Source: Lautropia mirabilis (lineage in GTDB: Bacteria; Pseudomonadota; Gammaproteobacteria; Burkholderiales; Burkholderiaceae_E). From it: 64,000 nt of DNA. The stretch is taken from NCBI RefSeq assembly GCF_900637555.1, contig NZ_LR134378.1:134001-198000 (forward strand), given 5' to 3'. The notes under the pieces are model-generated. The model was not told where the DNA came from. It saw only the letters and a list, made by a program, of their open reading frames with translations, and did not search any database. A program made the position numbers and the translations under genes. The stretch's first letter is position 1. Each line of letters opens with the position of its first letter. Below, piece after piece: positions 1 through 64,000 of this stretch.

Positions 1-2190
1 GGCACGGACCATGCCTCGCCGCCCGACTACCTGAGCCTGCGCCTGTACGACCTGGCGCTGGGCTACGATGCCCGGCCCCCCTCCGGTCAGGTGGTGATCG
101 TGGACATCGACGACATCAGCATGCTGCAGGTGGGACGCTGGCCCTGGCCGCGTCCGGTACTGGCCGCGCTGATCAACCGCATCGCCGAAGGCCGCCCTGA
201 AGCGCTGGCCATCGACATCCTGTTTGCCGAGGTCTCGTCCCGCCCAAACGACGACCAGCTGCTGCGCACCGCGCTGCAGAATGCCGCACGCCAGGGAACC
301 CGCATCATTCTGGCCGTGGGCAAGGAAGAAGGCACCAACAACTACCTGCCGCTCTACCCGCTGGACCTCATCGCGGCGGGCAACACGCTGGGACACATCA
401 CCTTCCATTCCGGCCGCGACGGCCTGGTGCGCGGCCTGTACATGGAAGAAGGCCACCTGCCGGCGCTGTCCTGGGCCCTGGTGGACCGCACGGCCCAGAG
501 CAACCGCAACGAGACGCTGAACATGCTGCTCGAGCGGCGCTGGGACGTGCAGGATCCCATGCTGCCCGGCGCGCTGAAGCAGCTGCCGCCGACCCTCTCG
601 GCCGCCGCCCTGCTGCGCGGTGACATCTCGCCCGACCAGCTGAAGGGGCGCAAGGTCCTGCTGGGCAGCACGGCCATCGGCTCGGGCGACTTCTTTGTGA
701 GCCCTCTGGAAGATGCCCGGCCCCGGCGCATCTCGGGGCTGGAGCTGCATGCCGTCGCCGCCGAAGCGCAGATCATCCATCACTTCAAGCAGCCGCTGTC
801 GGCCCCCCTGCAGGGCAGCATCGAAGTCCTGGTGGTGCTGCTCACCATGCTGCTGCTCTACCGCACCAGCCCGTTCCTGGGCCTCATCATCGTGGTGGTG
901 GCCAGCTGCCTGATCCTGCTGGCCAGCTGGCTGGCCTTCCGCGCCGGCTGGTGGCTGGCCCCGGGCGACATGCTCATCTCCATCTGCCTGGGCTACCCGC
1001 TCTGGAGCTGGCGACGGCTGTCGGTTGCCTCGACAGGCCTGCTGCGCCAGGCCCGCTCCCTGGAGCTGTTTGGCGGCGTCTTCGGCGCCCGCAGTGCAGA
1101 ACCTGTCTCGCACGAGCCCATCTCGGCCCAGCTCAACCGCGTGCAAATGGCCGCCCAGCAGGTGGCCAAGCTCAACCGCTTCCTGTCGGACAGCCTGCAG
1201 AGCCTGCCCCACCCGGTCCTGGTGGCCGACCACGAACAGCGGCCGCTGCTGCGCAACCAGCGCTTTCTCAACGCCTTCGGCAACGTGGGCGAATGCTGCA
1301 CCACCCTGTCGGACTGCTTCCGGACCATCTTCGGCAAGCTGCCACGCAATTTCCAGGACGAGCCCTGCCAGCTGGCCGGTGAATACCAGGACACGCAGGG
1401 CCGCCACTGGCGGGTGGACGTGGCGGCCACCGGTGCCAGCGCCGACGAGCGCCGCTGGATGATCCAGTTCGTGGACCTGACGGCCCGCCGCCTGGCCGAC
1501 CGCGAGCGCGAGGAGACCCTCTCCTTCCTGTCGCATGACCTGCGCTCGCCCCAGGCCACCATCCTGGCCATCATCGAGAAACTGCGCACCACCACCGACA
1601 GCACCGAGCGTGGCGCCGGTCTGGACGAGCTGGCCCGCCAGTCGCGCCGCGCGCTGGAACTCACCGACGGCTTCCTGGCCTACACCCGCGCCGAGATCAA
1701 GCCCATCCAGCCCGAGGAGCACGACCTCAACGACCTGCTCACCGAAGTGATCGACCTGGCCTGGTTCTCGGCCAACGCCAAGAAGGTCCGCCTGACCTTC
1801 AACCCGGTGGACGCGGCCATCCTGCGCTGCGACGCCGACCTGCTGCGCCGCGCCTTCTCCAATCTGGTGGAGAACGGAATCCGCCACAGTCCCATCGACA
1901 GCAGCATCGAAGTGACATTGATCAATCAGGCACCGCATTTCCGCATTACCATCCGAGACCACGGCCCCGGCGTGCCGCCCGACAAGCAGGCGCTCATCTT
2001 CAAGCCCTTCTGGCAGTCGGCAGGTTCCGAGACCACCGGCAAGAAGTCGTCCCAGGGCAGTGCCGGGCTGGGCCTTGCCATGGTTCACAAAGCCATTGCG
2101 CGCCACGGCGGTACCATCCGTGTATTCAATCACCCCACCGGGGGCGCATGTTTTGAAATCTGCCTGCCGCAAAGCATGCAGGACGTATAG
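1..2190 (+). CDS. CHASE2-domain sensor histidine kinase (5' end outside window)
   Basis: This is a membrane sensor kinase whose frame is open to the first base of the window, so the N-terminus is missing. About the first 270 visible residues fit an extracytoplasmic CHASE2 sensor domain, including [10 protein letters not shown] followed by GRWPWPR. Hydrophobic segments follow at about 275-340, then a PAS-like segment at about 390-490. A HisKA domain has the phospho-acceptor His in FLSHDLRSP at about visible residue 512. A HATPase domain has the N-box [10 protein letters not shown]1 DHGPGVPP and G2 [10 protein letters not shown]. It ends 11 nt before hemA. The signal sensed and the partner regulator cannot be read; a regulator gene may lie upstream of the window. 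Confidence 0.9.
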
Positions 2191-2201
2191 ATGCATTCGA
2201 C

Positions 2202-3476
2202 ATGGCGTTGCTGACGCTCGGACTCAACCACAACACGGCGCCCGTGGCGCTGCGTGAGAAGCTCGCCTTCCCCACCAAGGAGGCGATCGGCACGGCCCTG
2301 TCCGATCTGCGTGGCCACCTGAAGTCGCTGGCCCCGGAAGCCGCCATCCTGTCCACCTGCAACCGCACCGAGATCTACTGCAAGACCGACGCCCCCGACG
2401 AGGCCGGTCAGGCACTGACCGAGTGGATCGGCCGCCACAAGGGCGTGGACGGTGAAGGCAACCTGGCCGAGCACCTGTACCTGCTGCCCAACCAGGGCGC
2501 CGTGCGCCACGCCTTCCGCGTGGCCAGCGGGCTGGACTCCATGGTGCTGGGCGAACCCCAGATCCTGGGCCAGATGAAGACGGCTGCGCGCGTGGCACAG
2601 GATTCCAACATGCTGGGCAGCCACCTGCACCAGCTGTTCCAGCGCTCGTTCTCGGTGGCCAAGGAAGTGCGCACCCAGACGGCCATCGGCGCCCAGTCAG
2701 TCTCGATGTCGGCCGCCAGCGTGCGCCTGGGCGAGCAGATCTTCGAGAACCTGGCCGACTGCTCGGTGCTGCTCATCGGCGCCGGCGAGATGATCGAACT
2801 GTGCGCCGCGCACTGGGCGCCCCACCCCCGGCGGATGGTCATTGCCAACCGCACGCTGGAGCGCGCCCGCCCCCTGGCCGAGCGCTTTGGCGCCACCACC
2901 ATGGCGCTGTCCGACCTGCCCCAGCAGCTCGAGAACTTCGATGTGGTGATCTCCTGCACCGCCAGCAGCCTGCCCATCATCGGGCTGGGCATGGTGGAGC
3001 GCAGCGTGCGCCAGCGCCGTCACCGCCCGGTGCTGATGATCGACCTGGCGGTCCCGCGCGACATCGAGGACGAAGTCTCGCGCCTGGACGATGTGTTCCT
3101 CTACACCGTCGACGACCTGCGCGAAGTGGTCGATGCCGGCCTGGAAGGCCGTCGCCTGGCCGTGGCCGAGGCCGAGAGCATCATCGACACCCAGGTCAAC
3201 GCCTTCATGAACTGGATGGTGCAGCGCCAGAGCGTGCCCCTCATCCAGGAACTGCACGCCCGCGGCGACGCCGTGCGCCAGCAGGAAGTGGAGCGCGCTC
3301 GCAAGATGCTGGCCAAGGGCGAAGACCCTGCCGTCGTGCTGGAAGCGCTTTCCAGGGCGCTTACCGCCAAGTTCATGCACGGCCCCACCACCCTGCTGTC
3401 CCATCACGCCGGCAAGGATCCCGAACTGGCCAACATGCTGTCCGGCCTGCTGCCGGTTCCCCGGGGCGGACGGTAA
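2202..3476 (+). CDS. hemA: glutamyl-tRNA reductase
   Basis: HemA performs the first committed step of C5-pathway tetrapyrrole synthesis, reducing glutamyl-tRNA(Glu) to glutamate-1-semialdehyde with NADPH. The 424-residue length is typical. The catalytic Cys is residue 53 in [10 protein letters not shown]. An NADPH-binding Rossmann motif, LIGAGEM, lies near residue 190, and the C-terminal dimerisation helices include an [10 protein letters not shown] stretch. The ATG follows the sensor kinase stop by 11 nt, and prfA and prmC follow, which is the common betaproteobacterial order. Identity is certain; whether it shares a transcript with the kinase gene is unknown. Confidence 0.97.
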
Positions 3477-3537
3477 CGGGAAGGGAGATCGGCGGCGCGT
3501 TGGTTAGAATGCCCGCCGAACCCCTTCACGCATCGCC

Positions 3538-4617
3538 ATGAAAGAATCCCTGCGGGCGCAGCTGGACCGCATGCAGAACCGGCTGGAAGAACTCAACGCC
3601 CAGCTGGCCAGCGAAGACATCGGCAAGGACATCAGCCTGCTGAAAAAGCTCAACCAGGAGCACGCCGAGACCAGCGAGGTGCTGGACACCTACGCCCTGT
3701 GGAAACAGGCCGGCGCCGACCTGGAGGCCGCCCGCCAGATGCGCGAAGAGCCCGACATGCGCGAGTTCGCCGACGAGGAGATCGCCGACGCCGAGACCCG
3801 CCTGCAGGCTACCCAGGAGCGCATCGAGTACCTGCTGCTGCCACGCGACCCCGACGATGCCCGCAACGCCATCCTGGAGATCCGGGCCGGCACCGGCGGT
3901 GACGAAAGCGCCCTCTTTGCCGGCGACCTGCTGCGCATGTACCTGCGCTACGCCGAACATCGCGGCTGGCAGACCGAGATCCTGTCGGCCAGCGAATCCG
4001 AACTGGGCGGCTACCGCGAAGTCATCGTGCAGGTCAGCGGCCAGCAGGTCTACGGACGGCTGCGCTACGAATCCGGTGCGCACCGCGTGCAGCGCGTGCC
4101 CGTCACCGAATCCCAGGGGCGCATCCACACCTCCGCCTGCACCGTGGCCGTCATGGCTGAAGCCGAGCCCACCGGCGACATCGAGATCAGCCCCGACGAC
4201 CTGCGCATCGACGTGTTCCGTGCCTCCGGCGCCGGCGGCCAGCACGTCAACAAGACCGAATCCGCCGTGCGCATCACCCACCTGCCCACCGGCATCGTGG
4301 CGGAATGCCAGGACGACCGCTCGCAGCACCGCAACCGCGACAAGGCCATGACCGTGCTGCTCACCCGCCTGCGCGACGCCCGCGAGCGCGAGCGCGCCGC
4401 CGAGACCTCCGCCCACCGCAAGAGTCTCGTGGGCTCGGGCGACCGCTCCGAGCGCATCCGCACCTACAACTTCCCCCAAGGGCGGCTCACCGACCACCGC
4501 ATCAACCTCACCCTCTACAAGCTGCAGACCATCATCGACGGCGACCTGGACGAACTGACCGACGCCCTGATGAAGGCCCGGCTGGCCGAACTGGCAGCGG
4601 AGCGGGCTGAGGGGTGA
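3538..4617 (+). CDS. prfA: peptide chain release factor 1
   Basis: RF1 recognises UAA and UAG stop codons and triggers peptide release. The GGQ catalytic motif sits at residues 233-235, matching the position in Escherichia coli RF1. The codon-reading tripeptide is PVT in [11 protein letters not shown], which marks RF1 rather than RF2 (SPF). Length is 359 residues, as expected. The downstream prmC gene encodes the methylase for the Gln of this GGQ motif. A 12-bp hairpin begins 4 nt after the stop codon. Confidence 0.98.
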
Positions 4618-4620
4618 GAC

Positions 4621-4649
4621 CTCGCACGGCCCCGGTCGGGCTGTGCGAG
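4621..4649 (+). terminator. strong hairpin between prfA and prmC
   Basis: Arms CTCGCACGGCCC and GGGCTGTGCGAG pair over 12 bp with one G-U pair and a 5-nt loop. There is no run of T after it. It could be a weak or Rho-assisted terminator, or an RNA-processing or stability element within the prfA-prmC transcript. Confidence 0.4.
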
Positions 4650-4751
4650 CGATCTACCGGCGTTCCCTGGCGGCTCATGCCGTCTTCCCGTCTCTGCCCT
4701 CATGTTCAATCACGCAGCGGGCGCGCCCAAAGATGACCCCCTGATCACGCG

Positions 4752-5645
4752 ATGACTTCCCCCCTGCTTCCAGGCGAGCCCGCTGTCGATACCGCCCCCT
4801 CCATCGACGACCTCATCCGCCACAGCCAGCTGCCCCGGGCCGAGGCACGCCGCCTGCTGGCCTGCCTCACCGGCCAGCCGCTGACCTGGTTCATGGCCCA
4901 CGGTGACGATCCCGCCGACCCGGACATCGCCGCCCGCTTCCAAGCCCTGGCCGAACGCCGCCGCGCCGGCGAACCCCTGGCCTATCTGCTGGGCCAGCAG
5001 GAGTTCTACGGCCGCCCCTTTGCCGTCTCGCCCGCCGTGCTCATTCCCCGGGCCGACACCGAAACCCTGGTGGAAACCGCGCTGGAGCAGCTCACGCTGC
5101 TGCGCCAGCAACGGCGCGCCGTCCCTCTGTCCCTGCTGGAACTGGGCACCGGCAGCGGCATCATCGCCATCACCCTGGCGCTGGAGGCTCCGGACACCGA
5201 GGTGCATGCCGTCGAGCGTTCCCCCGAGGCCCTGGCCATGGCGCAGCAGAATGCAAAGGCCCTGGGCGCCGACCGCATCCACTGGCACGCGGGCAGCTGG
5301 TGGCAGGCGCTGGCCAGCCCCCGACACTTCGACCTGATCGTCTCCAATCCCCCCTACATCGCCGCCGGTGACCACCACCTGCAGCAGGGCGACCTGCGCT
5401 TCGAGCCGCCTCAGGCCCTGGCGGCCGGTCCCGACGGGCTGGATGACCTGCGCATCATCATCGGCGGCGCCCCCGCCCACCTGAGCCCCGGCGGCTGGCT
5501 GCTGCTGGAACACGGCTACGACCAGGAGGCCCCTGTGCAGGCCCTGCTGCGCGACGCAGGCTTTGCCGAGGTGTTCACCCGACGCGACCTGGCCGGGCAG
5601 CCGCGCGTGAGCGGGGGGCGGTGGCTGGGGGACGGGCGCAGGTAG
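4752..5645 (+). CDS. prmC: peptide chain release factor N5-glutamine methyltransferase
   Basis: PrmC (HemK) methylates the Gln of the GGQ motif in RF1 and RF2 using S-adenosylmethionine. An N-terminal helical domain covers about residues 10-85. The AdoMet-binding motif ELGTGSGIIAI lies near residue 130, and the diagnostic NPPY motif is at residues 199-202. The 297-residue length fits. The ATG at 4752 follows a 134-nt spacer from prfA that contains a hairpin. In many Burkholderiales grxD follows directly; here an accessory stretch intervenes. Confidence 0.95.
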   Translation: MTSPLLPGEPAVDTAPSIDDLIRHSQLPRAEARRLLACLTGQPLTWFMAHGDDPADPDIAARFQALAERRRAGEPLAYLLGQQEFYGRPFAVSPAVLIPRADTETLVETALEQLTLLRQQRRAVPLSLLELGTGSGIIAITLALEAPDTEVHAVERSPEALAMAQQNAKALGADRIHWHAGSWWQALASPRHFDLIVSNPPYIAAGDHHLQQGDLRFEPPQALAAGPDGLDDLRIIIGGAPAHLSPGGWLLLEHGYDQEAPVQALLRDAGFAEVFTRRDLAGQPRVSGGRWLGDGRR

Positions 5646-5861
5646 GCCCATCCAACCGTCAGGCCTGGCCAAGTAGGCGCTACCAAGCAGGCCGGGCCAC
5701 GCCAAGCCAATCGGCCCCAAACAGGGCAGACATCGGGTCCGATCGCGCCCGGGCCGAACAGGGCCAGACGACAGTCCCCTCGCCGTAATCTGGCTGTGCG
5801 GCGAGGATAGGCGCCATGACGGGTGCCTAGCGCCAATAGAGGTAATGGATCCTCAAATAGA

Positions 5862-5884
5862 GGTAATTTCACGCTGAAATTACC
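5862..5884. promoter_or_regulatory. palindromic operator candidate 1
   Basis: Perfect inverted repeat GGTAATTTC - 5 nt - GAAATTACC, extended imperfectly on both sides by AAATAGA and CATTTA. It shares its core with the longer palindrome about 130 bp downstream and sits about 190 bp upstream of the Fic start. The likely role is a binding site for a dimeric regulator, but the binding protein is not shown. Confidence 0.55.
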
Positions 5885-5977
5885 CATTTACGGACTGCTT
5901 TACCCCCTTTCTTGCCTCCATTTCGCCTCATTTTGGCTGAAATTCACGCCAAAACAGGCTCTGAATGGCAGAACAAT

Positions 5978-6045
5978 GGGGTAATGGATCGCATAAATGG
6001 GTAATTTAGGCCGAAATTACCCATTTAGAGGACTATCATTACCCC
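5978..6045. promoter_or_regulatory. nested palindromic operator candidate 2 at the Fic promoter
   Basis: The inner palindrome has 14-bp perfect arms (TAAATGGGTAATTT at 5994-6007, AAATTACCCATTTA at 6014-6027) around AGGCCG, whose central GGCC is also symmetric, leaving one mismatched pair in 34 bp. It is flanked almost concentrically by GGGGTAATG (5978-5986) and CATTACCCC (6037-6045). An 11-nt direct repeat, GGTAATGGATC, starts at 5841 and 5980. The array ends about 25 nt before the Fic ATG, so bound protein would probably control that gene. Confidence 0.6.
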
Positions 6046-6069
6046 TATTCTCCTCACTGCCCCCTTCCG

Positions 6070-7137
6070 ATGCGATCCCTCACCGCCGACTATCTGGACA
6101 GGCTCCGCTTCACCCACTCGCAGCTGGCCACCCTGCGCGCACTCGGTGAGTTCCAGGGCAAGCAGCAGCTCTACCGTGTCCAGCTGCCCGAAGTGCTGAA
6201 GGGACTGCAGAAAGCGGCCACCATCGAATCCACCGAGTCCTCCAACCGTCTGGAAGGCGTCATCATCTCCACCCAGCGCCTGCACGCCCTGATGCTGAAG
6301 GACGCCACGCCCCGAAGCCGTTCCGAACAGGAGATCGCCGGCTACCGCGACGCCCTGAACCTGATCCATGAAAGCGGCAAGGAGATGCCTTTCTCGGAAG
6401 GCACCATCCGGCAGCTGCACGGCATCATGTACCGCTACATGCCCCAGCCCGGCGGACAGTGGAAAGCCACCAACAACGACATCATCGAGCGTCAGCCGGA
6501 CGGACGTTCCCGCGTCCGCTTCGCCCCCGTGTCCGCCCACCTCACCCCGATGGCCATGGCGGACCTGATCGCCCACTACCGATCTGCCCTGGATCAGCAC
6601 CTGGCCGATCCCCTCGTGCTGGTGCCCCTGGCCATCCTGGACTTTCTCTGCATCCACCCCTTCCCCGACGGCAATGGCCGCATGGCACGCCTGCTGACCC
6701 TGCAGCTGCTCTACCACTTCGACTACGCTGTCGGGCGCTTCATCAGCCTTGAACGGCTCTTCGAGGAATCCAAGGAAACCTACTACGAGACCCTGGAAGC
6801 CAGCTCCCAGGGCTGGCACGACGGCCAGCACGACAGCATGCCCTGGCTCAACTACTTCTGGGGCGTCCTGCTGCGCGCCTACCGAGAATTCGAGACACGC
6901 GTCGGGACGCTGGAACATGGCCATGGCGCCAAGGGCGAGCGTGTCCGTGCAGAAGTTCTAAGACGCCAGCACCCCTTCGCCATCTCGGATATCGAGGAGG
7001 CCTGTCCTGGCGTCAGTCGGGACATGGTCCGACATGTGTTGCGCACCATGAAGGATGAGGGACTCATCACGCCGGAGGGCAAGGGGCGCGCTGCGAGATG
7101 GCGACATTCGGCGGATGGCTCTTCATCGTCTTCGTAG
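6070..7137 (+). CDS. Fic-family protein (AMP transferase fold) with C-terminal winged helix
   Basis: Fic enzymes usually transfer AMP from ATP to a hydroxyl side chain of a target protein. The complete catalytic motif HPFPDGNGRMAR starts at His196. An N-terminal inhibitory helix of the S-x-x-x-E-G type is visible (Ser58, Glu62, Gly63), placing it with class II, N-terminally autoinhibited Fic proteins. A Fic-N-like region precedes the core. Residues from about 290 contain a helix-turn-helix-like segment (ISDIEEACPGVSRDMVRHVLRTM), suggesting DNA binding. No Phd- or VbhA-like antitoxin gene adjoins it. The upstream palindromes suggest autoregulation, which is inference. Confidence 0.92.
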   Translation: MRSLTADYLDRLRFTHSQLATLRALGEFQGKQQLYRVQLPEVLKGLQKAATIESTESSNRLEGVIISTQRLHALMLKDATPRSRSEQEIAGYRDALNLIHESGKEMPFSEGTIRQLHGIMYRYMPQPGGQWKATNNDIIERQPDGRSRVRFAPVSAHLTPMAMADLIAHYRSALDQHLADPLVLVPLAILDFLCIHPFPDGNGRMARLLTLQLLYHFDYAVGRFISLERLFEESKETYYETLEASSQGWHDGQHDSMPWLNYFWGVLLRAYREFETRVGTLEHGHGAKGERVRAEVLRRQHPFAISDIEEACPGVSRDMVRHVLRTMKDEGLITPEGKGRAARWRHSADGSSSSS

Positions 7138-7251
7138 ATCGCCGGCATCCACCATGCCCATGGATTTCCTTCTGTCGGCGCATGGCTACCCAGGCTGCGA
7201 TCTCGGCAAATCCGGTAAGGTCGATGTCATCTCCTGCACAAGGAGGCCATC

Positions 7252-7623
7252 ATGCAGAAGTACCTCTCCATCGCCTTGATCCTCACCGGCATTCTGCACA
7301 ACATCCTCGGCATCGCCACCATGCACGACACCCTGCACCGGATGTGGCGGGAAGGCCTCGTCGCCAGCGTGCAGATAAACGATGCGAGTTACGCCCTGCT
7401 GTGGTTCCTGGTGGCCGGGTTTGCGTTGATGCTCATCGGTACCACCTTCTGGCAGCTGGCCAATGCGGGGCTGCTGGGCTGGCCGCCCATCCTGGGGCTG
7501 TTCCTGCTGGCGGCTACCATCTGCATCGTTTATCCCAAACCCGGCCCCTTCCTGCTGCTGGCCATTTCCGGTGCGCTTGTCGTGGCGCAGTTGATTTCCC
7601 CGAACACAGCGCAGGGATCATGA
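7252..7623 (+). CDS. small four-helix membrane protein, DUF6463-like
   Basis: A 123-residue hydrophobic protein with about four membrane segments and conserved-looking features: HNILGI and MHDTLHRM near the start and YALLWFLVAGFALMLIG in the middle. Size and pattern resemble the DUF6463 family, whose function is unknown. A strong ribosome site (AAGGAGG, 5 nt before ATG) supports this start. It follows the Fic gene by 114 nt on the same strand. No function is claimed. Confidence 0.75.
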   Translation: MQKYLSIALILTGILHNILGIATMHDTLHRMWREGLVASVQINDASYALLWFLVAGFALMLIGTTFWQLANAGLLGWPPILGLFLLAATICIVYPKPGPFLLLAISGALVVAQLISPNTAQGS

Positions 7624-7689
7624 GAAGCAAGAGCCAGATCATCCACCACACCGACCTGGCCATGGTGCGCAATTTCAAGGAGTAGGTTT

Positions 7690-7890
7690 TCAACGTTTGA
7701 GGGGCTTCAGCAAGTTCTCCGCCTCCTCCATCGCCTTCTTCAACCTGGCATTGGGCTGGAACGGCTTGTCCAGCCCATCCAGAAAGCAGCGCGATTCCTC
7801 CGGCGAGAGAACGACCGCCGCGCTGGCGGCGGGTGCCTGATCGGCTTCGTTCAGGACAACGCGCTGCTCTGCCCGACAGGCCCACGACAT
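7690..7890 (-). pseudogene. C-terminal remnant of a DUF1778 (TacA-type) antitoxin
   Basis: The 66-residue tail of an open frame ends with AVVLSPEESRCFLDGLDKPF, then QPNARLKKAMEEAENLLK. This resembles the C-terminal toxin-neutralising part of DUF1778 antitoxins, which have a conserved Leu-Ser, an acidic/Phe stretch and a PP-x-PN-x-x-L motif. The N-terminal ribbon-helix-helix DNA-binding half is absent, and no GNAT acetyltransferase toxin gene adjoins it. The longer frame it belongs to (up to 8361) runs through brnQ in another frame and is not itself coding. The reading is by eye, so assignment is moderate. Confidence 0.45.
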
Positions 7891-7931
7891 CTCCCGCCGT
7901 GCAGCCCCTCCGGCAACGGGGCCCGTCCCCC

Positions 7932-9314
7932 TCACCCCTCTTCCCGCGCCGCCCCGCGCCGCATCCACGCCACCACCACGCCCAGCACGATGGCCACGGC
8001 CGCAAACGGCAGCCATTCCAGCGAATAGGCCTTCAGCGGCAGGTGCTGCGAGAAGTCGGTGCCGGCCACCGACAGGATGGACACGACCATGACCAAGCCG
8101 ACGGCCAAGCGCTGGGCCTGCAGCGGCAGGGGCGTGACGAAGGTCTCGATGAGCATGATGATCAGGATCGTCATCACGACCGGGTACAGCACCATCAGCA
8201 CGGGCACGGACTTGTCGATGACGGCACTCAGGCCCTGGTTGGCCAGCAGAAAGCCGATGAGCGAGCAGATCACGGCATAGGTGACATAGCTGATGCGCGG
8301 GAAGATGTCGTTGAAGAATTCGGACACGGCGGTCACGAGGCCCACCGAGGTGGTCAGGCACGCCAGCGTGACGATGACACCGAACAGCACGCGGCCGAAT
8401 TCACCAAAGGTGCTGTAGGCGGCGGTGGTGAGCAGGTAGGTCCCCAGGTCCTGGCCCCGCTCCTTCAGATCGGCAAGGACGGCGGGATCCACGGGCAGGC
8501 GGTTGCTGAACCAGCCCAGACCCACGTAGATGATGGCCAGCGCGGTGGCGGCCACGATGCCGGCCAGCGAGGTCTGCACGATGAGCTGGCGCCGCTGGGC
8601 CGGGGTGAGCACGGCTTCATTCAGGGCGGCCACGCTGCCGTCACCCTGGGCACTCCGGGTCAGCATGCGGGCCCGGATGGCGGTGATGACGATGACCGAG
8701 AACGCGACTGAGGCCAGCACATCCATGGTGAGGTAGCCGTTGACGAAGCCGTTCAGGTAGGCGGCAGCGCCGGTGGACTGGACATCCGTCAGCGTCGGCG
8801 GACGGCCCCAGAGCCACCAGGCCGCCTTGCCGATGAGCGCCAGGATGCACACCAGCAGCACGGGCGTGAGGATGGCGCCGATGCGCTCGACCATCTTGGA
8901 GGGATTGAGGCTGAGCCACAGCGTGATGCCGTAATAGACCAGGCTGAAGATCAGCAGCGAGGTGCTGCCCGGTTCGCCCAGGAAGGGCACCACGGCCATT
9001 TCATACGAGGTGGCACCGGTGCGCGGGATGGCGAAGAAGGGCCCGATGGTGAGATAGACGACCGCCAGAAAGAGCAGCGAGAACCACGGGTGGATGCGGT
9101 CGAGCGCGGTGCGGTATCCGTCCTGGTAATAGGCACTGACGATGATGCCCAGCAGCGGCAAGCCCACGCCCGTGGACACGAAGCCCAGCAGTGCCGGCCA
9201 GAACGTCTGTCCGCTTTCCAGGCCCAGTGCCGAGGGGAAGATGAGGTTCCCGGCGCCAAAGAAGATGGCGAACAGCATGAAGCCGATGACGAAAGTATTC
9301 TTGTTCACTGTCAT
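7932..9314 (-). CDS. brnQ: branched-chain amino acid:cation symporter
   Basis: BrnQ (LIVCS family) imports leucine, isoleucine and valine with Na+ or H+ across the inner membrane. The 460-residue product has about 12 membrane helices and begins with the family pattern FVIGFMLFAIFFGAGNLIFP. ATG at 9314 was chosen because the 37 residues upstream in the open frame are hydrophilic and unlike the family, although no strong ribosome site is visible. It lies opposite to its neighbours, next to the antitoxin remnant and divergent from grxD. Confidence 0.9.
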   Translation of the reverse strand: MTVNKNTFVIGFMLFAIFFGAGNLIFPSALGLESGQTFWPALLGFVSTGVGLPLLGIIVSAYYQDGYRTALDRIHPWFSLLFLAVVYLTIGPFFAIPRTGATSYEMAVVPFLGEPGSTSLLIFSLVYYGITLWLSLNPSKMVERIGAILTPVLLVCILALIGKAAWWLWGRPPTLTDVQSTGAAAYLNGFVNGYLTMDVLASVAFSVIVITAIRARMLTRSAQGDGSVAALNEAVLTPAQRRQLIVQTSLAGIVAATALAIIYVGLGWFSNRLPVDPAVLADLKERGQDLGTYLLTTAAYSTFGEFGRVLFGVIVTLACLTTSVGLVTAVSEFFNDIFPRISYVTYAVICSLIGFLLANQGLSAVIDKSVPVLMVLYPVVMTILIIMLIETFVTPLPLQAQRLAVGLVMVVSILSVAGTDFSQHLPLKAYSLEWLPFAAVAIVLGVVVAWMRRGAAREEG

Positions 9315-9487
9315 GAGGGATAGGCAATCGGCCGCACGCCAGCCGACCAGGCACCCGTGCAGACGCCAGTGCCGGATTGAAAACCGGGCCGCCGTGTTTC
9401 CTCGCGGCCACAGGCAGGATAACATCCGCTGTCTTTACCCGACCAGTATTCTGGCGGCCCCCCTTTTCCATCGTGTGGAGGTCCCCC

Positions 9488-9811
9488 ATGGACGCCAAGG
9501 AATTCATTCACCAGACCGTTACCGAGCACCCCGTCGTCCTGTTCATGAAGGGCACGGCGCAGTTTCCCCAATGTGGCTTCTCCGGCAAGGCCATTCAGGT
9601 GCTGAAGAACGCCGGCATCAAGCAGCTGGTCACCATCAACGTGCTGGAAGACGCCGAGGTCCGCCAGGCCGTCAAGGACTACTCCAACTGGCCCACCATT
9701 CCGCAGCTCTACATCAATGGCGAGTTCATCGGCGGCGTGGACATCATGGCCGAGATGGCCGAATCGGGCGAGCTGCAGAAGCTGATTCCGGAAGGCAACA
9801 AGGCCGCCTGA
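9488..9811 (+). CDS. grxD: monothiol glutaredoxin Grx4
   Basis: Grx4 is a CGFS-type glutaredoxin that binds a [2Fe-2S] cluster and works in iron-sulfur trafficking, often with BolA proteins. The CGFS motif starts at Cys29 in QFPQCGFSGK. The glutathione-binding TIPQLYINGEFIGG segment is present. Length is 107 residues. ATG at 9488 follows GGAGG with good spacing; the in-frame region upstream has no family similarity. A BolA-family partner is encoded at 37127-37372. Confidence 0.95.
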   Translation: MDAKEFIHQTVTEHPVVLFMKGTAQFPQCGFSGKAIQVLKNAGIKQLVTINVLEDAEVRQAVKDYSNWPTIPQLYINGEFIGGVDIMAEMAESGELQKLIPEGNKAA

Positions 9812-9842
9812 GCCAGCAAGGCCGACTGAAAAGTCGCCCGAA

Positions 9843-9870
9843 GGGAGCCCGGCACCGGCCGGGTTTCCCC
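9843..9870 (+). terminator. likely terminator of grxD
   Basis: CCCGG - 6 nt - CCGGG with a weaker outer GGGAG / TTTCCC extension, followed by TTTCCCCTT, 32 nt after the grxD stop. The T run is short, so this is a moderate call. Confidence 0.4.
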
Positions 9871-10059
9871 TTCCCTCCTGCGCGTCCACGCCTCTGCCGT
9901 CGCGCTGAAACAGCAGAAGACCAGAGCAGCAGGGCCGCCGGGTGCGGCCCGAAGGCCCGCAGACCTGCAAACACGCTAGACCTGCAGACTTGCGTGGGCG
10001 AAGACACGCAGACCCGAAGGCCTGCTCAGCCGCGGACCCGCCGTCTTTTTCGTGCTCGA

Positions 10060-11100
10060 TCAGGCCAGCCCGGTCGCCTCGTCCAGACCCAGGTGGATGT
10101 TCATGGCCTGCACGGCCGCGCCACTGGCGCCCTTGCCCAGGTTGTCGATGCGTGCCACCAGCATGCACTGATCGTCATTGCCAAAGACAAAGAGATCGGC
10201 GCGATTGGTGTCGTTGCTCCCCTGCACGTCGAAGAAGCCGCCTTCGGGTGCCGCATCCAGCGCCGCCACCTGCACGAAGCGCTCGCCCGCATAACGGGCT
10301 GCCAGTGCGGCATGAATGGCTGCCCGGTTCACGTCCCGCTGGCCGGCAGCGCGAATCCGCACCAGATCCAGCGGCACGGACACCGCCAGCCCCTTGTAAT
10401 ACGGTGCTACCACCGGCAGGAACACGGGCGCCTGCGCCAGGCGGGCATAGCGCATCATCTCGGGCAGGTGCTTGTGGGTGAGCCCCAGCGCATAGGGGCG
10501 CGGTGCCAGCAGCTTGCGAGCCTCTTCCGCCGACACCTCGGCCTCGGCAGTCGCGCCGCCTTCGGTGACTGAAGCGCCGCGCCCGTCGTCGCTCATCCCC
10601 AAGGCTGCCAGCGCGGCCCGGTACTGGGCGATCATCTTCTTGCCGCCCCCCGAATAGCCGGTATGCGAGGTGGCCGACAGCGGATGCTCGGCTGGCAGCA
10701 GCCCGGCATCCATCAGCGGCCGCACGGCCAGAATGAAGGCCGTGGCGTGGCAGCCAGGGTTGGCAATGCGCTTGCTGTCGCGGATGCGCTGGCGCTGCTC
10801 CGCGTCCAGCTCGGGCAGGCCGTAGGTCCAGGCCGGGTCCACCCGGTGGGCCGTGCTGGTGTCGATGACGCAGGTGGCGGGGTTGTCGACCAGCGCCACC
10901 GATTCGCGGGCAGCTGCGTCGGGCAGGCACAGGAAGGCGACATCGGCCGCGTTCAGCAGTCGCGCCCGCTCGGCCGGGTCCTTGCGCAGCGCCGGGTCGA
11001 TGCGCAGCACCGTGACATCGCTGCGCCGGCGCAGATACTCGTCGATCTGCAGACCGGTCGTTCCTTCCTGTCCATCTACAAAGACCTTGTGAACACTCAT
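10060..11100 (-). CDS. argC: N-acetyl-gamma-glutamyl-phosphate reductase (type 2, short form)
   Basis: ArgC reduces N-acetylglutamyl-phosphate with NADPH in arginine synthesis. The catalytic Cys is residue 117 in ANPGCHAT. The N-terminal [12 protein letters not shown] stretch matches the shorter ArgC type found in many proteobacteria. Length is 346 residues from ATG at 11100. It is transcribed convergently with grxD and divergently from ubiX. No other arginine genes are adjacent. Confidence 0.93.
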
Positions 11101-11452
11101 CTTTTCATCATTCCTGGGTCATGCCATGCGGCCTGGCAACGGCCGGAAGCAGGCAGCTTGCTGATTCCGAACGGGTTTCGCGCACGTCCATGGCGGGTGC
11201 CCCGATAGTGTGTCACAACCCGGGGGGGATGCCGTTTCCACCCGGTTTTCGCTCCCTCCCGGTAGCGGCCTTTCCCAAGTGAGGAATGGCCTTTCCCAGA
11301 CAACGGCCTCCATGCCAGAGCGATGGCCTGGCTTTACCTGAGCCTGACTTTACCTGAGCGCGCCCCATCCATGACCGGGACGCCTGCTGCCGATTTGCAT
11401 CCCGATGCCCGGCGCTGCACACTCACTCCTTCCTCCTTCTTCCCTCTCCGTC
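11101..11452. other. divergent intergenic region argC / ubiX
   Basis: A 352-nt spacer without a convincing gene. It contains two short direct repeats: GGCCTTTCCCA at 11267 and 11288, and CTTTACCTGAGC at 11332 and 11348. It should hold the promoters for argC (minus) and ubiX (plus), but no clear -35/-10 pair is visible by eye. Confidence 0.5.
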
Positions 11453-12058
11453 ATGCCCCGTCGTCTCATCATCGCCATCACCGGTGCCAGTGGCGCCATC
11501 TTGGGCGTGCGCCTGCTGGAATACCTGCGCCTGCAGCCCGACATCGAGACGCACCTGCTGGTCTCGTCGGCTGGCTGGCAGACCGTGGTGACGGAGCTGG
11601 ACCGCAGTCGGGCCGAGGTGGAGGCGCTGGCCGACCATGTCCATCCGGTCAAGGACATCGGCGCCAGCATCGCATCGGGCTCCTTCGCCACCGAGGGAAT
11701 GGTCGTGGCCCCCTGTTCGATGCGCACACTGGCGGCCATCGCCATGGGGCTGTCGGACAACCTGATCAGCCGCGCCGCCGACGTGGTGCTGAAGGAGCGC
11801 CGCCGTCTGGTTCTGCTCACGCGCGAGACGCCGCTGAACCTGGCCCACCTGCGCAACATGACGGCCGTGACGGAAATGGGCGGCATCATCTGCCCACCGG
11901 TACCAGCCTTCTACCAGCGTCCGGCCGACCTGGCCACGATGATCGACCACATGGTGGGACGGGTGCTGGACCTGTTCAACATCGAGCAGGGGCTCAATCC
12001 GCCGTGGGATCCTCCTGCCCGGCGAGGACAGCCCAGACAGGGCGAAGAGAATCCATAG
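11453..12058 (+). CDS. ubiX: flavin prenyltransferase UbiX
   Basis: UbiX joins dimethylallyl phosphate to FMN, making the prenylated flavin cofactor of the UbiD decarboxylase in ubiquinone synthesis. The N-terminal signature IAITGASGAILGVRLLEYL is clear, and the C-terminal active-site region includes PPVPAFYQRP. The 201-residue length from ATG 11453 matches the family; the in-frame 16 residues upstream were excluded as unlike UbiX. ubiD is not in the window. Confidence 0.95.
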   Translation: MPRRLIIAITGASGAILGVRLLEYLRLQPDIETHLLVSSAGWQTVVTELDRSRAEVEALADHVHPVKDIGASIASGSFATEGMVVAPCSMRTLAAIAMGLSDNLISRAADVVLKERRRLVLLTRETPLNLAHLRNMTAVTEMGGIICPPVPAFYQRPADLATMIDHMVGRVLDLFNIEQGLNPPWDPPARRGQPRQGEENP

Positions 12059-12136
12059 CCAGCGCAAAGCGCAATCGCGCACATCTCCTTCGCACATTCA
12101 AGGAGATACTGCCCTCTCGATGAAAGGAGGTCAGCC

Positions 12137-12379
12137 ATGCGAAGGCATCATGACAATCGCAAGGGATACGCTTTCCGCGCCTGGCTCTGGCGGCTGGTGC
12201 CCAGCGAGGCATGGATGGTGCGGATCTTTCACGGGTTGATCGCAGCCGCCGTGTACTACATGGCCTACGCGTTCGTGTACTGGACATCGCGCGATCGGGC
12301 CGTCATCGACCAATGCGGTGTCTACGCGACCCAGCAATGCACCGAGGCTGCCAGAAAGGCCTTCGACGAGAACGGGTGA
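12137..12379 (+). CDS. small single-pass membrane protein with two cysteines
   Basis: An unrecognised 80-residue protein. Residues 1-28 are basic and aromatic, about 29-49 form one membrane helix, and the C-terminal 30 residues are hydrophilic with Cys60 and Cys68. A near-perfect ribosome site (AAAGGAGGT, 6 nt before the ATG) strongly supports translation. By the positive-inside rule the cysteine-bearing tail would be periplasmic, where a disulfide could form. It starts 78 nt after the ubiX stop. Function unknown. Confidence 0.75.
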   Translation: MRRHHDNRKGYAFRAWLWRLVPSEAWMVRIFHGLIAAAVYYMAYAFVYWTSRDRAVIDQCGVYATQQCTEAARKAFDENG

Positions 12380-12886
12380 CGGAAAGGCCCGTCCTCCTTG
12401 ATGCAGGGGTGGGTGCAGACGGCCACCCCGCGCAGCCCGGACGTGCTGCATCACTGGGCAAGATCACTGCGACGCGCCAGCAATTCACCCAATTAATATA
12501 TTCACGATACGTCCATACGGTCACATCGAGACAGGATTCGATATGAATTCTTATAATTCATAATATGGCGCAACATTGCGCTAACAAAACCGCCCAAAAA
12601 TCCACGATATCGCATCAAAACGCGCTACAAGCGTGCTAACCTGAATCTGCCGAAGGCACCGCGAGAACGGGCGGGCTGGCGTGGCTCGTCATTCACAAAA
12701 CTCATGAACGGGCTCACGCCTCTGTAGCCCCCATCCGGAGACAGGGTCCCGATACGTGCGGTACAGGCCCCGGCTGCGCAGCCCGACACACAGGGACGCA
12801 CCGCAGCCCTGCTGAATGCCCTCTTCGGAACACCCCCGACCCGCGGCGCTGTCTGCGTGTTCAAACTCAAGGAAGGAAGCAAGACC
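12380..12886. other. intergenic region with AT-rich patch upstream of the outer-membrane protein
   Basis: A 507-nt spacer without a convincing gene. From about 12480 to 12640 it is much more AT-rich than the surroundings. A perfect TATAAT lies at 12552-12557 inside the interrupted palindrome GAATT-CTTAT-AATTC (12545-12559), so a promoter or regulator site is plausible. No good -35 is visible 16-18 bp upstream. The remaining leader to the ATG is about 320 nt, long enough for RNA-level control. Confidence 0.5.
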
Positions 12887-13513
12887 ATGAGAAAGAGTGC
12901 CCAATCCGTTTTCCTGGCGATGTCCGCCTTTGCAGCCCTGTCCTTTTCCGCCGCTGCCGTGGCCGAGGAAGGGGCCTACATCCAGGGCGACATCGGCCTG
13001 GGTCACCTGAAGGTCGACGACAACGAGAAGCTGCGCGTCAGCAACGTCGGCAGGAAGATCAAGGACTCGTACCACGAATCGGGCTTCATGCCGCGCCTGT
13101 CGGTCGGCTATGCCCTGGGCAACGGTCTGCGTGTCGCGGGCGACTTCACCCACTACAAGGAGATGAAGGAAAGCTACGATGCAGCCAACGGCGCCACGCA
13201 GAATGCCGGCGTCAAGGCCAATGGCTTCGGTGTGTCGGCCATCTATGACTTCGACTACGGCAGCGACTTCGTTCCCTACGTGGGCGCCCGTCTCGCAGCC
13301 AACAAGCTGAAATACTCGGCAGGCTACGCCGCCGCCGGCCAGCGCTTCTCGACCAGCAAGAGCAAGACCAAGGCCGGCTATGGCCTGCTGCTGGGGTTTG
13401 GCTACAAGCTGTCCAACGAGATGACGCTGGACGCCGGGTACCGCTACAACCACATGGATTCCGACCTGAACGCCCACGAGGTGTCGGTGGGTCTGCGGTA
13501 CTACTTCAACTGA
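12887..13513 (+). CDS. opacity-type outer membrane beta-barrel protein
   Basis: A 208-residue outer-membrane protein with a signal peptide (MRKSAQ start, hydrophobic core, likely cleavage after AAVA at residue 26). The mature part has alternating amphipathic strands such as YIQGDIGLGHLKV, SVGYALGNGLRVAGDF and AGYRYNHM, ending in LRYYFN. The pattern fits a small eight-stranded barrel of the opacity/OmpW-like group. ATG 12887 follows GGAAGGAAGC. It is a single gene followed by a strong hairpin. Ligand or role is unknown. Confidence 0.85.
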   Translation: MRKSAQSVFLAMSAFAALSFSAAAVAEEGAYIQGDIGLGHLKVDDNEKLRVSNVGRKIKDSYHESGFMPRLSVGYALGNGLRVAGDFTHYKEMKESYDAANGATQNAGVKANGFGVSAIYDFDYGSDFVPYVGARLAANKLKYSAGYAAAGQRFSTSKSKTKAGYGLLLGFGYKLSNEMTLDAGYRYNHMDSDLNAHEVSVGLRYYFN

Positions 13514-13520
13514 TCCATGG

Positions 13521-13563
13521 CGGGCTCTGGCAGTCGGTCTCCGACGCGGACTGCCGGAGCCCG
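13521..13563 (+). terminator. long hairpin after the outer-membrane protein gene
   Basis: Arms CGGGCTCTGGCAGTC and GACTGCCGGAGCCCG pair over 15 bp with one G-U pair and a 13-nt loop, beginning 7 nt after the stop codon. No T run follows, so termination may be Rho-dependent or the hairpin may protect the mRNA 3' end. Confidence 0.5.
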
Positions 13564-13718
13564 GGCCGCAACATCTCCCTGCGCGCCGTGGCCGACACCG
13601 GATACATCGAACAGTGCGCGAATGCCCCGCCATGTCCGGCGGCAGCGCCCGCTGCCACCAAGCCGCCACGCTATCATGACAGGCATCAAGACGCTTTCCC
13701 GTTCAAGAGGACGACGCT

Positions 13719-14075
13719 ATGAGACTGATCCTGGTGTGGCTCATCAATGCTGCCGCCATCTTCCTGCTGCCCTACATCCTGGCCGCCGTGCACATCAAGG
13801 ATTTCGGCACCGCCATGCTGGTCGCACTGGTCATCGGCCTGCTCAACACCTTCATCCGGCCGGTACTGTTCGTGCTCACGCTGCCGGTCAACGTGCTCAC
13901 GCTGGGGCTCTTCACGCTGGTGCTCAATGGCCTGATGTTCTGGGTCACGTCCCGCCTGGTGGACAACTTCACCATCACCGGTTTCTGGTGGGCCGTGCTG
14001 GCAGCCGTCATCTACAGCGTCATCAGCAGCTTCATCAGCCTGGTGCTGCTGGGTGAGCAGCAGCGCGCCGACTGA
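13719..14075 (+). CDS. phage-holin-IV-like (YvlD-type) membrane protein
   Basis: A 118-residue protein with four membrane helices. The motif GLLNTFIRPVLFVLTLPVNV is typical of the PF04020 family (holin superfamily IV, YvlD-like). Members are common chromosomal membrane proteins and are not by themselves evidence of a phage; no phage genes adjoin it. Physiological function is not established. A GAGGACG stretch lies upstream of the ATG. Confidence 0.85.
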   Translation: MRLILVWLINAAAIFLLPYILAAVHIKDFGTAMLVALVIGLLNTFIRPVLFVLTLPVNVLTLGLFTLVLNGLMFWVTSRLVDNFTITGFWWAVLAAVIYSVISSFISLVLLGEQQRAD

Positions 14076-14113
14076 GACGAGCCTCCCACCCGAAGCTCGA
14101 CCGTTCTCCTGCC

Positions 14114-14971
14114 TCAGCGCGCGGTCCCCAGCGCCATCGTCCAGTACGAACCGTACTTGCTCTGGGCCGCGCCAGGCACCACCGCCAGCCCCACTTCCCG
14201 GATGTCGCCGCGCATCAGCGCCTTGCAGTGCGACGGGCTGTCGATCCAGGCCTGCATCGCCTCGGCCAGCGTCCGGAAGCCGGCCGCAATGTTCTCGTCC
14301 GCCTGCGCCCAGTCGTACTTCACCATCTCGAAGCGGTGCCAGACGTACTTGCCATCATCCCAACCGTGGCTGAACTTGTTCGTGCGCAGCATCCATTCGG
14401 ATTCCAGCAGCGCCGCATAGGCCACCTGGGCATTCCAGCGCAGCGGCGGCGCGGCCGGCAGGGCCACATCCCCGCAGGTGCGCGGCTGGGCGCGCGCCTC
14501 GTTCACCGCCTGCACCACCTGCTGCGCCAGCACGTGATAACGCGCTGCATCCGCCCGCGCCTGGGCCGCCTTGTCCTGATTCGCCTTGTCCTGGGCCGCC
14601 TTGTCTGCCGCGGCACCGGATGCCCGCGTCCAGTCGATGCGCCCCACCTCGGCACGGACCACACGGTCGGCCACCACAGGAGCAGCTGACACGGTCGTGC
14701 CGGCCACGGCTGCGCCGTGCGGCAACACCGACGCAACGAGCGAGCCCGTATCCTGAGAAGCCAGCGGCAGCCCTAGCGCCAGGTACTCGGTGCGGATCGC
14801 CGCTGCATTGCCCTGCCCCAGCGACGGCTCCAGCCCCCCATCGGGAGCATCACCCGCGCCACCGCACGCCCCCACCGTCAGGCCCAGCAGGGCCGATACG
14901 AGCACGGGCGTCGTTCCCCGGCCCCATGTCTTGCCGCCTAACACGATCCAGCCCCCAGGTACAGGTTTCAA
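14114..14971 (-). CDS. CAP/SCP-domain lipoprotein
   Basis: A 285-residue predicted lipoprotein. The lipobox is LTVGAC with Cys36 after a long basic N-region. A low-complexity linker at about residues 115-140 is rich in Ala, Lys, Asp and Gln (KAAQDKANQDKAAQ). The C-terminal half is a CAP (SCP/PR1) domain: VNEARAQPRTCGD, LRWNAQVAYAALLESEWM, SHGW, DENIAAGF, MQAWIDSPSHCKALM and EVGLAVV. Bacterial CAP proteins are secreted or envelope-attached with varied, mostly unknown roles. The start could be further in, since the pre-lipobox region is unusually long. Confidence 0.85.
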   Translation of the reverse strand: MKPVPGGWIVLGGKTWGRGTTPVLVSALLGLTVGACGGAGDAPDGGLEPSLGQGNAAAIRTEYLALGLPLASQDTGSLVASVLPHGAAVAGTTVSAAPVVADRVVRAEVGRIDWTRASGAAADKAAQDKANQDKAAQARADAARYHVLAQQVVQAVNEARAQPRTCGDVALPAAPPLRWNAQVAYAALLESEWMLRTNKFSHGWDDGKYVWHRFEMVKYDWAQADENIAAGFRTLAEAMQAWIDSPSHCKALMRGDIREVGLAVVPGAAQSKYGSYWTMALGTAR

Positions 14972-15108
14972 TGGGAAGCATTGTCATGAGGCAACGTTTT
15001 CGTGTCTCCGGCGACACGTCCGGTGGTTTACGGCAACATCCGGGCGGTATTCAACGGATCAGGATGAGTTTCAAGGGAAAAGACGACCTCGCAGGGCTCA
15101 TGAACGCA

Positions 15109-15132
15109 CAAGGGGCCATCGCTGGCCCCTTG
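15109..15132 (-). terminator. likely terminator of lysP
   Basis: A perfect 10-bp stem, CAAGGGGCCA / TGGCCCCTTG, with a 4-nt loop, 26 nt beyond the lysP stop on the minus strand. The T-rich tail is poor (TTGTGCGTT), so it is a likely but not classical terminator. Confidence 0.5.
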
Positions 15133-15157
15133 TTGTCGCGTCAACGGCAGGTTCCCG

Positions 15158-16678
15158 TCACTCTTCCGAATCGAACTTCATGTCCTGATAGCGGATGAAG
15201 TGCGAGCGCTTGATGAGGCGATAGGCCAGCCAGATGCCCAGGAAGACCGGCAGGCCGATGTAGGTGGCCACCACGCCGCCCCAATCGATGCGCTCTTCCA
15301 TGAACGCCTGATAGTTCTGGCCCAGCGTGATGATGAGGCACAGCACGAAGGCGAACAGCGGGCCGAACGGGAAGAACGAGGCCCGATAGGGCAGATCGGA
15401 GAGCTTGCCCCCCTGGGCCAGGTAGCCCTTGCGGAAGCGGTAGTGGCTGACCGCGATGCCCAGCCAGGCGATGAAGCCCGTCATGCCCGAGAGATTCAGC
15501 AGCCAGATGTAGATGACCTCGGCGCTGGCCAGATAGGTGGCAAAACACAGCGCCGCCACGACGGTGGTGGCCAGCAGTGCGTAGACCGGCACGCCGCGGG
15601 TGGAGACGCGCGCGAAGATGCGCGGCGCCATGCCCCGGCAGGCCAGCGTGTAGAGCATGCGGGTGGAGGCATACATGCCAGAGTTGCCGGCCGAAAGCAC
15701 CGAGGTGAGCACGACGGCGTTCATCAGCGCGGCTGCCGACAGCAGGCCGGCCCGCTCGAACACCAGCGTGAACGGGCTGACGCTGACATCACCCACTTCA
15801 TTGCGCAGCAGGCGCGGGTCGGTGTAGGGGATGAGCAGGCTGATGACGAGGATGGCCAGGATGTAGAAGAGCAGGATCCGCCAGAAGACCTGCCGCACGG
15901 CACGCGGGATGTTGCGGCCCGGATCGGCCGATTCACCCGCGGCAATACCGATCAGCTCGGTGCCCTGGAAGGAGAAGCCGACGATCATCGCCACGCCGAT
16001 GAGGGCCGCAAAGCCCCCCGCGAACGGCGCCTCACCGATGGACCAGTTGGCCAGGTGCTCGGAGAAGGTATGGGCACGCTCGCTGCCATGCAGGATGCCG
16101 ACGATCATCATCAGGCCCACGGCGATGAAGATGACGACGGTGATGACCTTGATGGCGGCGAACCAGTACTCGGCCTCCCCGAAGCCCTTCACCGAAATGA
16201 CGTTCAGCAGGAACATGATGCCCAAGAACAGGGCACTCCAGAGCACGCCGGGCACCTCGGGCATCCAGTAGCCCATGACAAGCTGGGCCGCCACCAGGTC
16301 CACCGCGATGGTGATGGCCCAGTTGTACCAGTAGTTCCAGCCCAGCGCGAAGCCGAAGCCTTCGTCCACGTAACGGGCGCCATAGGTGGCAAACGAGCCG
16401 GAGACCGGCATGTAGGCAGCCAGTTCGCCCAGGCTGGTCATCAGGAAGTAGACCATCAGGCCAATGAGGCCGTAGGCCAGCAGCGCCCCGCCGGGGCCGG
16501 CTTGCGAGATGGTGGCTCCCGAGGCCACGAACAGGCCCGTGCCGATGGAGCCGCCGATGGCGATCATCGACAGGTGACGCGCCTTGAGCGAGCGGCGCAG
16601 CCCGTTGCCGGACGAAGGGGAGGACGCCGTGGACTGGCCAGGCGGTGACGGCGGGGTGGCGGGCGCTGAGCTGCTCAT
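15158..16678 (-). CDS. lysP: lysine-specific permease
   Basis: LysP imports lysine with protons and belongs to the APC amino-acid permeases. The 506-residue product has 12 predicted helices. Long stretches are nearly the same as Escherichia coli LysP from memory, including KARHLSMIAIGGSIGTGLF, GFGFALGWNYWYNWAITIAV and SFQGTELIGIAAGES. It has a Ser/Pro/Ala-rich N-terminal extension of about 28 residues. In E. coli LysP also controls the CadC sensor; no cad genes are visible here. tRNA-Thr lies upstream on the same strand. Confidence 0.93.
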   Translation of the reverse strand: MSSSAPATPPSPPGQSTASSPSSGNGLRRSLKARHLSMIAIGGSIGTGLFVASGATISQAGPGGALLAYGLIGLMVYFLMTSLGELAAYMPVSGSFATYGARYVDEGFGFALGWNYWYNWAITIAVDLVAAQLVMGYWMPEVPGVLWSALFLGIMFLLNVISVKGFGEAEYWFAAIKVITVVIFIAVGLMMIVGILHGSERAHTFSEHLANWSIGEAPFAGGFAALIGVAMIVGFSFQGTELIGIAAGESADPGRNIPRAVRQVFWRILLFYILAILVISLLIPYTDPRLLRNEVGDVSVSPFTLVFERAGLLSAAALMNAVVLTSVLSAGNSGMYASTRMLYTLACRGMAPRIFARVSTRGVPVYALLATTVVAALCFATYLASAEVIYIWLLNLSGMTGFIAWLGIAVSHYRFRKGYLAQGGKLSDLPYRASFFPFGPLFAFVLCLIITLGQNYQAFMEERIDWGGVVATYIGLPVFLGIWLAYRLIKRSHFIRYQDMKFDSEE

Positions 16679-16802
16679 CGGGTCTGTCTCGTGGGGGTTG
16701 GCTGCCCCGAACGCGCAGACGCGACATCAGAGGGAAGCGTGCTGCCCGACCGACCGTGTGCAGGCTGCGCTGCCCGGAACTGCCTGCCTGTAGAAGAAAA
16801 GG

Positions 16803-16878
16803 TGGTGCCGCTTGTCGGATTCGAACTGACGACCTACCGCTTACAAGGCGGTTGCTCTACCAACTGAGCTAAAGCGGC
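16803..16878 (-). tRNA. tRNA-Thr (anticodon TGT)
   Basis: On the minus strand the sequence folds as a 76-nt cloverleaf. The acceptor stem is GCCGCTT / AAGCGGC, the D-arm contains AGCTCAGTTGGTAGAGC, the anticodon loop is CTTGTAA within CCGCC...GCGG, and the T-loop is TTCGAAT. The discriminator A and CCA are encoded. The anticodon UGU reads ACA and other Thr codons. Confidence 0.97.
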
Positions 16879-16961
16879 CATGGAAACCATGGCGTGCCAA
16901 TGCACGCGGGGCGATTCTAGCAGGCAATGCACGTGGCCGTGCAAGGCTGCCGAGTCCCGTA

Positions 16962-18155
16962 CTACTTGATGCGTACCAGCCGGGGACGACCACCCGCAGG
17001 CGGCGTGGGCGGTGGCGTATCCGGCGGGCCATCCGTGGTCGGCGCGCCGGGAACGGGCGCACGCGTGCCGGCCGGCGCCTGTTGCGGGCCAGGACGGGCC
17101 TTGCGCTCTTTCTCGGTGCCAGCCCCCTTGCCATCTTCCCCTGATGGAGCTGGCGCGCTAGTCGGGGTAGACGTTCCAGCCTGGCTGGGTGCGCCAGCGG
17201 AGGTCGGTGCGGCGGCATCGGCCTCGACCGGGCTGGCCGTGGACTTGCGACTGCGGGTGGCCTTGGGCTTGGCGGGTGCGTCGGGCGCATCAGCGGCGGG
17301 CGCATCAGCTGCCCCCCCATCGGTGGCCGCCGGCGTCTTGCGACGTGGGCTGGTCGTGCGGGAAGCGGGCTTGCGCCGGCCGCTTGGGGTGCTGCCACCT
17401 TCATCTGATTCCGGCGCGACATCGCCCTCGGTCGATGCGGAGGCATCACCCGCGGACGACACGGACGATCCACTGGAAGAACGGCCACGGCCCTTCTCCG
17501 AAGCGCCCTCCCTGGCGCCCCCTTTCGCGGTATCAGCCGGGGTGCCATGCCCCTTGGGCCCTTCCTCATCGGCAGGACGCGAAGCGTCGGAAGTGTCCTT
17601 GTCGCCCGGCTTGGGCACAGCCTTCAGACCAGGACGGGCTGCACGCGCCGCCCGAAAATCCACCACATCGCCCCCGCCGGCAGGTGCGGATGCGCCCCCG
17701 CCTGCCTGGCCGCCCTGGGAGGTTCCCTGACCTTCCTGGCCGGGGCGTGCAGGTTGCGCGCCGGCATCCGCCGGACCGCCAGCCGCGCCCCCTTCCGCGC
17801 TTGCCGAGCCAGCATCGGAGGCGTCCGCATCCGCGCCAGCGGCCGGCCCGATGTTGAAGGGCACGACGAAGCCGGTTTCGCGGGCGAAGATGGCCAGGAC
17901 ATTGTCGACCGGCACGACGACGTATTCAGGCACGCCGTTGAACCGTGCCTGAAACTCGATCACGTCATTGCCCATCTGCAGACCATTGGTGGCTGTGGGC
18001 GAGACGTTGAGCACGATCTCGCCATTGCGCACGTAAGCCATGGGCAACCGTGCGCGACCACCGGCCTTCACCACCAGATGAGGCGTATAGCCGTTGTCGC
18101 AGCACCATTCGTAAATAGCGCGGATCAGGTAGGGCTTGGTGGAAATCTCGGCCAT
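16962..18155 (-). CDS. sspB: ClpXP adaptor SspB with very long disordered linker
   Basis: SspB delivers ssrA-tagged proteins to ClpXP. Residues 1 to about 105 form the conserved substrate-binding fold: TKPYLIRAIYEWC, TPHLVVKA, GEIVLNVSP, IEFQARFNG, VVVPVDNVLAIFARETG. Most SspB proteins are about 130-170 residues; this one has 397. Residues 106 to about 385 are almost entirely Ala, Gly, Pro, Ser, Thr, Asp, Glu, Lys and Arg and should be disordered. The final residues GGRPRLVRIK resemble the ClpX-docking XB tail (LRVVK) of E. coli SspB. Gene order sspA-sspB is standard. Frame and composition are continuous, so this looks like real expansion rather than an error. Confidence 0.9.
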   Translation of the reverse strand: MAEISTKPYLIRAIYEWCCDNGYTPHLVVKAGGRARLPMAYVRNGEIVLNVSPTATNGLQMGNDVIEFQARFNGVPEYVVVPVDNVLAIFARETGFVVPFNIGPAAGADADASDAGSASAEGGAAGGPADAGAQPARPGQEGQGTSQGGQAGGGASAPAGGGDVVDFRAARAARPGLKAVPKPGDKDTSDASRPADEEGPKGHGTPADTAKGGAREGASEKGRGRSSSGSSVSSAGDASASTEGDVAPESDEGGSTPSGRRKPASRTTSPRRKTPAATDGGAADAPAADAPDAPAKPKATRSRKSTASPVEADAAAPTSAGAPSQAGTSTPTSAPAPSGEDGKGAGTEKERKARPGPQQAPAGTRAPVPGAPTTDGPPDTPPPTPPAGGRPRLVRIK

Positions 18156-18230
18156 CGGGGGTCCGTCGGTGGGTGAACGATGGTGTGTGCCGATCAGGAC
18201 GGCACGACGCAGGTGATCGACGGGCGTCGA

Positions 18231-18845
18231 TCAGCGCCGCATGACCTTTTCGGACGGGGTGAGCGCCTCGATGTAGGCAGGCCGCGAGAAGATGCGTTCG
18301 GCATACTTCATGAGCGGTGCCGCCGTCTTGGGCATCTCGATAGAGTAATGGTCCAAGCGCCACAGCAGCGGGGCCATGGCCACGTCCAGCATCGAGAACT
18401 CGTCGCCCAGCATGAAGCGGTTCTTCACGAAGATGGGGGTGAGCTGGGTGAGGCGCTCGCGGATCTGGGTACGGGCGCGCTCCATCGTGCGGGCGGTGTC
18501 CTTGTCGTGATCACGCCGCTCCAGCGTCTGCACGTGCACGAACAGCTCACGCTCGAAATTGAACAGGAAGAGCCTCGTGCGGGCGCGCATGACCGGGTCG
18601 GCCGGCATCAGCTGCGGATGCGGGAAGCGCTCGTCGATGTACTCGTTGATGATGTTCGATTCGTACAGGATCAGGTCCCGCTCAACCAGCACCGGCACCT
18701 GACCATAGGGGTTCATGATCGAGATGTCTTCGGGCTTGTTGTAGAGGTCAACGTCCCGAATCTCGAAATCCATGCCTTTTTCGAACAGCACGAAACGACA
18801 ACGCTGACTGAACGGGCAGGTCGTGCCGGAATAGAGCACCATCAT
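18231..18845 (-). CDS. sspA: stringent starvation protein A (GST-fold)
   Basis: SspA binds RNA polymerase and affects stationary-phase and acid-stress expression; it has a glutathione-transferase fold without transferase activity. The 204-residue product starts MMVLYSGTTCPFSQRCRFVLFEKG, with the thioredoxin-like half followed by helices including NPYGQVPVL. The start at 18845 is supported by AGGAGAT about 7 nt upstream. A hairpin-T terminator separates it from petC. sspB follows 75 nt downstream. Confidence 0.93.
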   Translation of the reverse strand: MMVLYSGTTCPFSQRCRFVLFEKGMDFEIRDVDLYNKPEDISIMNPYGQVPVLVERDLILYESNIINEYIDERFPHPQLMPADPVMRARTRLFLFNFERELFVHVQTLERRDHDKDTARTMERARTQIRERLTQLTPIFVKNRFMLGDEFSMLDVAMAPLLWRLDHYSIEMPKTAAPLMKYAERIFSRPAYIEALTPSEKVMRR

Positions 18846-18867
18846 GGGTGGGATCTCCTGAAGACAC

Positions 18868-18896
18868 AAAAAGGGCCGGACATGAAGGCCCGGCCC
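18868..18896 (-). terminator. terminator between petC and sspA
   Basis: On the minus strand a GGGCCGG / CCGGCCC 7-bp stem with a 10-nt loop is followed by TTTTT. It lies 90 nt past the petC stop and about 23 nt before the sspA start, so it probably ends the petABC transcript and sets how much readthrough reaches sspA. Confidence 0.65.
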
Positions 18897-18985
18897 TGCA
18901 AGATATCATGTGGAACGCCAAAAGCCCAGAAAATTGCGCATCGTGAAACGCAAGAACCGGCGTTGGCGTTCGGTCGTTCAGACCA

Positions 18986-19867
18986 TCACTTGATGTCCTT
19001 CCAGTACTCGCGGTTGAGCCACCAGGTGCAGCCCACGAACAGGGCGATGAACAGCAGCACCCAGATGCCCAGGCGGCCGCGGGTGGACGCCGAGGGATCG
19101 GACATGAACTTCATGAAGGCAACCAGGTTGGCCACCTTGTCGTCGAACTCGGCCTGAGACAGCGTGCCACCTTCGGGCGTGCCCAGCGTGAAGTGGGTAC
19201 CCTCATGCAGGCCATCACCGTCGACTTTCTCGACCTTCTCGGACTTGTTGCCCTCGCGGTCATAGGTGATGGTGGTCTTCGTCCAGCCAGTCACCTTGCC
19301 GGTGGCTTCGTCCGTCACGGGCGCGACGCGCTCTTCCACGGCACCGCGCATGCCCTGCCATTGCCACAGCGGGTTGGGCATGCCCACGTTCGGGAAGATC
19401 GCGTTGTTCCAGCCGGTCTCACGCGAGCCATCGCGGTAGTAGCTGCGCAGATAGGTGTAGATCCAGTCAGCGCCCGAACCGGACTCGGAAGCGCGGGCAC
19501 GGGCCTCGACGGAGAGGTCCGGGGGCGCAGCGCCAAACCAGGCCTTGCCGTCCTCGTGGCGCATGGCGACCTTCATCAGATCACCCACACGGCCTTCGGT
19601 GAACTGCAGACTGCCGCTGATCTGCTCATCGGTCAGACCGATGTCCTGCAGGCGGTTGAACCGCATCATGGACGCCGAGTGACAGTTCAGGCAGTAGTTG
19701 ACGAAGGTGCGGGCACCGTCCTGCAGGGCAGGCATGCTCTGCATTTTCTCGGTGGGGAACTTGTCCAGGTGCACGCTTTCCGAGGCCAGCACCGGTGCCG
19801 ACACGGCACAGGCGATGACGGTGGCCACCAGGCCGAAGCGGCGACGGATATAGACGGGAATGTTCAT
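18986..19867 (-). CDS. petC: cytochrome c1 of the bc1 complex
   Basis: Cytochrome c1 carries electrons from the Rieske centre to soluble cytochrome c on the periplasmic side of complex III. After a signal peptide (ending about ASES at residue 29) the haem-binding CLNCH is at Cys59, Cys62 and His63. A likely axial-Met region, NVGMPNPLWQWQGM, follows. One C-terminal membrane anchor is seen (GIWVLLFIALFVGCTWWL). Length is 293 residues. It is the last gene of petA-petB-petC, 22 nt after petB. Confidence 0.96.
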   Translation of the reverse strand: MNIPVYIRRRFGLVATVIACAVSAPVLASESVHLDKFPTEKMQSMPALQDGARTFVNYCLNCHSASMMRFNRLQDIGLTDEQISGSLQFTEGRVGDLMKVAMRHEDGKAWFGAAPPDLSVEARARASESGSGADWIYTYLRSYYRDGSRETGWNNAIFPNVGMPNPLWQWQGMRGAVEERVAPVTDEATGKVTGWTKTTITYDREGNKSEKVEKVDGDGLHEGTHFTLGTPEGGTLSQAEFDDKVANLVAFMKFMSDPSASTRGRLGIWVLLFIALFVGCTWWLNREYWKDIK

Positions 19868-19889
19868 ACGTTTCTCGCTACCTGTCTGT

Positions 19890-21278
19890 TCAGTGGTGGG
19901 GCTTGAAGTTGACGCGCTCGGGCGGCTGCTTGAAGGTGCCCGCCTGCGTCCACCACGGCATGAACAGGAAGAAGCCGAAGTAGATGAGGGTGCACAGCTG
20001 CGACAGGCGCTCGGCGGTGGGCGACGGCGGCTGCACGCCGAAGTAGCCCAGCACCAGGAAGGCCACCACGAACACGGCGTAGAACGCCTTGTGCCACAGC
20101 GGACGGTAGCGGATGGACTTCACGGGGCTCTGATCGATCCAGGGCAGCGAGAAGAAGATCAGGGTGGAGGCGCCCATGGCAACCACGCCCCAGAACTTGG
20201 CATCCAGCAGGAAGAAGCCGCCACACATGCCCAGGATGACCACGGCACCGATGAGCTTGGAGACCGTGTAGCGTGCGGACTTCAGGATGAAGACCAGCAG
20301 CACCAGCAGGAAGGGCAGCAAGCCGTAGGTGAGGAACTCGGTGGTGGTTGCCCGCAGGATGGAATAGAACGGGGTGAAGTACCAGACCGGCGCAATGTGC
20401 GGAGGGGTCTTCAGCGGGTCGGCCGGGATGAAGTTGTTGTACTCCAGGAAGTAGCCGCCCATCTCGGGAGCGAAGAAGATGACCGCCGAGAAGATGAACA
20501 GGAAGATGGCCACACCGTAGGCGTCATGCACCGAGTAGTACGGGTGGAACGGGATGCCGTCGAGCGGCACGCCATTGGCGTCCTTCTTGGCCTTGATCTC
20601 GATGCCGTCGGGGTTGTTGGAACCCACTTCGTGCAGCGCGATGATGTGCGCCACAGCCAGACCCAGCAGGACGAGGGGGATGGCAATGACGTGGAACGAG
20701 AAGAAGCGGTTCAGCGTTGCGTCGCCCACCACGTAGTCGCCGCGGATCCAGATGGAGAGATCCTCACCGATGACCGGGATGGCGGAGAACAGGTTGACGA
20801 TCACCTGGGCGCCCCAGTACGACATCTGGCCCCAGGGGAGCAGGTAGCCGAAGAAGGCCTCGGCCATCAGCGCCATGAAGATCATGCAGCCGAACAGCCA
20901 GACCAGCTCGCGCGGCTTGCGGTACGAACCGTACAGCAGGCCACGGAACATGTGCAGGTACACCACGATGAAGAACGCCGAGGCGCCGGTGGAGTGCATG
21001 TAGCGCACCAGCCAGCCCCAGGGGACATCCCGCATGATGTACTCGACCGAGGCGAACGCCTTCTCGGCATCCGGCTTGTAGTGCATGACCAGGAAGATGC
21101 CGGTGACGATCTGGATGACCAGCACCAGCATGGCCAGCGAGCCAAAGATGTACCAGAAGTTGAAGTTCTTGGGCGCGTAGTACTCAGCGACGTCGCGCTT
21201 CCAGAGGACGGTGGCCGGGAAGCGGTGGTCTATCCACCCGAGGAGCCCCGTCGTGTCGACCTTTTTCTCTGCTGCCAT
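19890..21278 (-). CDS. petB: cytochrome b of the bc1 complex
   Basis: Cytochrome b is the quinol-oxidising membrane core of complex III with two b haems. The 462-residue protein has eight or more helices. It shows [16 protein letters not shown], the Qo-site [13 protein letters not shown] region (PEWY-like position), and haem-ligand histidines within [17 protein letters not shown] and [16 protein letters not shown] chose ATG 21278 (MAAEKK), which follows an AGGATAG-type ribosome site; a start 12 codons earlier is possible. Confidence 0.95.
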
Positions 21279-21382
21279 GAAGCTATCCTGCTTTCGATTC
21301 GAAATCCTGGACAAAGGCAGCCCGTGCGCGGCCTGCCTCCTCCTGCCTGCTTGCCCGCCGGATGGCGGGCGCCGTGCGACGA

Positions 21383-21997
21383 TCAGCCGGTGGTGTCGTC
21401 AGCACCGATCAACAGTGTGGTGTCCGACGTGTACTTGTGGGGGGGAACGTCGAGGTTGGCGTTGGCCGGCTTGTTCTTGAAGACCCGACCCGCCATGTCG
21501 AAGGTGGAGCCATGGCAGGGGCACAGGAAGCCGCCGGCCCAGTTGTCGGGCAGCGAGGGCTGAGCCCCGGGAGCAAAGCGTTCGCTGGGGGAACACCCCA
21601 GGTGCGAACAGATGCCGACCACCACCAGGTATTCGGGTTTGATGGAACGATGCTGGTTCTTGGCGTACTCAGGCGTGGGGATCTGGTAGTAGCCGTCGGA
21701 ATCCGGATCCAGCACCTGGGACTGGGTCTCGTTGAGGGATTCGAGCATCTTGGGAGTGCGGCGAATCAGCCAGACCGGCTTGCCACGCCATTCCACCCGA
21801 CGCAGTTCGCCCGGCGCCATGCCGGCGATGTCGGCCTCGACCGGAGCGCCGGCCGCCTTGGCCCGCTCGGAAGGCTGGAAGGTGCTGACCAGCGGGATGG
21901 CCACGCCTGCAGCCCCCGCACACCCGACCACGCAGGTGGAAACCAGCGCAGCGCGCCGGGAGGGATCCATGCTTGTCTTGGGCAGCGTATCGGCCAT
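21383..21997 (-). CDS. petA: Rieske iron-sulfur protein of the bc1 complex
   Basis: The Rieske protein takes one electron from ubiquinol. Cluster ligands are visible in box I CSHLGC (Cys130, His132, Cys135) and box II CPCHGS (Cys159, Cys161, His162), with the two extra Cys forming the usual disulfide. The N-terminus has DPSRRAAL followed by a hydrophobic anchor, consistent with Tat-dependent insertion; tatABC are also in this window. Start ATG 21997 gives 204 residues. An FNR-like promoter lies about 90-135 nt upstream. Confidence 0.95.
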
Positions 21998-22092
21998 CAG
22001 GGGGAACCTCGTGTGAAGCATCGTTCGGATAAGGCACGCAAGGGTGCCGGGCACGCCCTCCCCGCCGACAGGCAGGGAGCGTGTTTCGGCCG

Positions 22093-22098
22093 AGTATA
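22093..22098 (-). promoter_or_regulatory. -10 element of the petABC promoter
   Basis: On the minus strand TATACT matches the sigma-70 -10 consensus in 5 of 6 positions. No -35 match is present 17 bp upstream; instead an FNR-like site covers that position. The start point would be near 22086, about 89 nt before the petA ATG. Confidence 0.5.
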
Positions 22099-22119
22099 GG
22101 CAGCGCGCCCACCCCTGCT

Positions 22120-22133
22120 TTGATCAAAATCAG
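22120..22133 (-). promoter_or_regulatory. FNR/ANR-type binding site upstream of petA
   Basis: TTGAT-N4-ATCAG on the plus strand matches TTGAT-N4-ATCAA at 9 of 10 positions. Its centre (22126.5) is about 40.5 bp upstream of the start point predicted from the -10 box, close to the class II activator position of -41.5. This supports oxygen-responsive control of the bc1 operon, but the binding protein is not identified here. Confidence 0.55.
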
Positions 22134-22317
22134 AAAGGCCGCGGATACCCCTGATCTAAAACAGACGAGGCGTGCCGCCAGAAGACGGACGGAGGAAGGG
22201 CGGGAACGGGCGGCGAGTTGCGGGTCGCGCGTTCACGCGACGCAACACTAACTGACCATCCTTAAAGATATTCGGGTCGCGATCGGCCGTTTACGGCGTT
22301 TCTACAGGCCGAACGTC

Positions 22318-22347
22318 TTGCGCCCCCCGTGGCCGAACGGGGATAAT
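22318..22347 (+). promoter_or_regulatory. putative mscL promoter
   Basis: TTGCGC (22318-22323) and GATAAT (22342-22347) are separated by 18 bp, with the ATG about 140 nt downstream. Matches are 4 of 6 and 5 of 6 to sigma-70 consensus. Confidence 0.4.
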
Positions 22348-22487
22348 CTTCATTGGATGCCCGGCGACGCCCTGGAAGGAATTCGCCGGTGCGGCGGTGC
22401 CTGCCGGGGCCTCGCCCCAGGGGCGTCGCGTCCAGTTCCTCCCCCTTCAACAGATACCCTTCCACGTTCGCCAGGAGAAAAAAGAAC

Positions 22488-22928
22488 ATGTCCATGCTGA
22501 CTGAATTCAGAGACTTTGCCCTGAAGGGCAACGTCGTCGACCTCGCTGTCGGTGTGATCATCGGTGGTGCCTTCGGCAAGATCGTCGATTCAATGGTCAA
22601 GGACATCATCATGCCGATCGTCGGCGCCATCTTCGGTGGTCTGGATTTCTCCAGCTACTTCATCCCGCTGACCACCAAGATTCCCGAGGGCTTGCCCCAC
22701 ACCTACGAAGCCTACACCAAGGCTGGCGTGGCCATCCTAGCCTACGGCAACTTCCTCACCATCTTCCTGAACTTCTTGATCTTGGCCTTCATCATCTTCC
22801 AGATGGTGAACGTGTTCAACAAGGCCAAGACTGCGCTCATCAAGGCGGAAGCCTCCAAGCCGGCCGCTCCACCGGAAGACGTCGTGCTGCTGCGCGAGAT
22901 CCGCGACGAGCTGAAGAAAGGTCACTGA
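22488..22928 (+). CDS. mscL: large-conductance mechanosensitive channel
   Basis: MscL is a pentameric inner-membrane channel that opens under membrane tension to release solutes on osmotic downshock. The 146-residue product has the N-terminal amphipathic helix [22 protein letters not shown]1 [17 protein letters not shown], a periplasmic loop, TM2 [19 protein letters not shown] and a charged C-terminal bundle. The ATG follows CCAGGAG. It is divergent from petA and followed by a terminator. Confidence 0.97.
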
Positions 22929-23043
22929 TCCGATTTTCCGTTGTCCCCGGGAAGGGACGGCGGCGCAGCCCCCAGGCCAGCGCCCCTCCCTTCCAGGCAG
23001 GTGGCGGCAGAAGCCCCCAACGCACCGCTGTCACCTGTTTTGC

Positions 23044-23095
23044 AAGCCGACCCCGCTGCCCGGTCCATCCGGCCAGCATGGTCGGCTTCTTTTTT
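23044..23095 (+). terminator. intrinsic terminator of mscL
   Basis: Perfect 9-bp arms AAGCCGACC and GGTCGGCTT, separated by 27 nt, are followed by CTTTTTT. It lies about 115 nt after the stop codon. The long loop contains more GC-rich pairing potential. Confidence 0.6.
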
Positions 23096-23137
23096 GGCCG
23101 CGCGGCGAACAGACAATGGGCCGCAAAGCAAACCGGC

Positions 23138-23162
23138 AAAAAAAGACCCGCCTTGCGGCGGG
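23138..23162 (-). terminator. intrinsic terminator of the NIF3-like gene
   Basis: Read on the minus strand, CCCGCC - GCAA - GGCGGG forms a 6-bp GC stem with a tetraloop, followed by TCTTTTTTT. It lies about 30 nt after the stop codon and has the classical form. Confidence 0.8.
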
Positions 23163-23191
23163 CCTCTCTCCGAAAGCAGTCGCACCGGAAT

Positions 23192-23977
23192 TCACACCGG
23201 GTTCGGGTCATCCACGAACGTCACCTCGATGCCAAAGGTCTCGGCCAGGTGGCGCCCCAGGGCCTGGACACCGCAGCGCTCGGTGGCGTGGTGGCCTGCA
23301 GCGGCATAGACCACGCCAGCCTCCCGGGCCAGATGGGTGGTACGCTCGGAAATCTCGCCGCTGATGTAGCAGTCAGCCCCCAGGTCGATGGCATCCTGCA
23401 GGAAATCCTGCGCACCCCCACTGCACCAGGCAATGCGACGGATGGGCCGCGACAGGTCACCCACCAGCAACGGTTCGCGGTGCAGGCGCTCGGTCAGCCG
23501 CTCGGCCACGGCCACGGCATCCAGCGCACTCTCTTCTGCCAGATCATGCCAGCCGATGATGCCCTGGCTGCCGACGATCTCCCCTCCCCACCCCTGCACG
23601 GGCCAGCCCAGCAGCTCGCCCAGCTGGACGTTGTTGCCGTAGACCGGATGCACGTCCAGCGGCAGGTGATAGGCCAGCAGGTTGATGTCGGCACCAAGCA
23701 AGCTTGCCAAGCGACGGCGACGGATGCCGATGACGCGCGGGTCCTCGCCCTTCCAGAAGTAGCCATGATGTACCAGCAGCGCATCGGCCCCTTCGGCCAC
23801 GGCCGCGTCGATCACATTCTGGGTTGCAGTAACGGCGCAGATGATGCGGGAAACCACGGCCTTGCCTTCCACCTGCAGCCCGTTTGGGGAATAATCCTTG
23901 ATGACGGACGGACGCAACAGATCATCCAGATGACCCAGCAGTTCCCGCGTGGAAACTGTTCCCGGCACATGCGCCAT
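23192..23977 (-). CDS. NIF3-like dinuclear metal-centre protein
   Basis: A 261-residue member of the NIF3/YbgI family, which forms hexameric rings with a two-metal site; biological function is unsettled. Metal-ligand motifs are visible: VHHGYFW near residue 70, AYHLPLDVHP near 103, and GHHATE near the C-terminus. SPNGLQVEG near the N-terminus is also typical. It is commonly found next to the bc1 and HtrA-like genes in betaproteobacteria. It is divergent from the protease gene with 80 nt between starts. Confidence 0.93.
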   Translation of the reverse strand: MAHVPGTVSTRELLGHLDDLLRPSVIKDYSPNGLQVEGKAVVSRIICAVTATQNVIDAAVAEGADALLVHHGYFWKGEDPRVIGIRRRRLASLLGADINLLAYHLPLDVHPVYGNNVQLGELLGWPVQGWGGEIVGSQGIIGWHDLAEESALDAVAVAERLTERLHREPLLVGDLSRPIRRIAWCSGGAQDFLQDAIDLGADCYISGEISERTTHLAREAGVVYAAAGHHATERCGVQALGRHLAETFGIEVTFVDDPNPV

Positions 23978-24057
23978 TCATTCCTCTCCCACGAGCCGCA
24001 CGGACTCGACATCGGTTTGTGTATGCCACACCAGCATAACAGAACGGGCCAGACACC

Positions 24058-25625
24058 ATGCTGAAGCGACTCTGGCTGCTGTTTGCGCAATGCGTGACGG
24101 TGTTCGTGGCGGCCATCTTCGCCATCAGCACCTTCAGGCCGGGCTGGCTGCCGAGCGTTGGGCAGGCACGGCAGGCGGGCACCCACCCGTCGCAGCTCGG
24201 TGCCGCCCTGGAGGCTATCGGTGACGGGCTGGTGCCACCTGGCCCGGAAAGCGCCTCCCTGCCCCCGGCCACCTCAGGCGCCGGCACACAGGGACAAGGC
24301 CTGACACCCGGCGCAACAGGCAGAACCGGCAATGGCGCACGCCAGGACGCCAGCGCTGGCCATGCCGCAGGCAGCAGCGCAGCGGCTGCGGAAGACAAGG
24401 ATCGCAATGCGCAGCCAGACCAGAGCAACGGCGGCAGCCAGGTCTCCGGACCGCTTGCAGACAGTGCATCCGCCAGCCTGTGGAGCAAGGACGGGGACCG
24501 TCCGGGCACGGGCGAGCGCCAGGGCGCCAGCGGACTGTCGGGCCTGACCATGCCGGTGGCCGCCCTGTCCTATGCCGAGGCAGCCCGCCGCGCCACACCA
24601 GCCGTGGTCAGCATCGCCGCCCATAACGACGGCATGGCAGCCACGGTGGATGACGGCAACAGCGATGCGCCCCGGCCAGCCGCCGCAAGCCGCCGCGCGC
24701 CTATGGTGACGAGGAAGAGGACGAGAACCCCGACGACAACATGGGCTCGGGCGTGATCGCCACGCAGGACGGCTACATCCTCACCAATCATCACGTGCTG
24801 GGCGACGGCACCCAGATCGAGGTCATTCTGGTCAGCGGCGAACGCCTGAAGGCACGCCTGATCGGCAGCGACCCGGACACCGACCTGGCGGTACTGAAGG
24901 TGGATCGTCAGAACCTGCCCACCATCGAGTTCGCGCACCGCAACGACATCGCGGTCGGCGACGTGGTGCTGGCCATCGGCAACCCGTTCGGCGTGGGCCA
25001 GACGGTGACGATGGGCATCATCTCGGCGCTGGGTCGCACGCAGCTGGGCATCAACACCTTCGAGAACTTCATCCAGACCGACGCAGCCATCAATCCGGGC
25101 AACTCGGGCGGCGCGCTGGTGGATGCACGCGGCCAGCTTCTGGGCATCAACACGGCCATCTATTCGCGCAGCGGTGGTTCACTGGGCATTGGCTTTGCCA
25201 TCCCCATCTCCATCGTGCAGGAGGTCATGAACCAGATCATCCGCCAGGGACGGGTGATCCGGGGCTACATCGGCGTGGAGCCGCAGGACCTGACCCCCGA
25301 GCTGACCGAGGCGCTGCAGCTGCCGACGCAGCAGAAAGGCGCCATCATTGCCGGCGTGATGCGCAACGGCCCGGCCGAGAAGGCCGGCGTGCATACCGGC
25401 GACGTGCTGGTGAGCATCGACGAGACACCGGTGCACGACACCACGCAGGTACTGAACACCATCGCCCGACTGGCGCCGGGCTCCACGGCGCAATTCCACT
25501 TCCTGCGCAACGGCGAGGAGATCGAGCTGCCGATCAGCATCGGCATGCGCCCGGACCTGACAACGCGGCGGGAACGCCTGGAGCAGGAAGGAAGGACACC
25601 GGGCGGGCAGCGCCCGCAGCACTGA
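24058..25625 (+). pseudogene. HtrA/DegS-type serine protease gene with one frameshift
   Basis: Two frames together encode one trypsin-like PDZ protease. The first (24058-24756) gives an N-terminal membrane anchor, a low-complexity linker and the first protease strands (SYAEAARRATPAVVSIAA). The second frame, open across 24741-25625, holds the catalytic residues: His in LTNHHVL, Asp in DTDLAVLKV and Ser in NPGNSGGAL, plus one PDZ domain (IRGYIGVEPQDL). The joint is at about 24690-24740 in a GC repeat; the frame change corresponds to one missing base, or a -1 shift. The second frame carries on naturally upstream as AYGDEEDENPDDN. It could be a real null allele, a sequencing error or, less likely, recoding. 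Confidence 0.8.
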
Positions 25626-25804
25626 AAGCGGGCGCCCTCGGAATCGGGCCATGCCTGAGATGTCAGCCTCAATGGCACGCAGTCATCAGCCCGCCTGATG
25701 GCGCCCAAAAAGTCATGCCTGACGGACTGGATCGGGACTGAGCGGACAGGCCAGGCCGGAAGACGCGCTCCTCAACAAGCGCCCACTGACGCCCGGCCGC
25801 CGTA

Positions 25805-26659
25805 TCAGCGCGACGGGTCGTTCCCGGCCTGCTGGACCTGTGAATCCGCAGCCGGCACGATGGCGCCGCTCTCTTCGGAAGGATCGTCGGGCAGGTCTTC
25901 GGGGGCCTGCGAATGGGCCGACAGGAAGCCGCCCAGGAAGATGCCCAGCTCATACAGCAGCATGAGCGGGATGGCCAGCATGAACTGCGACAGCACGTCC
26001 GGCGGGGTGAGCACGGCGGCCACGATGAAGGCCCCCACCAGCACGTAGCGGCGGGCCTGACGCAGGTCATCGACCGACACCATGCCCAGCTTGATCATCA
26101 GCATTTCGACCACCGGCACCTGGAAGGCCAGGCCGAAGCCGAAGAAGATGGACAGGGTGAAGTCCCAGTAACGCTGCAGGTCCTGCATCACGTCGGCGCC
26201 CGTCTTCTCGGCAAACGAGAAGAAGAACTTGTAGGCGACCGGCAGCACGAAGCTGTAGGCAAAGCCGATGCCCACCAGCAGGAAGACCACCGACAGGATG
26301 ATCAGCGGGCCGACGAAGCGGCGTTCATGCGCGTAAAGCCCCGGCGCCACGAAGGCCCAGGCCTGGTACAGCACCCACGGCAGCGACAGCAGCACGGCCG
26401 CCAGCAGCGACATCTTGGTGAGGGTGAAGAAGGCACCTTCACCCGCGATGAAGACTGCATGGGAGCCCGGCGGCAGCGCATGCTGCAACGGCTGGGCCAG
26501 GAACTTCATCAGCTCGGGGGCCACATAGAAGCACGCCCCGAACAGGATGAGGATGACCAGCAGCGAGCGGATGACGCGGTCGCGCAGCTCGGTGAGGTGG
26601 GAGATGAAGTTTTCTTCTTCGGGCGGCGTCTGCGCCTTCTTCTTGCCAAACCAGGCCAT
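25805..26659 (-). CDS. tatC: Sec-independent (Tat) translocase subunit TatC
   Basis: TatC recognises twin-arginine signal peptides and forms the core of the Tat translocase. The 284-residue protein has six predicted helices and the family motif FISHLTELRDRVIRSLL at the N-terminus, plus LPWVLYQAWAFVAPGLY. Its ATG overlaps the tatB stop by 1 nt (TGATG). A Pro/Asp/Glu-rich tail of about 35 residues follows the last helix. Rieske protein PetA is a likely client. Confidence 0.96.
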   Translation of the reverse strand: MAWFGKKKAQTPPEEENFISHLTELRDRVIRSLLVILILFGACFYVAPELMKFLAQPLQHALPPGSHAVFIAGEGAFFTLTKMSLLAAVLLSLPWVLYQAWAFVAPGLYAHERRFVGPLIILSVVFLLVGIGFAYSFVLPVAYKFFFSFAEKTGADVMQDLQRYWDFTLSIFFGFGLAFQVPVVEMLMIKLGMVSVDDLRQARRYVLVGAFIVAAVLTPPDVLSQFMLAIPLMLLYELGIFLGGFLSAHSQAPEDLPDDPSEESGAIVPAADSQVQQAGNDPSR

Positions 26660-27258
26660 CAGCGCTCCACGCGGAAACGGGGACGTTTGAAGCCGCGCTC
26701 CAGCTCACGCTCGATGCGGCGATCCTTCAGTCGCTGGCGTGTGCGACGGTCTTCGTACACCTTGTCCCAGTCGGTGGGCGACAGGCGCTCGGGTGCGGGG
26801 GCCACGGCGTCGTCGGGCACGCTCTCGTAGGCCCAGCTCTCGCTGTCGGCCGTGTCATGATCCAGGGCGGCCTGCGTGGCGCCCTGCCCTGCCGAGCCAG
26901 CACCGCCGTGCTCCAGCGATCCGACGTGTCCATCGGCCGTGCCGTGCCCCTCGGCACCCGGCAGGCTTTCGGCCGTGCTGGTGTCGAACGACGACTGCAG
27001 GGTGTCGAAGGAGGAGCGCGCATCGTTCAGACCGCGCTCCAGACTGCGGGCCGAGTCCTCGACCTCGCTCTTGATGCCCTTCAGCTCGGCCAGATCGATC
27101 TGGTGGCTGAAGTCGGACTTCACGTCCTCGATGTAGCGACGCATGCGCGACATCCACTGCCCGGCCTGACGGGCCACCGTGGGCAGGCGCTCCGGACCGA
27201 TGACCACCAGGGCGGCGATGGCCACGATCAGCATTTCCATGAAGCTGATGTCAAACAT
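26659..27258 (-). CDS. tatB: Sec-independent (Tat) translocase subunit TatB
   Basis: TatB works with TatC in signal-peptide binding. The N-terminal membrane helix MEMLIVAIAALVVIGPERLP and the following amphipathic helix (VARQAGQWMSRMRRYIEDV) are typical. Length is 199 residues, with a long charged, probably disordered C-terminal half. It sits 74 nt after tatA and overlaps tatC by 1 nt. Confidence 0.95.
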   Translation of the reverse strand: MFDISFMEMLIVAIAALVVIGPERLPTVARQAGQWMSRMRRYIEDVKSDFSHQIDLAELKGIKSEVEDSARSLERGLNDARSSFDTLQSSFDTSTAESLPGAEGHGTADGHVGSLEHGGAGSAGQGATQAALDHDTADSESWAYESVPDDAVAPAPERLSPTDWDKVYEDRRTRQRLKDRRIERELERGFKRPRFRVER

Positions 27259-27332
27259 CGGAGGTCGTCAGCGGATCAGGCAGCCGGTAGAAGGAACGTG
27301 TGGAACGGACAAGGGCCATGCGCACGATCGGC

Positions 27333-27587
27333 TCAGCTCTTGGTCTTTGCCTCGACATCGATGGTATTGGGGTCAGCCTGCGCCGTGCTGTTGGTGACGC
27401 CCGGCGGATTGGCAGCAGGCGGGTTGCCCGCGGCCGGGGTCTCGGCCGTGCCTTCACGCACGCCTTCCTTGAAACCCTTGATGGCGGCGCCCAGGTCGGT
27501 GCCGATGTTCTTGATCTTCTTGGTGCCGAACAGCAGCATGACGATGATCAGCACGATCAGCCAGTGCCAGATACTCATGGTACCCAT
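27333..27587 (-). CDS. tatA: Sec-independent (Tat) translocase subunit TatA
   Basis: TatA forms the oligomeric membrane component of the Tat pathway. It shows the membrane helix [18 protein letters not shown] followed by [24 protein letters not shown] 27587 was chosen because AGGAG lies 9 nt upstream; a second ATG is three codons further in. The product is 84 residues with a Pro/Ala/Asn-rich tail. Confidence 0.95.
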
Positions 27588-27722
27588 GGGTTTTGACTCC
27601 TGAAGAGGGAAAGGAGGCGGCAGGACGGAAGCCCGATGCTGCGACGCCGGGAGGATGAGGCGTGCCGTGGGCATCCGGCCCCTGGCAAGGGGCAGGCCGC
27701 CAGGGCAGCCGTTCAGTGACTT

Positions 27723-28076
27723 TTACTTGCTGCCCAGGACATGAATGTGCAGATGATACACCTCCTGTCCACCCTTCCGCCCGTTGTTGATCTGCACCTT
27801 GAAGCCGTCCTGCAGACCTTGCTCACGCGCCAGGGGGCCACACAGCGACATCAGGTGCCCCAGCAGCTCGGGGTTCTCGGCACCATCGTAAAGATTGACG
27901 ACGTGCTGCTTCGGAATGATGAGGAAGTGCACCGGAGCCGACGGATTGATGTCATGGAAGACCACGGCCTTGTCGTCTTCATGGATCTTGCGAGCCGGGA
28001 TCTGGCCGTCGGCAATCTTGCAGAAGATGCAGTCGGCGTGATCGGCCTTGGCCGGTGCGGTGGCTTGATCGTTCAT
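27723..28076 (-). CDS. hinT: HIT-family purine nucleotide hydrolase (HinT-like)
   Basis: HinT proteins hydrolyse nucleoside phosphoramidates. The histidine triad YHLHIHVLG near the C-terminus is complete, and CIFCKIADGQIPA is at the N-terminus. ATG 28076 was preferred over one four codons upstream because GGAG lies 6 nt before it. Length is 117 residues. It lies between hisE and tatA, as in many betaproteobacteria, with a 273-nt gap to hisE. Confidence 0.92.
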   Translation of the reverse strand: MNDQATAPAKADHADCIFCKIADGQIPARKIHEDDKAVVFHDINPSAPVHFLIIPKQHVVNLYDGAENPELLGHLMSLCGPLAREQGLQDGFKVQINNGRKGGQEVYHLHIHVLGSK

Positions 28077-28276
28077 GAGAGACTCCATGATTCAGAATGA
28101 CGAAAGGCGGGATGCCCTGGATGCGTCCATCCCCGGGGCAACCTCATTCACATGACGGCGCATCCGCCACATTCAAGGGGCGGCCGGACACGGCATGCAA
28201 CGACGCCGAGTGTAACAGCGGCGACAGGCATCCTGACCAGTGCAGGGGCTGAGCGTAGGACAGCCGGGCACGCGAT

Positions 28277-28310
28277 CCGACAGGACACACGACCCGACAG
28301 GATGCACGAT
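28277..28310. repeat. two tandem 17-nt repeats upstream of hinT
   Basis: CCGACAGGACACACGAC is followed directly by CCGACAGGATGCACGAT, identical at 14 of 17 positions. It lies in the 261-nt space between hisE and hinT, about 200 nt upstream of the hinT start. No function can be assigned. Confidence 0.6.
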
Positions 28311-28349
28311 CCCACCGGGCGTCATGGCCTTGGCGGAATACAGACGCTT

Positions 28350-28730
28350 TCAGCCTGCCGTGCGGCTCGCCTTCTCGTCGATGCCGGACAAGCCCTCACG
28401 CCGCATCAGCTCGGCCAGCACGTCCTGCGGCCGTAATTCATGATGCGCGAGCATCACCAGCGTATGGAACCACAGGTCGGCCGTCTCGGACACGATGCGC
28501 GCCTTCTCGCCCTGCATGGCGGCGATGACCACCTCGGTGGCTTCCTCACCCACCTTCTTCAGGATGCGATCGTCACCGCCGGCCAGTAGCTTGGCCACGT
28601 AGCTGCGGCTGGGATCAGCGCCCCGACGGGATTCGATGACCTCGGCAAGCCGGGCCAGAATGTCGGCACTGCCCGACGTAGGGACAGCGGATGCCTGTAC
28701 TGCCATGCCTGCTTGATCTCTCTCTGCCAA
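28350..28730 (-). CDS. hisE: phosphoribosyl-ATP diphosphatase
   Basis: HisE removes pyrophosphate from phosphoribosyl-ATP, the second step of histidine synthesis. The MazG-like helices carry [15 protein letters not shown] and [15 protein letters not shown]. The first codon is probably TTG at 28730, since AAGGAG lies 6 nt upstream; an ATG eight codons further in has no such site. Length is 126 residues with a short N-terminal extension. It is separate from hisI, 231 nt downstream of it, rather than fused as in enteric bacteria. Confidence 0.92.
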
Positions 28731-28961
28731 GGGAAACTCCTTGCAATCTGCTGATGACAGCCCGAGGTGTCATCATGAATCATGAATTCAGTCGTTCCAG
28801 CGGATCCTGATGCGCGGAAACCTGCCTGCCCCACTATCGGCCGAACCGGACCGTGGCCTGGCTACTGGCAGAAGGTGACCCTGGCCGGTGACACATGGCG
28901 GGAGGCCTGCGCAGGTGGCCCCCCTGGAATCCGCCATGGCAACGTCCGGGAACAACAGGCA

Positions 28962-29531
28962 TCAGGAATGCGAATGCACCACCCCAGACGCGCCGTACAG
29001 CTTTTCGGGCTCGACCTTCACCGGATCCACGTCGCGCCAGACCGGCTCAGGCGCCGGCTGCGCCTGCGACGGAGTCATGACCTCGCCCGCGCCACCTGCA
29101 GGTGACGAACGTGCTCCGGCCTCGGCAGCCGCTGCACCCTGCCCCAGCCGGCCGCCTTCCAGCCGCCGGAAGAAGCAGGACTCACGCCCGGTATGGCAGG
29201 CCACGCCGCCCACCTGATCGATGAACAGCAGGATCACGTCGGCGTCGCAGTCGGTCCGGATCTCGTGGACCCGCTGCTGGTTACCGGACTCTTCGCCCTT
29301 GCGCCAGAGCCGCTGACGCGAGCGCGACCAGTAGACGGCATGGCCGGTGCGCAGCGTCTCGGCCAGCGCCTCGCGGTTCATCCAAGCCATCATCAGCACG
29401 CGATGGCTGGTGGCATCCTGCGCGATGGCAGGCACCAGGCCGTTCTCGTCCCAGCGGATGCGGTCGAGCCAGCCAGCGTCCGAGGTGCCCCCGCAGGTTG
29501 GGCCATGTACATGACCAGCGTCATGGCTCAT
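28962..29531 (-). CDS. hisI: phosphoribosyl-AMP cyclohydrolase with C-terminal extension
   Basis: HisI opens the adenine ring of phosphoribosyl-AMP, the third step of histidine synthesis. Metal-binding motifs are clear: [13 protein letters not shown] followed by [12 protein letters not shown]. The catalytic part ends near residue 128, as in usual 130-residue HisI. A further tail of about 60 residues is rich in Ala, Gly, Glu and Pro and ends in GVVHSHS; it is unlike HisE. The start is 3 nt after the hisF stop, implying translational coupling. Confidence 0.93.
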
Positions 29532-29534
29532 CCG

Positions 29535-30335
29535 TCAGGCCTCCGCCAGGGTGGCGTCCAGCCGCACCGGCACACCCTGGCTGGCCATCAGGGCCTTGGC
29601 CTCGGCAATGGTGTGCTCGCCAAAATGGAAGATGCTGGCCGCCAGCACGGCATCGGCGCCCCCCAGGGTGACGCCATCGACCAGATGCTGCAGGTTGCCC
29701 ACGCCGCCGGATGCGATGACGGGAATGGGCACCGCATCGCAGACGGCACGGGTCAGCTCCAGATCGAAGCCGATGCGGGTGCCGTCCCGGTCCATGCTGG
29801 TCAGCAGGATCTCGCCCGCCCCCAGGTCGGCCACGCGGCGCGCCCATTCCAGGGCATCCAGCCCGGTGTCGTTGCGACCGCCGTGGGTATAGACATGCCA
29901 GCCGCCTTCGGGCTGGCGCTTGGCGTCGATGGCCACCACCAGACACTGCGATCCGTAGTAGCGGGCGGCATCGGCCACCAGCTGCGGATTGTGGATGGCG
30001 GCCGTGTTGACCGACACCTTGTCGGCGCCGACGTTCAGCAGTCGGCGGATGTCATCCACGCTGCGGATGCCGCCGCCCACCGTCAGCGGAATGAAGACCT
30101 GCTGCGCCACCGCCTCGATGACGTGCAGGATGGTGTCTCGCTGGTCGGACGAGGCGGTGATATCGAGAAAGGTCAGCTCGTCAGCCCCCTCGGCGTCATA
30201 GCGGCGCGCCACCTCCACCGGGTCGCCTGCGTCGCGCAGGTCCACGAAGTTGACGCCCTTCACCACCCGGCCGTCGGTCACGTCCAGGCAGGGAATGACG
30301 CGTCGGGTCAGCTCGCTGCGGTACTCAGTTGCCAT
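29535..30335 (-). CDS. hisF: imidazole glycerol phosphate synthase, cyclase subunit
   Basis: HisF uses ammonia from HisH to convert PRFAR into IGP and AICAR. It is a 266-residue (beta/alpha)8 barrel with the N-terminal phosphate/catalytic motif [16 protein letters not shown] and the second catalytic Asp in [12 protein letters not shown] 30335 lies 11 nt inside the end of hisA; the further upstream part of the open frame overlaps hisA and lacks similarity to HisF. Confidence 0.96.
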
Positions 30336-31059
30336 TGGCCCGTTCCAGGGCCGCGCCGAAGTCCAGCGTGCCCTCGTAGATGGAGCGACCCAGGATGACG
30401 CCACCCACACCGTCGTCCTCGATCTCCAGCAGCCGGTCGATGTCGGACAGGTCGGTCACGCCGCCAGAGGCAAAGACCGGCACGCTGACAGCCTGCGCCA
30501 GCCGCTGGGTGGCCTCGATGTTGACGCCGCTCAGCATGCCGTCACGGCCGATGTCGGTGTAGATGATGCCCTCGACGCCATAGCCGACGAACTTGCGGGC
30601 CAGATCCACCACGTCGTGACGGGTAAGCTTGCTCCAGCCGTCGGTGGCCACTTTGCCGTCACGCGCGTCCAGCCCCACCAGCACCTGGCCGGGGAAGGCG
30701 GTGCAGGCATCATGCAGGAAGCCCGGGTTCTTCACGGCGGCGGTACCGACCACCACGTAGCTCACGCCCACGTCCAGGTAGCGCTCGATGGTGTCCAGCG
30801 AGCGGATGCCACCGCCCAGCTGCACAGGCACCTCGGCCCCCACGGCATCAATGATGGCTCGGACCACGCTTGCATTCTGCGGCTTGCCGGCAAAGGCGCC
30901 ATTCAGGTCCACCAGGTGGATGCGCTCGGCGCCCTCGTCGCGCCAGCGTCGGGCCACTTCGGCCGGGTCTTCGGAAAAGATCGTCTCCTCGTCGAGTTTG
31001 CCTTGTTTGAGACGGACGCAACGGCCGTCCTTCAGATCGATCGCAGGAATCAGCAGCAT
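30325..31059 (-). CDS. hisA: ProFAR isomerase
   Basis: HisA isomerises the aminoaldose ProFAR to the ketose PRFAR by an Amadori rearrangement. The 244-residue barrel starts [20 protein letters not shown] with catalytic Asp8, and the second catalytic Asp is in [12 protein letters not shown]. It lies 20 nt after hisH and overlaps hisF by 11 nt. Confidence 0.96.
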
Positions 31060-31079
31060 GGCAGCAACAGCAGAGCGGC

Positions 31080-31748
31080 TCAGGGCCGCCAGTGGATGAA
31101 ATTCCGAAAGAGACGCAGGCCGCTTGCCGCACTCTTTTCGGGGTGAAACTGGGTGGCGAACATATTATTTTGTGTCACGGCACAGGTAAAGGGCTCTCCG
31201 TAGACACTGATGGCCGCCACGTTTGCCGGGTCGGTCGGCTCGGCATGGAAGCTGTGCACGAAGTAGAAGAAGGCCCCCGGCTCGATGCCTTCCCAGAGCG
31301 GATGCGGCCGGGTGGGATGCACCCGGTTCCAGCCCATGTGCGGCACCTTCAGGTTGCCGGCCGCCTTCATCCGCGCAGGATCGAAGCGCACCACCCGACC
31401 GGGCACCAGCCCCAGACCCGGCGTGGGCGCGCCGTGCACGTCGGCGCCCTCGTCACTTTCATCCAGCAGCATCTGCTCGCCCAGGCAGATGCCCAGCGTG
31501 GGCTTGGTACCACAGGCCTCGCGCACGGCCTCGGCCAGACCCGGGCGGGCCGCCAGGCTGCGCATGGCATCGGGCATGGCGCCCTGCCCCGGAAAGACCA
31601 CCCGGGCCGCGCGGTGGATGACGGCCGGATCGGCCGTGATCTCGATGCGGGTCTTCGGGCTGACATGGGCCAGCGCCCGCGCCACCGAATGCAGGTTGCC
31701 CATCCCGAAATCGACGATGGCGATGCTCGCCGTGGACTGCGTGTTCAT
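31080..31748 (-). CDS. hisH: imidazole glycerol phosphate synthase, glutaminase subunit
   Basis: HisH hydrolyses glutamine and channels ammonia to HisF. It is a class I glutamine amidotransferase with nucleophile Cys88 in [10 protein letters not shown] and His202/Glu204 in QFHPEKS. The usual Met after the LG is Glu here (GEQ for GMQ). Length is 222 residues. ATG 31748 overlaps the hisB stop by 1 nt (TGATG). Confidence 0.95.
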
Positions 31749-32377
31749 CAGCCGACCAGGCTCCCCTTGGTGGAAGGCACCTGACCCGCCGTGCGCGGAT
31801 CGGGTTCCGCCGCCATGCGCAGCGCCCGGCCGAAGGCCTTGAAGACCGTCTCGCACTGGTGATGGGCGTTGATGCCACGCAGGTTGTCGACATGCAGCGT
31901 CATCTTGGCGTGGTTGACCAGCCCCTGGAAGAACTCGCGGGCCAGATCCACGTCAAAGCGCCCGATCAGCGCCCGGGTGAACGGAACCTCCCAGACCAGC
32001 CCGGGGCGGCCCGAGAAATCGATCACCACGCGCGACAGCGCCTCGTCCAGCGGCACGTAGGCATGGCCGTAGCGGCGGATGCCGCGCTTGTCGCCCAGCG
32101 CCTGCGCCAGCGCCTGGCCCAGCGCAATGCCCACGTCCTCCACCGTGTGGTGGTCATCGATGTGGGTATCGCCCTCGGCCTCGATGTCCAGATCCACCAG
32201 CCCGTGGCGGGCAATCTGGTCCAGCATGTGCTCGAAGAAAGGCACACCCGTCTTCAGCCGAGCCTTGCCGGTACCGTCCAGATTCACCCGGACGCGGATG
32301 CGGGTCTCCAGCGTGTTGCGGGTGACTTCAGCCGTGCGGGCTGCGCCCGTAGCGGGGATGGAAGATGCGTCGCTCAT
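31748..32377 (-). CDS. hisB: imidazoleglycerol-phosphate dehydratase
   Basis: HisB here is the monofunctional dehydratase, without the histidinol-phosphatase domain of enteric HisB. The Mn-binding histidine motifs are visible: [25 protein letters not shown] and a matching second set (INAHHQCE). Length is 209 residues. It overlaps hisD-hisC by 4 nt (ATGA) and hisH by 1 nt. A histidinol-phosphate phosphatase gene is not seen in the window. Confidence 0.96.
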
Positions 32378-35025
32378 GATGATGTCCGTTCTGCGTTTGC
32401 CCGGCCGTTCGCGTCAGCCGTCCGGCTCGCCCCGTCGACCTGCCCAGCCGAGGCTGCCGGCACGGCGTCCAGGGCCGCCGCCAGCGCCTGCAACATCGCT
32501 TCGTTCTCTTCAGGGGCGCCCACGGTCAGCCGCAGGCACTCGGCCAGCGCCGGGTGCATCCGGCTGGCGTCCTTGATCAGCACACCGGCAGCCCGCATGG
32601 CGGCGGCCACGCGGGTGGCGCGCGAAGGCCCGGCACCATCGCCCTGCCCCCCGGCCAGCCGCACCAGCACGAAGTTGGCCGCCGTCGGGTACACATGCGA
32701 CAGCCCCTGCGGACCCAGCAATGCCTGCAGCCGCTGCACCAGCGTCTGGCGCTCGGTGCAGAGCGCCTGGGTCTGCTGGTCGAAATCCGCGTGATGCTGG
32801 AACGCAAAGCACGCCGTCTCGGCATCCAGCACGCTGATGTTGTAGGGCGGGCGGATCTTGTCGAGCTGCGCGGCCCAGGCCGGCGCACTGGCCAGATAGC
32901 CGATGCGGGCGCCCGCCAGCCCCCACTTGGAGCAGGTGCGCATCACCGCCAGGTTCGGCCAGGCCTGCAGCTGGGACAGCCAGCTGGCACCGCCGGCAAA
33001 AGGCGCATAGGCCTCGTCCAGCACCACCAGACCGTCGGTGGCTTGCAGGATGGCGCGCACGTCGTCCGCATCGAACAGGTTGCCCGTGGGGTTGTTCGGA
33101 TAGGCCAGGAAGACCAGCGCCGGACGGTGCGTCTCGATGGCCTGCAGCATCGCCTCGCGGTCCAGACTGAAATCGGGCCGCAGCGGCACCGGCACGAAAC
33201 CAACGCCGGCCAGCCGTGCACCCATCTCGTACATCACGAACGAGGGCGCAGGCGCCATGATCGTGGCCCCAGGCTGGGCCACCAGCTGGCACAGCAGGCT
33301 GATCAGCTCATCCGAACCGTTGCCCAGCACCAGCCCGTCAATGCCGTCCAGCACGTCATGCCGGGCGATGGCCTGCTTGAGCGCCGTATAGGTGTTGCCG
33401 GACGGATAGCGGTTGATGGCCAGCGCCGCCAGACGCTGGGCCAGCTCGGCCTGCAGCGCCCCGGGCAGCCGCCAGGGGTTCTCCATCGCATCCAGCTTGA
33501 TGGCGTCGGTGGCATCGGCCACGTGGTAGGCAGCCATGCGCTGCACGTCCGGACGCACATGGCGTTCAACCCGGGCTGCAATTTGGGCAGACGAGACCGT
33601 ACCGGCCGCTGCCGAGCCCACATCTCCGCCCGAAGCCACCTGCGCGGCCGCTGAGGCCCCGCCCTCGGCACCAGCGGCACCCTGCGCCGGCTGCGTCCCG
33701 GGCACCTTCCCACCCGGCGTGGCCAAGCGATACTCGGCACTCTGCGCGTGGGCCTCCAGCCCTTCGGCGCGGGCCAGCGTGGCCGCCACCTTCGCCAGGT
33801 GGTCGGCGCCCGTGGCCGACGGCTCGATCAGGCTGCTGCGCTTCTGGAAGTCATAGACCCCCAGCGGCGACGAGAAGCGTGGCGTGCGCATGGTGGGCAG
33901 CACGTGGCTGGGTCCGGCGCAGTAGTCGCCCAGCGCCTCGCAGCCCCAGCGGCCCATGAAGATCGCGCCCGCATGGCGGATGTCGGCCAGCAGCCCATCC
34001 ACATCGCGCACTGCCAGCTCCAGGTGCTCGGGTGCCACGCGGTTCACCAGCTCGGCCGCCTCCTGCATCGAACGCACATGGATGAGCGCGCCCCGATCCG
34101 CCAGCGACTTGCCGATGACCGCACGACGCGGCTGGCCGGGCAGCAGGCGGGCAATGGCCTCGGCCACCGCGTCCAGGAAGGCAGCGTCCGAGGAAATGAG
34201 GATGGCCTGTGCCATCTCGTCGTGCTCGGCCTGCGAGAACAGGTCCACCGCCACCCAGTCGGCCGGCACCGAACCATCCGACACCACCAGGATCTCGGAC
34301 GGGCCGGCAATCATGTCGATGCCGACGGTCCCGAACACCCGGCGCTTGGCCTCGGCCACATAGGCATTGCCGGGGCCGACGATCTTGTCCACCGGACGGA
34401 TGGAGCGGGTGCCATGGGCCAGCGCCGCCACCGCCTGCGCACCGCCGATGGTGTAGACCTCCTGGATGCCGGCCAGACAGGCCGCGGCCAGCACGGCCGG
34501 GTTGCGCACGCCGTCGGGCGTGGGCACCACCATCACCAGTTCCTTCACGCCCGCCACCTGGGCGGGAATGGCATTCATCAGCACCGACGACGGATAGGCC
34601 GCCTTGCCACCGGGCACGTAGAGCCCCACCCGGTCCAGCGGCAGCACGCGCTGCCCCAACCGGGTGCCATCGGCCTCCGTGTACATCCAGGAGGACGTCC
34701 GCTGATGCTCGTGATAGCGGCGGATGCGCTCGGCCGCCCGCTCCAGCGCCTGGCGCTCGGCCGCCGGCAGCCCGTCAAGCGCCGCCTGCAGCTCGGCCTG
34801 CGACAGCCGCAGCCCCGCCGCCTCGCGGACCTCCAGCCGGTCAAAGCGCCGGGTGTAGTCCATCAGTGCCTCGTCGCCACGCGCCTGCACGTCCGCCAGA
34901 ATGGCCGAGACCGCCTGCTCAATGCCCTGATCCTGTTCCGGGCTCCAGTGCAGCAGCCGCGTGAAACGCGCCTCGAAATCCGCTTCGGCCGTATCCAGCC
35001 GGTTGATCAGGTTCTGCGAGCTCAT
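32374..35025 (-). CDS. hisD-hisC: HisD-HisC fusion: histidinol dehydrogenase / histidinol-phosphate aminotransferase
   Basis: One continuous 883-residue frame contains two histidine enzymes that are normally separate. Residues 1 to about 433 are histidinol dehydrogenase ([68 protein letters not shown]). A linker of about 50 residues rich in Ala, Gly and Gln follows. From about 487 it is a type I PLP aminotransferase ([31 protein letters not shown]), with the PLP Lys in [15 protein letters not shown] near residue 700. The ATG overlaps the hisG stop by 4 nt, and the end overlaps hisB by 4 nt. No stop or internal ribosome site is apparent at the junction. Both halves keep key residues. Confidence 0.93.
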
Positions 35026-35678
35026 GCCTGTCCTCCCGATGTCGCCCGTGCCGCGCGCTCCAGCGCCGCCACCAGCGGGGCCAGCGTCCGCTGCTGTGTC
35101 TTCAGCGCCGCCTGGTTGACGATCAGCCGCGCCGAGATGGGCATGATGCTCTCGACCTCGACAAGGCCATTGGCGCGCAGCGTGTTGCCGGTGGACACCA
35201 CGTCCACGATGGCATCGGCCAGCCCCACCAGCGGAGCCAGCTCCATCGAGCCGTAGAGCTTGATGATGTCGACGTGCACGCCCTTGCGGGCGAAGTGACG
35301 GCGGGTGGTGTTGACGTACTTGGTGGCCACCCGCAGGCGCTTGCCGGGCACGGCCGCCCGGGGGTAGTCGAAGCCCTGGCGCGTGGCCACGGCCAGCCGG
35401 CAGCAGGCAATGCCCAGGTCCACCGGCTGGAAGACGCCCTCGCCGCCGTGCTCCAGCATCACGTCGCGCCCGGCGATGCCCAGATCGGCCGCACCATGCT
35501 GCACGTAGGTGGGCACGTCGCTGGCCCGCACGATCAGCAGGCGCAGGCCCGGATCGTCGGTGGGCAGGATGAGCTGGCGGCTGTCCACCGCCGAAGAATC
35601 CAAGCGAATGCCGCACTGCGCCAGCAGTCCGGCCGTGTCTTCCAGGATCCGTCCCTTGGACAGGGCCAGCGTCAACAT
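35022..35678 (-). CDS. hisG: ATP phosphoribosyltransferase, short form
   Basis: HisG joins ATP and PRPP in the first and controlling step of histidine synthesis. At 218 residues it is the short form, which normally needs the HisZ regulatory subunit; hisZ is not in the window. It starts [19 protein letters not shown] and has [15 protein letters not shown] near residue 165 (PRPP-binding type motif). ATG 35678 follows AGGAAGGAAG. Upstream in-frame residues are not HisG-like. Confidence 0.95.
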
Positions 35679-35844
35679 CTTCTTCCTTCCTGTTTGATCA
35701 ACGTCGTAGTGTGGCAAGCCGCCCGCCCCCTGGCCATCGGGACATACCCGGGAAGGGGCAGGCAGAGGGCACGAAACGCATGGGACGGCCAACGGCAGCG
35801 ACAGGACCACAGGACCGTCATGCCGCCCACGCCCCGCGCCCGTC

Positions 35845-37372
<1,528 letters not shown>

Positions 37373-37550
37373 GGATGGTTCTCCAGAGGGGAATGAGGAC
37401 AGGCGGGACGTCCGGCCAGGTGCCCGTCAGGGGTCTGCACACACCAGGAAAGGATGTTGACGGCACGCCGGATGAGCCGGACAGAAACGCCGCCCCTCAC
37501 GAGGGAGCCCGTCTGCGCATGCCGCAGGCCGGACGCCTGCAGGACATCGT

Positions 37551-37556
37551 ATTGTA
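37551..37556 (-). promoter_or_regulatory. possible -10 box before bolA-murA-his
   Basis: On the minus strand TACAAT occurs in the 222-nt gap between the ABC permease and the BolA-family gene. No good -35 box is visible. The gap itself is the first sizeable break in the block and is a sensible place for a promoter. Confidence 0.25.
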
Positions 37557-37594
37557 CCGGGGCGACGAAATCCCCTGCCCCGTTCACCGAGTGT

Positions 37595-38350
37595 TCAGTA
37601 ACGCAGGTGATATCCGCGATGCAGCAGCCGCATGGCCAGCAGCGCCAGCAGCAGCCACGCCGTCGCCACGATGCCCAGCGACAGCCACGGATCGATGTCG
37701 GCCTGCCCGAAGAAGGCATAGCGGAAGCCGTCCACCATGTAGAAGAACGGATTGGCGTGCGAGGCCACCTGCCAGAACGGCGGCAGCGAATGCACCGAAT
37801 AGAACACGCCCGACAGGAAGGTGAGCGGCACCACCAGGAAATTCTGGAACGACGCGATCTGGTCGAACTTCTCGGCCCAGATGGCCGCCACCAGCCCCAG
37901 CGTGCCCAGAATGCCGCTGGCTCCCAGCGCAAAGACCAGTATCCACAGCGGATGCCGCATCGGCACATCCACGAAGCAGCACGCCACCAGCAGCACGCCG
38001 GCGCCCACCACGATCCCGCGCACCATGGCCGACAGCACGTAGCCGCCATACATCGCCAGCGGCGTGAGCGGCGCCAGCAGCACGAACACCAGATTGCCGC
38101 TCACCTTGCTCTGGATGAGCGAGGACGACGAATTGCCGAAAGCGTTCTGCATCAGTGCCATCATCACCAGCCCCGGCACCAGAAAGCTGGTGTAGGCCAC
38201 ACCCGGATAGATGGCCACATGGCCGCTGAGCGCATGCGAGAAGATCAGCAGATACAGCAGCGCCGACAGCATCGGCGCCGCAATGGTCTGCAGACCCACC
38301 TTGCAGAAGCGCATCAGCTCCTTGCGAAAGAGCGTCAGGAAGCCTTGCAT
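37595..38350 (-). CDS. ABC-2 type transporter permease
   Basis: A 251-residue integral membrane protein with about six helices and the ABC-2 pattern FLTLFRKELMRF near the N-terminus and PLTFLSGVFYSVHSLPPFWQ late. It is the membrane partner of the preceding ATPase, whose stop overlaps this ATG by 1 nt. This YadG/YadH-like pair sits between mlaB and bolA in many betaproteobacteria. Substrate unknown, probably export. Confidence 0.92.
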   Translation of the reverse strand: MQGFLTLFRKELMRFCKVGLQTIAAPMLSALLYLLIFSHALSGHVAIYPGVAYTSFLVPGLVMMALMQNAFGNSSSSLIQSKVSGNLVFVLLAPLTPLAMYGGYVLSAMVRGIVVGAGVLLVACCFVDVPMRHPLWILVFALGASGILGTLGLVAAIWAEKFDQIASFQNFLVVPLTFLSGVFYSVHSLPPFWQVASHANPFFYMVDGFRYAFFGQADIDPWLSLGIVATAWLLLALLAMRLLHRGYHLRY

Positions 38351-39339
38351 CAGTTCTCCTGCATCAGCCGCAGGAACACGTCTTCCAGGTCGGGCTGGGT
38401 GACTTCCATGTCCTGAATGACGCCCCCTTCGGCCTGGATGGCCGCCATGATCGGGCCGATCTCGGCGTAATCGTCCAGCGACAGCCGGTAGCGATCATCC
38501 TCCGGCAGCGGCGGCAGCCGACGTGCCTGCAGGGATGCCGGCAGCGTTCCGCCCGAGATCCGCAGCAGCAGCGCCCCGGCCGAAAAGCGTTTCAGCAGCG
38601 CCTCGGTATCGTCCATCGCCACGATGCGCCCGGCCTTCATCACCGCCACCCGGTTGCACAGCGCCTGCGCCTCTTCCAGATAATGCGTGGTCAGCACGAT
38701 GGTGTGGCCATCGTGGTTGAGCTTGCGCACGAAGCGCCACAGCGACTGGCGCAGCTCAATGTCCACCCCGGCCGTGGGCTCGTCCAGCACGATCACCGGC
38801 GGACGGTGGATCAGCGCCTGCGCCACCATCACCCGCCGCTTCATGCCGCCCGACAGCGCCCGCATGTTGGACTCTGCCTTGTCGGTCAGGCCCAGCCCTT
38901 CCAGCACCTCGTCGATCCAGGCATCGGCCCCGCGCACGCCGTAGTAGCCCGCCGTGATTCTCAGCGTCTCGCGCACGGTGAAGAACGGATCGAATACCAG
39001 CTCCTGCGGCACCACGCCCAGCGAGGCGCGGGCACGCCGGTAGTCCTTCACCACGTCGTGTCCCATCACCGACACGCGACCGCTGCTGGCATGTGCCAGC
39101 CCGGCGATGATCGAGATGAGCGTGGTCTTGCCGGCCCCGTTGGGGCCCAGCAGGGCGAAGAAATCGCCCTGACGGATGCGCAGGTCAATGCCGTCCAGCG
39201 CCCGGAAATCACCGAAGCGCTTGGTCACGCCCTCGACGACGATGGGATCCACACCCGATGGGGACGATATCCCGTGCCGGGCGGCTGCGTCTGCTGCACC
39301 CTCCGCCCCGGACACCGCCCTGCTGCCTGCTGCGGTCAC
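38350..39339 (-). CDS. ABC transporter ATP-binding protein
   Basis: A 329-residue ATPase with Walker A GPNGAGKTT, signature LSGGMKRRVMVAQAL and Walker B VIVLDEPTAG. The C-terminal region after about 230 is of the kind seen in ABC-2 exporters. It has an N-terminal Ala/Gly-rich extension of about 30 residues. Its ATG overlaps the mlaB stop by 4 nt and its stop overlaps the permease start by 1 nt, so the pair may be co-translated with Mla. Confidence 0.92.
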   Translation of the reverse strand: MTAAGSRAVSGAEGAADAAARHGISSPSGVDPIVVEGVTKRFGDFRALDGIDLRIRQGDFFALLGPNGAGKTTLISIIAGLAHASSGRVSVMGHDVVKDYRRARASLGVVPQELVFDPFFTVRETLRITAGYYGVRGADAWIDEVLEGLGLTDKAESNMRALSGGMKRRVMVAQALIHRPPVIVLDEPTAGVDIELRQSLWRFVRKLNHDGHTIVLTTHYLEEAQALCNRVAVMKAGRIVAMDDTEALLKRFSAGALLLRISGGTLPASLQARRLPPLPEDDRYRLSLDDYAEIGPIMAAIQAEGGVIQDMEVTQPDLEDVFLRLMQEN

Positions 39340-39734
39340 TGCGCCTGCGCTTCCCTTTCCTGACGCATGCGACGCAGCTCAGGATGGTCGTCCAGCAGGA
39401 AATCCGCCACGCCGTACAGTTCGGCCAGCGACACCAGCTTCGTGGGCGGGTTGTGCACCGCCAGCGGCTTGCCGGCGTAGCGCCCCATTTCCAGCAGCGC
39501 CGACAGCACGGTGGAATCGAATTCCTTCAGCCGAACCAGATCGACCAGCACGCGGCTTTCCTTGGTCAGCCGGCGTGCCTTGCATTCGGCCTCCAGCGAC
39601 TTCAGCACGGCCAGCACATTGCTGTTGTCCACCCGTTCGGGCAGCGTGATGGCGGTGGTGCCGTCACCGACATCCGCCATCATCGGCCCATCGGGCACCT
39701 TCCCTTTGCCGGCCTCGATGCTTGCTTCAGCCAT
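39336..39734 (-). CDS. mlaB: MlaB-like STAS-domain protein
   Basis: MlaB is the cytoplasmic STAS subunit that stabilises the MlaF ATPase in the phospholipid transport complex. Residues about 25-120 show a STAS pattern: AITLPERVDNSNVLAVLKSLE, then VLVDLVRLKEFDSTVLSALLEM. The N-terminal 20 residues are hydrophilic. Position directly after mlaC supports the name. Length is 132 residues. Confidence 0.85.
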   Translation of the reverse strand: MAEASIEAGKGKVPDGPMMADVGDGTTAITLPERVDNSNVLAVLKSLEAECKARRLTKESRVLVDLVRLKEFDSTVLSALLEMGRYAGKPLAVHNPPTKLVSLAELYGVADFLLDDHPELRRMRQEREAQAQ

Positions 39735-39741
39735 GGTCTGC

Positions 39742-40356
39742 TCAGCTCTTGGCGCCCTTGGCCACCTGGGCGTTCTTGGCCGCCAGGTTCTTGATCAGCC
39801 CGTCCAGACCGCCGGCCGAGATTTCCTGACCGAACTGGTTGCGGTAGGTCTGCACCAGCCACACGCCCAGCACGTTCACGTCATAGATGCGCCAGTCGTC
39901 GCCGTGCTTCTCCAGACGGTAGTCCAGCTGGATGGGATCGCCACCGGGCTGCACCACCTGGCTGCGCACCACCACGTCCTTCTGGTCGGCCTCGCCACGG
40001 AACGGGCGCATCTGGATCTTCTGGTCCTTGACGGTGGCGAAAGCGTTCGCATACGTGCGGATCAGCAGCGTGCGGAACTCCTTCATGATGGCTTCCTTCT
40101 GGGCCGGAGTGGCCTGACGCCACGGACGCCCCACGGTCAGTGCCGTCATGCGCTCGAAGTTGACGTGCGGCATCAGCTTCTGGTCCACCAGCTGCGAAAT
40201 GCGGCCGATGTCACCCTGCTTCATCTGCGCGTCATTGCGCACCTCGGTCAGCACCTCGTTGGAGAGTTTCTCCACGAAGTCGTTCGGCACCGTCTGCGCC
40301 CAGACCGCACCCGCCAGGAACAGGCCCGAGACCAGCGAAATCAGTTTCAGTTTCAT
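39742..40356 (-). CDS. mlaC: periplasmic phospholipid-binding protein MlaC
   Basis: MlaC shuttles phospholipid between the outer-membrane MlaA complex and the inner-membrane MlaFEDB complex. The 204-residue precursor has a signal peptide (MKLKLISLVSGLFLAGAVWA, cleavage before Gln21). The mature part has LMPHVNFERMTALTVGRPWRQA and DYRLEKHGDDWRIYDVNVLGVWL, typical of the family. ATG 40356 follows AAAGGA. Confidence 0.95.
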   Translation of the reverse strand: MKLKLISLVSGLFLAGAVWAQTVPNDFVEKLSNEVLTEVRNDAQMKQGDIGRISQLVDQKLMPHVNFERMTALTVGRPWRQATPAQKEAIMKEFRTLLIRTYANAFATVKDQKIQMRPFRGEADQKDVVVRSQVVQPGGDPIQLDYRLEKHGDDWRIYDVNVLGVWLVQTYRNQFGQEISAGGLDGLIKNLAAKNAQVAKGAKS

Positions 40357-40518
40357 GAGAAATCCTTTCTTGGAAAGATCGGGGGCACCTGCATGGCCCC
40401 GCCAATCAATGTTCATCGAAACCCCGGCCCCGACGGCCTGCCCGCCTCACGGGCAAGGGGCCGTCCGGTCGGAGCGGAGCCAGTGTCCATCAACGGTCAC
40501 CGGCCTTGCCGGGTGCAC

Positions 40519-41682
40519 TCAGGAGCCGCTGCCGGCTGCCTTGCCAGCCTTCTTCTTCGTGACTTCCTTCACCTTGTCGACCACATCAGACGCCTTGTCC
40601 GAAACATCGGAAGCCGCATCAGACGCCTTGTCGGCCGCGCTCTGGGCGGATGCGTCATCGGCGGCGCCGCTGTCCGATTCATCCTGCGTCGGATCGTCGG
40701 CATAGGGGTCGTCCGCATACGGGTCATCACCGTAGGGATCGGCCGCATCGTCCTCATCCGGCGGATCGCCGTCATACACCTGGTTGCGACGGCGGGCCAG
40801 CCAGCCATCACGCATCAGCGTGTACTTGTCCAGCGCCGCATCGTTGAGCGCTCCCTCGGCATCCAGCAGGCTGGCGCGGGTGTGGACCTTGTCCACCGTC
40901 CACAGCGACCACTTCAATGCATCGTGACCGTCCTGCCACATGTAGGGCTGCCCGTAGGTATCCACCGGGCGGCTGGCGGCGTCACGAATGGTGGACGGCC
41001 CCAGCAGCGGGATCACGAAATACGGTCCCGAGGGCACACCCCACCAGCCCAGCGTCTGGCCGAAGTCCTCGTTGTGCTTCTCCAGCCCCATCTCGGTGGC
41101 CACGTCCGCAAAGCCCAGGAAGCCCAGCGTGGAGTTGACGAAGAAGCGCGCCGTATCGGATGCGGCTGCCTTGCCCTTGCCCTGCAACAGGTTGTTGAAG
41201 CCCGTCCACAGGTCGCCCAGGTTCGAGAAGAAGTTGCCCACGACGAACTGCACCGGCTTGGGCGTGATGAAGCGGTACGCCTTGGCCACCGGCTTGAGCG
41301 CGTACTGGTCGGCCCGCTCGTTGAAGGCAAACATCACCCGGTTGTAGGCCTGCAGCGGATCCTTCGGATCATAGGTGGTCAGGTGCGAAAGCTTCACGCC
41401 GCCCGTCACGTTGTCCACCGACAGATCGGTCGGCACACCCGCCGCCTTCAGCGCATCGCCGGCAGCGGACGTGGCCGCGTCGGTGGCAGCGGAGGTGGCT
41501 GCAGATGCCGAGGCAGCCGAAGACGCCGCGTCCTTGCCGGCCGCAGCACCCGTACCGGCGGCATCGCCACCGTTCGTACCCGAGACCGATGCGCAGCCTG
41601 CCTGGCTCAGCGCCAGCGCCACGCCGGCCAGCCGCAGATGCACGGGTGCCATCATGCCGTCCGGCCGCGTCTCACCCGTCAT
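40519..41682 (-). CDS. mlaA: outer-membrane lipoprotein MlaA (VacJ) with long tails
   Basis: MlaA removes misplaced phospholipid from the outer leaflet of the outer membrane. The lipobox is LSQAGC with Cys30. A low-complexity Ala/Ser/Thr-rich stretch precedes the VacJ core (DPLQAYNRVMFAFNERAD, NFFSNLGDLWTGFNNLLQGK, GFLGFADVATEMGL, GPYFVIPLLGPST). After the core, residues about 305-387 hold reiterated DDPYADDPYADD units and a Lys/Ala/Asp heptad-like tail. At 387 residues it is well beyond the usual 230-260. ATG overlaps the mlaD stop by 4 nt. Confidence 0.95.
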   Translation of the reverse strand: MTGETRPDGMMAPVHLRLAGVALALSQAGCASVSGTNGGDAAGTGAAAGKDAASSAASASAATSAATDAATSAAGDALKAAGVPTDLSVDNVTGGVKLSHLTTYDPKDPLQAYNRVMFAFNERADQYALKPVAKAYRFITPKPVQFVVGNFFSNLGDLWTGFNNLLQGKGKAAASDTARFFVNSTLGFLGFADVATEMGLEKHNEDFGQTLGWWGVPSGPYFVIPLLGPSTIRDAASRPVDTYGQPYMWQDGHDALKWSLWTVDKVHTRASLLDAEGALNDAALDKYTLMRDGWLARRRNQVYDGDPPDEDDAADPYGDDPYADDPYADDPTQDESDSGAADDASAQSAADKASDAASDVSDKASDVVDKVKEVTKKKAGKAAGSGS

Positions 41683-42170
41683 TGCGCACCCCCTTCCCCT
41701 TTCTCCTGGCCCTTGCCGGCCTGGCCATACAGGAACTGGCTGATCAGGTTCTCCAGCACGATGGCCGACTGGGTCATCTCGATCTTGCCGCCGTCTTCCA
41801 GCTCCTCGGTGTCGGCGCCCGGTTCCATGCCCAGGTACTGCTCACCCAGCAGGCCGGCCGTCATGATCTTCAGCGAGGAATCCTTGGGGAAGTGATAGCG
41901 CGGGTCCATGCGCAGGATCACCTTGGCCTGGTAGGTCTGCGGATCCAGTGTGATGTCGGTCACGCGGCCGACCACCACGCCGGCGCTGCGCACGGCCGCC
42001 TTGGCCTTCAGACCACCGATGTTGTCGAAGTTGGCTTCCAGCTCATAGCCACCGCGGATGTTGGTGGAGTTGGGATCGGAAGCGCGCACGGCCAGGAAGA
42101 CCAGCGCCAGGATGCCCGCCAGCACGAAGCAGCCCACCAGCGCGTCCATTGATTTGCGTTGCATTGCCAT
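41679..42170 (-). CDS. mlaD: MCE-domain lipid transport protein MlaD
   Basis: MlaD is the inner-membrane-anchored, periplasmic MCE ring protein that carries phospholipid in the MlaFEDB complex. One membrane helix (VGCFVLAGILALVFLAV) is followed by the MCE domain at about residues 38-118 (GLKAKAAVRSAGVVVGRVTDI, GLLGEQYLGMEPG). Length is 163 residues. A second in-frame ATG two codons later is also possible. Confidence 0.95.
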   Translation of the reverse strand: MAMQRKSMDALVGCFVLAGILALVFLAVRASDPNSTNIRGGYELEANFDNIGGLKAKAAVRSAGVVVGRVTDITLDPQTYQAKVILRMDPRYHFPKDSSLKIMTAGLLGEQYLGMEPGADTEELEDGGKIEMTQSAIVLENLISQFLYGQAGKGQEKGEGGAQ

Positions 42171-42189
42171 CGAAGTAACCTGTCTTGGA

Positions 42190-42972
42190 TCACAGACCGC
42201 CGAACATCAGCGCGGTCATCAGCACGTCACTGGCCAGCACGGCCAGCGAGGAAATCACCACGGTGGTGGTGGTGGCGCGGGCCACACCTTCGGGCGTCGC
42301 GTCGGATTCATGGCCGACAACCAGCGCAATGAAACCGCAGAGCAGCGCGAACACGAAGCTCTTGATCACGCCGTTCAGCACATCCGCCCGGAAACTGACA
42401 CCGCCCTGCATCTGGGACCAGAACGAGCCGGGATCAACCCCGATCATCTGCACCCCGACGACCCAGGCACCCACAATGCCCACGGCCGAAAAGAGCAGCG
42501 CCAGCAGCGGCAGCGCGATCATCACGGCCATGAAGCGCGGCGCCAGCACCCGTTTCATCGGGTCCACGCCCATCATCTCCATGGCGATGAGCTGCTCGCC
42601 GCTCTTCATGAGGCCGATACCCGCCGTGATGGACGTGCAGGCGCGGCCGGCAAACAGCAGCGCCGATACCACCGGTCCCAGCTCGCGCAGCAGCGACAGC
42701 GCCACCAGCAGGCCCAGCGAGGACTCGGCGCCGTAGCGCTCCAGGTTGTAGTAGCCCTGCAGCCCCAGCACGAAGCCCACGAACAGGCCCGAGATGAGGA
42801 TGATGGACAGCGAGCGGTTGCCCACGAAGTAGACCTGCTCGCTGATGAGGCGGGGCCGCTTGAGCGAGAGCAGCGATGCCCACAGCAGCTGCATGAGGAA
42901 ACGCCCGGCAAAGCCCAGGTCGTTGATGACGTGGCGTGCCCAGCGCCCCAGTCGAGCCAGCATGCCGATCAT
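42190..42972 (-). CDS. mlaE: phospholipid ABC transporter permease MlaE
   Basis: MlaE is the permease of the MlaFEDB complex. It is a 260-residue protein with about five helices and the family segments ISGLFVGFVLGLQGYYNLERYG, ELGPVVSALLFAGRACTSITAGIGLMK (written in two motifs: ELGPVVSALLFAGR and SITAGIGLMK) and MGVDPMKRVLAPRFMA. It overlaps mlaF by 4 nt and precedes mlaD by 19 nt. Confidence 0.96.
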   Translation of the reverse strand: MIGMLARLGRWARHVINDLGFAGRFLMQLLWASLLSLKRPRLISEQVYFVGNRSLSIILISGLFVGFVLGLQGYYNLERYGAESSLGLLVALSLLRELGPVVSALLFAGRACTSITAGIGLMKSGEQLIAMEMMGVDPMKRVLAPRFMAVMIALPLLALLFSAVGIVGAWVVGVQMIGVDPGSFWSQMQGGVSFRADVLNGVIKSFVFALLCGFIALVVGHESDATPEGVARATTTTVVISSLAVLASDVLMTALMFGGL

Positions 42973-43769
42973 AGTCCGAGCTCCTTCTCGATGGGGCCGG
43001 CCGGATAGTGGAAGGCCACGGGGCCGTCCCGGCGACCATTCAGGAACTGCACCACCTGCGGATCGGTGGAAGCACGCAGCTCGTCGGGCGTGCCCTGGGC
43101 AATGATCCGGCCGCGGCTCATCACATAGGCGTAGTCGACGATCTCGAAGGTTTCCTGCACGTCGTGCGTGACCAGGATGCTGGTGGCGTTGAGCGCCTCG
43201 TTCAGCGTGCGGATCAGGTGGGCAATGGTGCCCAGCGAGATCGGATCCAGCCCGGCAAACGGCTCGTCATACATCAGCAGCGGCGGATCCAGCGCCACCG
43301 AGCGGGCCAGCGCCACCCGGCGCGCCATGCCGCCAGAAATCTCCGAAGGCATCAGGTGCGCCGCACCACGCAGACCCACGGCGTGCAGCTTCATCAGCAC
43401 CAGGTCGCGGATCATCGATTCGGGCAGATCGGTCTGCTCGCGCAGCGGGAAGGCCACGTTGTCGAAGATGCTGAGATCGGTGAACAGCGCGCCGAACTGG
43501 AACAGCATGCCCATGTTGCGACGCATCCGGTAGAGCTCCCGCTTGGACAGGCTGTGGACATCCACGCCATTGAGCAGGACGCGGCCTTTCTGCGGGCGTT
43601 CCTGGGCGCCAATGAGGCGCAGCACCGTGGTCTTGCCAGACCCCGAGCCACCCATCAGGGCCACCACCGACCCGCGCTTGAACGACATCGAGATGTCGTT
43701 CAGGATCAGTCGATCGCGTGTATAGCCAAAGCTCAGCGATTCGATGGACAGAAGGGTATCTTTATCCAA
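42969..43769 (-). CDS. mlaF: phospholipid ABC transporter ATPase MlaF
   Basis: MlaF drives the Mla system. Walker A is GGSGSGKTT, the signature ISGGMARRVALARS and Walker B LLMYDEPFAGLDP. I propose TTG at 43769 as the start (LDKDTLLSIESLSFGY), because AGGA lies 5-6 nt upstream and this gives 266 residues, the normal size. An ATG at 43862 would add 31 residues without family similarity. It is the first gene of the minus-strand block. Confidence 0.93.
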   Translation of the reverse strand: MDKDTLLSIESLSFGYTRDRLILNDISMSFKRGSVVALMGGSGSGKTTVLRLIGAQERPQKGRVLLNGVDVHSLSKRELYRMRRNMGMLFQFGALFTDLSIFDNVAFPLREQTDLPESMIRDLVLMKLHAVGLRGAAHLMPSEISGGMARRVALARSVALDPPLLMYDEPFAGLDPISLGTIAHLIRTLNEALNATSILVTHDVQETFEIVDYAYVMSRGRIIAQGTPDELRASTDPQVVQFLNGRRDGPVAFHYPAGPIEKELGL

Positions 43770-44252
43770 GTCAATCCTGTCAGGGGAAGAGGCAGCTGGC
43801 AAGCTAACACGAAAAAACCCCGCCAACCGCAAAAACACACATTCGGGCGCCCGATTCGCCATTCATTGATGCTGAATCGCCCCTCTGTCGGGGAGCGCCC
43901 CGCGCTCATTTGCGCCGCCTGCAACAGGGCCGCCCCCTGCATCTGCGTCGCTCTTAATGAACGGCGGGTCAGTATAACCCAGATGCCCCATCCTGCGACA
44001 CCCTTCCCCACCTTCCAGCCCCCCGTTCCTGCCACACACTCCGCAAGAACGTCACGGCGGTGCGGCCGCACGGGGCGCTCTTGACGGCACATGCCCCACA
44101 CAGCATCGGCGGCCCGCCCCTGACGCTGCACGTTGCCATATGCCGCACATGGAATCGCACCGCCGCCGCCAGACCCCAAACGTCACCACTCGCTCTATAC
44201 TGAAAGCCAACTGTCGGTAGCTCCATCACCCGTTTCATTTCCCTGTCCGCGC
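43770..44252. other. divergent intergenic region mlaF / kdsD
   Basis: A 483-nt region between the mla and KDO/lpt operons with no convincing gene. Candidate -10 boxes face both ways: TATACT on the minus strand at 43971-43976 for mla, within the interrupted palindrome GGGT-N7-ACCC, and TATACT on the plus strand at 44196-44201 for kdsD. Neither has a good -35 box. Both outgoing operons serve the outer membrane. Confidence 0.45.
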
Positions 44253-45251
44253 ATGACTTCCCTGCATCCCGCCCAGATCGACGACAACGCCCTGCTCGAC
44301 CGCGCCCGCCAGGTGCTGGCCATCGAGGCCGATGCGGTGCAGCACCTGCGCGATACGCTGGACGAGGGTTTCTGCCGTGCCTGTCGCCAGGTGCTGGCCT
44401 GCCAGGGGCGCGTCATCGTCAGCGGCATGGGCAAGTCAGGGCACATCGCCCGCAAGATCGCCGCCACGCTGGCCTCCACCGGCACACCGGCCTTCTTCGT
44501 GCACCCGGCCGAGGCCAGCCACGGCGATCTGGGCATGGTCACGGCACAGGACGTGTTCATCGCACTGTCCAATTCCGGTCGCACCGACGAGCTGATGACC
44601 ATCGTGCCGCAGGTCAAGCGCGTGGGGGCAGCCCTCATCGCCCTGACAGGTGATGCCGAATCGCCGCTGGCCCAGTACGCCGACATCCACCTGTATGCCG
44701 GCGCGCAGAAGGAAGCCTGTCCGCTGAACCTGGCCCCCACCGCCAGCACCACCGCCGCCCTGGCCCTGGGCGATGCGCTGGCCGTGGCCCTGCTGGAGGC
44801 ACGCGGCTTCGGCAGCGAGGACTTTGCCCGCTCGCACCCCGGTGGCGCGCTGGGCCGCCGGCTGCTCACCCACGTCTCGGACATCATGCGTCAGGGCGAT
44901 GAGCTGCCCACCTGCCGGCCGCAGACACTGTTCACCGACGCGCTGCTGGAGATCAGCCACAAGCGCATGGGGATGGTTGCGGTGCTGGATGACGAGAACC
45001 GTGTGGCCGGCATCTTCACCGACGGCGATCTGCGCCGGGTGTTCAGCGGCAGCCAGCCTGACCTGACCCGCCTCACCATCGGCGAGGTCATGACCGCCAA
45101 CCCGATCACCATCGGGGCCGAGGCGCTGGCCGTGGAGGCCGTGCGCATCATGGAATCACGTCGCATCACCCAGATCCTGGTCACCGACCGGCAGCGCCAC
45201 CTGGTGGGCGCGCTGCATTTCCACGATCTGCTGGCCGCCAAGGTGGTGTGA
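44253..45251 (+). CDS. kdsD: D-arabinose 5-phosphate isomerase
   Basis: KdsD converts ribulose 5-phosphate to arabinose 5-phosphate, the first step of KDO synthesis for LPS. The SIS domain (about 40-170) shows GRVIVSGMGKSGHIARKIAATLAST and HGDLGMV; two CBS domains follow (about 205-330). Length is 332 from ATG 44253; 40 in-frame upstream residues are not family-like. It is followed by kdsC 27 nt later. Confidence 0.95.
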   Translation: MTSLHPAQIDDNALLDRARQVLAIEADAVQHLRDTLDEGFCRACRQVLACQGRVIVSGMGKSGHIARKIAATLASTGTPAFFVHPAEASHGDLGMVTAQDVFIALSNSGRTDELMTIVPQVKRVGAALIALTGDAESPLAQYADIHLYAGAQKEACPLNLAPTASTTAALALGDALAVALLEARGFGSEDFARSHPGGALGRRLLTHVSDIMRQGDELPTCRPQTLFTDALLEISHKRMGMVAVLDDENRVAGIFTDGDLRRVFSGSQPDLTRLTIGEVMTANPITIGAEALAVEAVRIMESRRITQILVTDRQRHLVGALHFHDLLAAKVV

Positions 45252-45278
45252 GCCCATCCCCCTCTGAAGGAGAGCGCT

Positions 45279-45827
45279 ATGGACCTACTCGCCGCTGCCC
45301 GGCAGGTACGCCTGCTGGCCATGGACATCGACGGCACCCTCACCGACGGCAGCATCTGGATCGGTCCGCAGGGTGAATGCGCCAAGCGCTTCTCGGTGCG
45401 TGACGGCTTCGGCATCAAGCTGCTGCAGAAGGCCGGCATCGAGCTGGCCATCATCACCGGCCGCCGCTCCGAGATCGTGGCCCGACGCGCCGAGGAACTG
45501 GGTATCCAGCACGTCTTCCAGGACGTGCCCGACAAGCTGGTCGTGCTGAAGGAACTGGGCGCCCGGCTGGGCATCGGCCTGCAGGAAATGGCCTTCATCG
45601 GCGACGACTGGCCCGACCTGGCCGCCATGCAGGCCTGTGTGCTGCCGGCGGCGCCCGCCGACGCCGTGCCCGAGGTGCTGGCCGTTGCCCGCTGGGTGGC
45701 CCCGTCCCGTGCCGGCAACGGCGCCCTGCGCGAGCTGGCCGATTTCCTGCTGGCCAGCCGTGGCGAGCGCGACGGACTTCTGGCCCGCTACCGGCTGGCC
45801 CCCGCCCGGCCCGATGCGACGGCATGA
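45279..45827 (+). CDS. kdsC: KDO 8-phosphate phosphatase
   Basis: KdsC removes phosphate from KDO 8-phosphate. It is a HAD phosphatase of the capless tetrameric type with nucleophile Asp16 and Asp18 in MDIDGTLTDG, AIITGRRSEIV as motif II region and FIGDDWPDL as motif IV. Length is 182 residues. AAGGAGAGC precedes the ATG. Confidence 0.95.
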   Translation: MDLLAAARQVRLLAMDIDGTLTDGSIWIGPQGECAKRFSVRDGFGIKLLQKAGIELAIITGRRSEIVARRAEELGIQHVFQDVPDKLVVLKELGARLGIGLQEMAFIGDDWPDLAAMQACVLPAAPADAVPEVLAVARWVAPSRAGNGALRELADFLLASRGERDGLLARYRLAPARPDATA

Positions 45828-45921
45828 TCCTTCTCCTTCCCTGAACCTGCCGCATCGCCTGTCCTGACGGCCCGCCGGGCCGTCCCCATGAATCCACCGT
45901 CCCGCCTGTACTGCCCGCTTC

Positions 45922-46530
45922 ATGAGCCCACGCCTCTTCGACCGCCTGGCCGCCGCCGCTTCGGTGCTGATCCTCATCGGCCTGGGCATGGTCAGCTACT
46001 ACTTCGCCAAGAAGGCCGAGCAGAACCATGGCGCCCCCGCCGTCGAAGGACGGCCCGACCCCGACTTCTTCGTCGAGCAGATGACGCTGATGCGCGCCGA
46101 CGCCAACGGCAACCCCTCGGTGCGGGTCGAGGCCGACCACATGCTGCACTACCCGCTGGACCAGCGGATGGCCTTCACCCGGCCCCGCATCATCTCGCTG
46201 GATGAGACCCAGCCGCTCACCACCATCACCTCCCGCAAGGGGTCGGCCCCGGACAGCGGCGACTACGCCGACCTGCAGGAGGACGTGCGGGTGCTGCGCA
46301 CGGCCACGGCCGATGCGCCTCCCATGCAGCTGACCACCGAAACCGCCCGCGTGGACATGGTGCACAACCTCATCTCCACCGCCGCCCCGGTGCAGATGCA
46401 GGCCGGCGACAACCGGCTGGAGGGCGTGGGCATGGAAATCCGCGACCAGGATCACCAGCTTGAGCTGAAGAGCCGGGTACGCGGTCATTTCCCCGCCACC
46501 ACACGCGGCGATGACACCAAAACCCGCTAA
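45922..46530 (+). CDS. lptC: LPS export protein LptC
   Basis: LptC is the bitopic inner-membrane protein that receives LPS from LptBFG and passes it to LptA. An N-terminal membrane helix (AAASVLILIGLGMVSYYFA) is followed by a periplasmic beta-jellyroll (FFVEQMTLMRADANGNPSV, LTTETARVDMVHNLISTAAPVQM). Length is 202 residues. Position between kdsC and lptA confirms identity. Confidence 0.93.
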   Translation: MSPRLFDRLAAAASVLILIGLGMVSYYFAKKAEQNHGAPAVEGRPDPDFFVEQMTLMRADANGNPSVRVEADHMLHYPLDQRMAFTRPRIISLDETQPLTTITSRKGSAPDSGDYADLQEDVRVLRTATADAPPMQLTTETARVDMVHNLISTAAPVQMQAGDNRLEGVGMEIRDQDHQLELKSRVRGHFPATTRGDDTKTR

Positions 46531-46666
46531 ACTTGCAGGATCACCCTGGGAGCCTGGGCAGTAGAAAACCCGCACGCTGCAAACCGACCCTGGCGGCACA
46601 GGCCGTCGGCCGCTGCCCGGCCTGCGCCCCACTGCCCGCCCTTTCTGGATTCCGATCGAGACCCGC

Positions 46667-47326
46667 ATGATCCCCGCCCGTCCGCTGTCCGGCCACCCGT
46701 CCCTTCTGCCCCTGGCGCTGGCCCTGTCGGCCCTGCTGCTTGCCCCCGCCGCCCACGCCGAGAAAGCCGACCGCGACAAGCCGATCAACATCGAATCCAA
46801 CCGGCTGGAATACAACGACGCCACCAAGGTCTCCACCTTCATCGGCAACGTCGTGCTCACCAAGGGCACCATCCGCATCACGGGCGACCGGATGGTGCTC
46901 ACCCAGGTGGGCCGCAACGCGCAGACAGCCCGGGTCAACGGCAATCAGGCCAGCTTCCGTCAGAAGCGTGACGGCATGGAGCAGTACATCCACGGGGTGG
47001 CCGACCAGATCTTCTACGACACCCGCACCGAGCAGGTCACGCTCACCGGCCGCGCACGGCTGCAGCGCCAGAACTGCAACCAGCCGGTTGACGAGATCAC
47101 CGGCGGCCACATCGTCTACAGCGCCAGCACCGAGACCTTCTCGGTGGACGGCCAGCAGCGCGGCGAACGCCCGGGGCGCGTGCGCATCGTCATCCAGCCC
47201 CAGAGCACCCAGGAAGGCGGAAAGGCCGCCAACCAGCCCTGCAAGCCCGGCTCGCCCCTGCCCCTGCAGCCCGAGAAGAGCCTGTCCAGGCCCACCCCTG
47301 CCCAGCCGACCTCCCGGAAACCCTGA
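46667..47326 (+). CDS. lptA: LPS transport periplasmic protein LptA
   Basis: LptA forms the periplasmic bridge for LPS. A signal peptide is cleaved about after AAHA at residue 31. The OstA-like fold includes PINIESNRLEYNDATKVSTF, GNVVLTKGTIRITGDRMVL and a C-terminal Pro/Ser/Lys-rich tail. Length is 219 residues. lptB starts 15 nt later. Confidence 0.93.
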   Translation: MIPARPLSGHPSLLPLALALSALLLAPAAHAEKADRDKPINIESNRLEYNDATKVSTFIGNVVLTKGTIRITGDRMVLTQVGRNAQTARVNGNQASFRQKRDGMEQYIHGVADQIFYDTRTEQVTLTGRARLQRQNCNQPVDEITGGHIVYSASTETFSVDGQQRGERPGRVRIVIQPQSTQEGGKAANQPCKPGSPLPLQPEKSLSRPTPAQPTSRKP

Positions 47327-47341
47327 TCCGCATTTCGACCG

Positions 47342-48115
47342 ATGAGCGACATCCTGCACCACGAGCACGAACCCATCAGCCGCCTGAAGGCCGAGCACCT
47401 GATGAAGGCCTACAACGGCCGCGTGGTGGTCAAGGACGTGTCCATGGAAGTCTCCAGCGGCCAGGTGGTGGGGCTTTTGGGCCGTAACGGCGCCGGCAAG
47501 ACCACCTGCTTCTACATGATCGCCGGCCTGGTGGCCACCGACGGCGGCAACATCGTCCTGGACGAGCACTCCATCAGCCACCTGCCCATCCACCGCCGCG
47601 CCCGACTGGGACTGTCCTACCTGCCGCAGGAAGCCTCGGTCTTCCGCAAGCTCAGCGTCGAGGAGAACATCCTGGCCGTGCTGGAGCTGCAGGTGGACAA
47701 GCGTGGCCGCGGCATCAGCCGTGCCGAGCAGAAGGCACGGCTGGAATCGCTGCTGAAGGAGCTGCAGATCGAGCACATCCGCTCCAACACCTCCATCTCG
47801 CTGTCCGGTGGCGAGCGCCGGCGGGTGGAGATCGCGCGGGCGCTGGCCAGCTCACCCCGCTTCATCCTGCTGGATGAGCCCTTCGCCGGCGTCGACCCCA
47901 TCGCCGTCATCGAGATCCAGCGCATCGTCAACCTGCTGAAGAACCGGCGCATCGGCGTGCTCATCACCGACCACAACGTCCGCGAGACGCTGGGCATCTG
48001 CGACCGCGCCTACATCATCAACGAAGGCGTCGTGCTGGCCTCGGGCAGCCCCGACCAGATCATCCAGGACGAGCGCGTGCGCAAGGCCTACCTGGGCGAA
48101 GACTTCCGGATGTAA
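47342..48115 (+). CDS. lptB: LPS export ABC transporter ATPase LptB
   Basis: LptB powers LPS extraction with LptFG. Walker [10 protein letters not shown] is at residues 47-55, signature [15 protein letters not shown] and Walker [14 protein letters not shown]. Length is 257 residues. The lptB-rpoN order is widespread in proteobacteria. Confidence 0.97.
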
Positions 48116-48318
48116 CCCGCGGCGCACTTGCCGCATGGGTGGGCATGGTGCCCCTTCCACGCGCTGTCGCATCCGCCTCCACGCGCCTGCCGTCGGCCCG
48201 ACGCAGCCGGCATCCGGGAAACCACTGGTCAGCCAGGTGCGCGCAAGCCGGGCATCCGATGGTACAAACGCGGCAGGACCCCACTTGCCCTGCCCTTTCT
48301 GCCGGACCCGATGCCCCG

Positions 48319-50112
48319 ATGAAGCCTTCGCTTCAGACACGCCAGAGTCAGCAGCTGCTGCTGACCCCACAACTGCAACAGGCCATCCGCCTGCTGCAGC
48401 TGTCCACGGCCGACCTGGAGCAGGAGATCGAGCGCGCCGTCGAGCAGAACCCTTTCCTGGAACGGGTCGAGCCTCCCCGCCACGACACCGTCAGCCTGCA
48501 CGCCGACGGCAGCCTGCGCCATGAACGGATATCTGGCACCGACGCCTGGCCGCCCGTCGGCAGCTCGGCAGCCTCCACACAGGACATCGGCGCGGATGCC
48601 TACAACGCAGGCACCGCCCGGCAGGACGGCGACCTGGCCAGCCATGGCGCCGATGCCTTCGGCGAGCATGAACCTGCCGTCACCTCGTCTGACGACCAGC
48701 CCAACGTCACCCTGCTCGACAGCGGCCCGGATGGCGACGACACCTGGGGCATCGCGCGCAGCGCCGGACCGGCCCCCGAGGGAGACGACGACGAACCCTA
48801 CGGCAGCACGCTGACCGCATCGCCCTCACTGCGCGAACACCTGCTGGACCAGCTGGCCGAGATCCACTGTGATGCCCGCCAGCGCGCCCTCATCCACCTG
48901 CTCATCTGGGAAGTGGGCGACGACGGCTACCTGCCTGCCGGATTCTCGCTGGACGCCCTGGCCGACGAATTCATGGCCGGCACTCCCGGCAGCCAGGACA
49001 GCGGCGACACCACCGAAAGGCTTGCCCCCGCCGATCTCTCGGCCGAGCTGCAAGCCGCCCTGCAGACCTTGCAGAGTTTCGATCCGCCCGGCGTGGCTGC
49101 GCGCACGCCCGGTGAATGCCTGCGCCTGCAGCTGCTGCACCTGCAGCAGGACCGCGCCGATGCCTCCCTCCGAACGGCCTCAGCCCACGGCGCCCCATCC
49201 GGAAGCCCCGTCACCGAACCCGCCGACCTCATCGCCCTGGCCCTGCAGCTGGTGAGCGACGACTGCCTGCCGCTGCTGGCAAAACACGAGGACGCCCTGC
49301 TCTGCAAGCGCCTGTCCTGCTCACCGGCCGAGCTTCGGGCCGCCCGGACCCTCATCCAGTCACTGGATCCGCACCCCGGCAACCGCTTCGACGCGGAGCC
49401 CTCCCGCTACATCATTCCCGACATCATCGTGCGCCGGACCGCGCACGGCTGGCGCGCCGAACCCAACCCCTCAACCCGACTTTCACTGCGCGTGCACGAC
49501 GAGTACGAGGCGCTGTTGAAAAACCACCGAAAAGCCGCGCCATCGCCCGCACAAACCGGCAGATCTGGGGCAGAATGGGAGCAACAGGTCACGGAAGACA
49601 GCCATGCCGAGTCACCTTCCGCTCCCGAACACAACCTGCTGCATCAGCTGCAGGAAGCCCGCACGCTGGCACGCAACGTCCAGCAGCGCGGCGACACCAT
49701 CGTGCTCGTGGCCCAGGCCATCGTCGATCGCCAGAAGGCGTTCTTCAATCACGGCCCCGAGGCGCTTCGCCCCCTGGTCCTGCGCGACATCGCCGAAGTC
49801 GTCGGCCGCCACGAATCCACCATTTCCCGCGCCACCAGCCAGAAGTACATCCGGACCCCGTTCGGCACCTTCGAGCTGAAGTATTTCTTCGGCAGCCAGG
49901 TGGCTACCGACAGCGGCGGCGCCGCATCCAGCACCGCCGTCTGCGCACTCATCCAGAAGCTCATCGAGCAGGAGGATACCAACCAGCCCTTGTCAGACAG
50001 CCAACTCACTGAACTGCTTGGCCAGAAAGGCATCCAGGTCGCGCGCCGAACCGTTGCCAAATATCGGGAATCCCTCAAGATACTTCCTGCCGCGCAACGA
50101 CGAAGCCGATGA
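48319..50112 (+). CDS. rpoN: RNA polymerase sigma-54 factor
   Basis: RpoN directs RNA polymerase to -24/-12 promoters with enhancer-binding ATPases. Region I is MKPSLQTRQSQQLLLTPQL onwards with the Gln/Leu-rich helix, and the acidic region II is unusually long (about residues 55-175). The DNA-binding helix-turn-helix is in LRDIAEVVGRHESTISRATSQKY, and the RpoN box ARRTVAKYRE is at residues 575-584. At 597 residues it exceeds the common 480-500, mainly through region II and two acidic inserts in the core. ATG 48319 is chosen as the family start. Confidence 0.96.
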   Translation: MKPSLQTRQSQQLLLTPQLQQAIRLLQLSTADLEQEIERAVEQNPFLERVEPPRHDTVSLHADGSLRHERISGTDAWPPVGSSAASTQDIGADAYNAGTARQDGDLASHGADAFGEHEPAVTSSDDQPNVTLLDSGPDGDDTWGIARSAGPAPEGDDDEPYGSTLTASPSLREHLLDQLAEIHCDARQRALIHLLIWEVGDDGYLPAGFSLDALADEFMAGTPGSQDSGDTTERLAPADLSAELQAALQTLQSFDPPGVAARTPGECLRLQLLHLQQDRADASLRTASAHGAPSGSPVTEPADLIALALQLVSDDCLPLLAKHEDALLCKRLSCSPAELRAARTLIQSLDPHPGNRFDAEPSRYIIPDIIVRRTAHGWRAEPNPSTRLSLRVHDEYEALLKNHRKAAPSPAQTGRSGAEWEQQVTEDSHAESPSAPEHNLLHQLQEARTLARNVQQRGDTIVLVAQAIVDRQKAFFNHGPEALRPLVLRDIAEVVGRHESTISRATSQKYIRTPFGTFELKYFFGSQVATDSGGAASSTAVCALIQKLIEQEDTNQPLSDSQLTELLGQKGIQVARRTVAKYRESLKILPAAQRRSR

Positions 50113-50158
50113 CCGCCCACTGGCCGTGTGTGGAACCCTCTCCCAAGGAGTACCAGGC

Positions 50159-50482
50159 ATGAACCTCTCCATCAGTGGACACCATGTGGAAGTCACCCCC
50201 GCCCTGCGCGAGTACGTCACCACCAAGCTGCGCCGGATCCGCCACCACTTCGATCAGGTCATCGACGTCAACGTCATCCTCTCGGTCGAGAAGCTGGTGC
50301 AGCGCGCCGAAATGAAGCTGCTGGTCGCCGGGCGCGAGATCTTTGCCGAAGCCACCCACACCGACCTCTATGCCGCCGTCGACACCCTCATCGACAAGCT
50401 CGACCGGCAGGTCATCAAGCACAAGCAGAAGCGGCAGAACTACAGCGGAAGCGCGCTGAAGCGCATACCTGAACCCGCCTGA
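50159..50482 (+). CDS. hpf: ribosome hibernation promoting factor
   Basis: HPF binds the 30S decoding centre and promotes inactive ribosome dimers in slow growth. Starts MNLSISGHHVEVTPALREYV and continues KLRRIRHHFDQVIDVNVILSVEK, typical of the short HPF/YfiA fold. Length is 107 residues. ATG 50159 follows AAGGAG by 9 nt. Position after rpoN is standard, and part of its transcription may come from there. Confidence 0.94.
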   Translation: MNLSISGHHVEVTPALREYVTTKLRRIRHHFDQVIDVNVILSVEKLVQRAEMKLLVAGREIFAEATHTDLYAAVDTLIDKLDRQVIKHKQKRQNYSGSALKRIPEPA

Positions 50483-50833
50483 CAGGCGCTGCGGCATGGG
50501 TCGGCTCCGGTCGATGCATGCCGCTTTCACCCCGGCGCGCCTCTGGCGCGCCCTGGCTGCACGGCCCCAAGCCCTCTCCAGCACCTATCACCCGCCCCCT
50601 CCCGGAAACAACGCAAGCCGCTGAATCCAAACGGAAACCGCTTGCATGCCCATCCTTTTCCGCACCATGGAGGCCGGCGCACACCCCAGGGCCGCACTCG
50701 CCCAGGCTGCCCCCACCCGGCGAAGCCGCCTATAATGACGGCATCGCGGGACCGACTCCCGCCGGTTCGCCCCTGTGCCAACCACTGCAAAGTTCTATCA
50801 CAGTCCCGCTGCACCAGATACAGGTAATTCCGG
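50483..50833. other. intergenic region hpf / ptsN
   Basis: A 351-nt spacer without a convincing gene. A perfect TATAAT lies at 50731-50736, about 98 nt before the ptsN start, with only a weak -35 (CTGCCC at 50707, 18-bp spacer). It is a reasonable separate promoter for ptsN-hprK-rapZ. Confidence 0.45.
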
Positions 50834-51304
50834 ATGAACCGCATCTCGAAGCTGCTCACAGCACGCGACATCCTGCTCGACGTCCCTGCCACCAGCAAGA
50901 AGCGGCTGTTCGAGCACGCCGCCCTGCTGTTCGAGAACGAGCATCGCCTGGAGCGGCAGAAGGTCTTCGATTCACTGTTCGCCCGCGAGCGGCTGGGCTC
51001 CACCGGCCTGGGCAAGGCCGTGGCCATTCCGCACGGCCGCATCCGCAACCTCAAGACACCGCTGGTGGCGGTGCTGCGCTGCGAGAACGGCATCCCCTTC
51101 GACGCCCCCGACGGTGAACCTGTCCGGCTGCTGGTCGTGCTGCTGGTCCCCGAGCACGCCACCGAGGAACACCTGGAAATCCTCTCCGAGCTGGCCGAGC
51201 TGCTGTCGGACGACGCCCTGCGCGAAACCCTGCTCACCGCCACCGACCCCGCCCAGGTCTACCGCACGCTGGCCACCTGGGAGCCGGTCCGCCCCGCTGC
51301 CTGA
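50834..51304 (+). CDS. ptsN: nitrogen-regulatory phosphotransferase EIIA(Ntr)
   Basis: PtsN is the terminal phosphoacceptor of the nitrogen PTS and regulates potassium, nitrogen and envelope functions rather than importing sugar. The phosphorylated His67 is in AIPHGRIRNL. Length is 156 residues and the EIIA fold is complete. Next to it lies hprK, the HPr kinase typical of betaproteobacteria. Confidence 0.95.
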   Translation: MNRISKLLTARDILLDVPATSKKRLFEHAALLFENEHRLERQKVFDSLFARERLGSTGLGKAVAIPHGRIRNLKTPLVAVLRCENGIPFDAPDGEPVRLLVVLLVPEHATEEHLEILSELAELLSDDALRETLLTATDPAQVYRTLATWEPVRPAA

Positions 51305-51355
51305 CGGCCTGCCCACGGCCACCGGCAGCGCCCCTTCCCTCCGGAGACACCGCCC

Positions 51356-52606
51356 ATGGCCATGACGGTCCAGAACCTGGTCACCTCGCAACAGGCACGC
51401 TCCAACCTGCGATGGCTGGCCGGCCAGTCCGGCGGTGACCGCCCCCTGCACGGCACCGGCGTCCACGCCGTCGACCAGATCGGCTACCTGAACCTGATGC
51501 ACGCCGAGCGCATCGCCGTGCTCGGTCTGCGCGAGCTGGACTACTACCGCAAGCTGGATCGTCATCGGCGCGACAGGCTGCACCAGACCCTTCTTGCCGC
51601 CCGTCCCCCGGCACTGATCATCTCCGACGGTCAGGAAGCGCCCAGCGCCCTGGTGGATTTCTGCAACCGGAACCACCTGCCGCTGCTGGGCTGCCGACTG
51701 GCCGCCGGCCCGCTCATCGAGACCCTGGAACAGGCGCTGGCCCACAAGGACCACACCTCCATGCACGGCGTGCTGATGGACGTGCTGGGCATGGGCGTGC
51801 TCATCACCGGCGACTCGGGCCTGGGCAAGAGCGAGCTGGCCCTGGAACTCATCAGCCGCGGGCATGGTCTGGTGGCCGATGACGTGGTCGACATCGAGCG
51901 CGTCAGCCAGCACGCCATCGTCGGTCGCTGCCCGGCGCTGCTGCAGGGCCTGCTGGAAGTCCGCGGCCTGGGTCTCATCGACATCCGCACCATCTTCGGC
52001 GAAAGCGCCGTGCGCCGCCGCATGCCCATCAAGCTCATCGTCCACCTGGTGGGCCGCCGCACGATGGAAGACAGCTACGAGCGCCTGCCGCTGCAGGCGC
52101 TCACCGAGACCATCCTGGGCATCCCGGTGCGCAAGGTTGCCATCCCGGTGGCGGCCGGCCGCAACATCGCCGTGCTCACCGAGACCGCCGTGCGCACCAC
52201 GGTGCTGCTGCTGCGCGGCATCGACACCACGCGCGAATTCGCCCGGCGCCAGCAGGCCCTGATCCTCGACCAGAGCGAAACGCCCCATCACCCGTCCAGC
52301 CACGCACCGGACGCCTTGGGGCCCGCCGGGAACGCCTCCTCGCTGCCCATCGGCCAGATGGACACCCACCTGGCCGACCCCAGCCCCGGCGATGCCGCCT
52401 ATCCCGACTGGGCCCCCGAGAGCTTCACGCTCACAATGATGCCCAACGACACCGCCGAGGAATCCCCCCTGTCCCCTGTCGAGACGCCGTCGTGCACGCG
52501 CCCTGTCACCGGCCTGGCCACGGCGCCACAGGCTCCGGCCGGCCCCGACACGACCGATACGCCCTCCCTTTCGCCTATCCCGCCTTCTACCCCACCATGC
52601 AACTGA
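51356..52606 (+). CDS. hprK: HPr kinase/phosphorylase with long C-terminal tail
   Basis: HprK phosphorylates and dephosphorylates HPr on serine. P-loop GDSGLGKS is at residues 152-159, the upstream catalytic His137 in MHGVLMDV, and the family signature LEVRGLGLIDIRTIFG at about 200-215. The usual enzyme ends near residue 305-320. Here about 110 further Pro/Ser/Thr/Asp-rich residues follow the LDQSE segment and run into rapZ, overlapping it by 10 nt. The tail has no recognisable domain and may be disordered. Confidence 0.93.
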   Translation: MAMTVQNLVTSQQARSNLRWLAGQSGGDRPLHGTGVHAVDQIGYLNLMHAERIAVLGLRELDYYRKLDRHRRDRLHQTLLAARPPALIISDGQEAPSALVDFCNRNHLPLLGCRLAAGPLIETLEQALAHKDHTSMHGVLMDVLGMGVLITGDSGLGKSELALELISRGHGLVADDVVDIERVSQHAIVGRCPALLQGLLEVRGLGLIDIRTIFGESAVRRRMPIKLIVHLVGRRTMEDSYERLPLQALTETILGIPVRKVAIPVAAGRNIAVLTETAVRTTVLLLRGIDTTREFARRQQALILDQSETPHHPSSHAPDALGPAGNASSLPIGQMDTHLADPSPGDAAYPDWAPESFTLTMMPNDTAEESPLSPVETPSCTRPVTGLATAPQAPAGPDTTDTPSLSPIPPSTPPCN

Positions 52607-53517
52607 TCATCGTCACCGGCATCTCCGGCTCCGGCAAATCGCTGGCCATTCATGTGCTGGAAGACGCCGGCTACTTCTGCATCGACAACCTGCCGGTACG
52701 CTACGTTCTCGAAGTCGCCCTGTCCCTGGAACAGGAAGGTCACGCCAAGGTCGCCATGTCCATCGACGTGCGCGTGGGCACGCGCCTCACCGGCCTGCGC
52801 GACGCCGTGCGCCAGCTGCGCGCCCAGGGCCACGACGTGAAGGTGCTGTTCCTCAACGCCCGCACCGATTCCCTGGTGCAGCGCTATTCCGAGACCCGCC
52901 GCCGCCACCCGCTCACCCTGCCCGGACGCAGCAACAACACCAGCCACGGCGCCGATCCCAAGCTGGCGCCCACGCTGGAAGAATCCATCGAGCGCGAGCG
53001 CGAGCTGATGGCCGAGATCGAGGACATCGGCACCTCCATCGACACCAGCGACCTGCACCCCAACACCCTGCGCCAGTGGGTGCGTGACCTGGTGCGCACC
53101 GACCGCGCCTCGATGACGCTGCTCTTCGAGTCCTTCGCCTTCAAGCAGGGCGTGCCGCTGGATGCCGACCTGGTGTTCGACGTGCGCTGCCTGCCCAACC
53201 CCTACTACGACGTGGAGCTGCGCACCCTCACCGGGCTGGACCAGCCGGTCAAGGACTTCCTGGTCGACCTGCCCCCGGTGCAGAAGATGATCGGCGACAT
53301 CACGCGCTTCATCACCGAATGGCTGCCCAGCTACGTGCAGGACAACCGCCACTATCTCACCATCGCCATCGGCTGTACGGGCGGCCAGCACCGCTCCGTC
53401 TATGTCGCCCAGACACTGGCCGAGCACTTCGCCCGCACCGAGCGCGTGCTGGTGCGCCACCGCGCCCTGGACAGCCGCCCCAGCGGCACCGGCGTCACCG
53501 TCACGCAGACGCGCTGA
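52597..53517 (+). CDS. rapZ: RNase adapter protein RapZ
   Basis: RapZ is a nucleotide- and RNA-binding adaptor that in enteric bacteria controls GlcN6P synthase through small RNA decay. Walker A GISGSGKS is at residues 8-15. The C-terminal domain has IGCTGGQHRSVYVAQTLAEHF. Length is 306 residues from ATG 52597. It starts inside the end of hprK and ends 17 nt inside mutY on the opposite strand. Confidence 0.95.
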   Translation: MQLIIVTGISGSGKSLAIHVLEDAGYFCIDNLPVRYVLEVALSLEQEGHAKVAMSIDVRVGTRLTGLRDAVRQLRAQGHDVKVLFLNARTDSLVQRYSETRRRHPLTLPGRSNNTSHGADPKLAPTLEESIERERELMAEIEDIGTSIDTSDLHPNTLRQWVRDLVRTDRASMTLLFESFAFKQGVPLDADLVFDVRCLPNPYYDVELRTLTGLDQPVKDFLVDLPPVQKMIGDITRFITEWLPSYVQDNRHYLTIAIGCTGGQHRSVYVAQTLAEHFARTERVLVRHRALDSRPSGTGVTVTQTR

Positions 53518-54673
53518 TCAGCTCCGGCTGCAGGACCTGCCCCTGCAGCCAGCGTCGGATCGGGCTGGGCAACGGCGCCCCCTCCAGCGCCGACGGCACC
53601 AGCCAGCGCTGCTGCTCGGGCAGTGGCAGGGCCTTGGCCAGTGCATCCGGCTCGGCCTTGATACCCCCTTCCGCACCGCTCGCCGGCGCCTGATCAGCCA
53701 TGGCCCGGCGCACCACGTCCACCGGCGGCGCCCACACCGTGGCCTCCATCCGGAAATGTGTGAAGACATGGCTGAAGCTGCCCACGGCCTGCCAGCCCTC
53801 GGGTACCTCGCCCGGCCATTCCGGCAGGCTCCAGAGCCCGCCCCACAACCCGCTGTCGGGCCGAGCCTGCAGCAGTACCTGCCGCTGGGCATCCTCCACC
53901 CACAGCAGGTTCACGGCCCGCACCGGAACCGTCTTTTTCCGGCGCGCCTGCGGATAACGCTCGGGCTCTCCCTGCTGCCGGGCCTGGCACAGTGCCGCCA
54001 GCGGGCACTGCCCACAGTCCGGCCTGCTTCGGGTGCAGACCATCGCCCCCAGGTCCATCAGGCCCTGCGTGTAGTCGATCAGGTCCGCCGCCGGCGCGCC
54101 CTCGGGCGGCAGCTCGGCTTCGGCATGCGCCCACAGCCGTGCCAGCGTTGCACTGCCGGCCGGGTCGCCCTCCACGGCAAACACCCGGCTCAGCACGCGC
54201 TTCACGTTGCCATCCAGAATGGCAGCCCGCTCGCCGAAGGCGAACACCGCAATAGCCGCTGCCGTCGAGCGCCCCACACCGGGCAGGGCCTCCAGCCCCT
54301 GGGCCGTCTGCGGAAAGGCGCCGCCCGCCTCTGCCACCTGGCGCGCCGCCGCGTGCAGATTGCGCGCCCGACTGTAGTAACCCAGCCCCGCCCACAGGCC
54401 CATCACCTGCTCGGCATCGGCTGCCGCCAGGTCGTTCACCGTGGGGAAAGCGCGCAGGAAGGCCTCGAAATACGGAATGACGGTGGCCACCTGCGTCTGC
54501 TGCAGCATCACTTCCGATAGCCAGACGCGATAGGGATCACGCAGCACGGCTGCGCCGCCCGCCGGTGTGCCCAGCTCAAGGCGAGTCTTCTGCCAGGGAA
54601 GATGGTGCCGACCATGCCGGCGCTGCCAGCGGATCAGTGCTGGCGCAAGGTTCAGGGTGTTGTCGTGTGCCAT
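53501..54673 (-). CDS. mutY: A/G-specific adenine glycosylase
   Basis: MutY removes A mispaired with 8-oxoG. Catalytic Glu is in LSEVMLQQTQV and catalytic Asp in AILDGNVKRVLSRV, with the helix-hairpin-helix ALPGVGRSTAAAIA. The [4Fe-4S] loop C-X6-C-X2-C-X5-C is intact. A C-terminal NUDIX-like 8-oxoG recognition domain follows. ATG 54673 gives 390 residues; 47 upstream in-frame residues overlap the GTPase gene and were left out. The 3' end overlaps rapZ by 17 nt in convergent orientation. Confidence 0.95.
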   Translation of the reverse strand: MAHDNTLNLAPALIRWQRRHGRHHLPWQKTRLELGTPAGGAAVLRDPYRVWLSEVMLQQTQVATVIPYFEAFLRAFPTVNDLAAADAEQVMGLWAGLGYYSRARNLHAAARQVAEAGGAFPQTAQGLEALPGVGRSTAAAIAVFAFGERAAILDGNVKRVLSRVFAVEGDPAGSATLARLWAHAEAELPPEGAPAADLIDYTQGLMDLGAMVCTRSRPDCGQCPLAALCQARQQGEPERYPQARRKKTVPVRAVNLLWVEDAQRQVLLQARPDSGLWGGLWSLPEWPGEVPEGWQAVGSFSHVFTHFRMEATVWAPPVDVVRRAMADQAPASGAEGGIKAEPDALAKALPLPEQQRWLVPSALEGAPLPSPIRRWLQGQVLQPELISASA

Positions 54674-54683
54674 GGATGCCGCA

Positions 54684-56804
54684 TCATACGGCATCCGCAC
54701 TCCCTGCCTGATTCGCCGCAGCCGGCTGCACCGCAGGCGCCTGTTCATCGGTCCCGGCGGGCACATTCTCCAGCGCGGCAGGCTTGCCCTGCGCAGCCGT
54801 GCCCGCGGAAGCATCGCCCGCAGCTGCCGGTTCGCCGCGCAGATCCGGCGCGGCCTCCAGCTCCTCGACCACCACCGGGCGCACCGGCCGCCGGTCGATC
54901 GCTGCCTGAACCCCTTCCACCAGCGTCTTCATCTGCGCCAGCTGGCGCTCGATGCGCGCACGGGCCTCGTCGATCTCCTGCAGGCGCTCTTCCAGCGAAT
55001 CGCCGGCATCCATCACCCGCTGCACCGACTCCATGCGCCGCCGCAGCTGCGCCTGATGCTCGCGCACCTGACTCTCCAGCGGCGTCATCAGTGACCGCAG
55101 CCAGCCTTCCAGCTCGCGGATGGCCACCGTGTAGATCTTCTTCAGGCTGACCGCGGCCGAATCGAAGAAGCGCTGCGTCAGCACCGCCTTGTTCACCGTC
55201 AGCAGCTTCAGCAGGCTGAACTGACGCTGGTGCGTCTGCGCCACCTGCTCGATCTCGGTGAAATAGCGCTTCGTGGAAAAGCGCAGCGGCATGCCCAGCG
55301 ACAGCCCGTAATCGCGCGAGAAGCGCTGATACATCGCCGTCATCATCTGCGAGATCTCGCCCACCAGGCGGTCGGCTTCCTCGAAGTCCAGTCGCACCGC
55401 CGTCAGCAGCGCGTTCATGCCGTCCTTGAGCTGCGACGACAGCTGGCTGGCCATCATCATCTGGCGGGTACGGTCCACGTGCCGGCGCAGGCTGTCCTGG
55501 CTCAGATGCGTGAACATCGTCTGCGAATGCTTGGTGAACACCGAGCGCAGTGCCGCCAGGTGCCGCAGGCTGTCATCGAACTCCGTGCGCTCGTCGCGCA
55601 CCCGGCGCGACATCTGCCGGATCATTGCCTGGTTCTTGCCACGCAGCCCGTTCAGCTCGAAGGCCTGCTCGACCTGGTTGCGCCGGCGCACCGTCAGCAG
55701 GTTCAACGTCACCGCCGAGGCTTCCTCGAACTCACGCCGCACCTGCTCGCTGATGATCACCTGCTGCTGCGGAATCATCTCTTCCGACAGCGCATGCTCC
55801 AGCTCCTTGAGCCGGCTGCGTCGCAGCAGTGCCTGATTGCCCTGGATCTTGGCCACCAGGCCCTTCTGCGCCGACACCGGATAGACCCGTGCCGTGGGCA
55901 GATCCAGGAAATTGCTCACCGACACCACCTGGCGTGCAATCTCCAGGTCGTTCTCGGCATCGGACCGCAGCTCGTCCCACAGCCCGTCGATCTTGTTCAG
56001 CACCACGAAGCGCCCGGTGCGGTGCGCCTTGCTGATGTTGGACTGCCACACGTCGATGTCGCTGCGCGTCACCCCGGCATCGGCCGCCAGCACGAACAGT
56101 ACCGCGTGCGCATTCGGAATCACGTTCAGCGTCAGCTCCGGCTCGGCGCCGATGGCGTTCAGACCCGGGGTGTCGATGATCACCAGCCCCAGCTCCAGGA
56201 GCGGGTGCGGAATGTTGACAATGGCGTGCCGCCAGGCGGGAATTTCCACCTGCCCCGGCGTCACCGACCGGCCCACCGGCTGCTCGTCGTCGTACAAGCC
56301 CATCTCGCGGGCCTGCTCGGTCGGCACCAGCAGCGTCTCGCGTACCGAGTCGAAGGCCTGGCGCAGCGACTTCACATCCGTCATGTCCACCGGAATGAAG
56401 CGCCAGTGCTCGTCCTGATTGCGCAGCTCGGCCAGCGGCACCGGCATCAGCCGCGTGTCGATGGGAAGCAGCCGGATGCCCACCGGCATCGACGCGTCAT
56501 ACAGCAGCTCGGTCGGGCACATCGTGGTGCGCCCGGCCGACGACGGAACCACCCGCTGGCCATACTGTGCGAAGAAGATCGCGTTGATCAGCTCCGACTT
56601 GCCACGGGAGAACTCGGCCACGAATGCCACCTTCAGCAGGGTGTCGTGCAGCCGTTCGATGATCTGCGAAAGCTTGACGTTCAGGCTGGCATCAGCCGCA
56701 TCCGACTGCGCCAACCAGTCACGGTAGCGCTCGATCGCCGACTGGAGATCGGACCGCCACCGGCCATACGCCTCGATTTGCTCGCTGATGCCTTTCTTTG
56801 CCAT
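54684..56804 (-). CDS. dynamin-like GTPase
   Basis: A 706-residue large GTPase of the bacterial dynamin-like group. G1 P-loop FVAEFSRGKSELINA is at residues 61-75, a switch-I Thr follows in SSAGRTTMCPTE, G3 is IIDTPGLNAIG and G4 is VVLNKIDGL. A long helical region (about 330-640) follows, with stretches that could form coiled coils, then an Ala/Pro/Glu-rich tail of about 65 residues. No clear membrane segment is visible. Such proteins act in membrane remodelling or repair in some bacteria; the role here is not known. It is 10 nt before mutY on the same strand, suggesting one transcript. Confidence 0.85.
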   Translation of the reverse strand: MAKKGISEQIEAYGRWRSDLQSAIERYRDWLAQSDAADASLNVKLSQIIERLHDTLLKVAFVAEFSRGKSELINAIFFAQYGQRVVPSSAGRTTMCPTELLYDASMPVGIRLLPIDTRLMPVPLAELRNQDEHWRFIPVDMTDVKSLRQAFDSVRETLLVPTEQAREMGLYDDEQPVGRSVTPGQVEIPAWRHAIVNIPHPLLELGLVIIDTPGLNAIGAEPELTLNVIPNAHAVLFVLAADAGVTRSDIDVWQSNISKAHRTGRFVVLNKIDGLWDELRSDAENDLEIARQVVSVSNFLDLPTARVYPVSAQKGLVAKIQGNQALLRRSRLKELEHALSEEMIPQQQVIISEQVRREFEEASAVTLNLLTVRRRNQVEQAFELNGLRGKNQAMIRQMSRRVRDERTEFDDSLRHLAALRSVFTKHSQTMFTHLSQDSLRRHVDRTRQMMMASQLSSQLKDGMNALLTAVRLDFEEADRLVGEISQMMTAMYQRFSRDYGLSLGMPLRFSTKRYFTEIEQVAQTHQRQFSLLKLLTVNKAVLTQRFFDSAAVSLKKIYTVAIRELEGWLRSLMTPLESQVREHQAQLRRRMESVQRVMDAGDSLEERLQEIDEARARIERQLAQMKTLVEGVQAAIDRRPVRPVVVEELEAAPDLRGEPAAAGDASAGTAAQGKPAALENVPAGTDEQAPAVQPAAANQAGSADAV

Positions 56805-57303
56805 GTCGGCAGTGTACACAAGCCCGTTGCCCATGCCATCCGCTTCCCCTTGCCCAGCCAGCAACCGGGTAGTGCTACCCGATCAGTGGTTGTCACCGTG
56901 GACAGAAGAAGGAACTCCTGCCCTGCTGCCGCAACTGTTCGATGGGATTCCCTCAAAACAAAACAGGGAAGGGTCGCATGACCGAAGGCCCGATGCTGAA
57001 ACGGTCCGTAACCACCTTCCCCGTACTGTCTACAAAATCCTTCAAAGAACTACCACCTGCCGCAATTGCATCCGACATCGCCTGACGGACGAACCTCGCC
57101 CACCTCCACGGCAGCGACCGGGCCCCCATCCGCGTCCCTTGATCTCCCCCCTTGAGCCCCCCTTCTGCCACCCCCATCCGCCCCCCATCCGGCCCCCCGA
57201 AGATCCCACGCTCCGGAGGCCCATCAGTCCCACCACCACCCGCCACCGTCCGGCCATCGCCGCGGCTGCTGACAAAGCGTCCCGCTCGTTCTACCATGCC
57301 CCG
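56805..57303. other. divergent intergenic region with G-quadruplex-prone tract
   Basis: A 499-nt spacer between the dynamin-like GTPase (minus) and the TPR lipoprotein (plus). It has a perfect 7-bp inverted repeat CGGGTAG-TG-CTACCCG at 56866-56881 near the GTPase start. It also has six C runs of five or six bases between 57123 and 57198, described separately. No convincing gene is seen, although a plus-strand frame stays open through it. Confidence 0.55.
57123..57198 (-). promoter_or_regulatory. G-quadruplex-forming tract (minus strand)
   Basis: The minus strand has six runs of five or six G, at 57193-57198, 57181-57186, 57171-57175, 57157-57162, 57146-57151 and 57123-57127, with loops mostly 5-8 nt. 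This easily fits the G-quadruplex rule. The tract lies about 105-180 nt before the TPR lipoprotein start, on the template strand for that gene. Confidence 0.5.
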
Positions 57304-59316
57304 ATGAATTCATCCCGCCTGTCCGCCCGTACCCCTGCCGTGCCCACTTTGGCACGCCGCCCCCTCAGCACCCGGCTTGCCCTGGCCCTGGGCCTGCTGG
57401 CACTGGGCGGATGCAGCGCCTTCCAGCCATCGGCCAGCGCGGCCGTCACCCCCCCCCACGTCACGGCCAAGGCCGCCCCGGACTCCCAGGCGCCACACAG
57501 CCCCACCGAGCCGGGCAACCAGGCTACAGGCAACAGCCCCTCCCCCGGCAGCCTTGCAACCCAGGAGCAGGCCACCGGCGGGGCCCAGCCCAGCGACGAC
57601 ACCAATACCGTCGTCGCTCCTGACGCTGAAAGTGACACGGGCAGCGCGCTCTCCGGCACCTACCGCCCGGCCAACCTGCCCGAACTGGCCCTCACCCCGC
57701 CGCTGATCTACGAGATACTGGCCGCCGAGATCGCCCTGCAGCGCGAACAGCCCGGTGCCGCCTACGCCACCTACCATTCACTGGCCGCCCAGACCGGCGA
57801 CGCTCGCCTGGCCCGTCGCGCCACCGAGATCGCCATCGTCACCGGCTCACTGTCCGACGCGCTGGACAGCGCCCGCCTGTGGGTGCGCCTTGACCCCACC
57901 TACCCCAATGCCCGCAAGGCGCTGGATACCCTGCTGCTGGCCAACGGCCGCGTGACCGAGGTCGAACCGGCCCTCACCCGCCAGCTCACCCAGGCCCGCC
58001 AGGCCGGCACACTCGACACCGCCTACCCGCAGCTGCAGGAAAAGCTCCTGAACCTGCCCGACCGCCGTGCCGCCTGGGCACTGGCCCAGCGGCTCAGCGC
58101 CTCCGACCTCGACAACATCCAGGCCCGCCTGATGCGCGCCCGCCTGGCCCATGAAGCCGGCCAGCAGCAGGCCGCCACCGACGAGGCCCTGGCCGCCCAG
58201 CAGCTGGCGCCCGACAACATCGAGGCCGTGCTGGCCAGCGTCCAGCTGCTGCAGTCCCGGCCCGGCGGCCGCCAGCGTGCCGCCGTCCTGCTGGGCAACT
58301 ACCTGCAGAAACACCCCGACGACCTGCGCGCCCTCAAGGCCCAGGGCCTGCTGCAGATCGCCAGCGAACAGAACGACGCCGCCATCGCCACGCTCTCGCG
58401 CGTGCAGTCGCTGGAGCCGGACAACCCCGCCACCCTCTACACCCTGGCCCAGCTCCATCACCAGAAACACGACTACGCCCGCGCCACCGAAGCCCTGCAG
58501 CGCTACGTCGCCCTGCCGGAAGACATCGAGCGCGACAACGGCAACGCCTTCCTGTTCCTGTCCGAGATCGCCCAGAAGCAGAACGACCAGGCCGGCGCCA
58601 TCCAGTGGCTGGAGCGCGTGCCCACCAACAGCCGCGTCCACTTCGAGGCCCAGCTGACCCGGGCCAGCCTGCTGGCGCGCCAGAGCCGCCCCGAAGCCGG
58701 CCTGGCCGCCCTGTCCTCGCTCAAGCCCCGCAACCTGCGCGAAACCCAGCTGCAGACCGTCACCCGCGCCCAGATCCTGCGCGAAGCTGGCCGCTACCAG
58801 GCCGCCTTCGACGTGCTCGATCGCGCCATCCGGCAGCGCAAGGATGACAAGGACACCATCGACCTGCTCTACGACCGCGCCATTGCCGCCGAGAAGGTGG
58901 GTCGCCTGGATGTCCTGGAAAAGGACCTTCGCCGCCTCATCAAGCTGCGCCCCGATGACGGCAACGCCTACAACGCCCTGGGCTACACCCTGGCCGATCA
59001 CAACCAGCGCCTGCTCGAAGCCCTCACCCTCATCGAGAAGGCCAACCAGCTCAACCCCGGCGACCCGCACATCCAGGACAGCCTGGGCTGGGTCTACTTC
59101 CGCCTGGGGCGCACCCAGGACGCACTCGACGTGTTCCGCGCACTCTGGCAGAAATCCCCGGATACCGAGGTCGGCACCCACTACGGCGAAGTCCTCTGGC
59201 ACGCCGGCCAGCAGGATGGTGCCCGCGACATCTGGCGCCAGTGCCGGCAGCAAGACCCCAACAACGAGCTGCTGCGCGACACCCTCAAGCGCCTGGGCGT
59301 GACGCTGCAGCCCTGA
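57304..59316 (+). CDS. TPR-repeat outer-envelope lipoprotein
   Basis: A 670-residue predicted lipoprotein. Lipobox LALGGC has Cys39 after a basic N-region. About 75 residues of Ser/Thr/Pro/Ala-rich linker follow. The rest, from about residue 120, is made of helical tetratricopeptide-like repeats, e.g. PATLYTLAQLHHQKHDYARA, DNGNAFLFLSEIAQKQND, DDGNAYNALGYTLADHNQRL and PHIQDSLGWVYFRLGRTQDA. It precedes lolB, a place where many proteobacteria have a TPR protein. Start ATG 57304 is favoured over upstream in-frame codons because the lipoprotein signal begins there. Partner unknown. Confidence 0.87.
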   Translation: MNSSRLSARTPAVPTLARRPLSTRLALALGLLALGGCSAFQPSASAAVTPPHVTAKAAPDSQAPHSPTEPGNQATGNSPSPGSLATQEQATGGAQPSDDTNTVVAPDAESDTGSALSGTYRPANLPELALTPPLIYEILAAEIALQREQPGAAYATYHSLAAQTGDARLARRATEIAIVTGSLSDALDSARLWVRLDPTYPNARKALDTLLLANGRVTEVEPALTRQLTQARQAGTLDTAYPQLQEKLLNLPDRRAAWALAQRLSASDLDNIQARLMRARLAHEAGQQQAATDEALAAQQLAPDNIEAVLASVQLLQSRPGGRQRAAVLLGNYLQKHPDDLRALKAQGLLQIASEQNDAAIATLSRVQSLEPDNPATLYTLAQLHHQKHDYARATEALQRYVALPEDIERDNGNAFLFLSEIAQKQNDQAGAIQWLERVPTNSRVHFEAQLTRASLLARQSRPEAGLAALSSLKPRNLRETQLQTVTRAQILREAGRYQAAFDVLDRAIRQRKDDKDTIDLLYDRAIAAEKVGRLDVLEKDLRRLIKLRPDDGNAYNALGYTLADHNQRLLEALTLIEKANQLNPGDPHIQDSLGWVYFRLGRTQDALDVFRALWQKSPDTEVGTHYGEVLWHAGQQDGARDIWRQCRQQDPNNELLRDTLKRLGVTLQP

Positions 59317-59368
59317 CGCGCTCATCCCACCACGAACTCCATCGCGGACAGGGCATGCCCTGTCCGCC

Positions 59369-60034
59369 GTGCCCATGCCCCTGATCCTGCGACGTACCAC
59401 CCGGCAAAGTGGCGCACCGCGCCATACCTCCTTCCCTCACAGCCCCCGGCGGCGCCACCTGTTGCACGCGCCGCTGCTGACCGGCCTGCTGGGTGCCGCA
59501 TTCATGGCCGGCTGCGCCACCACCCCGCCCAGCCCGCCGCCTGCGGCCCACAACCCCGCCGAGCCCCTGCACCTCACCGGCCGCTTCTCGTTCACCAGCA
59601 CCAGCAACCTGCCGCAAAGCCGTCCTCAGCACAGCAGCGGCCGCTTCCAGCTGAACCGGGAAGGCGAAAACCTCTCCATCGAACTGTCCTCGCCCTTCGG
59701 CCAGACCCTCGTGCGCGCTGCCCAGCGCCAGGGTGAAGCTGCCTGGCTGGAAACCGCCCAGCACCAGCGCTACACCGGCCCCACCCTGGAAGCCGTCCTG
59801 CAGGACGCCATCGGCATCCCCGTGCCCGTCAGCCGCCTGCCCGACTGGCTCACCGACCGCTTCCAGAACGTCGAGGAACGCTCGGCCGACGGCCACAGCA
59901 TCCGTGCCCGCGATGCCGGCTGGCAGATCGAACGCAACGACAGCCGCTGGTTCCTCACCTGGCACCAGAACCCCCAGCGCATCGAGATCCGGCTCGTCGT
60001 CGACCCGACGGCCCAGCCCGCAGAACAGCCATGA
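59369..60034 (+). CDS. lolB: outer-membrane lipoprotein receptor LolB
   Basis: LolB accepts lipoproteins from LolA and inserts them into the outer membrane. The lipobox FMAGC has Cys49 after an unusually long basic N-region, so the real start may be a few codons later. The mature part shows LTGRFSF, GRFQLNREGENLSIELSSPFGQTLV and a C-terminal WQIERNDSRWFLTW segment. Length is 221. It overlaps ispE by 4 nt (ATGA). Confidence 0.93.
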   Translation: MPMPLILRRTTRQSGAPRHTSFPHSPRRRHLLHAPLLTGLLGAAFMAGCATTPPSPPPAAHNPAEPLHLTGRFSFTSTSNLPQSRPQHSSGRFQLNREGENLSIELSSPFGQTLVRAAQRQGEAAWLETAQHQRYTGPTLEAVLQDAIGIPVPVSRLPDWLTDRFQNVEERSADGHSIRARDAGWQIERNDSRWFLTWHQNPQRIEIRLVVDPTAQPAEQP

Positions 60035-60990
60035 ACAGCCCCACCCGCCTGCACCTGCCGGCCCCTGCCAAGCTCAACCTCTTCCTGCACGTCACCGGCC
60101 GCCGCGCCGACGGCCTGCACCTGCTGGAAACCGTCTTCCAGTTCATCGACCTGGAAGACCACGTCACCCTGGAGCTGGATCCTTCCGGCCACATCGGCCG
60201 CACGCATGACCCCGAAGGCTTCTCTGCCGACGACGACCTCACCCTGCGCGCAGCCCGCGCCCTGAAGGAAGCCACCGGCTGCCCGCTGGGCGTGCGTGTC
60301 ACCCTCGACAAGCAGATCCCCATGGGCGCCGGCCTGGGCGGCGGAAGCTCCGACGCCGCCACCGTCCTGCTGGGTCTCAACCAGCTCTGGCAGCTTGGCC
60401 TGTCGCGTGAACGCCTCATCGACATCGCCCGTCCGCTGGGCGCCGATGTCCCCATCTTCGTCTACGGCCAGAACGCCTACGCCACTGGCATCGGCGACAT
60501 CTTTGAGCCCATTTCCCTGCCCGATCGCTGGTTCGTGTTGTTCATGCCCAACGTTCATGTGGCCACCGCTGGAATTTTTTCCGCACCCGAATTGACACGC
60601 AACACGAAACCCATCAGAATTCATGGCTTCACAGCAATGGCAGGACGCAACGACCTGCAACCGGTTGTGGAAGCCAGACAGCCCGCCGTCAGGCAGGCCG
60701 TTCAACTTCTTCAGCAGGCAGCAGATCAGGTTGTGTCAGGCAATGGCCGTGAGGCAGAAAACACCATCACCGTCCGCATGACGGGCTCCGGTGCATGTGT
60801 GTTTGCTGCCACACAAAGTCATGCCACTGCCCTGGCTCTGCTCCAGGAAGTTCAGCGGGTCAGCAAAAAAATTGTTGTCGCCAGGCAAACGTCGGGTTCT
60901 GAACGTATTACAATGCGTACCGAAGCCGGCACCCTCTACCTGATCAGAGGGCTTGCCAGTCACCCGTTGGGGAGTCGCCAAGTTGGTTAA
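60031..60990 (+). CDS. ispE: 4-diphosphocytidyl-2-C-methyl-D-erythritol kinase
   Basis: IspE phosphorylates CDP-methylerythritol in the MEP isoprenoid pathway. It is a GHMP kinase: catalytic-site PAPAKLNLFLHV at the start, ATP-binding PMGAGLGGGSSDAA at about residues 97-110, and the third motif MTGSGACVFA near 250. Length is 319, longer than the usual 280-290. The last 8 codons lie inside the tRNA-Gln gene. Confidence 0.94.
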   Translation: MNSPTRLHLPAPAKLNLFLHVTGRRADGLHLLETVFQFIDLEDHVTLELDPSGHIGRTHDPEGFSADDDLTLRAARALKEATGCPLGVRVTLDKQIPMGAGLGGGSSDAATVLLGLNQLWQLGLSRERLIDIARPLGADVPIFVYGQNAYATGIGDIFEPISLPDRWFVLFMPNVHVATAGIFSAPELTRNTKPIRIHGFTAMAGRNDLQPVVEARQPAVRQAVQLLQQAADQVVSGNGREAENTITVRMTGSGACVFAATQSHATALALLQEVQRVSKKIVVARQTSGSERITMRTEAGTLYLIRGLASHPLGSRQVG

Positions 60991-61044
60991 GGCACCGGAT
61001 TTTGATTCCGGCATTCGAGGGTTCGAATCCTTCCTCCCCAGCCA
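60968..61044 (+). tRNA. tRNA-Gln (anticodon TTG)
   Basis: A 77-nt cloverleaf with acceptor TGGGGAG / CTCCCCA, D-arm CGCCAAGTTGGTTAAGGC, anticodon stem CCGGA...TCCGG with loop TTTTGAT (anticodon TTG), T-loop TTCGAAT, and encoded GCCA end. Its first 23 bases overlap the ispE coding region on the same strand. prs follows 125 nt later. Confidence 0.97.
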
Positions 61045-61168
61045 CTCTTTCATCAGGTCGGCATCGCCGGCCTGATTCTTTCGGCAGCAGCCATACGGTT
61101 TCCGGACCAGCGCCCAGACAGGTCAGACTCTCGTGCATCGCAGCTCCTACCGCCCCAGCCCTGTCACC

Positions 61169-62128
61169 ATGCCCGCCCTCTGGTCCGAAGGACCGGTACT
61201 CTTCACGGGCAATGCCAACCCCGCTCTCGCTTCAGACGTCGCCGCCCACCTGGGTATCCCCCTGGGCAAGGCCATCGTCGGTCGTTTCTCCGACGGCGAA
61301 GTCAACGTCGAGATCCTGGAAAACGTCCGTGGCAAGGATGCCTTCGTCATCCAGTCCACCTGTGCGCCCACCAACGACCACCTGATGGAGCTGCTGATCC
61401 TCGTCGACGCCCTGCGTCGCGCCTCGGCAGGCCGCATCACCGCCGTCGTTCCCTATTTCGGCTATGCCCGCCAGGACCGCCGCGTGCGCTCCTCGCGCGT
61501 GGCCATCAGCGCCAAGGTCGTGGCCAACATGCTGCAGGTCGCCGGTGTCGACCGCGTCCTCACCATGGACCTGCACGCCGACCAGATCCAGGGCTTCTTC
61601 GACATCCCCGTCGACAACATCTACGCTGCCCCCATCCTGCTGTCCGACATCACCAAGCGCAAGCTGGAAAACACCATGGTGGTGTCCCCGGACGTTGGTG
61701 GTGTCGTCCGTGCCCGCGCCCTGGCCAAACGGCTGGACTGCGAACTGGCCATCATCGACAAGCGCCGCCAGAAGGCCAACGTCTCCGAGGTGATGAACAT
61801 CATCGGTGAGGTTTCCGGCCGCAGCTGCCTGCTGATGGACGACATGGTCGACACCGCCGGCACCCTGTGCCGTGCTGCCGAAGCCCTGAAGAAACACGGT
61901 GCCGTGCGCGTCTCCGCCTACTGCACCCACCCCGTGCTCTCCGGCAAGGCCATCGAGCGCATCACCGAATCCCCGCTGGACGAACTCGTCGTCACCGACA
62001 CCATCCCGCTCACGGACGAAGGCCGCGCCTGCGGCAAGATCCGTGTCCTGGGTTGCGGCCAGCTCATCGGTGAAACCATCCTGCGCATCAACCGCTCCGA
62101 CTCCGTCTCCATGCTGTTCATGGAGTGA
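61169..62128 (+). CDS. prs: ribose-phosphate pyrophosphokinase
   Basis: PrsA makes PRPP from ribose 5-phosphate and ATP for nucleotide, histidine and tryptophan synthesis. Motifs include [57 protein letters not shown] and the PRPP loop [13 protein letters not shown]. The 319-residue ATG start at 61169 fits the family; GTG at 61133 is a possible longer start. It supplies PRPP to the HisG reaction encoded elsewhere in the window. Confidence 0.95.
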
Positions 62129-62168
62129 GTGCGGCTCAGTCAGACGCGCTTCCCACGTATCCTCCCCG

Positions 62169-62190
62169 GCCAGCGCACCACCGCTGGCCA
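62169..62190 (+). terminator. possible terminator after prs
   Basis: A perfect 8-bp stem GGCCAGCG / CGCTGGCC with a 6-nt loop, 41 nt past the prs stop. It has no T tract, so termination is uncertain. Confidence 0.3.
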
Positions 62191-62328
62191 TACAGCCCCT
62201 GAGGGGCCGACGGCCTCAGCCCCCTCCCCTCAGCGGCTTCTGCAGCCATGAGCCGACACCGAATCGGCCACCGGCCTGCACCGAATGCCGGATGCCCGCC
62301 TCCTTGGCCCGTCGGCGCCGACATCGGT

Positions 62329-62334
62329 TATCAT
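62329..62334 (+). promoter_or_regulatory. possible -10 box of rplY
   Basis: TATCAT lies 67 nt before the rplY start, with TTGGCC at 62304-62309 as a weak -35 (19-bp spacer). This is a tentative promoter. Confidence 0.3.
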
Positions 62335-62400
62335 CTTCCGCTTTCTCAACCCCTGCCGGATCTGGTCGCGGACCGGCAGACATATCCAAGGAACTGCCCA

Positions 62401-63048
62401 ATGCAGATCAGTGCCCAAGAACGCAAGGACGTGGGGACGAGTGCGAGCCGCCGCCTCCGTCGCGCCAATCAGGTACCCGGTATCGTCTACGGTGGCGAAG
62501 CCGCCCCCATCCAGGTCGCCCTGGACCACAACACGCTCTATCACGCCCTGCGCGTCGAAGCCTTCCACTCGTCCATCCTGGACATGGACATCGACGGCAA
62601 GAAGCAGCGCGTGCTGCTGCGCAACGTGCAATGGCACCCGTACAAGCAACAGGTCCTGCACGTCGACTTCCAGCGCGTGGCCGCCAACCAGAAGATCACC
62701 GTCAAAGTGCCGCTGCACTTCATCAACGGTGAGAACTCGCCGGCCGTCAAGCAGACCAAGGCTGTCGTCAACCATGTCATGACCGAGATCGAAGTCCAGG
62801 TTCTGCCCAAGGACCTGCCCGAGTTCATCGAAGTCGACCTGGCCGAACTGGCCATGGAGCACTCCATCCACCTCAGCAGCATCAAGCTGCCCAAGGGTGT
62901 TACCGCCGTCGTTGCCCCGGGCACCGATCCTGTCCTGGCCTCCGCCTCGCTGGTTGGCGGCTCCGACATCGATGCCGAAGCCGAAAGCGCCGTGGCCGAT
63001 GCCGCCCCGGCAGCTGCTCCGGCTGCTGGCGACGCCGACAAGAAATAA
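62401..63048 (+). CDS. rplY: 50S ribosomal protein L25 (TL5/CTC long form)
   Basis: L25 binds 5S rRNA. This is the long, two-domain form (TL5/Ctc) of 215 residues: the N-terminal L25 domain (about 1-95: [33 protein letters not shown]) and a C-terminal beta domain (about 100-190). An Ala-rich tail ends it. ATG 62401 follows AAGGA. prs-rplY-pth is the standard order. Confidence 0.96.
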
Positions 63049-63130
63049 GGCCCTCGCGGCCAAGACGGACATCCGTCGCTGCCGGACCTCCCCCGATGCG
63101 GGCCCCGGCAGCGACAGGATGTCCACCCCA

Positions 63131-63156
63131 ACGGGCCGCCAGTCGGCCCGTTTTTC
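63131..63156 (+). terminator. intrinsic terminator of rplY
   Basis: A perfect 8-bp stem ACGGGCCG / CGGCCCGT with a 5-nt loop, followed by TTTTC, 82 nt past the stop codon. The last T of the stem runs into the T tract. Confidence 0.8.
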
Positions 63157-63268
63157 ATAAGGATCGGGTCACGGCCATCGGGCATGTCCCGAAGGCCCTC
63201 ACGGCAGCACCAGCCCCTCCTTCGGCGCATCAGCTGCCTGACATCCCGCACATACAAGCCACGCCCGC

Positions 63269-63919
63269 ATGAACGCCCCCCGCCTCATCGTCGGCCTGGG
63301 CAACCCCACCGACCAGCACGCCCACGACCGGCACAACGCCGGCTTCTGGTTCATCGACGCCCTGCTGCGCCACTACCCCGGCCAGATGCGCCCCGACGCC
63401 AAGTTCCTGGGCGATGTCGGCGAAGTCCGCATCGGCACCCAGGTCGTGCGGCTGCTCAAGCCCATGACCTACATGAACCGCTCCGGCCAGTCCGTCGGTG
63501 CGCTGGCGCGCTTCTACCGCCTGGAACCTGCCGACATCCTTGTCGCCTACGACGAGCTCGACCTCATGCCCGGCTCCGCACGCCTCAAACTGGGCGGCTC
63601 CAGCACCCACAACGGCCTGCGCGACATCACCGCCCACCTTGGCACCCCTCGCTACTGGCGCCTGCGCCTGGGCATCGGCCATCCCCGCAGCCTCAACCTC
63701 AACAAATCCGTCGTCGACTTCGTCCTAGGCAAACCCAGCCAGAGCGACCAGCAGCTCATCGACCAGGCCACCGACCGCAGCGTCGACCACCTGCCCATCC
63801 TCATGCGTGACGGCTGGGAAATCGCCACCCAGCAACTGCACGGCGCCGACCCCGCCATGCAGCAAGCCAAGGCCGCCCGCAAAGGCAGCCCCGAAGCCAA
63901 ACCCACCGACTCGCTCTAG
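63269..63919 (+). CDS. pth: peptidyl-tRNA hydrolase
   Basis: Pth frees tRNA from peptidyl-tRNA that has dropped off ribosomes. Conserved residues are visible: IVGLGNPTDQHAHDRHNAGFW with catalytic His22, PMTYMNRSG, and DELDLMPGSARLKLGGSSTHNGLRDI. The C-terminus has a short Lys/Ala-rich extension. Length is 216 residues. The 81 nt after it to the window end show no gene. Confidence 0.97.
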   Translation: MNAPRLIVGLGNPTDQHAHDRHNAGFWFIDALLRHYPGQMRPDAKFLGDVGEVRIGTQVVRLLKPMTYMNRSGQSVGALARFYRLEPADILVAYDELDLMPGSARLKLGGSSTHNGLRDITAHLGTPRYWRLRLGIGHPRSLNLNKSVVDFVLGKPSQSDQQLIDQATDRSVDHLPILMRDGWEIATQQLHGADPAMQQAKAARKGSPEAKPTDSL

Positions 63920-64000
63920 AATCCCGGCATCCCGATCCGGCATACCCAGGGCATCCACGGCACAGATCCCCCTGAGCTGACACCCCTGCCCTGCCGGAAC

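Follow-up and report, generated by a model that had tools for sequence, protein, structure and literature searches.

The fic gene in the 64-kb stretch of DNA analysed here (the window) is preceded by a 76-bp array of half-sites, present in two copies 139 bp apart (5835-6049), that is very probably the docking site for the winged-helix tail of the Fic protein itself. Each copy comprises four half-sites with the consensus AAATGGGGTAAT in the order > > < <. Fic proteins of this family probably act as self-limiting switches for anti-phage defence operons. The best explanation of the locus as a whole, which we consider likely to be correct, is that the array is a dedicated Fic operator through which fic would repress itself, and that the family, of which the window copy is a solitary representative, provides leader repressors of mobile defence operons.

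Table 1. Features of the fic locus in window coordinates; arrowheads give half-site orientation.
Feature	Position	Strand	Description	Basis
Distal operator array (putative)	5835..5910	+		PWM scan; de novo search
Distal half-sites	> 5835-5846, > 5856-5867, < 5879-5890, < 5899-5910		Spacing 21/23/20 bp	
Proximal operator array (putative)	5974..6049	+		PWM scan; de novo search; orthologue conservation
Proximal half-sites	> 5974-5985, > 5994-6005, < 6016-6027, < 6038-6049		Spacing 20/22/22 bp	
Putative -10 hexamer	6034..6039	+	TATCAT; its closing AT is also the first AT of the fourth proximal half-site	
fic gene	6070..7137	+	355 aa, class II Fic with C-terminal winged helix	Pfam Fic 7e-15
Inhibitory helix motif	6241..6258	+	SNRLEG (S58-G63), class II position	Alignment
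Fic active-site motif	6655..6690	+	HPFPDGNGRMAR (H196-R207)	Alignment
Winged helix	6922..7107	+	Residues 285-346, recognition helix 317-329	AF2 secondary structure; alignment

Half-sites were counted as 12-nt units, with distances taken from start to start. The steps of 20-23 bp place the four sites of each copy about two helical turns apart, and thus on one face of the DNA. Every repeat described in the original prediction was found. The seven GGTAAT/ATTACC cores are all exact (5841, 5862, 5879, 5980, 6000, 6016 and 6038) and are joined by an eighth, degenerate core in the fourth distal half-site (TTTACC, 5899). The 34-bp palindrome (5994-6027, with 17-nt arms that are 94% complementary) is enclosed by the proximal array, the near-concentric outer inverted repeat lies at 5978-5986/6037-6045, the second, shorter palindrome at 5862-5871/5875-5884, and the 11-nt direct repeat GGTAATGGATC at 5841 and 5980. 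What that prediction had missed is the unit to which they belong: the palindromes, the flanking repeat and the direct repeat are pieces of one > > < < array that is present twice.

A chance origin of the array is excluded by shuffle tests. Across 5000 dinucleotide shuffles of the array stretch, exact cores averaged 0.18 and never exceeded 3, against the seven observed; three exact cores occur elsewhere in the window. A de novo search for the > > < < arrangement gave scores of 46 for the distal and 50 for the proximal copy, against maxima of 37 and 39, respectively, in 1000 shuffles for each. The G+C content is 44% in 5835-6069 versus 66% for the window, and 20 nt separate the last 12-nt half-site from the fic ATG. 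Two pattern searches of the organism's own genome found no further array and returned just the two known units, alongside a single unrelated palindrome and some loose matches due to chance; trans targets in this genome were rejected on these grounds. The palindrome, near C1:722,030 (L197:1484-1538), is a near-perfect 55-bp structure, TGCATTCAGATGACTAGGGTAATACGAATGGTATTACCCTAGTCATCTGAATGCA, adjoining a small gene on the opposite strand; it has the GGTAAT core in common with the array and lacks the array layout.

Conservation of the array was assessed in loci picked by similarity. A scan of a genome collection returned 80 relatives, spread over many beta- and gammaproteobacterial genera and 70-79% identical; two were set aside because the match did not start at the start codon, leaving 78 orthologues, or 79 loci with the window. 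The four-site model fitted within 135 bp of the ATG in all 79, with a weak first site in about 3%, and the last half-site ended 16-27 nt 5' of the ATG. Two spacings dominated, 20/22/21 (n=33) and 22/21/22 (n=28), and together accounted for 61 of the 79 loci. At least three PWM matches per 250 bp were found upstream of every fic, whereas the remainder of these loci gave 0.026 per 250 bp; since the matrix was built from these same promoters, the comparison with background, and not the match itself, is the test. Among 32 non-redundant sequences, the information content was mostly about 1-2 bits in half-site columns and below 0.5 bit in most spacer columns. Being related by descent and transfer, the 79 loci do not represent 79 independent events. 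The search for half-sites upstream of orthologous fic genes that had been proposed as a check thus found the array in 78 of 78 close orthologues with a readable start; the opposing case, a winged helix kept with the palindromes gone, was looked for and did not occur among them. The distal array was present in 24 of the 79 loci including the window (23 of the 78 orthologues). No Shine-Dalgarno-like purine stretch was seen in 6046-6069 or its equivalents in orthologues, many of which have a pyrimidine-rich leader (CTTACATTTCC-ATG).

The fic gene was absent from eight same-genus genomes, and in one same-genus locus examined as an empty-site comparison prmC was followed by unrelated genes. Because these genomes lack fic and the organism's own genome holds no second array, operator and gene travel together; a plasmid-borne orthologue likewise carried the array. 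The horizontal acquisition of fic, with integrases upstream in many orthologous loci, would also suit an origin of the sites in a mobile element or an integration or partition system (att, MITE or centromere-like) lying beside fic fortuitously. However, no second copy exists in the own genome, and the position of the array is fixed relative to the start of fic and not to the integrase, the array being kept in loci without an integrase, which makes such an origin very improbable.

The downstream edge of the proximal array coincides with a putative -10 hexamer. At this position, a match of at least four of six bases to TATAAT was found in 75 of 79 loci, compared with 6% of random positions. Although two of the six positions are also part of the half-site, the T and A that open the hexamer lie outside it and are each 94% conserved; the pattern in orthologues is a conserved TAnnAT touching the last half-site. 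The -35 element of the window is weak (CCGAAA, 3/6). Since a consensus scan of the window promoter found no promoter, the assignment of the -10 rests on this conservation. As in Fic-HTH autorepressors, the repeat array lies over the gene's own core promoter, the promoter being a putative one recognised from sequence. Since the -10 hexamer would be hidden beneath a protein bound to the proximal array, we infer repression.

The same geometry bears on whether the inverted repeats might instead work as RNA or single-strand hairpins (attenuator, terminator or riboswitch). The 34-bp palindrome could make a strong hairpin, but with the probable -10 at its downstream edge most of the array would be untranscribed from there. 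In addition, half-site identity is conserved beyond pairing, the outer sites directly repeat the inner ones at two-turn spacing, and the arrays of sister clades are not simple palindromes. The array had no Rfam match, and no terminator-like site was found on the plus strand. A hairpin function is accordingly a remote prospect, and occupation of the array by a DNA-binding protein is preferred.

The features expected of a class II Fic protein with a winged-helix C-terminus, as first predicted, were borne out, with intact motifs in the alignment and a well-predicted winged helix. The inhibitory helix matches [S/T]xxxE[G/N], the motif of class II Fic proteins, and S58, E62 and G63 were invariant in 28 aligned sequences. 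The active-site motif (residues 196-207) agrees with HxFx[D/E]GNGRxxR, and its key residues are invariant in relatives. The AF2 model had a mean pLDDT of 89.5, with residues 285-346 mostly at 78-90, and contains the C-terminal HTH/winged helix that characterises Fic-HTH autorepressors; full-length Fic-HTH structures were among its fold matches. The closest solved protein was a Bordetella bronchiseptica Fic protein (8uqu; E 1e-176 over residues 1-345; 66-67% identity in structural alignment), which was rejected as a full-length structure for the subfamily because it was deposited as the N-terminal domain only. SoFic (3eqx) and CccR (7XUX) were distant structural matches.

In more distant relatives, the half-site differed where the recognition helix differed (GGGGTAAT, AATGGATTAA and TTCTGCnTAA), and the spacing stayed near 21 bp. 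Three clear classes link helix and site. The helix SRDMVR/SRDMIR pairs with GGGTAAT, located 5' of fic or, in operon-internal copies, 3'; in the latter (46-50% identity) the upstream array is missing, GGGTAAT repeats lie at the fic 3' end and the helix is still SRDMVR/SRDMIR. The helix GRDTIRSAL pairs with AATGGATTAA on the 3' side of fic, with an inner spacing of about 21 bp (z 4.0-11.7). In phage-borne relatives (about 41% identity), the helix STSTVE or a similar one pairs with TTCTGCnTAA in the arrangement > 21 > 23 < 20 < (z up to 9.0), which is that of the distal array in the window. Beyond the close orthologues, relatives thus have either the same half-site 3' of fic or another half-site that tracks another recognition helix; Firmicute relatives have palindromes that match the four-site scheme poorly.

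Several of these loci have features of their own. The phage-borne Fic-winged-helix gene at L101:2959-4032, and those of L137-L143, have an extra upstream pair in addition to the TTCTGCnTAA > > < < array; in L101, fic sits between the genes for the terminase large subunit and the portal. In four loci (L202, L203, L211 and L212) the AATGGATTAA array lies 3' of fic and before the next ORF, so that it may control the downstream gene and not fic. A type I specificity gene precedes fic in L202 and L203; in L203, PADLOC did not bear out HsdR as the identity of the ORF that follows fic. Loci with a Fic protein of about 30% identity (L118-L135, for example L120, L121, L122 and L127) have other, direct repeats before the gene, such as TTGGGTGTAATTGGGTGTA or TTATTGGATAA. 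Self-operators may be general among Fic-HTH proteins.

The co-variation of site and helix bears on the main alternative, in which an unrelated regulator of the host or the element would bind the array and the Fic winged helix would serve intraprotein or substrate contacts. Such a domain need not bind DNA: the C-terminal domain of SoFic shifts conformation on ATP binding and regulates toxicity (PMC12249575). Against an unrelated regulator, the half-site changes along with the Fic recognition helix, the sites shift to the 3' side of fic where the gene is operon-internal, and array and fic are found together in many beta- and gammaproteobacterial genera, on a plasmid and on phage contigs, where no neighbouring regulator is common to all. 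Four lines of sequence evidence speak for binding by Fic itself: the joint travel of gene and array, the GGGTAAT repeats at the fic 3' end in copies whose helix is unchanged, and the two other half-sites, AATGGATTAA and TTCTGCnTAA, that go with altered helices. We therefore regard binding by an unrelated protein as improbable, and the proposal that Fic binds and represses its own promoter as supported.

The neighbourhoods of 49 orthologous loci, of roughly 7-20 kb each, were surveyed, with defence genes identified by PADLOC. Recognised defence genes stood directly behind fic on the same strand in 31 of the 49: a YprA/DruE-like helicase in 16, type I restriction in 8, a DrmD-like gene in 5 and a PLD-SNF2 helicase in 2. 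Among the 16 YprA/DruE-like loci, 15 also had an SNF2 helicase and nearly all a DrmMI/PglX-like methylase. Of the remainder, three had a helicase not in PADLOC, one had a Cas9-like gene further on, the next large gene on the same strand after fic (L153:1982-5176), and 14 had no such gene. These 14 loci keep the array, which assigns the operator to fic and not to the cargo. A tyrosine integrase was found upstream of fic in about 17 of the 49. A 2516-aa ORF behind fic (L157:4791-12338) had no PADLOC match and is a possible undescribed defence gene, as is a ResIII-helicase gene (about 1040 aa) in L175 and L193.

In about 15 loci the gene order behind fic (YprA/DruE-like helicase, SNF2 helicase, PglX/DrmMI-like methylase) is that of ARMADA type I, described in a preprint (PMC12458937) whose main text makes no mention of Fic. 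The gap between fic and cargo is 9 bp in most ARMADA-like loci, which suggests co-transcription. A search of the open-access PMC literature turned up no paper describing Fic proteins at the head of ARMADA-like or type I restriction operons, a result that does not prove absence. The description of fic as solitary, made from the window, therefore holds for the window copy, whose neighbours are prmC and a DUF6463 gene, with none of the ARMADA-type genes, and fails for most orthologues, which head defence operons. Given these neighbours, a defence operon at the window locus itself was rejected.

Most Fic enzymes belong to class II, the functions and control of which are almost wholly obscure (PMC9755527). 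Autorepression by a Fic-HTH protein is not new: in Yersinia pseudotuberculosis, CccR (YPK_0951; PDB 7XUX) gives footprints on inverted repeats near the -35 and -10 of its own promoter and represses this promoter through them (PMC9755527). CccR is likewise a class II Fic protein with a C-terminal HTH, at about 20% identity to the window Fic in structural alignment. It has one pair of 10-bp sites 26 bp apart, whereas four sites at 21-bp steps are present here; it is also secreted by a T6SS and has no link to defence operons in PMC9755527.

SoFic/EcSofic, a single-gene anti-phage Fic (PMC12249575), shares the two-domain layout of a Fic enzyme and a C-terminal domain, at 17-18% structural identity. 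The PADLOC SoFic profile matched residues 22-344 (E 3.2e-37; 126.8 bits), and the NCBIfam SoFic equivalog NF046030 gave 40.5 bits against a cutoff of 550, which places the window Fic outside it. In EcSofic a 47-aa antitoxin, AS1, is encoded downstream; here, the gene after fic often begins at a distance of 9 bp. Between the window fic and the DUF6463 gene no obvious 47-aa ORF was seen on the fic strand, and no antitoxin-like ORF stands out beside fic.

In their position, the operon-heading relatives resemble BrxR (PMC9122601) and RptR (PMC12255303), which are first genes of defence islands, repress themselves through upstream repeats and are conserved with defence systems. BrxR, however, combines a winged helix with a WYL domain and RptR is a small helical protein that binds TAGCTA, and neither has a Fic domain; Pfam found the Fic domain alone in the window protein, with no WYL domain, which sets it apart from the BrxR family.

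In the proposed mechanism, the C-terminal winged helices of Fic oligomers would dock on the four half-sites along the same DNA face; the bound protein would lie over the fic core promoter and repress fic. Four sites suggest two Fic dimers, on the inner inverted pair and the flanks or as interleaved dimers. The recognition helices of CccR are about 70 A apart (PMC9755527), which by our own arithmetic is about 21 bp of B-DNA and would fit the array step. The distal copy would serve as an auxiliary operator, perhaps contributing cooperativity or looping. As the class II enzyme is also self-inhibited, one protein would carry two locks. Once repression is lifted, fic would be expressed along with the genes that follow it, so that in operon-heading relatives defence genes would be co-induced, much as for the leader repressors BrxR and RptR, while the window copy would keep the operator and control only itself. 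More tentatively, and on balance doubtfully, the nucleotide state or AMPylation activity of Fic may set its grip on the operator, infection releasing the operon and arming a Fic toxin; in the same proposal, specificity would have been re-set at least twice through the recognition helix while the two-turn, four-site geometry was kept, phages included.

For a whole Fic subfamily equipped with its own operator, direct experiments on the target site, the affinity and the trigger come within reach. The association with ARMADA-like and type I restriction operons points to a so far unrecognised class of defence-operon regulators, repressors that would double as enzymes and possibly as toxins.
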